Below are positions 1 to 23,867 of a stretch of 23,867 nt of DNA, piece after piece. The DNA is from a virus. A program made the position numbers and the translations under genes. Where the stretch lies: IMG/VR virus record IMGVR_UViG_3300046777_001092, positions 1 through 23,867 of that record. One strand, 5' to 3'. Under the pieces are notes generated by a model, which was given only the letters and a program-made list of their open reading frames with translations, was not told the DNA's origin and did not search any database. Every line of letters starts with the position of its first letter. Position 1 is the stretch's first letter.

Positions 1-1
1 A

Positions 2-217
2 ATGACCTACTTCTTTATTGTCTGGGCATATCGTATGGGTGATAAACAATCCTATAACTTTCCTGTAGGACTGTTTAATACTCTTGAGGATGCTAAAAAT
101 GCTGCCGATTCCCATCATCTTTATCGTGGAGGTAAGTATGGGCACTTGATTTATAAGTTGCCTGTTGGACAAGAGTTTGATGCTGAAGAATGTAAACCCG
201 TAATGGACCTACTATGA
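2..217 (+). CDS. Hypothetical protein, 71 aa
   Basis: Small soluble protein with no catalytic motif that I recognise. The ATG is at the second base of the window, so a longer upstream start cannot be excluded. It carries an aromatic N-terminus (YFFIVWAYRMGD) and a lysine/glycine-rich middle. Its stop overlaps the next start by four bases, so it is the visible first member of a translationally coupled run reaching base 1278. Function unknown. Confidence 0.7.
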   Translation: MTYFFIVWAYRMGDKQSYNFPVGLFNTLEDAKNAADSHHLYRGGKYGHLIYKLPVGQEFDAEECKPVMDLL

Positions 218-414
218 CCTATCAAATTACCAAACAAATCCGCATTAAACACACCGAAGATGATTGGGATTTTGTATTCACAACTGATGAGTATGGAACT
301 GTGAGTGTGAGTAGCACTGATGGTTTGAAGGCAATGACTGGTCAAATCACAGAGTTTATCATTCCTCAAGATTGTATTCAACACTTTATTGATGCTCTGG
401 AACAACTAAAATGA
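214..414 (+). CDS. Hypothetical protein, 66 aa
   Basis: Small, mildly acidic protein with no membrane segment. It starts with ATGA overlapping the stop of the upstream gene and ends overlapping the next gene in the same way. The middle (VSVSSTDG) looks beta-rich and the end (FIDALEQLK) looks helical. No family recognised. The overlap on both sides and coding-like composition support it as real. Confidence 0.7.
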   Translation: MTYQITKQIRIKHTEDDWDFVFTTDEYGTVSVSSTDGLKAMTGQITEFIIPQDCIQHFIDALEQLK

Positions 415-626
415 AAAAGTGTAAGACGTGTAAGTATTGGGACTATCAAGGAAACAAGATTGGTAAGTGTTCTGGTATTGTATCCAGTTCTATTGTTATC
501 CATATTCCCAATCAACCAAAAGAAAAACCAGATGGTAAACTAATTACTAAAGAGGGTATCATCACTGATGCTAATTTTATTATGACTACCCAAGATTGGA
601 ATTGTAAGAACTGGGAACTGAAATGA
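411..626 (+). CDS. Small Cys-rich protein, putative metal-binding
   Basis: 71 aa. The N-terminus reads MKKCKTCKYWDYQGNKIGKC, with CxxC at residues 4-7, a third Cys at 20, and a fourth near the C-terminus in NCKNWELK. Short phage proteins with a CKTCK.W start and a C..W end are common and probably bind zinc or an iron-sulfur cluster. That role is inferred from cysteine spacing only. Overlaps both neighbours by four bases. Confidence 0.7.
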   Translation: MKKCKTCKYWDYQGNKIGKCSGIVSSSIVIHIPNQPKEKPDGKLITKEGIITDANFIMTTQDWNCKNWELK

Positions 627-844
627 ACGAAAGAGACACTGATTACTTCCGAGAGCACAAAATGCTCATCAATCCTGATGAGTTTTTGTTGGATAACGTC
701 AAAGGATTCCACTATGAAGTCATGGAGGAAGGTGAGCACGTATGGATGGCATTCTACATGGAAGACGGCACCACAGGGCACTTGAATATCTTCCGAAACT
801 GTGGTAAGATTCAGACCCGATACGAGGAATGGAAGGATGACTGA
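623..844 (+). CDS. Hypothetical acidic protein, 73 aa
   Basis: Acidic soluble protein (many Asp, Glu and Met) with a beta-rich middle (HVWMAFYMEDGTTGHLNIF). The start overlaps the upstream stop as ATGA and the stop overlaps the next start at 837. No recognised domain. Retained because of its place in the coupled gene run. Confidence 0.68.
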   Translation: MNERDTDYFREHKMLINPDEFLLDNVKGFHYEVMEEGEHVWMAFYMEDGTTGHLNIFRNCGKIQTRYEEWKDD

Positions 845-1097
845 AATAAACTACTTCAAACAACGAGTTCCTGGATTTATTGACCCAAGAGGACTTGTTC
901 GTGCTGATTTTGAATTTACAGAAACCCAAGAACTTTTAGACCATCCATACATCCAAAACTGGATGAAAGATGGTGGTTCTGCTATGAAAAAGAATAATAT
1001 GATTATTGTAAAAACAGGTAGTAGTGGTTCTCACTTTGTTGTTGGATATGTGAAAAATCCTGATGATGTAGACCTTCCCGTAAAAAATTATGATTGA
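837..1097 (+). CDS. Hypothetical protein, 86 aa
   Basis: I chose the ATG at 837 because it overlaps the preceding stop; the open frame extends upstream to 801, but those codons lie inside the previous gene. The protein has an N-terminal segment with FIDPRG and a Gly/Ser patch (KTGSSGSHFVVGYV) followed by an acidic tail. Function not recognised. Confidence 0.65.
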   Translation: MTEINYFKQRVPGFIDPRGLVRADFEFTETQELLDHPYIQNWMKDGGSAMKKNNMIIVKTGSSGSHFVVGYVKNPDDVDLPVKNYD

Positions 1098-1278
1098 AAG
1101 AGTAAAATTCGTTCATATCAACAGAACCATCTGCCCGAAGACAGGAACACATTTTTTGGATGCTATTGATGATGAAGGTCAAATATGGTTTGCAGAAATG
1201 CGAACAGATATAGAACGTTGGATAGTATATTCTGTCCCTTGGAAGAAATCAGGACAGATGCCTCGTAAGGTCACTTGA
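1090..1278 (+). CDS. Hypothetical protein, 62 aa
   Basis: Overlaps the previous gene by eight bases. The sequence MIERVKFVHINRTICPKTGTHFLDAIDDEGQ suggests a small beta-sheet protein with no known motif. It is the last gene before the hairpin/promoter at 1289-1325, so it probably ends this transcription unit. Confidence 0.65.
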   Translation: MIERVKFVHINRTICPKTGTHFLDAIDDEGQIWFAEMRTDIERWIVYSVPWKKSGQMPRKVT

Positions 1279-1288
1279 AGAACCGTCA

Positions 1289-1325
1289 CACTCCCTCAGC
1301 ACAGGGGAGTGATTTGCCCTATAAT
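1289..1325 (+). promoter_or_regulatory. Hairpin plus -10 cassette before 1348
   Basis: CACTCCC (1289-1295) and GGGAGTG (1305-1311) form a 7-bp stem with a 9-nt loop. A consensus -10, TATAAT, follows at 1320-1325. There is no good -35 at normal spacing; that position falls in the hairpin. Same architecture as the other stem-then-TATAAT cassettes in the window: likely 3'-end of the upstream transcript and start of the downstream one. Confidence 0.6.
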
Positions 1326-1347
1326 AGTCTCATACACAAAGAACCCG

Positions 1348-1560
1348 ATGATTGAAAAAGCACAAGCAGTAAAAGATGCTGTAGGAACTGTTTATAAAGA
1401 TGATTGGTGTAAAAAAGCAGGTTGGGAAATAGATAAACCTACTGTTATTATTGCTCTTCGTGAAGTCATCAACCAACTTCAGCAATCTTCTGCTACACAT
1501 CCTGCCTTTATTTCTTGTCCCGACTTACTTTATCTCATTGAAGAACTTCAAAAAATATGA
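1348..1560 (+). CDS. Hypothetical protein, 70 aa
   Basis: The open frame begins with a GTG at 1309, but that lies inside the hairpin/-10 region, upstream of the expected transcript start. The ATG at 1348 is therefore preferred. The protein is largely helical (MIEKAQAVKDAVGTVYKDD at the N-terminus) with a short C-terminal helix. Stop overlaps the next start as ATGA. No family recognised. Confidence 0.65.
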   Translation: MIEKAQAVKDAVGTVYKDDWCKKAGWEIDKPTVIIALREVINQLQQSSATHPAFISCPDLLYLIEELQKI

Positions 1561-1838
1561 CTTACAATCTCCCAGAAAAAACAAAACCATTCTCCTATAC
1601 AAGAGAAGAATTATTCCAATGTGTTAAGAATATTATAGAGCAAAACAAAAGTGCAGAAGCAAGAGCACTTGCAGTTTTTTGTGTATTTGAAGACTATCTT
1701 GCGAATTTCACGGAAAGTGATAATAATGGTGGGTATTATATTCCTGAGTGCGACCAGATTGATTTTCAGGATTTTGTAAGGTTCAAACTCTGTGTTGATG
1801 ATTATGATTATGTTTCCGCTGATGATGTTCTAAAATGA
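1557..1838 (+). CDS. Hypothetical helical protein, 93 aa
   Basis: Soluble acidic protein with a helical N-terminal half (YTREELFQCVKNIIEQNKSAEARALAVF) and an Asp/Tyr-rich C-terminus. Four-base overlaps at both ends place it in the run from 1348 to about 3982. No function assigned. Confidence 0.68.
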   Translation: MTYNLPEKTKPFSYTREELFQCVKNIIEQNKSAEARALAVFCVFEDYLANFTESDNNGGYYIPECDQIDFQDFVRFKLCVDDYDYVSADDVLK

Positions 1839-2104
1839 AACTCTTTGATTACTTCATAATTATTTCCATAGGTGCTCTTATGATTGTAGTCAATTGGTTT
1901 GAGAACTCTTATTGGTCTTGGAAGAATTGTATTGACTTTCGTTTAGATTGCAAAGATATTATTGACTACAAAGCATTCTGGGAAGAACTAAATATCGGTA
2001 GTATTCAGATGAGAGACGAATATATAATGTCTCAACCAGGATTTGACCCTTATAATCTATCTGGTAGAGACCCTTATTATTCTTATGTGATGGAGAAAAA
2101 ATGA
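1835..2104 (+). CDS. Hypothetical protein with N-terminal membrane segment, 89 aa
   Basis: Residues 6-21 (YFIIISIGALMIVVNW) look like a single transmembrane helix, followed by a soluble C-terminal part rich in Tyr and Asp. The gene begins with the same 20 bases as the next gene (positions -3 to +17), so both proteins start MKLFDY. Overlaps both neighbours by four bases. Function unknown. Confidence 0.65.
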   Translation: MKLFDYFIIISIGALMIVVNWFENSYWSWKNCIDFRLDCKDIIDYKAFWEELNIGSIQMRDEYIMSQPGFDPYNLSGRDPYYSYVMEKK

Positions 2105-2361
2105 AACTCTTTGATTATGAAACTTATGAGGACTATGGGAAGGAATGGTTTCTTCAAGTTCTCACAATTCCAGAGAAGTTTGCCTTCCTTGATATTACTG
2201 TTCAGTGGGATGATTATGGTGCAGATGAAATCTTTCCATCAATTTCTTTGAGTATTGGTTCTCATCGTTTGTGTGGATTTTGTTTCCGTTGGGGACGATT
2301 TGAGTTCCAGTGTGATATAATTGACTCACGACCTAGAGATTTGACGTGGTACAGACAATGA
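2101..2361 (+). CDS. Hypothetical protein, 86 aa
   Basis: Begins MKLFDYETYEDYGKEW, sharing the MKLFDY start with the upstream gene. It contains two nearby Cys residues (LCGFCFRWGRFEF), and the second half looks beta-rich. This type of aromatic, beta-rich short protein recurs in cyanophages in my memory, without assigned function. ATGA overlap with the next gene. Confidence 0.68.
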   Translation: MKLFDYETYEDYGKEWFLQVLTIPEKFAFLDITVQWDDYGADEIFPSISLSIGSHRLCGFCFRWGRFEFQCDIIDSRPRDLTWYRQ

Positions 2362-2570
2362 GAAACTTTGTTTTATCTCTTTGGTATAGGTACAAAGAGT
2401 GGAGATATGAACGTAAATGTATCAAATACTTTGGTGCAAAACCAGAGAAGGTTTATCTTTCTAAAGAAGATTATGATGCTCTGGTGGAACGATTGAATCA
2501 ACCACCAGACCCTAAGACACAAGAAGCAATTCGTAGAATCTTAGAACGCAGAGCACCTTGGGATGAGTAA
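2358..2570 (+). CDS. Basic small protein with antitoxin-like C-terminal motif
   Basis: 70 aa from the ATG at 2358, which overlaps the upstream stop; a GTG at 2346 is less likely. The N-terminal half is basic and aromatic (LWYRYKEWRYERK). The C-terminal half carries VYLSKEDYDALVERL, then NQPPDPKTQEA, then ERRAPWDE. The pattern 'LS..D(Y/F)DALVE.L..PP.P' resembles the tail of DUF1778/TacA-type antitoxins, where it wraps the toxin. There is no ribbon-helix-helix DNA-binding part and no acetyltransferase toxin next door, so a free-standing neutraliser or unrelated role is possible. Confidence 0.6.
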   Translation: MRNFVLSLWYRYKEWRYERKCIKYFGAKPEKVYLSKEDYDALVERLNQPPDPKTQEAIRRILERRAPWDE

Positions 2571-2757
2571 CATTCAAGAAAAATTTGATATTTGGTTTGA
2601 AGAGTCTGATGGATTCTCTTATCGTTCTGAACTATTCTGGGATGATTTTTATTATGCCTCAAAATCTGGTGATACACAAGGTATTCGCAAATGGTTGCAG
2701 GATGCCTATGAGATGGGGTATAATGATGCAAGACAATGTACTGAGGAATCTAACTGA
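2563..2757 (+). CDS. Hypothetical acidic protein, 64 aa
   Basis: Acidic, aromatic protein (EKFDIWFEESDGFSYRSE, then LFWDDFYYA) with a helical C-terminus (IRKWLQDAYEMGYNDA). The start overlaps the end of the upstream gene by eight bases, and the stop shares a base with the next ATG (TGATG). No known domain. Confidence 0.68.
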   Translation: MSNIQEKFDIWFEESDGFSYRSELFWDDFYYASKSGDTQGIRKWLQDAYEMGYNDARQCTEESN

Positions 2758-2960
2758 TGGCAAAAGCAAAAGCAAAAATTGATAAAGAAGAATTTCCATA
2801 TGATGGATTTCCAGTTAAAATTGTCCATAAAGATGGAAAAGATTTGAAAGATAAAAAGACTTGCTATTTTGATAGTGAGTATAATGCACAAAAATATATT
2901 GCAAGATCTAAGTTTAAGAAAAAAGATTACACAATGACTATTAAAGGAGAGGAAAAATGA
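2757..2960 (+). CDS. Lysine-rich protein, 67 aa
   Basis: Strongly basic (about a quarter Lys) starting MAKAKAKIDKEEF, with a beta-like middle and a basic end (SKFKKKDYTMTIKGEEK). It might bind nucleic acid, but no motif proves this. Coupled to both neighbours by overlap; a GGAGAGGA purine stretch near its 3' end is the likely ribosome site for the epimerase gene. Confidence 0.68.
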   Translation: MAKAKAKIDKEEFPYDGFPVKIVHKDGKDLKDKKTCYFDSEYNAQKYIARSKFKKKDYTMTIKGEEK

Positions 2961-3982
2961 CCAAACGTGCTCTAATCACTGGTGGTGCTGGTTTTATTGC
3001 ACATCACCTAATTGGACAAGTTCTAAATACAACGGATTGGGATATTGTAACATTAGATCGTCTTGATTATAGTGGTAATCTAAATCGTCTTCATGATCTT
3101 ATGCTTTCGTTTGATCCTGAAGTTCGAAAGCGTGTTAAAGTCGTCCATCATGATCTTAAAGCAGAACTAAATCCTCTAATTTGTAGTGAAGTCGGGAATG
3201 TTGATTATGTTTTACACCTTGCTGCTGGGTCTCATGTTGATCGAAGTATTGAATATCCTATGGAGTTTGTTCTCGACAATGTAGTGGCAACCTGTAATAT
3301 TCTTGAATTTGCAAGAAAACAAAATAACTTAGAGCGATTTATCTATTTTAGTACTGACGAAGTATTTGGTCCTGCCCCAAATGGAATTAAGTACAAAGAA
3401 AATGATAGATATAATTCCACTAATCCATATAGTGCAACTAAGGCAGGTGGAGAAGAACTTGCAGTAGCATATGAAAATACTTATGGTCTGCCAGTGTATA
3501 TTACCCATACTATGAATGTTTTTGGTGAGCGTCAGCATCCAGAAAAGTATATTCCAATGTGTATTCGCAAAATTCGTGATGGTGAAACAGTAACCATTCA
3601 CAGTGATAGTACATGCACAATTCCTGGTTCACGACACTATATTCATGCTGAAGATGTTGCCAATGCAATTTTATTTCTTCTAAATTATCAAGGAACATTT
3701 GACACTACCTGGGGTGGTGCTAAGTGTCCCAAATTTAATATTGTTGGTGCAGAAGAACTCAATAATCTTGAACTTGCACAAATTATTGCAGAATCTCAAG
3801 GAAAAGAACTCAAGTATGAACTTGTAGATTTCCATTCTTCACGTCCTGGACATGACTTGCGTTATGCTCTTGATGGTGGTAAAATGAAAGAAATGGGATG
3901 GGAACCTGCTAAATCAGTAAGGGAACGAATCTCAGAAGTCACTAACTGGACACTAGAAAACAATCGCTGGATTAATCTATGA
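2957..3982 (+). CDS. NAD-dependent epimerase/dehydratase, dTDP-glucose 4,6-dehydratase-like
   Basis: Extended short-chain dehydrogenase/reductase of 341 aa, the usual family length. The Rossmann start is TGGAGFIA (residues 8-15); the last glycine of TGxxGxxG is Ala here. LDYSGN (36-41) matches the RmlB 'DKLTYAGN' region. STDEVFG (132-138) carries the Asp-Glu pair used by 4,6-dehydratases for C5 deprotonation and water loss. YSATK (158-162) is the catalytic Tyr-Lys. NVFGERQHPEKYIP follows as in RmlB. It should convert an NDP-glucose to the 4-keto-6-deoxy sugar in the cytosol, using bound NAD. Cyanophages often carry nucleotide-sugar genes, perhaps for surface or glycan modification; no partner sugar gene is in this window, so the pathway is unknown. 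ATGA start overlap. Confidence 0.9.
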   Translation: MTKRALITGGAGFIAHHLIGQVLNTTDWDIVTLDRLDYSGNLNRLHDLMLSFDPEVRKRVKVVHHDLKAELNPLICSEVGNVDYVLHLAAGSHVDRSIEYPMEFVLDNVVATCNILEFARKQNNLERFIYFSTDEVFGPAPNGIKYKENDRYNSTNPYSATKAGGEELAVAYENTYGLPVYITHTMNVFGERQHPEKYIPMCIRKIRDGETVTIHSDSTCTIPGSRHYIHAEDVANAILFLLNYQGTFDTTWGGAKCPKFNIVGAEELNNLELAQIIAESQGKELKYELVDFHSSRPGHDLRYALDGGKMKEMGWEPAKSVRERISEVTNWTLENNRWINL

Positions 3983-4098
3983 CTAAACGAACTTTTGTTG
4001 ATAAAAATGGTAACTCATGGGAATGGGAAGAGACTAAAGAGACTGTAAAGGCAATTAAAGCATATTGGGATTTGGTAAATGCGAATAGACTGGTTTAA
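3979..4098 (+). CDS. Very small hypothetical protein, 39 aa
   Basis: ATG overlaps the stop of the epimerase gene. Product reads MTKRTFVDKNGNSWEWEETK and then a Lys/Ala helix. The dense coupling and sensible composition support it, but there is no homology evidence. Too short to judge function. Confidence 0.5.
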   Translation: MTKRTFVDKNGNSWEWEETKETVKAIKAYWDLVNANRLV

Positions 4099-4165
4099 TA
4101 CCATATTTGCAATTTATTTAATTTACCTAGGATTTACCATTGGAAGAAACAAACAAAATGACTGA
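4079..4165 (+). CDS. 28-aa putative membrane peptide
   Basis: Product MRIDWFNTIFAIYLIYLGFT followed by IGRNKQND: one hydrophobic helix with basic C-terminal residues. It overlaps the 3' end of the previous gene by 20 bases and the start of the next by eight. Position and an amphipathic start followed by a membrane helix suggest a real micro-protein; a chance frame cannot be excluded. Confidence 0.4.
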   Translation: MRIDWFNTIFAIYLIYLGFTIGRNKQND

Positions 4166-4373
4166 TAAAAAACTAATTGATGAAGCATTTTATGTTGAAC
4201 AACGAAGATGGGGAACCTGGGATTCTTATGATAAGGATGGGAAGTGTATTATTACTTCCCTTACTGAAGAAGAATGTGTCCGTGCCACAAGATTTTATCT
4301 AAAATTAAAACAAGAAAATGCTTTGGAATCTACTGGTTCAAAATATGAGGGAACAGTTGGGGGAAAACTATAA
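4158..4373 (+). CDS. Hypothetical protein, 71 aa
   Basis: The ATG at 4158 is preferred over an upstream TTG at 4140, which lies within the micro-gene. Product starts MTDKKLIDEAFYVEQRRWGT; two Cys are spaced widely and the rest is charged and helical. No recognised family. Confidence 0.6.
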   Translation: MTDKKLIDEAFYVEQRRWGTWDSYDKDGKCIITSLTEEECVRATRFYLKLKQENALESTGSKYEGTVGGKL

Positions 4374-4512
4374 TTTTCCTTCAATGGATCCTTCTACACC
4401 ATGGTATGAGTTTAACAGTTACCAAGAATGTTGCTGGTCCCTAAAAAGACCAGTGCGTCTTGGTTCTTTTATGAGATATAATGATTATCTAAAAGAAATT
4501 GGTCTAAAGTAA
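4345..4512 (+). CDS. Hypothetical protein, 55 aa
   Basis: The frame is open from 4318, but the ATG at 4345 gives only a 29-base overlap with the previous gene; a shorter form from 4384 is also possible. The core (PSTPWYEFNSYQECC, then LKRPVRLGSF) with adjacent Cys looks like a conserved short phage protein. Function unknown. Start uncertain. Confidence 0.55.
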   Translation: MREQLGENYNFPSMDPSTPWYEFNSYQECCWSLKRPVRLGSFMRYNDYLKEIGLK

Positions 4513-4525
4513 AGGAGATGTAAAA

Positions 4526-4732
4526 ATGTACGATTTAGATGATTTTGAAAAAGCACTAGCACATTTTGGGACCAGAGTGGACATTATTTGTGCATTGGAA
4601 ATGGGAGGAAAACTTGATGCTGACACTGCTTACAAAAATATTAAAATGGAACTCAAGGCACTCAAAAAAATCAGAAAGTCTCTTAGAAAAAATGAGGACG
4701 TGCAGCAATTGCAAGATGGAGAAACCGCTTGA
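4526..4732 (+). CDS. Hypothetical helical protein, 68 aa
   Basis: Preceded by a strong ribosome site (AAAGGAGAT, 7 bases before the ATG), unusual here where most genes rely on overlap. Mostly helical with a Lys-rich second half (ELKALKKIRKSLRK). Function unknown. The 3' end overlaps the zinc-ribbon gene at 4692 by 41 bases. Confidence 0.68.
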   Translation: MYDLDDFEKALAHFGTRVDIICALEMGGKLDADTAYKNIKMELKALKKIRKSLRKNEDVQQLQDGETA

Positions 4733-4820
4733 CGTAGATCATTATCAGGTGGTAAAATATTTCAAGTACGGTTTTTCTTATCAGTGCAATGAGTGCTCCA
4801 AACCAAAACCAAGAGATTGA
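4692..4820 (+). CDS. Mini zinc-ribbon protein, 42 aa
   Basis: Product MRTCSNCKMEKPLDVDHYQV, then a stretch to YQCNECSKPKPRD. It has two CxxC knuckles (residues 4-7 and near 34-37) about 27 residues apart, with KPL after the first, as in the short zinc ribbons found in phage HNH/endonuclease-VII-like proteins. No nuclease part is present, so it is probably a stand-alone zinc-binding protein. It overlaps 41 bases of the upstream gene and its own end overlaps the next ATG, in a dense three-frame arrangement. Confidence 0.55.
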   Translation: MRTCSNCKMEKPLDVDHYQVVKYFKYGFSYQCNECSKPKPRD

Positions 4821-4965
4821 TACATTAAAAATCACTCAAAACTCTGACGGTTCTTATACTGTTGATTGGTCTCCAGATGACCCCAAATGGTCATGGATGA
4901 ATTCTCTAACTAGTGCTGAGATACAAATTATTATTCAACAAGCAATTAAGGAATATAAAAAATGA
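4789..4965 (+). CDS. Hypothetical protein, 58 aa
   Basis: ATG overlaps the end of the zinc-ribbon gene by 32 bases; the stop overlaps the next ATG as ATGA. Product includes KITQNSDGSYTVDWSPDDPKWSW and a C-terminal helix (SAEIQIIIQQAIKEYKK). It reads like a beta-hairpin plus helix. Function not recognised. Confidence 0.6.
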   Translation: MSAPNQNQEIDTLKITQNSDGSYTVDWSPDDPKWSWMNSLTSAEIQIIIQQAIKEYKK

Positions 4966-5435
4966 ATTATGAACGTGTGTGGACTTCTATGAATGACCTT
5001 GAGATGGTAACGTCTAAGATTTGTTCCGCTCGTGAAATTCTTGATAGTGCCACCGATGCACTGGTAGAACACAAGTATGATAAGGTAGAAAGTCTCATTA
5101 CTGCCGCTCATGAATTTCTTGGGTATTATCTTGATGAGTTTGACAATAAGTTCAAGGATGCTTGGAAAGAAACTGTAGTTGCTCAAAAAAATAAAAAATT
5201 TGATGATTGGGAAGAATACTATTACCCAGAAGAACATCAAGAAAATAAAGTAACCAAATGGATTATTCCTATTGAACTTGATGGTCTAACCGGAGAGTGC
5301 TATCTATCTCTTCCTGATGATCTATTAGAACAAGTTGGTTTGATTGAAGGTGATCAAGTTATTTGGAAAAATAACAATGACGGATCTTTTACTGTAATGA
5401 AACAAACAAATCCCATTCAAATGGATGAATGTTGA
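4962..5435 (+). CDS. Two-part protein with AbrB/SpoVT-like C-terminal domain
   Basis: 157 aa. Residues 1 to about 90 are helical (NDLEMVTSKICSAREILDSA, then a long EFLGYYLDEF segment) and resemble a family I recall in T4-like cyanophages. Residues about 98-150 (WIIPIELDG, YLSLPDDLLEQVGLIEGDQVIW, then GSFTVMK) have the pattern of the swapped-hairpin AbrB domain, 'lPkel.e.lgl..Gd.v.w'. AbrB domains usually bind DNA as dimers, so a transcription role is plausible. An acidic linker (EEYYYPEEHQEN) separates the parts. Both assignments are by eye only. Confidence 0.7.
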   Translation: MNYERVWTSMNDLEMVTSKICSAREILDSATDALVEHKYDKVESLITAAHEFLGYYLDEFDNKFKDAWKETVVAQKNKKFDDWEEYYYPEEHQENKVTKWIIPIELDGLTGECYLSLPDDLLEQVGLIEGDQVIWKNNNDGSFTVMKQTNPIQMDEC

Positions 5436-5695
5436 TGGAACACGAACTTTTTGTATGCAACTGTAATGATGTAAGTCATCAGTTCATTATTACTTGCTTT
5501 GATGATGATTTTATCACCATAGAAACACATCTAAGTAATAATGGTCTATGGAATCGTATTAAATACGCATTTTGTTATATCTTGGGTAAAAGATCAAGAT
5601 ATAATGGTGGGGCATTTGGTGAAGTCTTGCTAAACAAGACTCAAACTGCTATGATGATTGAAACCCTAAAAAAACATTATGAGAGGATGATTTAA
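5435..5695 (+). CDS. Conserved-looking hypothetical protein, 86 aa
   Basis: The ATG at 5435 shares a base with the preceding stop (TGATG); an ATG two codons upstream (5429) is an alternative. Product starts MEHELFVCNCNDVSHQFIIT. The FxCxC...HQ start, GLWNRIKYAF and GKRSRYN segments resemble a small phage family I recall (no function known). Overlaps the next gene by one base. Confidence 0.65.
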   Translation: MEHELFVCNCNDVSHQFIITCFDDDFITIETHLSNNGLWNRIKYAFCYILGKRSRYNGGAFGEVLLNKTQTAMMIETLKKHYERMI

Positions 5696-5925
5696 TGGCA
5701 TTGGGAAAACAAGTTGAAGAAAGTTTAAAAGAAGCAGAAGCAAGTCTGAGAAATGCCTTATCATTTGCCTCTCGCTCAGAACGTCCAATGGTATGTGTAT
5801 CAATTTCAAAGATGATTCAGGAAATTGAAGCACTAATGACTTATGATTCTTTAATGGATAAATTGGAGAATAGGAAACCTGGTGACAGTGGATTATGGGG
5901 TAATTTTCTAACAGATAAAGATTAA
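5695..5925 (+). CDS. Hypothetical helical protein, 76 aa
   Basis: Helical, starting MALGKQVEESLKEAEASLRN with the segment ALSFASRSERP; cyanophage proteins of this shape are known to me but uncharacterised. It is the last gene before the AT-rich hairpin at 5936, so it likely ends the unit. Confidence 0.68.
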   Translation: MALGKQVEESLKEAEASLRNALSFASRSERPMVCVSISKMIQEIEALMTYDSLMDKLENRKPGDSGLWGNFLTDKD

Positions 5926-5935
5926 GAACGGTTAC

Positions 5936-5983
5936 TTTAATCTTAAAATAAGATTAAAAAATCTCATTTTAAAACTATATAAT
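5936..5983 (+). promoter_or_regulatory. AT-rich 10-bp hairpin then -10 TATAAT
   Basis: TTTAATCTTA (5936-5945) and TAAGATTAAA (5949-5958) are perfectly complementary around an AAA loop, followed by an A run. TATAAT sits at 5978-5983, overlapping an apparent ATG at 5982. The stem could end the upstream transcript, and the -10 would start a transcript near 5990 for the gene at 6015. Confidence 0.55.
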
Positions 5984-6014
5984 GTTAGGATATGCCCATA
6001 ATTGCAATAGAATT

Positions 6015-6182
6015 ATGACCATCTCAAATAAAAGTTTAGGTGAACTTAGTGAAGAAGAATTCAAAGAAATGGATGATCTTCGAAAGGCAATATCACAAAA
6101 TCCATCATATGTTCATCCAGACAAGCAAGAAAGATTCACTGAACTGTTTGTAAGGTCACTTTCTTACGTTGGCAACATTTAA
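6015..6182 (+). CDS. Hypothetical acidic helical protein, 55 aa
   Basis: The frame is open from 5982, but that ATG is part of a -10 element and would not be in the transcript. The ATG at 6015 is the better start. Product MTISNKSLGELSEEEFKEMD then a second helical segment; no known family. Sits directly upstream of cp12. Confidence 0.58.
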   Translation: MTISNKSLGELSEEEFKEMDDLRKAISQNPSYVHPDKQERFTELFVRSLSYVGNI

Positions 6183-6188
6183 TAAATA
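6181..6188 (+). promoter_or_regulatory. Late-promoter-like AATAAATA before cp12
   Basis: AATAAATA matches the T4-like late promoter form (TATAAATA, reported as NATAAATA in cyanophages). It overlaps the upstream stop codon and lies 25 bases before the cp12 ATG. Such an AT-rich octamer also arises by chance, so this is tentative. Confidence 0.35.
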
Positions 6189-6212
6189 AATTTAACAGTT
6201 TTCTATAGTCCC

Positions 6213-6422
6213 ATGGACAACATTAATCAGCATATTGAAGAAGATAAGAGAATTTTAGAAGATCCTACAGTGTCCCCACAAATGCGTCGTCATACCGCAG
6301 AAGAACTTGAGGCACTTGAGGCATATAAAGATAATCATCCAGAAGATGACCATGATCCTACACCATTGGAACTATATTGTGATGCCAATCCTGAAGCACC
6401 AGAATGTAGAATCTATGAGTAA
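6213..6422 (+). CDS. cp12: Phage CP12, Calvin-cycle inhibitor
   Basis: 69 aa. The C-terminus has the CP12 signature: Cys56 and Cys65 separated by eight residues in YCDANPEAPECRIYE, preceded by DPTPLELY. In cyanobacteria this disulfide loop docks into GAPDH, and CP12 joins GAPDH and PRK into an inactive complex, shutting the Calvin cycle. The N-terminal half (NQHIEEDKRILEDP...SPQMRRH...EELEALE) matches cyanophage CP12 as I recall it, and the N-terminal Cys pair of plant CP12 is missing, as in many cyanobacterial/phage forms. Phage CP12 is thought to divert reductant toward the pentose phosphate pathway and nucleotide synthesis during infection. This gene is the best single sign that the window is cyanophage. 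Confidence 0.9.
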   Translation: MDNINQHIEEDKRILEDPTVSPQMRRHTAEELEALEAYKDNHPEDDHDPTPLELYCDANPEAPECRIYE

Positions 6423-6449
6423 GTGACACTTTAAAAAGTAGCACACTAC

Positions 6450-6481
6450 GGGTCTTCTGTTTTCAGGAGACCCTTTATAAT
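6450..6481 (+). promoter_or_regulatory. Hairpin plus -10 cassette before 6567
   Basis: GGGTCT (6450-6455) pairs with AGACCC (6468-6473), with extra CTG/CAG pairing inside. TATAAT follows at 6476-6481. An ATG at 6480 lies inside the -10 and is rejected as a start. Same design as the other cassettes. Confidence 0.65.
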
Positions 6482-6566
6482 GCTTTGTGAAGGTCTATTT
6501 AAATATGTCTACTACGCACAAATTAATTTTTGTTTCATCTTTTTTGTGGTTTATGCACTGGGGTTC

Positions 6567-6983
6567 ATGTCTTACGTTGAAGTTACTGGATATGGTTATA
6601 GTAGGAAACTATGTAAAGACGTTACCAATTGGTTTTTGAGTAGTTTCTTACCAAGACACAAACTTTACATTGAAATTTGGCATCATGGGTTAAAAAGAGA
6701 AGGTGTATGGGGTTATTGTGATGTTATTGGGTCCACATACAAACCAAGAGAGTTTCTCATTGAAATTCAGTCTGGATTGGATAAAAAGGATTACATTAAA
6801 ACCATATTGCATGAGTTTGTTCATCTGGAAGACTTCTGCCGAGATCGTTTGAAAATTAAATCCTCAAAAAGATATTACAATGGTATTGATGTAGAGGAAC
6901 TTAATTATGATGAACAACCACACGAAATAAAAGCATATCAAATGGAAGAGATTCTCTATCACCAATATATTAATCAGAAATGA
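6567..6983 (+). CDS. HExxH zinc metalloprotease-like protein
   Basis: 138 aa from the ATG at 6567. The longer frame from 6480 starts within the -10 element and adds a hydrophobic stretch that is probably not translated. The key motif is ILHEFVHLEDF, a HExxH zinc site, about residues 80-95. A downstream acidic residue run (EELNYDEQPHEIKAYQMEE) could supply the third ligand: the second Glu in PHEIKAYQME is a candidate, as in SprT-like and 'small metalloprotease' families. LHEFVHLED with a YxxxPHEIxAY segment is a known arrangement in phage proteins. Substrate unknown. Ends overlapping the next ATG. Confidence 0.7.
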   Translation: MSYVEVTGYGYSRKLCKDVTNWFLSSFLPRHKLYIEIWHHGLKREGVWGYCDVIGSTYKPREFLIEIQSGLDKKDYIKTILHEFVHLEDFCRDRLKIKSSKRYYNGIDVEELNYDEQPHEIKAYQMEEILYHQYINQK

Positions 6984-7201
6984 ATTTTACGACAGAACAA
7001 CTTAAACTTATTTTTACCGCAGTGAGGTATTACCAGATCAATGGAGTTCCTTTGAGTTCTCAACGATATAATGACTGCTCTGATATACTTGACTACATTT
7101 TTCCTGTGGCGAAGGATGTGACAGTTCCCAATCCGTCCTCTTTGTCCACAGATCCCACCAGTATCCCTTATGATAGTGGAGACAAACAAAGTCACTCATG
7201 A
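6980..7201 (+). CDS. Hypothetical protein, 73 aa
   Basis: Helical N-terminal half (TTEQLKLIFTAVRYYQINGV) and a Pro/Ser-rich disordered tail (PNPSSLSTDPTS). Four-base overlaps at both ends. No function recognised. Confidence 0.62.
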   Translation: MNFTTEQLKLIFTAVRYYQINGVPLSSQRYNDCSDILDYIFPVAKDVTVPNPSSLSTDPTSIPYDSGDKQSHS

Positions 7202-7353
7202 ACAAATTCTACGGTCTTTTATTTGCAACAGGAGTAATCGTTGGATGGGGAGTTTTTGTGTTTGAACGTGATAAAAAAATGTTCAACCCATATGATCGCC
7301 CGTCAGTATGCGAAGTTCTTTCTAAGGATCACCCAGAGTGCAAGACGAAATGA
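7198..7353 (+). CDS. Small membrane-anchored protein, 51 aa
   Basis: Product MNKFYGLLFATGVIVGWGVFVF then a short charged segment with two Cys (SVCEVLSKDHPEC). Residues 5-22 are a likely transmembrane helix or uncleaved signal, so the C-terminus may lie in the periplasm with a disulfide. ATG overlaps the upstream stop; the stop overlaps the next ATG. Confidence 0.55.
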   Translation: MNKFYGLLFATGVIVGWGVFVFERDKKMFNPYDRPSVCEVLSKDHPECKTK

Positions 7354-7532
7354 ATTACGAAGAAATCCGAGAGTTTCTTTTGGCATTTGAAGACTTCATC
7401 AAACATGCAGAAGTCGAAGAACTGTATCATGAAATGCGATCAGTCAACAAAATGAATATTGAGAAAGAGATTGAAGAAAAAGCAAGTGCCTTGGAAGTCA
7501 CTTGTGACTATTACATGATGGAGTTTATGTAA
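7350..7532 (+). CDS. Acidic helical protein, 60 aa
   Basis: The ATG at 7350 overlaps the upstream stop as ATGA; the open frame reaches a GTG at 7338, but overlap favours 7350. Glu-rich helices (NYEEIREFLLAFEDF, then KEIEEKASALEV). Probably a small helical regulator or binding protein; nothing more can be said. Confidence 0.6.
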   Translation: MNYEEIREFLLAFEDFIKHAEVEELYHEMRSVNKMNIEKEIEEKASALEVTCDYYMMEFM

Positions 7533-7702
7533 TGGAAATTCGGGCAAAACTTCTACTTGCTCTAACACAAGTTGAGAACATTACCAACTTACTTAATGGT
7601 AATGAATATCAAGACTTTCTGTATTCCCATTTGATGTCTATTCAAGTGGAACTGCAAAGACAGTTGACAAATCTAAACCAGTCTACTAAAATCAAGGAGT
7701 AA
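7532..7702 (+). CDS. Hypothetical helical protein, 56 aa
   Basis: ATG shares a base with the previous stop (TAATG). Leu/Gln-rich helix (MEIRAKLLLALTQVENITNL). Near the end is AAGGAGTAA, which may serve the next gene at 7716. No family recognised. Confidence 0.55.
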   Translation: MEIRAKLLLALTQVENITNLLNGNEYQDFLYSHLMSIQVELQRQLTNLNQSTKIKE

Positions 7703-7715
7703 TTTAACACAAACA

Positions 7716-7946
7716 ATGAAGTATCTTTATCTTGTTGATTATTGGGTCCCCTTTCCTTCCTCAGAATATGGTGGTCTTGTGACTCTCATTGCAGAATCTG
7801 ATACTGAAGCATTTGAAATTCTTTCGGATGAAGATGAATTTGATTCTGAATATGTAGATCGAATCATGGAACGGGTTGTCAATTCACAGAAATTTGCTCT
7901 GGTTGATGAGTATGAATCTGGAATTGTGGAAGCATTTACGACCTGA
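7716..7946 (+). CDS. Hypothetical acidic protein, 76 aa
   Basis: Preceded by AAGGAG 17 bases upstream. Acidic, starting MKYLYLVDYWVPFPSSEYGG; the beta-rich start and acidic helix (EAFEILSDEDEFDSEYV) suggest a small alpha/beta fold. Followed at once by the next gene with a one-base overlap. Confidence 0.65.
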   Translation: MKYLYLVDYWVPFPSSEYGGLVTLIAESDTEAFEILSDEDEFDSEYVDRIMERVVNSQKFALVDEYESGIVEAFTT

Positions 7947-8227
7947 TGATTTCGGAGTTTCCACACAAATCCCCAAAAGGATATTCTTATGAATTCAAAC
8001 AGTTCAAACGTAACATCATTGCAATTTGGATTTGCGATCATCGCAGGTATGTGTACAACAATGGTACTAACGTTTCTTGCATATGGGGATTTTACAATCA
8101 AAAAACCAAAGAGTATTACTCCCCAATCAATTCATCAACAATTGGTAGTGTAGTAGATATTTTAAATACAACACCGTATTCTGCGGTACACATACATAAA
8201 ACAGCACTTGAACTTGCATTTGTATGA
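7946..8227 (+). CDS. Hypothetical protein, 93 aa
   Basis: Aromatic, Tyr/Ser-rich, mostly beta-like (KGYSYEFKQFKRNIIAIWICDHRRYVYNN). Many such cyanophage proteins exist without known function. Coupled to the next gene by a four-base overlap. Confidence 0.6.
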   Translation: MISEFPHKSPKGYSYEFKQFKRNIIAIWICDHRRYVYNNGTNVSCIWGFYNQKTKEYYSPINSSTIGSVVDILNTTPYSAVHIHKTALELAFV

Positions 8228-8427
8228 GATCAGAATCTTTTGCCGAAGGACTTGAAGTCCAGTACGATAAAATTACTGGATCAATCAGGTTTATCTCTAC
8301 ACAATACATTACAATCTGTATGAGAAAATTTGGTGATAAGGCAAGAGATGTATGTGTATTAGTATATCCAGAGCAGTGGAAAGATATTCAACTTATTAAC
8401 GGTAACAGACAAGAATATGAAAAATAA
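8224..8427 (+). CDS. Hypothetical protein, 67 aa
   Basis: ATGA overlap with the upstream stop. Beta-rich core (LEVQYDKITGSIRFI) and a charged end. Its 3' end overlaps the membrane protein gene at 8417 by 11 bases. Function unknown. Confidence 0.6.
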   Translation: MRSESFAEGLEVQYDKITGSIRFISTQYITICMRKFGDKARDVCVLVYPEQWKDIQLINGNRQEYEK

Positions 8428-8686
8428 GAAGAAGTCATTCTTATACTATCTTTACTGTGCTCTTGGTGAAAAGTCTCATCCAAATTGTAATAAAACGGCG
8501 GATAAAGTAGCATTTATTCGCTTGTTGATTACTTTACAGATACTAATCACAAACTTTTTCATCATTTATGGTGTAATAAGAACCCATCATTTTGCAAAAC
8601 CGAAAGTAATTTATTATGAAGTACCAAGTAATCTATACAAAGACCAAGAAAAAAGCAAAGTCCAAGCAAGTTGCAATTTTCTATAA
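8417..8686 (+). CDS. Membrane protein with CALGEKSHPNC motif, 89 aa
   Basis: Residues 13-30 (CALGEKSHPNCNKTADKV) and a hydrophobic segment (about 32-57, FIRLLITLQILITNFFIIYGVI) predict a single-pass membrane protein, with a basic N-terminus in the cytoplasm. The CALGEKSHP..N..AD segment is, from memory, conserved in cyanophages. Role unknown. The 3' end overlaps the next gene (8616). Confidence 0.62.
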   Translation: MKNKKKSFLYYLYCALGEKSHPNCNKTADKVAFIRLLITLQILITNFFIIYGVIRTHHFAKPKVIYYEVPSNLYKDQEKSKVQASCNFL

Positions 8687-8765
8687 AATTGAAGATGCTT
8701 CAATGTGGGAAAAGCATGTTAAGGAGCAAGGTTGTACTGAAGTAGAAATTGTGCCACTTTTTTGA
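8616..8765 (+). CDS. Basic small protein, 49 aa
   Basis: Product MKYQVIYTKTKKKAKSKQVA then a segment ending EIVPLF, with KIEDASMWEKHVKEQGC in the middle. A strongly conserved-looking family in cyanophages by memory (MKYQV..., EDA.MWE.HV...GC). The stop lies in the loop of the GTGCCACT hairpin, so the terminator overlaps the gene end. It overlaps the upstream gene by 71 bases, in another frame. Confidence 0.55.
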   Translation: MKYQVIYTKTKKKAKSKQVAIFYKIEDASMWEKHVKEQGCTEVEIVPLF

Positions 8766-8808
8766 GTGGCACACTCCAGTCTTTGAGATCCCTCAGTTCT
8801 CCTATAAT
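8751..8808 (+). promoter_or_regulatory. 8-bp hairpin and -10 cassette
   Basis: GTGCCACT (8751-8758) and AGTGGCAC (8765-8772) form a perfect stem with a T-rich six-base loop, overlapping the stop codon. TATAAT is at 8803-8808. The same stem sequence recurs at 20978-20999. Likely transcript end for the upstream run and promoter for the next gene. Confidence 0.65.
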
Positions 8809-8814
8809 AATCAC

Positions 8815-9144
8815 ATGCAGGACAGACCTGCACCATCCATTGAAACTGAAATTATGATTACCGCATCTGCCCATCCCTTCAAAATCTCTTGGGTTTTCAC
8901 CGAAGAAGAGTCCAGCGCCATTCAACGTCTGGAACTGGTTCCTGCACAAACAGGTAGTGCTGCCTATGACGCCCTCATTTCCTTCCGTTCCTCGCCCGAT
9001 AAGGTCTATCGTTACGAAGTTGAAGACGATGCCACGGCAGAGCGTTGGAACGCCCTTCTGAGCGATCCTAGTGCCCGTTCAGCGACTTCCTGGGGTTATG
9101 AAGTGAATCGTGCCCGGGCACATGGTGATATTGTAGAGGTGTGA
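8815..9144 (+). CDS. Hypothetical protein, 109 aa, possibly KTSC-like
   Basis: The ATG at 8815 is 12 bases after the -10 start, so it would be almost leaderless; an internal ATG at 8854 (MITASAHPFKISW) is a serious alternative start giving 96 aa. The C-terminal half (LISFRSSPDKVYRYEVEDD, then SWGYEVNRARAHGDIV) loosely recalls the KTSC family pattern of a Y-R-Y core then a basic end. Base composition is richer in G+C than the upstream genes. Function unknown. Confidence 0.6.
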   Translation: MQDRPAPSIETEIMITASAHPFKISWVFTEEESSAIQRLELVPAQTGSAAYDALISFRSSPDKVYRYEVEDDATAERWNALLSDPSARSATSWGYEVNRARAHGDIVEV

Positions 9145-9167
9145 CAATCCAAAAACTGTCACTAATC

Positions 9168-9198
9168 GGGTGCTTATCTCACAAAAGCACCCTACAAT
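9168..9198 (+). promoter_or_regulatory. Hairpin plus TACAAT cassette
   Basis: GGGTGCTT (9168-9175) pairs with AAGCACCC (9185-9192); TACAAT (9193-9198) follows directly. This places a -10 next to the stem, with no -35 visible. Confidence 0.55.
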
Positions 9199-9221
9199 TT
9201 ATACATGAACAAAACAACACT

Positions 9222-9491
9222 ATGATTTCTCTTCCAGTTGAACTGACAGAACAAAATTATTGTGATCAAAATCCAGTAACTATGGAGTTCTCATTTGAAG
9301 AACATGATCTTCTGATTTCTATTTTGTGTCACGCTCTTGATGCATCGGATCTTGTTATTCCTTGCATTTATGATTTTCCAGAAGACTCCGAAGTTCGGCA
9401 GCGTTATGAGATGCTGAATAAAATGAAAGAACAATCTTGTGATCTGTGGTCAAAACGTTTTGGTAGTGCTCCCTATTTGAACAATCCGTAA
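9222..9491 (+). CDS. Hypothetical acidic protein, 89 aa
   Basis: The frame extends upstream to 9141, but that part crosses the hairpin and -10. The ATG at 9222 is therefore preferred. Product starts MISLPVELTEQNYCDQNPV and contains SFEEHDLLISILCHALDASD. Helical and acidic; no domain recognised. Its stop is one base from the next ATG. Confidence 0.62.
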   Translation: MISLPVELTEQNYCDQNPVTMEFSFEEHDLLISILCHALDASDLVIPCIYDFPEDSEVRQRYEMLNKMKEQSCDLWSKRFGSAPYLNNP

Positions 9492-9492
9492 A

Positions 9493-9918
9493 ATGCCTAC
9501 CAAATCTCCCCTGAAACCTGAAATACTTAATCAAGCAGTTGCAGTTGCAATGTCTTCCCAATCAAAGAGAAGAATTGGTTCAATTATTCTCAAAAAAGGA
9601 AAACTAATTGCATCTGCCGTAAATCTTGAGAATAAATCTCATCCAATTCAGGCATTTTATGGGGAGAAAGCAAGTTGTATTCATAACAATGATGGGTTAA
9701 GTCACAAGATATATCTTCATAGCGAAGTTAATTGTCTTATTAGAAGTAAAGGTAAGGGAGATACTATCATTGTTGCAAGAGTTGGTGGTAAGGGTGGAAA
9801 AGAACTTAGAAACTCCAAACCATGTGCAATTTGCAGTCTTGCATTAGATGAATATGGTATTAGACATATTCATTATTCCACTAACAACGGTTTCATGTAC
9901 GAATTTAGAGGAAATTAA
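9493..9918 (+). CDS. Cytidine/dCMP deaminase-superfamily protein
   Basis: 141 aa with a CDA-type zinc site: H76 and E78 in LHSEVNCL (HxE), and C111 and C114 in KPCAICSL (PCxxC). Glu78 would be the proton shuttle. The N-terminal part (RRIGSIILKKGKLIASAVN) matches the first beta strands of the fold. The domain is the usual length. It may deaminate deoxycytidine or a nucleotide, supporting nucleotide supply as in T4 gene cd, or deaminate nucleic acid or modify it; the substrate cannot be told. It lies between two small genes with a two-base gap on one side and abutting on the other. Confidence 0.8.
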   Translation: MPTKSPLKPEILNQAVAVAMSSQSKRRIGSIILKKGKLIASAVNLENKSHPIQAFYGEKASCIHNNDGLSHKIYLHSEVNCLIRSKGKGDTIIVARVGGKGGKELRNSKPCAICSLALDEYGIRHIHYSTNNGFMYEFRGN

Positions 9919-10188
9919 ATGAAATTCACTGATCTTAACTTTCAACCCCATACGCGATATCCTGATGGTATCGCTGCCCGTCACTTTTTTCCTAATGGTT
10001 ATGGAGTTTCAATTGTAAGATTTCCCGGTTCATATGGTTATCAAGATGACCTATATGAAGTAGCAGTCATCAAAGGTGATGAAGATGATTGGGAACTGTG
10101 CTATGATACTCCTGTCGCTGATGACGTAATGGGTCATCGTGATGAGCAAGATGTAGAAATTATTATGGAGGAGGTTGAAAATCTGTAA
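9919..10188 (+). CDS. Hypothetical acidic protein, 89 aa
   Basis: Begins right after the deaminase stop. Starts MKFTDLNFQPHTRYPDGIAA, with a Gly/Tyr-rich middle (GSYGYQDDLYEVAVI) and an acidic tail. Beta-rich; family unknown. Ends two bases before the next start. Confidence 0.65.
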   Translation: MKFTDLNFQPHTRYPDGIAARHFFPNGYGVSIVRFPGSYGYQDDLYEVAVIKGDEDDWELCYDTPVADDVMGHRDEQDVEIIMEEVENL

Positions 10189-10190
10189 TT

Positions 10191-10718
10191 ATGTCACAAT
10201 TTAGCGTCGGTGATATTGTCACCAAACTATACGGGAAGAAACCTGCTGAAATTACCTACACTTCTGGTAGTTATTATAACTGCAAGTATCTTCATAGCAA
10301 ACAATCTTTTTACGCTTATGGAAGCGACCTAAAACTTTACGAAGGAGAAACTGACGAAATGGCAACTGACACCAAGACCCTGTATTCTTTCACTAAAGAA
10401 GACGGTACTATTGCATACGGTACTCACATTGGCACCAACAGTCAGAACCAATATCTGATTGAGGAAAAAGGCAATGGAGCAATTCACGTATTTGATAAGA
10501 GTGTTCTGGAGGAAGTTGTTCCTTATACCTTCAGTGCTAAGATGGGTACTTGTGAGACCCATTATATTGGAACTCCTGGTGCTTTGAAGAAAGATGATAT
10601 TCTCCTTTATACTGGTTCTAGCAGTCCTCAGATTGCTGTGGTGACTGGTGTGGATACCAAGAACAAGAGCACTCGTTCCAAGTTCAAAGGTGTCAAGATT
10701 GTAACTGAAGCAATCTAA
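10191..10718 (+). CDS. Two-segment hypothetical protein, 175 aa
   Basis: Residues 1-56 (SVGDIVTKLYGK..., Tyr-rich) are separated by an acidic stretch (YEGETDE) from residues 57-175, which begin MATDTKTLYSFTKEDGTIAYG and look like a stand-alone cyanophage family I recall. AAGGAG lies 12 bases before the internal ATG at 10359, so a shorter protein may also be made. Both parts look beta-rich. No function known. Confidence 0.65.
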   Translation: MSQFSVGDIVTKLYGKKPAEITYTSGSYYNCKYLHSKQSFYAYGSDLKLYEGETDEMATDTKTLYSFTKEDGTIAYGTHIGTNSQNQYLIEEKGNGAIHVFDKSVLEEVVPYTFSAKMGTCETHYIGTPGALKKDDILLYTGSSSPQIAVVTGVDTKNKSTRSKFKGVKIVTEAI

Positions 10719-10727
10719 TTGCCTCAT

Positions 10728-10958
10728 ATGAACCAAGACGAACTTTTCCAAGAAAATGACACTCATATGCGATATGGACCGCCTAAAGAGTTTCTTGAAT
10801 GGCATAAAGAGTTTCTAAAATCCTCAATTTCTGATGGTCCTAATGGTCCTTTTGATTTCAATACTCTTCAGATTGCCCTAAAAGAAACTGAGGAAGAATT
10901 AGATAATTGGCAAGACACTTCCCAAACCGTCACAGGGGTCTCCACAGACCCCCTCTGA
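10728..10958 (+). CDS. Duplicated small protein, copy 1 (76 aa)
   Basis: From the ATG at 10728 the protein starts MNQDELFQENDTHMRYGPPK and is nearly identical to the gene at 11616-11810. At the point where copy 2 ends (TGA), this copy has TCC, so it reads on for 12 residues into the hairpin/promoter cassette (TVTGVSTDPL). A TTG at 10719 is not needed. Acidic helical protein; function unknown. Confidence 0.7.
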   Translation: MNQDELFQENDTHMRYGPPKEFLEWHKEFLKSSISDGPNGPFDFNTLQIALKETEEELDNWQDTSQTVTGVSTDPL

Positions 10959-10969
10959 TGCCCTATAAT
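10935..10969 (+). promoter_or_regulatory. Hairpin plus TATAAT cassette
   Basis: GGGGTCT (10935-10941) and AGACCCC (10946-10952) form a perfect 7-bp stem with a CCAC loop. TATAAT is at 10964-10969. The stem here lies in the C-terminal coding end of the previous gene, because its stop was lost. Confidence 0.7.
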
Positions 10970-10990
10970 AACTTCAGTTCAAACAAACAA

Positions 10991-11188
10991 ATGCCTTCCA
11001 AAAACGGTTTCACTCTCATTGAACTACTGATTGCTTGTGCCATTGGTGGTATTGGTCTTGCCATTCTTGTTGGTATGGTGAATGGGAACTCTATTCTCCC
11101 ATCCAAACAACAGTGTATCAACGGTGGTGGCAAATGGACTGAAGGTATCCAATATGGACGTATGACTCAACTCTGTACTTACAACTGA
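10991..11188 (+). CDS. Prepilin-like membrane protein, 65 aa
   Basis: Start is the ATG at 10991; the frame is open upstream only through the promoter. Residues 4-11 (KNGFTLIE) match a type IV prepilin/pseudopilin cleavage site: Gly at -1, Phe at +1, Glu at +5. A hydrophobic helix (residues 12-30, LLIACAIGGIGLAILVGMV) follows. Then comes a very short C-terminal part with Cys42 and Cys62 and GGGKW. Real pilins are 120 aa or more, so this looks like a mini-pilin or mimic, perhaps processed by the host PilD and able to interfere with host pili. That role is inference. It sits between the two copies of the duplicated gene. Confidence 0.7.
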   Translation: MPSKNGFTLIELLIACAIGGIGLAILVGMVNGNSILPSKQQCINGGGKWTEGIQYGRMTQLCTYN

Positions 11189-11190
11189 TT

Positions 11191-11538
11191 ATGACTAAAG
11201 TGGTTTATAATGCCTGCTACGGTGGGTTCAGTCTCTCTAATGAGGCAATGGATCGTATGGTAGAACTTGGTTATCCTCTGGAATTGAATCCAAAATACGA
11301 TCCAAATGCTAAATCTAAATGTTCGGATGATTCTCAAAAATATGAATGTTGGGGATATGTAGAGTGTGACCGCCACGACCCTATTCTGGTTCAAGTTGTA
11401 GAGGAGTTGAGAGAAAAAGCAAGCGGTCAATGTGCTGACCTTGAGATTACTGAAGTCCACGGTCCTTATCGTATTGAGGAATATGATGGTTACGAAAGTG
11501 TAAAAACTGCTCCTGATTATGATTGGATTACTCCCTGA
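11191..11538 (+). CDS. Conserved hypothetical phage protein, 115 aa
   Basis: Starts two bases after the prepilin-like stop. The sequence MTKVVYNACYGGFSLSNEAM, a DPILVQVVEELREKA helix and a C-terminal ITEVHGPYRIEEYDG motif match a phage protein family I recall (KVVYNxCxGGFxLSxEA... EYDGxE). Cys-containing middle (KCSDDSQKYECWGYVECDR). Function unknown. Confidence 0.72.
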   Translation: MTKVVYNACYGGFSLSNEAMDRMVELGYPLELNPKYDPNAKSKCSDDSQKYECWGYVECDRHDPILVQVVEELREKASGQCADLEITEVHGPYRIEEYDGYESVKTAPDYDWITP

Positions 11539-11557
11539 CACTTTCTAAACTGGCACA

Positions 11558-11592
11558 GGGGTCTCCACAGACCCCTCCTGATGACCTATAAT
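11558..11592 (+). promoter_or_regulatory. Hairpin plus TATAAT cassette
   Basis: Preceded by AACTGGCACA, the stem GGGGTCT/AGACCCC (11558-11564, 11569-11575) is identical to the one at 10935, and TATAAT is at 11587-11592. It starts the unit for copy 2 of the duplicated gene. Confidence 0.7.
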
Positions 11593-11615
11593 AACTTCAT
11601 ACCAAACAACTCCAA

Positions 11616-11810
11616 ATGACCCAAGACGAACTTTTCCAAGAAAATGACACTTATATGCGATATGGACCGCCCAAAGAGTTTCTTGAGTGGCATAAAGAAT
11701 TTCTAGAATCCTCAATTTCTGATGGTCCTAATGGTCCTTTTGATTTCAATACTCTTCAGATTGCCCTAAAAGAAACTGAGGAAGCATTGGGAAATTGGCA
11801 AGACACTTGA
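11616..11810 (+). CDS. Duplicated small protein, copy 2 (64 aa)
   Basis: Product starts MTQDELFQENDTYMRYGPPK. Over 188 aligned bases it differs from copy 1 at about nine positions, so the duplication is recent. It ends at TGA where copy 1 runs on. Acidic helical protein (KEFLEWHKEFLESS). Function unknown; keeping both copies suggests dosage or a recent event. Confidence 0.72.
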   Translation: MTQDELFQENDTYMRYGPPKEFLEWHKEFLESSISDGPNGPFDFNTLQIALKETEEALGNWQDT

Positions 11811-11822
11811 CGAACTGGCACA

Positions 11823-11857
11823 GGGGTCTTCCATGACTCCTCCTAATGCCCTATAAT
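11823..11857 (+). promoter_or_regulatory. Degenerate hairpin plus TATAAT cassette
   Basis: AACTGGCACA leads into GGGGTC (11823-11828) pairing with GACTCC (11835-11840) with one G-T wobble, weaker than its two sister cassettes. TATAAT is at 11852-11857. The leader after -10 (AACTTCAGTTCAAA) is almost the same as that of 10964. Confidence 0.6.
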
Positions 11858-11878
11858 AACTTCAGTTCAAAGAAACAA

Positions 11879-12175
11879 ATGTCTCCAAAGATTTCTATTG
11901 GTAAAGAACAAGCAATTCAGTTCTATGAGACTGAGTGGTGGAAAGATAAATCTTATCGTGAAATTGCTTTTTATCAACTCTTCACAGCAGAACTTATGTG
12001 TCCTTTTGATGTATTTCACGAAGCAGTTGAAAAGTCTCTTGGTCGTCCAGTGTTTACTCACGAATTTGGACTGAATTATGATGGTCTTTGTGAAGAATTT
12101 CTTGGATACCGAAGTGCTCCTTCACTTCAAGACATCATAAATCTTATTCCAGAGGACAAACGAGTTGTTGTGTGA
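11879..12175 (+). CDS. Conserved hypothetical phage protein, 98 aa
   Basis: Chosen ATG (11879) lies downstream of the -10; the frame extends to 11846. The product (AIQFYETEWWKDKSYREIA, CPFDVFHEAVEKSLGRPV, THEFGLNYDGL, DIINLIPEDKR) has the pattern of a small family widely seen in cyanophages in my memory: FYE.EWW, H..(E)(A)...LGRPV(F/W)THEF. No biochemical role is known. Confidence 0.75.
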   Translation: MSPKISIGKEQAIQFYETEWWKDKSYREIAFYQLFTAELMCPFDVFHEAVEKSLGRPVFTHEFGLNYDGLCEEFLGYRSAPSLQDIINLIPEDKRVVV

Positions 12176-12184
12176 TAATGTAAA

Positions 12185-12346
12185 ATGATTGGACGCATTT
12201 TTGGTGTGGGAGTGGGTACCTTTCTAATCCTACTCATTCTGTTAGCAAGAGGTCTTCCAGTATTATTCTTTCTGAAGATGCTGCCCCTTGTAATTCTTCT
12301 TCTGATTGCCGTTGCCTTTATCTGGGCAGGCATCACTTCTGACTGA
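12185..12346 (+). CDS. Two-helix membrane protein, 53 aa
   Basis: Product is almost entirely hydrophobic: residues 5-22 (IFGVGVGTFLILLILLA) and 25-50 (PVLFFLKMLPLVILLLIAVAF) look like two transmembrane helices, with short charged ends. Follows the stop at 12175 by nine bases. Could be a holin-like or small inner-membrane protein; no family proves this. Confidence 0.6.
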   Translation: MIGRIFGVGVGTFLILLILLARGLPVLFFLKMLPLVILLLIAVAFIWAGITSD

Positions 12347-12371
12347 TTGTTCTTTACTTACTTACTAAACT

Positions 12372-13190
12372 ATGTCTACTGGAAAAATTGTTGTTGGTGC
12401 TGGTGCTGCTGTTCTGGCACTTCTGATTACTGCTGGTCAATTCACTACCATCAACACTGGTGAGAATGGTCTCTACGTCTCCTTTGATGGTAAGGTGAAA
12501 AATGAGGTTCTGACTCCTGGTATCAAATACGATGGTTTCGGCACTATCAAGGTGTTCAACACTCGTAAGATTACGGTGCAGTCAAATGACCTGACTCCTA
12601 AGACCAAAGACAACACCATTATGAAAGATATGGATGTTGTGGTTACTTATAGTCTTGCTCCCACTTCTCTGTTTGACTTCTACACTGGTTACGATATGAG
12701 TAACCACGGTGTTGCAGAGAATGGTCAGATTGAACTGATGTCCAGTTTCATCAAACGTCTGATTACTTCTGCTGTAAACCAATCGGTGGATGAATACCCT
12801 GCTCTGGAAGTGAACTCCAGTCTGGACCGTATTCAGGATACCATTCGCAACAACCTGAATCTTGCTCTGGAAAAGAATAACCTTGCTGGTAAGATTACTA
12901 TTGAGTCTGTGGTGGTTGTGAAGGCAGACCTTCCTAACGATTTGGTTGCCTCTGTGAATCGTGTGGTTGCTGCTCAATCTGCTAACAAAGAGCAGGAAGT
13001 TCGTACCAAAACTGCTCAACTGAAGGCAGAAGAGAACAAAGCACTTGCCTCTACTGTGACCAATCAATCGCTGGAATATCAGCGTAACGAAATCCTCAAA
13101 GCAGCGTTTGAGAATGGTTCTATTCAAAAGATGGTAATCATCAACGGTGCTAAGATGGACTTCCTGCCTGGTGGTTTCTCGGATAAGTGA
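12372..13190 (+). CDS. Band-7/SPFH (prohibitin-like) membrane protein
   Basis: 272 aa. Residues 4-22 are an N-terminal signal-anchor (IVVGAGAAVLALLITAGQF), followed by a Band-7 domain: GENGLYVSFDGKV, LTPGIKY, then a helix-rich region with EYPALEVNSSLDRIQDTIRNNL and, at about 185-230, the coiled-coil AAQSANKEQEVRTKTAQLKAEE. T4-like cyanophages are known to carry stomatin/prohibitin-like proteins. They probably form membrane-associated oligomers and may protect or scaffold membrane proteins, in T4 the rIIA/rIIB and host proteases being analogues by role only. Well-formed gene; no clear ribosome site, but a short leader follows the previous stop. Confidence 0.85.
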   Translation: MSTGKIVVGAGAAVLALLITAGQFTTINTGENGLYVSFDGKVKNEVLTPGIKYDGFGTIKVFNTRKITVQSNDLTPKTKDNTIMKDMDVVVTYSLAPTSLFDFYTGYDMSNHGVAENGQIELMSSFIKRLITSAVNQSVDEYPALEVNSSLDRIQDTIRNNLNLALEKNNLAGKITIESVVVVKADLPNDLVASVNRVVAAQSANKEQEVRTKTAQLKAEENKALASTVTNQSLEYQRNEILKAAFENGSIQKMVIINGAKMDFLPGGFSDK

Positions 13191-13213
13191 CCAGTTGAAT
13201 AACTGCCACATTA

Positions 13214-13235
13214 CCCGCCCATAAGGCGGGTTTTT
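13214..13235 (+). terminator. Rho-independent terminator
   Basis: CCCGCC (13214-13219), loop CATAA, GGCGGG (13225-13230) and a T5 tract. The cleanest intrinsic terminator of the window; it ends the SPFH transcript. Confidence 0.85.
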
Positions 13236-13239
13236 CCGT

Positions 13240-13245
13240 TATACT
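13240..13245 (+). promoter_or_regulatory. -10 element TATACT
   Basis: TATACT (13240-13245) lies five bases after the terminator, 24 bases before the ATG at 13269. No convincing -35: the expected position is in the terminator stem. Likely promoter for the ligase-like gene. Confidence 0.5.
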
Positions 13246-13268
13246 ATAAAAGTTAAAAAACAACACAG

Positions 13269-14174
13269 ATGAAGAACCTTCACCTTGAGCACCCCGAAGA
13301 CACCATCCTGAACGGTGATTTGACCGTGCTGGATTGGTTCGTGACTGCTGGTAATCTCAGCGTCAAGATTGACGGTGCTCCTGCAATCGTATTCGGCACG
13401 AATCCTGAGAATGGTGATTTCTTCGTGGGCACGAAGAGCGTATTCAACAAAAAGAAAATCAAGATTTGCTATACTCAGGAGGACGTGTTTGCTCTGTATG
13501 ATGAGGCAACCCACGCTAGTCTGATTGAGATTCTGTGTGCCTGCCTGAAGTATCTGCCCCGCATTAGTGGCATCGTACAGGCAGATTTCATCGGTTTCGG
13601 TGGTTCCGATGAGTACAAACCGAACACCATTACCTATAAGTTCCCTGCAACTGTTCGCCACAACATCATCCTGGCACCTCACACCGAATACTATACCGAA
13701 ACCACGATGCAGGATGCGATAGCATCTCCGATTGTGGGTCAACTTGATGATACCGACTTCGTGAAGTTCGTGAAACCTCAGGCATACATCCTGCACAATC
13801 AGGATAGTTTCGCTGATGTTGAAGAGGTGTGCAACTTCGCCCGCCAGATGGCACAAATGGTGACGTTCGTTGATGGTAAGAAACTGGCGGAAATCAAGAA
13901 ACAAATCAACGCTTGTATTCGCTCTGGTGTTAGTGTTGACCCTGAGGACTTTGATTGTGACCCTAACCTGATTCGTTTCTGGAAACTGGTAAAGAGTATC
14001 AAAGAGGATTGCCTGTTCCTGTGCCGTAATGACGGTCCCGAAGCATACATCGGGCACGACCGTATTGATGCCGAAGGTTATGTAATGGCGAATGAGTTTG
14101 GTATGTTCAAACTGGTGAATCGTGAGTCCTTCAGTTATGCCAACTTCACCAATATAAAGGCATGGAATAAATAA
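13269..14174 (+). CDS. Nucleotidyltransferase (ligase/capping)-motif protein
   Basis: 301 aa. It has KIDGAPAIVFG (Lys33 in KxDG, motif I, where ATP ligases and capping enzymes carry the covalent nucleotide), FFVGTKS (possible motif III/III-a region), and near the C-terminus AEGYV (Glu269-Gly270, motif IV) followed by FKLV (Lys281, motif V). All three sites are in the right order. The family resembles an uncharacterised cyanophage protein (DUF6267-type by memory). If functional it would adenylylate or guanylylate a nucleic acid end or a small molecule. Overall similarity to a known ligase is not evident, so substrate is unknown. Higher G+C and CTG-rich codons than upstream genes. Lies just before two capsid-targeted genes. 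Confidence 0.65.
   Translation: MKNLHLEHPEDTILNGDLTVLDWFVTAGNLSVKIDGAPAIVFGTNPENGDFFVGTKSVFNKKKIKICYTQEDVFALYDEATHASLIEILCACLKYLPRISGIVQADFIGFGGSDEYKPNTITYKFPATVRHNIILAPHTEYYTETTMQDAIASPIVGQLDDTDFVKFVKPQAYILHNQDSFADVEEVCNFARQMAQMVTFVDGKKLAEIKKQINACIRSGVSVDPEDFDCDPNLIRFWKLVKSIKEDCLFLCRNDGPEAYIGHDRIDAEGYVMANEFGMFKLVNRESFSYANFTNIKAWNK
14166..14173 (+). promoter_or_regulatory. Late-promoter-like AATAAATA
   Basis: AATAAATA overlaps the stop codon of the ligase-like gene and lies 13 bases before the ATG at 14186. Same octamer as before the 14391 gene; both downstream products look like virion internal proteins, which are late products in T4. Together these support late promoters. Confidence 0.5.
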
Positions 14175-14185
14175 AAACAAAAAAC

Positions 14186-14353
14186 ATGAAGACGTTCTTT
14201 CAGTTTCTTGAGGATATTGATAAACTCAGATCCTATGAAAAGACAAGACATGAAGATGATACTTATCAATCATCGGTACAAAGACTACAGAATCCAAGAC
14301 TCAGGAAACTGAGAAGATATTTAAATAAAGAGATCGGAAGGTTTACCGTTTGA
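14186..14353 (+). CDS. Small protein with capsid-targeting-like N-terminus, 55 aa
   Basis: Product starts MKTFFQFLEDIDKLRSYEKT. The first ten residues resemble the T4 internal-protein capsid-targeting sequence (MKTYQEFIAE), cut by the gp21 prohead protease after (L/I)xE. Here the site is FLED, so cleavage is uncertain. The rest is basic and charged (QNPRLRKLRRYLNKEI), suiting a DNA-associated head protein. No other evidence. Confidence 0.55.
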   Translation: MKTFFQFLEDIDKLRSYEKTRHEDDTYQSSVQRLQNPRLRKLRRYLNKEIGRFTV

Positions 14354-14356
14354 TAA

Positions 14357-14364
14357 AATAAATA
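14357..14364 (+). promoter_or_regulatory. Late-promoter-like AATAAATA
   Basis: AATAAATA lies 27 bases before the ATG at 14391, immediately after the previous stop. Spacing fits a late promoter with a short leader. Confidence 0.5.
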
Positions 14365-14390
14365 CAATCAGTATTTACAGTATCTTCAAA

Positions 14391-15053
14391 ATGAAGACAT
14401 TCGCAGAATTCATTGAAGAAGCAAAAAGAATTAGAATTCTACGCACGGCACATTATACTTCGGCATCAAATAAAGAAAATATTCTCAGATCTGGTTTCAG
14501 AGATTCCCCATCAACTGGTACATATCATCCAGATGATAAAAAAGGAATTGTTTATACCACACCATCATCCAGAGTTGGTAATGACTATGGATCTTCCAGA
14601 GTAAATCTTAGAATTGTCAATCCAAGAATGACGAATACCGATTCTCCAAGAGATTTTGGTAAAAACATCAAAAATTGGATGTCAACGGCATCCGACGAAG
14701 ACATTAGTAATAAAAAAGGAAAACCAACCAGTTCGGTTGACCAGGCAAAGGCAGCATTTAAAAAAGGATCAAAAATAGTAAGAGTTCCCAATGCTCATGG
14801 TGGTTTTACTCCAAAACCAGGACAACCACAAGGATCTTATGTAATGATTGATAAGGATATTGCAAATCGTTCCATTGATAAGAATCCCAAACCAACCATA
14901 AAAACAAAGAATAAACCAAAAAGAGTGCAGACAAAACCAAAACCAAGAATGTCTGGATCACTGGGTAGTTCTGGTTCCTCTTCTGGTACAAAATCATACA
15001 CTCCAGGTGCTGGTGGTAGATTCGGAATTGGTGGAGTTGGACTTGCCGATTAG
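14391..15053 (+). CDS. Capsid-targeted protein with ADP-ribosyltransferase-like domain
   Basis: 220 aa. Residues 1-11 (MKTFAEFIEEA) match the T4 capsid-targeting sequence with an IEE/A prohead-protease site, so the mature protein would start at Ala11 and travel inside the head. Residues about 18-80 look like an ART fold: RTAHYTSASNKENILRSGF (His21-Tyr22 where ARTs bind NAD), GIVYTTPSS (beta strand with Tyr/Ser-Thr) and NDYGSS. This recalls T4 Alt, an ART injected with the DNA, but is much smaller and not clearly homologous. The third ART motif (a Glu or Gln) is not identified. The C-terminal third is Lys/Pro/Ser/Gly-rich and disordered. Confidence 0.65.
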   Translation: MKTFAEFIEEAKRIRILRTAHYTSASNKENILRSGFRDSPSTGTYHPDDKKGIVYTTPSSRVGNDYGSSRVNLRIVNPRMTNTDSPRDFGKNIKNWMSTASDEDISNKKGKPTSSVDQAKAAFKKGSKIVRVPNAHGGFTPKPGQPQGSYVMIDKDIANRSIDKNPKPTIKTKNKPKRVQTKPKPRMSGSLGSSGSSSGTKSYTPGAGGRFGIGGVGLAD

Positions 15054-15067
15054 GACACTTTGACAAC

Positions 15068-15111
15068 TGGCACACAGAGTACCGTCATACACCCCAGTCT
15101 GCCCTTATAAT
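15068..15111 (+). promoter_or_regulatory. GGCACA element plus TATAAT, no clear hairpin
   Basis: TTGACAACTGGCACAC at the start matches the family, but the usual GGGGTCT stem is absent. TATAAT is at 15106-15111, and the ATG at 15141. A weaker or remodelled member of the cassette family. Confidence 0.5.
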
Positions 15112-15140
15112 AAGAGGGTCATCAACAGAACACCAATCCC

Positions 15141-15371
15141 ATGACAAAGGATCAAATCAATTCCTTCATTGATTATGTGATGTCGTTTTATGGTCCTGAT
15201 GAATTGTATCCCATCAAGGGAATCAATCGCACACTGATTCGCAAGGCAACTCAAGATGTGATGAGGATTTCCAAGATCAAGAATATTCCCTTCTTCTGTG
15301 GTGACAGTTATGATCGTGAGCAGGTTGCAGAACTTCTGACTTCTAAGTACAATCTTTCTTTTGTCAAATGA
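15141..15371 (+). CDS. Hypothetical protein, 76 aa
   Basis: Starts MTKDQINSFIDYVMSFYGPD and is helical, with a basic middle (RTLIRKATQDVMRISKIKN). It recalls cyanophage small proteins but no function. Stop overlaps the next ATG by four bases. Confidence 0.65.
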   Translation: MTKDQINSFIDYVMSFYGPDELYPIKGINRTLIRKATQDVMRISKIKNIPFFCGDSYDREQVAELLTSKYNLSFVK

Positions 15372-15526
15372 TTGATTACGGTTTTTATTCACAAGAAGAA
15401 CTAACCAAACTTGATGATTCTGATTTGTCCTTTGAAATTGCAGATGTATCAATTCTAAACAGTTCAGATGCCGATGATTATCTGGATCTTCTCATTAGTG
15501 AACTTCAACGACGTAATTCTAAATGA
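15368..15526 (+). CDS. Hypothetical acidic protein, 52 aa
   Basis: Product MIDYGFYSQEELTKLDDSDL then helical with LDLLISELQRRNSK at the end. The pattern 'E-EL.KL-D-DL ... L...L..R' looks like a small helical binding protein. ATGA overlap at both ends. Confidence 0.55.
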   Translation: MIDYGFYSQEELTKLDDSDLSFEIADVSILNSSDADDYLDLLISELQRRNSK

Positions 15527-15753
15527 CCAAGTACCGTATCATTTCCCGCCCATCTTTTCTTGATCCAACCAAAAGGCATTATGTTGCACAGTACAAGTCT
15601 CTGAATCTAATTTGGAAGGATGTTGACTTTAATCCCATCTATCCAGGATGTGCCAAAAGTCCTCATATTGAACATGTAGAAGAGTTCATTGATGCAGTCA
15701 TTAATGACAAACAAATTGATCTCTCAGAAAAAGTTGTCAAAGTTTACGAGTGA
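15523..15753 (+). CDS. Hypothetical protein, 76 aa
   Basis: ATGA overlap with the upstream gene. Starts MTKYRIISRPSFLDPTKRHY; beta-rich first half with HYVAQYKSL, acidic C-terminal helix. No family recognised. Followed by the secreted protein after seven bases. Confidence 0.62.
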   Translation: MTKYRIISRPSFLDPTKRHYVAQYKSLNLIWKDVDFNPIYPGCAKSPHIEHVEEFIDAVINDKQIDLSEKVVKVYE

Positions 15754-15760
15754 TTTAAAC

Positions 15761-16117
15761 ATGAAACTCAAACTGTTCCTTCTGTTCACCATTTTTCCGT
15801 TCCCTGCCCTTGCAAACCCAGTGTTCAAGTACACGACACCATGTGTTCTTGAATCCTCTAATACCATCAGCGAGGACGTATGTACCGTCGTAGAAACCCG
15901 TCAAAAAACAGGAACTCTCAAGACTCGAAACATTTATTCCAATAAGTTCAAGGTGACAATCAAATCCCGAATGGATCCAGAAAAAGGACTACTAACATGG
16001 GATTCTCATAATAAGTACGAGTACAAATGGGAATACAAACCTGGTTCCCATAAGAGCACGGATCCTTATACTTATGTGATGCCAGGTGTAATGCTACAGA
16101 GTGTTAGTTGGTACTGA
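15761..16117 (+). CDS. Secreted small protein with signal peptide, 118 aa
   Basis: The ATG at 15761 is preferred over an upstream start at 15689. Residues 1-17 (KLKLFLLFTIFPFPALA) are a Sec signal with an ALA/NP cleavage site. The mature part starts NPVFKYTTPC and has two Cys near the start, a beta-rich middle (RNIYSNKFKVTIKSRMD) and ends VMPGVMLQSVSWY. Phage-encoded exported proteins are rare outside lysis genes. I recall the same protein in cyanophages, without known function. Likely goes to the periplasm. Confidence 0.72.
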   Translation: MKLKLFLLFTIFPFPALANPVFKYTTPCVLESSNTISEDVCTVVETRQKTGTLKTRNIYSNKFKVTIKSRMDPEKGLLTWDSHNKYEYKWEYKPGSHKSTDPYTYVMPGVMLQSVSWY

Positions 16118-16120
16118 ATT

Positions 16121-16591
16121 ATGTCACGTCGTAATGTTTGGTTGACTTTTGATGAATGGAATCTTATCAATAAAGAACTTTCTGATCAAAAGTATCATTC
16201 TTTTCAACTTTCTGCAAAACAGGTTAATCAATGGAAAGATGATATGAAGAGATATTCTTTTTATGAAAATCGTAAGTTTGAGCGAGTGGGTATCTATCCT
16301 GAAGTTGAAGAGGTGAAATCCCCAAGGGCATTAAACATTCTGTGTCGTGAAGGATGGAGACCACAAGACATGTATTATGTTATGAAGTCTTCTTATGATT
16401 TCATTGGATTCATTATTAATCACTGTGATGATGTGAACATGGATACAACTCTTGAAGAATGGGAAAATATTCGTAATCGTATGAATGATGTAATTGATAA
16501 GTCAGATAATAACATCTGGTTTGAGCATGATCTTATTGGACTGTACCGTTCTCTATCTGATACATTGTCTTACGCAAACCATAACGGTTAA
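16121..16591 (+). CDS. Hypothetical protein, 156 aa
   Basis: Begins three bases after the secreted protein gene. Highly charged, helical, aromatic (LTFDEWNLINKELSDQKYHS; ENRKFERVG; TTLEEWENIRNRMND). No domain recognised. Its 3' end overlaps the C-terminal codons of the minus-strand HNH gene by 59 bases in a convergent arrangement. Confidence 0.6.
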   Translation: MSRRNVWLTFDEWNLINKELSDQKYHSFQLSAKQVNQWKDDMKRYSFYENRKFERVGIYPEVEEVKSPRALNILCREGWRPQDMYYVMKSSYDFIGFIINHCDDVNMDTTLEEWENIRNRMNDVIDKSDNNIWFEHDLIGLYRSLSDTLSYANHNG

Positions 16592-17078
16592 TGTATTCTT
16601 CTAATGATTCATTTAAAATGTTATGAAAAAATTCTATTTCTGCGGGAACAGGAATACCCTTGATTACACTTGCATAATGAACCAATTTAATCATATCACT
16701 CATTTCTTTGTTTAACCTAATTGTATCTGTATCTAATTCATCAGATTCTTTGGATACTTTTCTACCAATCCATTCAAGATTAGTTAAGGTATTATTCTTT
16801 AAGTCTCCGTCCTTGTGATAGATTCCCCAGGAGTTTGATGGATTAGGTAAAAAGGCAGATGCAACAATTCTATGTACATAACAGGTTTTTACTTTACCAG
16901 TGTTATTGGATAGTTTAACAATTGCATATCCGTCTTTTTTTGAACCACCCCAACTTGGTTTGAGTTTATGTATTTTATTCCATTTGGTAGAAAAGATGTC
17001 TCCATTAATTGTAACGAAGTAATCATTATAATCTTCTAACCCAGGAATGTCTGATAGTTTTCTGGTTACATCTGCCAT
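16533..17078 (-). CDS. NUMOD4/HNH homing endonuclease-like protein
   Basis: 181 aa, the only clear minus-strand gene. The N-terminus (IPGLEDYNDYFVTINGDIFS) is a NUMOD4 DNA-binding motif (w..i.g.e..Y.Vs..G.vfs), followed by a lysine-rich segment and an HNH_3-type core: YVHRIVASAFLPNPSNSWG, then YHKDGDLKNNTLTNLEW. His of VHRIVA and the His/Asn of HKDGD...NN...NLEW are the expected catalytic and metal residues. The usual N before H in 'vNHiDG' is Tyr here. C-terminal part (after about 110) is unassigned, perhaps target recognition. Free-standing HNH nucleases often spread between phages. Confidence 0.85.
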   Translation of the reverse strand: MADVTRKLSDIPGLEDYNDYFVTINGDIFSTKWNKIHKLKPSWGGSKKDGYAIVKLSNNTGKVKTCYVHRIVASAFLPNPSNSWGIYHKDGDLKNNTLTNLEWIGRKVSKESDELDTDTIRLNKEMSDMIKLVHYASVIKGIPVPAEIEFFHNILNESLEEYINRYGLRKTMYQIENGTVQ

Positions 17079-17115
17079 AAATTACCTTACTTTTTTATTT
17101 TATAAGGTAATTTAT
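17077..17115. repeat. 13-bp inverted repeat at the HNH start
   Basis: ATAAATTACCTTA (17077-17089) is perfectly complementary to TAAGGTAATTTAT (17103-17115), with a T-rich 13-nt loop. It overlaps the HNH start codon. It could be a terminator/operator, or mark an insertion border. Confidence 0.75.
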
Positions 17116-17193
17116 ATGTAACTTTGTGTGAAAATGAGAATAAATTTATGTTAGTATTGTATAATGGTAGTGTTATATCTTATAAATCTTCTT

Positions 17194-17213
17194 TAATACC
17201 TTATAATACCTTA
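17194..17213. repeat. Tandem TAATACCTTA repeat, two copies
   Basis: TAATACCTTA occurs twice head to tail, followed by TAAACG. It shares TACCTTA with the inverted repeat at 17077, so a repeated AT-rich binding site is possible. Confidence 0.6.
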
Positions 17214-17228
17214 TAAACGTTTATAAAT

Positions 17229-17333
17229 GTGTCTGGGTCTTGTGAGCTAAGCGAGCGTAGCATAAGATTCTGAGTTTGTCAACCCCCACTCCCGCCGAGA
17301 CACTATAAGGACCGTCACAAGACTCAAAGACAC
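17229..17333. repeat. Long-range inverted repeat with internal stem
   Basis: GTGTCT..GTCTTGTGA (17229-17245) is complementary to TCACAAGACtcaaAGACAC (17315-17333): nine plus six paired bases around an internal loop. Inside, TCTTGT/ATAAGA and GCTA/TAGC (17238-17267) make another small stem. 17229-17303 is also 75 bases with paired GTGTCT/AGACAC ends, but no tRNA arms fit. Possible RNA structure or protein-bound site; strand unknown. Confidence 0.5.
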
Positions 17334-17384
17334 TTATATTATTATATAATACTATCGTTATATGACATTTTTGCATTATAAGTG
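17331..17384. repeat. Inverted repeat CACTTATA/TATAAGTG
   Basis: CACTTATA (17331-17338) and TATAAGTG (17377-17384) are complementary. The enclosed AT-rich stretch holds TATAAT-like sequences (about 17346), so possible weak promoters. Part of the 408-base region without genes (17079-17486). Confidence 0.45.
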
Positions 17385-17398
17385 CTATATATTCTTAT

Positions 17399-17455
17399 AA
17401 GACTCTCGACGAGACTGGCACTAGACTTGCATCTCGTCGAGTCTTATGGTATAAT
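17399..17455 (+). promoter_or_regulatory. Operator-like palindrome and extended -10 promoter
   Basis: AAGACTCTCGACGAGA (17399-17414) pairs with TCTCGTCGAGTCTT (17432-17445) except for two bulged bases. A perfect extended -10, TGG-TATAAT (17447-17455), follows, and TTGCAT at 17427-17432 sits 17 bp before it as a weak -35. The right arm of the palindrome overlaps the promoter spacer, where a repressor would be expected. Strong AGGAGG at 17468-17473 follows for the next gene. Confidence 0.65.
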
Positions 17456-17486
17456 TACACAGTCACCAGGAGGATCTCGACGAGTT

Positions 17487-17636
17487 ATGTACGACGACTA
17501 CGATCTCGACTATACATACACCAACGACTATGCAGATCTCGACGAGGATTATGCACTAGATGCACATGATCTCGACGAGGACTATGCACGAGATTCATAT
17601 GATCTCGAATCGCTTGCATATCGCCACTACGCATGA
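17487..17636 (+). CDS. Asp/Tyr-rich repeat protein, 49 aa
   Basis: Preceded by AGGAGG (13 bases before the ATG) and the promoter at 17447. Product MYDDYDLDYTYTNDYADLDE, then DYALDAHDLDEDYARDSYDLES and a neutral tail. It has 17 Asp/Glu and 10 Tyr in 49 residues, only two Arg, and repeated DLDEDYA. The codons for these repeats contain the motif CTCGACGAG, which also forms the promoter palindrome. A very acidic protein could mimic DNA or bind a host factor; that is speculation. Frame also open upstream but the ribosome site fixes this start. Confidence 0.7.
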   Translation: MYDDYDLDYTYTNDYADLDEDYALDAHDLDEDYARDSYDLESLAYRHYA

Positions 17637-17667
17637 TAGAATCTAGCACACATCGCAACGAGTTCTT

Positions 17668-17820
17668 ATGATCGCACAGAAACGCATGGTACAAGTTACA
17701 CTAGACATTATGTGTTATGATGACCTAGACCTACAGGATATTGACTGGAAGGAACTCTTAGACCTTGAAGGTGATGAGGAGGTGTACGCTAAGGTGAAAG
17801 ACTACGCTGATCTATTCTAA
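17668..17820 (+). CDS. Small acidic protein, 50 aa
   Basis: Product starts MIAQKRMVQVTLDIMCYDDL and continues DLQDIDWKELLDLEGDEEVYAKVKDYADLF. The pattern 'L...YDDLDL.D.DW..LLDLEGDE.V' matches a tiny family I recall in cyanophages. Short; function unknown. The real start might be the internal ATG at residue 7. Followed by a terminator. Confidence 0.62.
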   Translation: MIAQKRMVQVTLDIMCYDDLDLQDIDWKELLDLEGDEEVYAKVKDYADLF

Positions 17821-17843
17821 CATAAGAACCAAAACCTGTCAAG

Positions 17844-17879
17844 AGCGGTATCGAGCAATCGGTATCGCTTTTTTCTTTA
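17844..17879 (+). terminator. Rho-independent terminator
   Basis: AGCGGTATC (17844-17852) pairs with GGTATCGCT (17861-17869) with two G-T wobbles, loop GAGCAATC, then a T-rich tract (TTTTTCTTT). Confidence 0.75.
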
Positions 17880-17964
17880 TGTGCCAGATGTATAAGTGTC
17901 ACCAGACCCACCTAGAATCCCCCGGAAGGTGCTTATAGTTAGTGGGACACACAAGGACACCTCA

Positions 17965-18096
17965 ATGTTCACTTCTGAAGAACTGACGGTCATTTATGAG
18001 ATCCTGGATTCTCATAAGAATTATGTTGACGATGTAGAACTTGAGGTGCTAATTCGGGAGATTCTGAATAAGATTCACTATGACCTGACACCCTGA
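17965..18096 (+). CDS. Small acidic helical protein, 43 aa
   Basis: The ATG at 17965 is preferred to the GTG at 17896. Product MFTSEELTVIYEILDSHKNY, then DDVELEVLIREILNKIHY. Acidic helical 'EEL..I.E.L' pattern as in neighbours at 20114 and 20645. Just upstream, TATAGTTAG may be a weak -10. Confidence 0.55.
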   Translation: MFTSEELTVIYEILDSHKNYVDDVELEVLIREILNKIHYDLTP

Positions 18097-18100
18097 GAAC

Positions 18101-18134
18101 TGGCACACGGGGTCTTGTGTCCTCATGAGATCCC
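18101..18134 (+). promoter_or_regulatory. ACTGGCACA hairpin cassette A
   Basis: GGGGTCT (18109-18115) pairs with AGATCCC (18128-18134) with one G-T wobble. The loop reads TGTGTCCTCATG. Upstream GGCACAC can instead pair with the loop's GTGTCC. Downstream ACATTG-type -10 is weak. The element begins at the preceding TGA. Confidence 0.65.
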
Positions 18135-18165
18135 TGTTACATTGCATTTGTCCCCGAGAAACCTC

Positions 18166-18348
18166 ATGACTTACAAGGATCTTCTGAGTAATCTGCAAAA
18201 TCTGACTGAGGAACAACTCAATCGTGAGGTGATTCTCTATAACTTTGATGAGGATCTGCTTCTTGATAATGAAGTGACGGAAGTTCGTGTCACCAAGTAT
18301 GATGCTCCAGGACTGATTTCTGCTGGTACACCTTACATTGTGTTCTGA
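18166..18348 (+). CDS. Hypothetical acidic protein, 60 aa
   Basis: The ATG at 18166 was chosen; the frame opens upstream inside the cassette (18115). Product MTYKDLLSNLQNLTEEQLNR, then acidic beta-rich (FDEDLLLDNEVTEVRVT). Possibly an 'EEQLN.eV' binding protein. Stop TGA starts cassette B. Confidence 0.6.
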   Translation: MTYKDLLSNLQNLTEEQLNREVILYNFDEDLLLDNEVTEVRVTKYDAPGLISAGTPYIVF

Positions 18349-18360
18349 CACTTCAGAAAC

Positions 18361-18403
18361 TGGCACACGGGGTCTTGTGTCCTCATGAGACCCCTGACAT
18401 ACT
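18361..18403 (+). promoter_or_regulatory. ACTGGCACA hairpin cassette B
   Basis: GGGGTCT (18369-18375) and AGACCCC (18388-18394) form a perfect 7-bp stem; the right-hand base change relative to cassette A (AGATCCC to AGACCCC) restores pairing. CATACT at 18398-18403 is a possible -10. Confidence 0.7.
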
Positions 18404-18428
18404 TACATCGTTCACCACTCACAACACC

Positions 18429-18887
18429 ATGGGAACCCGCTCTCGCATCGGTTATGAACTCCCCGACCACTCTGTGATCTCTGTCTACTGTCATTGGGAT
18501 GGTTATGTAGAGCACAATGGTAAGATCTTGGTAGAGCACTATCAGAACCGTGATGATGTCATGGACCTTATTGATGGTGGTTCTATGTCATCTCTTCGCA
18601 CTCGTTCTACCTGGACTACTGGTAGTGCTCTTCGTGATGATGCTGGAGAGTATATTACTGATGATAATGGTTATCTGATGTATGAGAATGATCGTGAACC
18701 TCAACCACTGTATCATTCAGAGCGTGGTGATGGTGAAGAACCTTGGCACTCTATTTTTGATGACTTTGTGGCAGGTCATTCTTGTGAAGAGTATGCTTAC
18801 CTGTATGACCTGAATGGTAACTGGAAAGCATTTAAACTGGATTCTACTGTAGAACCCATTGAGATTCCTAGTTGTGTTACTGCCTAA
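18429..18887 (+). CDS. Conserved 'MGTRSRIG' phage protein, 152 aa
   Basis: The start at 18429 lies after the cassette. Sequence MGTRSRIGYELPDHSVISVY, CHWDGYVEHNGKILVEHYQ, DLIDGGSMSSL, then an acidic middle and a C-terminal domain with EEYAYLYDLNGNWKAF. The MGTRSxI...S.Y.HWDGY...GK.L..HY...IDGG pattern is a widespread phage and bacterial family in my memory, function unknown. Well-formed gene. Confidence 0.8.
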   Translation: MGTRSRIGYELPDHSVISVYCHWDGYVEHNGKILVEHYQNRDDVMDLIDGGSMSSLRTRSTWTTGSALRDDAGEYITDDNGYLMYENDREPQPLYHSERGDGEEPWHSIFDDFVAGHSCEEYAYLYDLNGNWKAFKLDSTVEPIEIPSCVTA

Positions 18888-18905
18888 GAGTCTTTAAGTA
18901 TCTTA

Positions 18906-18952
18906 GAGTAGACTAGACCCTTATCTTCAACGGGGACAAACATAGTCTACTC
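18906..18952. repeat. 10-bp inverted repeat before 18978
   Basis: GAGTAGACTA (18906-18915) is perfectly complementary to TAGTCTACTC (18943-18952). Inside, GACCC and GGGGAC may also pair. A T-rich stretch follows. Either a terminator or a regulatory structure for the gene at 18978. Confidence 0.6.
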
Positions 18953-18977
18953 ATCTTTTCCATTCTTGTCAAGTACC

Positions 18978-19196
18978 ATGTCACTCTCCGATAGCACAAT
19001 CAACAACCTTGCCATTGCACTCACTCCTGAGGTGATTGATTCAATTCTTCAGGATGAATCGTGGGCAGAATATCTAACAGAAATCATCCCCGAGATTGTA
19101 TCCAAGAAACTGGGATCTCAGGACATTGATCTAGTCACTGAGATCACTGTGTATATCATGGATAACATCAACATGAAACCCTATCAGACAGTTTGA
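18978..19196 (+). CDS. Hypothetical acidic helical protein, 72 aa
   Basis: ATG at 18978, with TTG at 18966 as a less likely start. Product MSLSDSTINNLAIALTPEVI and two more helical segments (SILQDESWAEYLTEIIPEIV; QDIDLVTEITVYIMDNI). Similar in style to other acidic 50-70 aa proteins here. Function unknown. Stop begins cassette C. Confidence 0.62.
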   Translation: MSLSDSTINNLAIALTPEVIDSILQDESWAEYLTEIIPEIVSKKLGSQDIDLVTEITVYIMDNINMKPYQTV

Positions 19197-19200
19197 CAAC

Positions 19201-19243
19201 TGGCACAAGGGGTCTTGTGTTCTCATGAGATCCCTGCCATACT
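19201..19243 (+). promoter_or_regulatory. ACTGGCACA hairpin cassette C
   Basis: Stem 1 CACAAG/CTTGTG (loop GGGT) and stem 2 GGGGTCT/AGATCCC (19209-19215/19228-19234) overlap, so only one can form. CATACT is at 19238-19243, and the downstream leader TTAAAGAGTTCA is shared with cassette D. Confidence 0.68.
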
Positions 19244-19270
19244 TAAAGAGTTCAGACAGGAACACCCACC

Positions 19271-19447
19271 ATGATTGTTGACATCACCAACTGCTTTCAA
19301 CGCAATCCTGAGATTCTGCAAGACGTTTGTGCTCACCGTGTTGAGATTGCAAACTTCGTGATGAATCTTCTCAACCCAGAGGAAAACTATGATGATGTGA
19401 TGTTCTATGAAAGTGAAATCCGTCATTACAAACTCTATGATGTGTGA
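19271..19447 (+). CDS. Hypothetical acidic protein, 58 aa
   Basis: Product MIVDITNCFQRNPEILQDVC, then HRVEIANFVMNLLNPEENYDD. Helical with acidic C-terminus. Leader after the CATACT element of cassette C is 27 bases long. No known family. Confidence 0.6.
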   Translation: MIVDITNCFQRNPEILQDVCAHRVEIANFVMNLLNPEENYDDVMFYESEIRHYKLYDV

Positions 19448-19470
19448 CAGTCCCTGAACTGTCCACCAGA

Positions 19471-19502
19471 GGGCACCAGGAGACGCTGTGTGCCCTTAGA
19501 AT
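19471..19502 (+). promoter_or_regulatory. GGGCAC hairpin and TAGAAT
   Basis: GGGCAC (19471-19476) pairs with GTGCCC (19490-19495); TAGAAT (19497-19502) follows directly. A cassette variant with a different stem. Confidence 0.55.
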
Positions 19503-19531
19503 GAACAAGTCAACCACAACCACCCGAAACC

Positions 19532-19660
19532 ATGGAAGACACTCTCCTGACCGAAATCATGGATGCTCCTGGTGAGATCTGGGATCTCCCGGAGATGCGT
19601 GATGAGGATGATGATGAAACCACCTGGAACGCTTTTCTGAACTCTAACTGGGACTTCTAG
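19532..19660 (+). CDS. Very acidic protein, 42 aa
   Basis: Product MEDTLLTEIMDAPGEIWDLP, then EMRDEDDDETTWNAFLNSNW. About a third acidic residues. Ordinary leader after the TAGAAT. Likely a real micro-protein because of the flanking cassettes; function unknown. Confidence 0.5.
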   Translation: MEDTLLTEIMDAPGEIWDLPEMRDEDDDETTWNAFLNSNWDF

Positions 19661-19683
19661 GACACCTTACCATCTGGCACACT

Positions 19684-19717
19684 GGGGGTTGACTTTAACT
19701 CCCACCCATGTCATAAT
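19684..19717 (+). promoter_or_regulatory. GGGGGTT hairpin and CATAAT
   Basis: GGGGGTT (19684-19690) pairs with AACTCCC (19697-19703), one wobble. CATAAT is at 19712-19717. Stem follows a TCTGGCACAC element, as in the other cassettes. Confidence 0.55.
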
Positions 19718-19741
19718 TAAACTGTTAATCACCCAACCACC

Positions 19742-19948
19742 ATGCAATTTCAAGTTACCGACATTGAGTTTGATTTCACCTGTGATGATGAAAACAATCT
19801 TCCTACCCTTGGGTATCAGGAAGACATCACAAATGATACTCTCGGACAAATCTGGGAGGCAGATGATGAGGATGATCTGATTGAAGAGATTACCTGTGCT
19901 ACAGGTTGGTGCATCAAGTCCATTGATTATCGTCACGTTCTGAACTGA
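19742..19948 (+). CDS. Acidic protein, 68 aa
   Basis: ATG at 19742 lies 24 bases after the CATAAT. Product MQFQVTDIEFDFTCDDENNL, an acidic helix, and a C-terminal CATGWCIKSIDYRH. The 'Q.DIEFDF..DDE..' pattern is known in cyanophages by memory, without function. The next ATG is one base past its stop. Confidence 0.65.
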   Translation: MQFQVTDIEFDFTCDDENNLPTLGYQEDITNDTLGQIWEADDEDDLIEEITCATGWCIKSIDYRHVLN

Positions 19949-19949
19949 A

Positions 19950-20114
19950 ATGACAAAAACTACTCTGACATTTGAAGAACTGGATGCCATTCTGTCACTG
20001 ATTGAGAATCGCACTTGTGAAGGTTGGTATGAAATGAGTGAGATTACTGGTCTTGATTCTGCTGAATGTTGCGATCTCTACAACAAACTTACCGAAATGA
20101 GGGATGAGGTTTGA
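19950..20114 (+). CDS. Hypothetical helical protein, 54 aa
   Basis: Product MTKTTLTFEELDAILSLIEN, then TCEGWYEMSEITGLDSAECC and a helix. A segment of this type (FEELDAILSLIEN... L.S.E...LY.KL) may be a small helix-turn-helix-like fold; weak. Overlaps the next ATG. Confidence 0.6.
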   Translation: MTKTTLTFEELDAILSLIENRTCEGWYEMSEITGLDSAECCDLYNKLTEMRDEV

Positions 20115-20293
20115 TGACTGAACTCAAAGAGTATCATTTCACTGATGAACAAATCGACCAACTTCTGAGGTTGGTTCGTGGTAAAGCATTTCAGGTGAAG
20201 CATAATCCCCACCCAGAAGATGAGGATTATGATTACAACGAACTTGCTAATCAAATCGAAGACCAAATCGTAAACCACTCTACCAACGACTGA
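20114..20293 (+). CDS. Hypothetical acidic protein, 59 aa
   Basis: The ATG at 20114 overlaps the previous stop; a TTG at 20111 is not needed. Product MTELKEYHFTDEQIDQLLRL, then an acidic 'HPEDEDYDYNELANQIEDQI'. Helical and very acidic. Followed by two bases then the next ATG. Confidence 0.62.
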   Translation: MTELKEYHFTDEQIDQLLRLVRGKAFQVKHNPHPEDEDYDYNELANQIEDQIVNHSTND

Positions 20294-20295
20294 TT

Positions 20296-20574
20296 ATGTA
20301 CCGCACTCTTTCTGAACTTCGTAACACCATCAATCGGATGATTGAGAGTCAAGGTGAGAACGCACCGTGTGCCGCATTTGTATTCACTGGGCACGATGTG
20401 TTTGAGTTTGATGAAGAGGACAATCAAGAGAAGTATTTTTCTACATTGTTCACGCAAGATGTACTTGCTGATGTAGGTGGAAGTTCGTACATTTATGAAC
20501 AGGTTGGTGAAATGATTGATGATGCTATTCGTTTGCGTAAGAAGGGTATGGAACTCTACCGTGAGACGTTCTGA
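20296..20574 (+). CDS. Hypothetical protein, 92 aa
   Basis: Product MYRTLSELRNTINRMIESQG, then CAAFVFTGHDVFEFDEEDNQ and a helix at the end. The pattern 'L..I..mi...G...P.Aa.v.t..Dv' recalls the DUF/'YvcO-like' phage proteins, but I cannot assign it. Acidic middle. Stop begins cassette D. Confidence 0.65.
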   Translation: MYRTLSELRNTINRMIESQGENAPCAAFVFTGHDVFEFDEEDNQEKYFSTLFTQDVLADVGGSSYIYEQVGEMIDDAIRLRKKGMELYRETF

Positions 20575-20578
20575 GAAC

Positions 20579-20621
20579 TGGCACAAGGGGTCTTGTGAAC
20601 CACCAGGATCCCTGCCATACT
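20579..20621 (+). promoter_or_regulatory. ACTGGCACA hairpin cassette D
   Basis: Stem 1 CACAAG/CTTGTG (loop GGGT) is perfect. Stem 2 GGGGTC (from 20587) with GATCCC (to about 20612) has one wobble and a remodelled loop. CATACT is at 20616-20621 followed by the TTAAAGAGTTCA leader shared with cassette C. Confidence 0.65.
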
Positions 20622-20644
20622 TAAAGAGTTCAAAAGGACACCTC

Positions 20645-20806
20645 ATGAATCAAGCAGTTGGAACCCATGCAGTCCGCGAGTTCTTCACTGAAGAAGAATG
20701 GGACATGATCTACAACATGGTTGGTCATGCTCTCGATGATGATGATGAAGAATCGCAAACTGTCTACGACATTCGCAACAAGATCCATTCACTCTACAAC
20801 GACTGA
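20645..20806 (+). CDS. Acidic helical protein, 53 aa
   Basis: Start at 20645 (the frame is open upstream only through the cassette). Product MNQAVGTHAVREFFTEEEWD, then helical with DDDDEESQTVYD. AAAGGACACC is a plausible ribosome site. No known family. Confidence 0.6.
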   Translation: MNQAVGTHAVREFFTEEEWDMIYNMVGHALDDDDEESQTVYDIRNKIHSLYND

Positions 20807-20814
20807 TTAAACAA

Positions 20815-20961
20815 ATGGAAAAGCAACTTCTGATCTCTCAACTTCGTCTAGGTTCTAATGGTTCGGAGATTCTCACAATTCTTGACAAACTGTGTGGTGG
20901 GATGGATGATGGTGAATCTAGTCAAGATCCTATCCCAACCCTAGACGAGATTCAGTTCTAA
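20815..20961 (+). CDS. Hypothetical protein, 48 aa
   Basis: Product MEKQLLISQLRLGSNGSEIL, then LDKLCGGMDDGESSQDPIPT. The 'LI..LR.G..G.EIL.ILD.L' pattern is a small cyanophage family I recall, function unknown. Its 3' coding part carries CTAGACGAG, a variant of the motif at 20964. Confidence 0.58.
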   Translation: MEKQLLISQLRLGSNGSEILTILDKLCGGMDDGESSQDPIPTLDEIQF

Positions 20962-20963
20962 AG

Positions 20964-21016
20964 TCTAGTCGAGACATGTGCCACTTCATCTAGTGGCACA
21001 TCCAATCTAGTCGAGA
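20964..21016. repeat. Hairpin flanked by two TCTAGTCGAGA copies
   Basis: TCTAGTCGAGA occurs at 20964-20974 and 21006-21016. Between them TGTGCCACT (20977-20985) pairs perfectly with AGTGGCACA (20992-21000); the same stem occurs at 8751. The motif differs from CTCGTCGAG of the 17.4-kb palindrome by one base. The hairpin probably ends the upstream transcript; the repeats look like binding sites. Confidence 0.6.
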
Positions 21017-21059
21017 TGCACCTCATACACTAGATTACATCTGTTCGAGATCGAGATCC

Positions 21060-21248
21060 ATGCAAACCGCATTTGTCACTCCCATCTCAAAGAAGGCAAA
21101 GAATCGCTTTGCCAACCTGATGCAATCAAACGAAGAGTGCATCATCGAGCAACACAAGGGTAACAAGTTGTTTCTTACATCAATCAATGGTAAGAATCAC
21201 TTTTGGGTTAACCTTGACAAAGACCCAGACTGGATGGTAGAATTATAA
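21060..21248 (+). CDS. Hypothetical protein, 62 aa
   Basis: Product MQTAFVTPISKKAKNRFANL, then CIIEQHKGNKLFLTSINGKN and HFWVNLDKDPDW. A beta-rich fold, with a 'KAKNRFAN.M' start typical of a small cyanophage protein. Upstream lies ATCGAGATCC and no classic ribosome site. Followed by a G+C-rich stem. Confidence 0.65.
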   Translation: MQTAFVTPISKKAKNRFANLMQSNEECIIEQHKGNKLFLTSINGKNHFWVNLDKDPDWMVEL

Positions 21249-21252
21249 GACA

Positions 21253-21274
21253 AGGAGGAAGGGGTTTGCCTCCT
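21253..21274 (+). terminator. AGGAGG/CCTCCT stem-loop, weak terminator
   Basis: AGGAGG (21253-21258) pairs with CCTCCT (21269-21274), with a 10-nt loop; no T tract follows, so it may not terminate by itself. It lies four bases after a stop codon. The rest of the gap to 21562 holds the terminator and promoter below. Confidence 0.45.
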
Positions 21275-21341
21275 ACTGTAAGACAAAGTTACCCAACGTG
21301 AGAGAACAGATAATCATAGCATAGGTGATGTGGGTTGATCG

Positions 21342-21373
21342 GGATGTTGGGGTGGTGCCTGACATCCTTTTTT
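21342..21373 (+). terminator. Intrinsic terminator-like hairpin with T6
   Basis: GGATGT (21342-21347) pairs with ACATCC (21362-21367), followed by a T6 tract. The 14-nt loop is long, so strength is uncertain. It overlaps the TATAAT at 21373-21378. Confidence 0.55.
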
Positions 21374-21378
21374 ATAAT
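21373..21378 (+). promoter_or_regulatory. -10 TATAAT before 21563 gene
   Basis: TATAAT (21373-21378) follows the T tract; no clear -35. ATAACG/CGTTAT inverted pair (21387-21400 area) lies just downstream and could modulate it. The ATG is 185 bases away, so the leader is long; no other feature is seen in 21379-21562 beyond G+C-rich sequence. Confidence 0.4.
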
Positions 21379-21562
21379 TCTCTCATAACGCTACCGTTAT
21401 ACGAGCATCCACCTGCCCGATACTTATAAGTGTTGAGATTCGACCTTGTGCCAATCCTGCAAGTGTCCCAAGGGTGGTTGTGGTGGTCGGTTCTGATGGG
21501 GCATCATTCACTCAACGGCGCACCACCTGACGCCGACACAACCCACACCACCCGACAGGCAA

Positions 21563-22081
21563 ATGACCTTCGATCTTTCTGTTCTCTCCGACGATCAAAT
21601 GAAGGCGCTGCAGTTGCTTGTGCAGCAGCAAATGGAAACCCGTAAGGTAACGTTTGACGATCAAGTTTCTGCGGTTCAGCAACAGCGTTTCGCTGATCGT
21701 ATGAAGGAAGTTGAGCGTAGCATCGCTCAGATTGAAACAGTTAATGCTGCATTTGAGGTTTGTCTGAATGACATTCTGGGTGACATTGAAGAATCCCGCT
21801 GGATTGTATCTCAACTGGACAAGTGCCGTCGTGAGAATGACTTCCGCCGCTTCAATTCTGTTCACTTTAAGTATCGCGGCAAGGATCTTAAGGTTGAAGA
21901 GATGCTCAAGACCCTGGCGGCAATCTATCGCCTGAAGACCAAAAAGTATACCAATTCCTGCCCTAAGTATAGCGATCGTGCTATTGTTCGCAAGGAGATT
22001 CGCTGCCCCCATTGTGGTGAATACGCTGCCAAACTTGTTAAGTTTCTTGAGATCAAAGGTATCCGCTGGGCAGATCTGTGA
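21563..22081 (+). CDS. Hypothetical protein with single zinc knuckle, 172 aa
   Basis: Helical N-terminal half (LQLLVQQQMETRKVTFDD, then EVERSIAQIETVNAAFEV) and a basic C-terminal half containing EIRCPHCGEYAAKLVKF (one CPxCG pair near residue 150). Two more Cys (CPKYS and CRREN) may supply ligands. It may bind a nucleic acid or zinc, but I do not recognise the family. Higher G+C than early genes. AAATGACC start, TGACAG stop opens the next cassette. Confidence 0.6.
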   Translation: MTFDLSVLSDDQMKALQLLVQQQMETRKVTFDDQVSAVQQQRFADRMKEVERSIAQIETVNAAFEVCLNDILGDIEESRWIVSQLDKCRRENDFRRFNSVHFKYRGKDLKVEEMLKTLAAIYRLKTKKYTNSCPKYSDRAIVRKEIRCPHCGEYAAKLVKFLEIKGIRWADL

Positions 22082-22100
22082 CAGTTGGTTAAGTGTCACA

Positions 22101-22136
22101 GGGGGATCGCAGGATCCCCTTCCCTGCCCTTATACT
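22101..22136 (+). promoter_or_regulatory. GGGGGATC hairpin and TATACT
   Basis: GGGGATC (22102-22108) pairs with GATCCCC (22113-22119), loop GCAG. TATACT is at 22131-22136. Follows a GTGTCACA block similar to the family leader. Confidence 0.65.
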
Positions 22137-22165
22137 AAGGAAGTCAACCACACCACACCACACCG

Positions 22166-22861
22166 ATGAACCGAGTCACCATCACCCGAGTCACCATCAC
22201 CCGAGTCTCTGGCAACGGCAAGACTGGTCCTATCACCACCACCCGCACCGAGCGCAGCACCTGCCCCACCACTTGCCCTTTCTACAACAGTGGTTGCTAC
22301 GCTACGTTGGGTCGTGAGCGTATGCAATGGGATCGTTTGAATCGTAATGAAACTGGTGTAGTTTGGTCGGAGTTTCTTACTCAGATCCGCAAGATTGTTC
22401 CTAACGGTGTTCTGTGGCGCCATAATACCGCAGGTGATCTGCCACACAATGATGGTAACATTGATTACCTCGCCCTTAAGGGTTTGATCAATGCAAACAA
22501 AGGGAAGAAAGGTTTCACCTATTCTCACCACGTTCTGAATCAGCATAACATTGTCTGTCTGCAGAACGCTAACATGATGGGATTCACTGTTAACGCTTCC
22601 TGTGAGTCTGTGGATGATGCTGATCGTGTGATGACAGAGTATGGAATCCCTGCCGTTGCTGTAGTTAATTCTGAGGAATCGCGCCGATTCTTTACAACTA
22701 GCAGCGGACGGAAGGTTATCACCTGCCCCGCAGCATTGCATCCTGACAAAGTTACCTGCGCCACGTGTGGTTTGTGTCAGAAAGCGGACCGTAACTACGT
22801 TATAGCGTTTCCTGCTCATGGTGCTTCCAAGCGTAAGGTCAACGCCATTGTGGCAGTCTGA
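22166..22861 (+). CDS. Cys-rich conserved phage protein, 231 aa
   Basis: N-terminal part has KTGPITTTRTERSTCPTTCPFYNSGCYATLG (Cys motif CPxxCP...GCYA, residues about 33-46). C-terminal part has TCPAALHPDKVTCATCGLCQKADR and IAFPAHG (CxxCGLC). This arrangement is widely seen in phages (DUF7227-type by memory) and the TCP..CP....CYA start recalls Gp37/Gp68-type proteins that may bind an iron-sulfur cluster. No radical-SAM CxxxCxxC is evident. Substrate unknown. The first residues VTITRVTITRV are encoded by tandem 15-bp repeats, so the true start could be later. Confidence 0.7.
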   Translation: MNRVTITRVTITRVSGNGKTGPITTTRTERSTCPTTCPFYNSGCYATLGRERMQWDRLNRNETGVVWSEFLTQIRKIVPNGVLWRHNTAGDLPHNDGNIDYLALKGLINANKGKKGFTYSHHVLNQHNIVCLQNANMMGFTVNASCESVDDADRVMTEYGIPAVAVVNSEESRRFFTTSSGRKVITCPAALHPDKVTCATCGLCQKADRNYVIAFPAHGASKRKVNAIVAV

Positions 22862-22875
22862 GAACCGCACACTAA

Positions 22876-22909
22876 GGGGGGAGAGATCCCCCCGCATCCG
22901 TGCTACCAT
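22876..22909 (+). promoter_or_regulatory. GGGGGGA hairpin and TACCAT
   Basis: GGGGGGA (22876-22882) pairs with TCCCCCC (22887-22893), loop GAGA. TACCAT (22904-22909) is a weak -10. Likely the end of the Cys-rich gene transcript and promoter for 22936. Confidence 0.6.
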
Positions 22910-22935
22910 TACAGAGTCAACCGCAAGGGCAACCA

Positions 22936-23100
22936 ATGACCACCAGCAACGTCTACGCTCAGCAGATCCGCGAACAGGGCAAGGATCCTAGCAGTGCTCC
23001 CGCACCTAAAAAGACCTTCCCTTGTAAGATCGGAGCACGTTACTTTCAAACAGAGGAAGAGTATAACGAAGCACTAGCAGACTTCCTGAACGGTTACTGA
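22936..23100 (+). CDS. Small hypothetical protein, 54 aa
   Basis: The ATG at 22936 lies after a leader with CAAGGGCAACCA. Product MTTSNVYAQQIREQGKDPSS (disordered), then CKIGARYFQTEEEYNEALADF, a compact helix with aromatic residues. Known small phage style, no function. The next stem is a terminator. Confidence 0.62.
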   Translation: MTTSNVYAQQIREQGKDPSSAPAPKKTFPCKIGARYFQTEEEYNEALADFLNGY

Positions 23101-23108
23101 TACAAACA

Positions 23109-23133
23109 GGGGGCGATTGTTGCCCCCTTTCTT
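23109..23133 (+). terminator. Rho-independent terminator
   Basis: GGGGGC (23109-23114) pairs with GCCCCC (23122-23127), loop GATTGTT, then TTTCTTT. Good intrinsic terminator for the 22936 unit. Confidence 0.8.
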
Positions 23134-23374
23134 TATACTTTTGTTGTAATTATTTTATTGCAGGTTAGGTACCGACCTTTTACGTCAACGGTGATACCCC
23201 CCACCTCCTTTGGTTGTCCCCATATCCTACAGCACCACAGCACCCCAATGGACACCAGGATGGACAGTTGTAACATTGGCACACGGTCAAAAAAAGGTTC
23301 TACCTCAATCCTAGCACGGGGGCGGACCTTAAATCAACCCCCTGACCCATAAGCATTGCTGATCGCTCAACCCC
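23134..23374. other. Gene-free stretch
   Basis: About 240 bases with no convincing gene on either strand. It is C-rich in runs (CCCCCCACC, CCCCAT, GCACCCC), with GGGGG (23318-23322 area) and CCCCC (23337-23341 area) that could pair. A short open frame at 23158 has no conserved feature. It could hold a small RNA or a binding site; I see no proof. Confidence 0.4.
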
Positions 23375-23403
23375 TTGACTCTCCCCCCGTTTGGCGCCAT
23401 ACT
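23375..23403 (+). promoter_or_regulatory. Sigma70-like promoter TTGACT-17-CATACT
   Basis: TTGACT at 23375-23380, a 17-bp spacer, and CATACT at 23398-23403: the most canonical -35/-10 pair in the window. It drives the gene at 23430. Confidence 0.7.
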
Positions 23404-23429
23404 GATCTCAGTTCACACCACACCACCCG

Positions 23430-23687
23430 ATGAACTTCTCCACTCTCACCCGCACCGCAGTCCGCAGCATCCTGATTCAAAAGGGACCGCAAACGTGCTC
23501 TGACCTTGTGCGCCTGATGGGTCTGGACCCTAAGCGCCACAAGGGCACCATCCACGCCATTATGGTGGATCTGGAGGATGAAGGCATCCTGAGCGCCACC
23601 ATGAAGGGCAAGCGCCGTGATCTGTGGTTCATCCACACCGATCGTATCCGCAAGCGTGATCGCCTGTTTGCCGCTCTCCTGGGGTGA
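23430..23687 (+). CDS. Winged-helix-like small protein, 85 aa
   Basis: Product MNFSTLTRTAVRSILIQKGP, then QTCSDLVRLMGLDPKRHKGT, IHAIMVDLEDEGILSATMKG, RRDLWFIHTD. The series helix, 'TCSDLVRLMGL' helix, recognition-like helix and a beta hairpin 'GILSATMKGKRRDLWF' resembles a winged helix-turn-helix. Basic and short, so possibly a DNA-binding regulator; not tied to a known family. Ordinary sigma70 promoter upstream. Confidence 0.65.
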   Translation: MNFSTLTRTAVRSILIQKGPQTCSDLVRLMGLDPKRHKGTIHAIMVDLEDEGILSATMKGKRRDLWFIHTDRIRKRDRLFAALLG

Positions 23688-23695
23688 TACAATAC

Positions 23696-23716
23696 GGGGG
23701 GATCGGTTCTCCCCCC
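23696..23716 (+). terminator. G/C-rich stem after 23687
   Basis: GGGGGGA (23696-23702) pairs with TCCCCCC (23710-23716), loop TCGGTTC; no T run. An extended -10 TGA-TACAAT (23685-23693) overlaps the stop codon upstream. So this site may end one transcript and begin another. Confidence 0.5.
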
Positions 23717-23724
23717 TTCCTACC

Positions 23725-23867
23725 ATGCTAAGATTCTTTACCAGATCCCGCACCGCATCCTTTCACCGTAAGACCTTGAAGAATTTTCTGATCATCGTTG
23801 TCCTTGGTTGGTTAGCATGGCAACCACTGCAACCAGTCCGCAACGTGACAGCGGATGCACTGTCCAC
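23725..23867 (+). CDS. Membrane protein, partial (runs off the window)
   Basis: From the ATG at 23725 the product reads MLRFFTRSRTASFHRKTLKN, then FLIIVVLGWLAWQPL, and continues past the window end. A basic N-terminus followed by one transmembrane helix suggests an N-terminal anchor or uncleaved signal. The start is only eight bases after the stem. Identity unknown; the 3' end is not in the window. Confidence 0.5.
   Translation, partial: MLRFFTRSRTASFHRKTLKNFLIIVVLGWLAWQPLQPVRNVTADALS

What the first reader, a model, noticed from the sequence alone, without database searches (positions are those of the whole stretch)
14391..15053. Capsid-targeted ADP-ribosyltransferase-like protein
The first 11 residues match the T4 internal-protein targeting sequence with an IEE/A prohead-protease site, and the next 60 residues look like an ART fold (HYT, VYTTPS). 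Seen directly: motifs and a late-promoter-like octamer upstream. Known: T4 Alt is an injected ART. Inference: this phage packages a small toxin-like enzyme that modifies the host at infection.
Basis: partly seen in the sequence, partly recalled or inferred. Interest (0 to 1): 0.75.

Follow-up and report, generated by a model that had tools for sequence, protein, structure and literature searches.

The report
Cyanophage capsid-targeted ADP-ribosyltransferase-like protein
A virus of cyanobacteria carries a small protein that has the "pack me into the virus head" tag known from phage T4 and the fold of enzymes that attach ADP-ribose to other molecules, so it is probably injected at infection to alter the host, although one usual catalytic residue is missing.

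Summary
The ORF at 14391-15053 (220 aa, T4-like cyanophage) begins MKTFAEFIEE|A. It has the residues T4 needs for capsid targeting (4, 7) and processing (8, 10). A query of the downstream domain alone found 38 viral loci; all 27 distinct upstream sequences carry this tag or its cleavage site (shuffles 0.09%). The domain spans about residues 15-165, not 60 residues. Sequence libraries miss it, but a confident model (pLDDT 86, pTM 0.81) matches only ADP-ribosyltransferases (ARTs) among the 50 listed PDB hits, each weakly (best E 0.009). Shorter relatives in the same kind of gene cassette match RNA 2'-phosphotransferase (E 4e-5) and polyvalent-protein ARTs (E 3e-5). H21 and Y55 are conserved, but the usual third acid is absent (S149/Y150), so catalysis is unproven. 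It is not of T4 Alt's R-S-E class. Neighbouring genes in relatives are also tagged, including GNAT acetyltransferases. In cyanophage S-CREM2, five of five N-terminally tagged genes are in the published virion proteome, among them SAM hydrolase, kinase and NMNAT-like enzymes. Best reading: a head-packaged, injected ART-fold effector in a swappable cassette, in phages thought to lack Alt. Packaging likely; fold well supported; target unknown.

The parts
14391..15053 (+). CDS of the capsid-targeted ART-like protein, 220 aa (mature about 210 aa, pI 10.5)
14391..14423 (+). T4-type capsid targeting sequence MKTFAEFIEE|A; predicted prohead-protease cut after Glu10 (between 14420 and 14421)
14430..14885 (+). 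ART-fold domain, about residues 14-165; H21 at 14451-14453, Y55 at 14553-14555, third-motif position S149/Y150 at 14835-14840
   Evidence: AlphaFold2 pLDDT 86.4, pTM 0.81; Foldseek; conservation
14886..15050 (+). basic low-complexity tail (residues 166-220), variable among relatives, ending GGRFGIGGVGLAD in some
14357..14364 (+). late-promoter-like AATAAATA (NATAAATA class) 26 nt before the ATG
14186..14353 (+). second small gene (55 aa) starting with a CTS, MKTFFQFLED; position 10 is Asp, which in T4 still targets but blocks processing
   Evidence: PMC9026906
14167..14173 (+). late-promoter-like ATAAATA 12 nt before the second tagged gene (overlaps the end of the DUF6267 gene)
13269..14174 (+). 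DUF6267 gene (T4-like cyanophage gene, 467 phage records) that borders the tagged cassette here and in related loci

Best explanation
The gene encodes a late-made, head-packaged and injected effector with an ART fold. Its first 10 residues target it to the prohead core of a T4-like cyanophage. The gp21-type prohead protease cuts after Glu10. The basic mature protein (about 22.6 kDa) stays with the DNA and enters the Synechococcus-type host with it. There it uses NAD+ (pocket with H21 and Y55) to modify a host macromolecule, or acts on NAD+ or nucleic acid, in the first minutes of infection. Step by step: tag shown by sequence; packaging inferred from the tag and from tagged proteins detected in another cyanophage virion (about 0.85); ART fold predicted (about 0.85); NAD-dependent chemistry inferred (about 0.55); injection and host target inferred by analogy with T4 Alt and T4 internal proteins.
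For: Tag: F4/F7/I8/E10 meet the mapped T4 CTS determinants; 27/27 distinct upstreams of the main family and 7/7 of the short family carry it or its cleavage site, although the queries excluded it; fusions keep a cleavable F[IL]xEA/S immediately before the ART domain. Protease: Peptidase_S77 (PF03420) in two related uncultivated contigs, G001 E 2e-37 and G003 E 5.5e-36. Packaging analogy: in S-CREM2 all 5 annotated CDS with an N-terminal tag (gp6 SAM hydrolase, gp13, gp14 APH-like kinase, gp136, gp154 NMNAT-like) are among the virion proteins (52 of 219 CDS; hypergeometric 6.5e-4, regex drawn partly after seeing N-termini), and gp12 (Cas9-like) has an internal one. Fold: pLDDT 86.4, pTM 0.81; all 50 listed PDB matches are ARTs (NatT, diphtheria toxin, ExoA, PARPs), probability up to 0.97; viral PARP/ART-PolyVal entries to E 7.8e-5. 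Sequence: short relatives match KptA (NCBIfam E 4.2e-5) and polyvalent ARTs (hhalign E 3e-5); main to short family E 1.9e-7 with L019 as bridge. Constraint: dN/dS 0.15-0.23 in the domain. Late promoter.
Against: No Pfam, PHROG, NCBIfam or PDB sequence hit for the window protein itself. PDB fold matches are individually weak (best E 0.0094, TM about 0.45). The E/D/Q of H-Y-[EDQ] ARTs is S149/Y150 here, so the enzyme could be inactive. Direct hhalign to the polyvalent ART profile is weak (3.4%). No isolated phage carries it, so there is no virion data. S-CREM2 proteomics came from CsCl preparations whose authors did not exclude contamination.
Confidence: 0.6

Rival explanations
1. Packaged ART-fold protein that is not a transferase: a degenerate domain that binds NAD+/ADP-ribose or a host protein and blocks a defence (as T4 IPI* blocks a restriction enzyme), or only sequesters a signal.
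For: Third acidic residue absent in the main family (S149 and Y150) and in the short one (S/T/V); T4 IPI is a CTS-tagged anti-restriction protein (PMC9026906); small basic protein (pI 10.5) like T4 internal proteins.
Against: H21 and Y55, the NAD-binding residues of the fold, are strictly kept, unusual for a dead enzyme; acid-less ARTs of the H-H-h clade and some mono-PARPs (own knowledge) are active; relative L019 keeps a Glu near the position (GSEVIQ).
Confidence: 0.22
2. KptA/Tpt1-like activity: the domain ADP-ribosylates nucleic acid (RNA 2'-phosphate, or 5'-phosphate ends of RNA or entering DNA) rather than protein.
For: Short relatives match RNA 2'-phosphotransferase models (E 4.2e-5 to 0.026) and often carry H instead of Y in motif 2 (VHAST), as in the H-H-h clade, which needs no third acid; the neighbouring DUF6267 protein shows a KIDG motif reminiscent of nucleic-acid ligases (seen directly; not tested).
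Against: The window protein has Y, not H, in motif 2 and lacks the N-terminal half of KptA; matches cover about 50 residues and are far below curated cut-offs (23 against 231 bits).
Confidence: 0.1
3. The N-terminal helix is not a packaging tag in these phages; the protein acts inside the infected cell and its likeness to the T4 CTS is convergent.
For: The window is a fragment without head genes; no virion data for this phage; ATAAATA is not enriched in the window as a whole.
Against: The exact T4 determinants are kept in 34 distinct upstreams, on unrelated domains (ART, GNAT, others), and S-CREM2 tagged proteins are in virions.
Confidence: 0.08

Closest known systems
T4 internal proteins IPI, IPII, IPIII (CTS-tagged, injected)
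   Same: Same 10-residue tag determinants and L/I-x-E cut; small basic protein; phrog_2667 'internal head protein' matches N-termini of relatives (E 7e-4 for L018).
   Different: Carries an ART-fold domain; T4 IPs do not.
T4 Alt (injected ADP-ribosyltransferase, Alt/VIP2 R-S-E clade)
   Same: Same idea: an ART in the head, processed by gp21, injected to act on the host at once.
   Different: Different ART class (H-Y rather than R-S-E), a third the size, different CTS type, different gene context; cyanomyoviruses were described as all lacking alt, modA and modB (PMC2984593).
Polyvalent-protein ARTs (Tox-ART-HYD2, Pfam ART-PolyVal PF18760)
   Same: H in strand 1, aromatic in strand 2, phage-packaged; related profile for the short family; GNATs occur in both systems, and the tagged GNAT matches PLxRFG/DarB-type polyvalent proteins.
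   Different: One domain per protein, each with its own cleavable tag, instead of one giant fusion; D/E of the active site missing; no PF18760 hit.
KptA/Tpt1 RNA 2'-phosphotransferase (H-H-h ARTs)
   Same: HGT motif and following helix and strand of the short relatives match; no third acid needed.
   Different: No N-terminal KptA lobe; the window family has Y in motif 2.

Membership tests
T4-type CTS-tagged internal head proteins | N-terminal tag with targeting residues at 4 and 7 | tested here: met
   F4 and F7 invariant in alignment A2 and in 23 of 27 main-family N-termini plus 7/7 short ones; determinants from PMC9026906
T4-type CTS-tagged internal head proteins | gp21 cleavage motif L/I-x-E at 8-10 | tested here: met
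   I8-E9-E10|A11; F[LIVMF]xE[ASGV] in 34/34 distinct upstreams
T4-type CTS-tagged internal head proteins | gp21-type prohead protease in the phage | tested here: met
   PF03420 in related contigs G001 and G003; the window itself is a fragment without head genes
T4-type CTS-tagged internal head proteins | late expression | tested here: inconclusive
   AATAAATA 26 nt upstream; ATAAATA before 16/68 tagged ORFs against 29/527 other ORFs; the control set is mechanical ORFs; no expression data
T4-type CTS-tagged internal head proteins | presence in the virion | not testable with these tools
   no isolate; only analogous proteins of S-CREM2
ADP-ribosyltransferase superfamily (fold) | split beta-sheet ART core | tested here: met
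   confident model, all 50 listed PDB hits ARTs, best E 0.0094, probability up to 0.97, BFVD E 7.8e-5
H-Y-[EDQ] ARTs (PARP, DT, Tox-ART-HYD2) | His in strand 1 and Tyr in strand 2 | tested here: met
   H21 27/27 covered, Y55 28/28
H-Y-[EDQ] ARTs (PARP, DT, Tox-ART-HYD2) | acidic or Gln residue as third catalytic residue | tested here: not met
   GSYVMID: S149 28/28, Y150 27/28; only L019 has a Glu there
Pfam ART-PolyVal PF18760 | match over the curated cut-off | tested here: not met
   no hit for 28 members, while the RPP1 prototype passes
T4 Alt/VIP2 (R-S-E ARTs) | R-S-E active site | tested here: not met
   H21/Y55 pattern instead; no R-S-E ART among the 50 listed PDB hits
KptA/Tpt1 (H-H-h) | second His and full-length match over the cut-off | tested here: not met
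   window protein has Y55 and no NCBIfam hit; short relatives reach 23 of 231 bits
ART enzymes generally | NAD+-dependent activity | not testable with these tools
   needs an assay

The most novel reading that the evidence does not exclude
T4-like cyanophages, thought to lack T4's Alt/Mod system, deliver a swappable arsenal of individually CTS-tagged enzymes (acid-less ART, GNAT acetyltransferase, and in S-CREM2 SAM hydrolase, kinase, NMNAT-like and a Cas9-like nuclease). This works like a polyvalent effector taken apart into separately packaged pieces, and the ART uses an H-Y active site without the usual acid to modify a host or nucleic-acid target.
Probability: 0.35. Interest if true: 0.85.

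Novelty: new variant of a known kind. Interest (0 to 1): 0.64.

Why it matters
A review of cyanomyoviruses states that all lack alt, modA and modB and that early transcription is therefore thought to use an unmodified host polymerase (PMC2984593). A tagged ART of a different class in some of them makes that directly testable. The tag also offers a simple explanation for puzzling enzymes in cyanophage virions (SAM hydrolase, kinase, NMNAT-like), which the S-CREM2 authors could not separate from contamination, and a sequence rule to predict injected effectors across T4-like cyanophages.

Tried and rejected
First AlphaFold2 run on the full protein with 17 sequences: pLDDT 51, no fold match; replaced by the trimmed domain with 28 sequences. 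Pfam, PHROGs, NCBIfam and PDB sequence searches of the window protein: nothing. Cellular genomes: none of 127 pattern matches encodes a relative, so a host gene or prophage origin is not supported. Isolated phages: none carries it. The weak hit to a Roseobacter phage RNA polymerase is a T7-like enzyme and was judged chance. hhalign of A6 to A8 (E 9e-16) is inflated because L019 is in both and is not used; searches are. A catalytic role for S149 as an invariant residue was considered but not claimed: the register of the last strand is uncertain between S149 and Y150. Phylogeny was not built.

Full report
What is there. The window is a 23,867-base IMG/VR record of a T4-like cyanophage: the gene at 13269-14174 (DUF6267, PF19782 E 3e-77) has relatives in 467 phage records, almost all Synechococcus or Prochlorococcus phages, the nearest S-SRM01 of Kyanoviridae. 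Directly downstream lie a 55-aa gene starting MKTFFQFLED (14186-14353) and the target gene starting MKTFAEFIEEA (14391-15053).

The tag. In T4 the first ten residues of IPIII suffice for packaging; residues 4 and 7 mainly target and residues 8 and 10 are needed for processing by gp21, which cuts after L/I-x-E (PMC9026906). The window protein has F4, F7, I8 and E10, followed by Ala. To test linkage without circularity I searched viral contigs with an alignment that starts after the tag (A4). It found 38 loci; 27 distinct upstream sequences all carry the tag or its cleavage site, 23 as a true N-terminus and 4 as an internal site in a fusion just before the ART domain, against 0.09% in shuffled sequences. 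Seven of seven shorter relatives found with a tag-free query also have it. A gp21-type protease (PF03420) is present in two related uncultivated contigs.

Does the tag mean packaging in cyanophages? The S-CREM2 paper lists its virion proteins with coordinates (PMC10665884). I read their N-termini and scanned the whole genome. The annotated genes with an N-terminal tag are gp6 SAM hydrolase (MKDFDSFLEE), gp13 (MKDLHSFLTE), gp14 APH-like kinase (VKRFDAFLTE), gp136 (MQTFSMFFSE) and gp154 NMNAT-like (MKNFSSFLTEA). All five are in the virion list of 52 out of 219 (6.5e-4; the regex was widened after I had seen virion N-termini, so this is optimistic). The virion Cas9-like gp12 has an internal RFASFMAEA. 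The paper does not mention a targeting tag and leaves contamination open.

The domain. Sequence libraries do not recognise it. With 28 relatives, AlphaFold2 gives pLDDT 86.4 and pTM 0.81. Foldseek against the PDB lists 50 best matches, all ADP-ribosyltransferases: NatT, diphtheria toxin, exotoxin A, an anti-CRISPR (6kyf, from memory AcrIF11, itself an ART), and many PARPs, with probability up to 0.97 but E-values no better than 0.0094. Viral models include PARP-like and ART-PolyVal proteins down to E 7.8e-5. Shorter relatives (HGT motif) lie next to tagged GNATs or, in L069 and L079, right behind the main ART gene. They match RNA 2'-phosphotransferase, an ART (NCBIfam E 4.2e-5), and the polyvalent-protein ARTs of N4-like phages (hhalign E 3e-5). 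Main and short families are related by profile (E 1.9e-7 with L019 as bridge; 4.9e-4 and 2.6e-4 without). H21 and Y55 are invariant. The last-strand motif reads GSYVMID where PARP1 reads NEYIVYD (own knowledge), so the catalytic acid is replaced by S149 or Y150; L019 alone has a Glu. Purifying selection is clear in the domain (dN/dS 0.15-0.23) and looser in the basic tail.

Surroundings. Related loci hold two to four tagged genes in a row behind DUF6267: a Pro-rich protein, proteins with internal KTFxxFMxEA sites, the ART, and GNAT acetyltransferases (Pfam E 7e-9, over the cut-off). The GNATs have tagged homologues in S-CRM01 and B23 and untagged homologues inside PLxRFG/DarB-like polyvalent proteins. 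ARTs, GNATs and kinases are also the protein-modifying domains of polyvalent proteins (PMC5512222), and ARTs are often head-packaged in myoviruses (PMC9503650), a survey whose main text does not mention cyanophages. The late-promoter motif ATAAATA stands within 80 bases before 16 of 68 tagged ORFs and 29 of 527 other ORFs (p 7e-6; the controls include spurious ORFs).

Mechanism and its limits. Shown: tag, linkage, constraint, predicted fold. Inferred: packaging, cleavage after Glu10, injection, NAD chemistry. Unknown: target. T4 Alt offers the model of action but is of another ART class; a review states that cyanomyoviruses lack alt, modA and modB (PMC2984593). I therefore file it as a CTS-tagged internal protein with a divergent ART-superfamily domain, not as an Alt, ART-PolyVal or KptA member.

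Noticed in passing
S-CREM2 OR473000 (L039-L042): gp6, gp12, gp13, gp14, gp136, gp154: Non-structural virion enzymes (SAM hydrolase, APH-like kinase, NMNAT-like, Cas9-like) carry T4-type capsid targeting sequences that the paper does not mention.
   Followed up: partly
L014, L015, L016, L017, L018, L058, L060, L077, L078, L087; S-CRM01 SCRM01_185 (L037:6001-6396); B23 gp252 (L038:5001-5393): CTS-tagged GNAT acetyltransferases, related to GNAT domains in PLxRFG/DarB-like polyvalent phage proteins.
   Followed up: partly
L011:3047-4306, L054, L058, L065; L004:4330-5004, L005:2319-3173, L010:3862-5001, L016:2892-4040: Fusion proteins with internal KTFxxF(I/M)xEA sites, which look like polyproteins that the prohead protease would cut into pieces.
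   Followed up: no
L069:4513, L079:4504: A second, shorter CTS-tagged ART-like gene (HGT motif) directly behind the main one: tandem paralogues.
   Followed up: partly
L015:92-1480, L016:4600-5286, L062:4916, L074:4964: Another CTS-tagged family without Pfam hit (YYxPDEKLPSGKTP ... KVRHGADNP ... LYxRxGFG), sometimes duplicated within one protein.
   Followed up: no
L078:3176-3547: CTS-tagged protein with a HELVH zinc-peptidase-like motif (weak SprT-like and MPTase-PolyVal matches).
   Followed up: no
window 13269-14174: The DUF6267 protein shows KIDG, DFIGFG and EGYVM motifs that recall nucleic-acid ligases (nucleotidyltransferases); no PDB sequence hit.
   Followed up: no
window 18084-20632, 10914-11874, also about 15054-15110: Repeated intergenic elements GACACTT..AACTGGCACA..GGGGTCT..TATAAT/CATACTTA, probably a repeated early promoter or leader; one copy-like stretch follows the ART gene.
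   Followed up: no
window 10725-11001 and 11613-11889: 277-nt direct repeat, 90% identical: duplicated small gene MNQDELFQENDTHMRYGPPKEFLEWHKEFL.
   Followed up: no
L033:1701-2789, L035:2653-3000: Repeated motif (Y)LFVEGYADNVRSAEVMAMNISEDWVNEIL in proteins beside the tagged ART.
   Followed up: no
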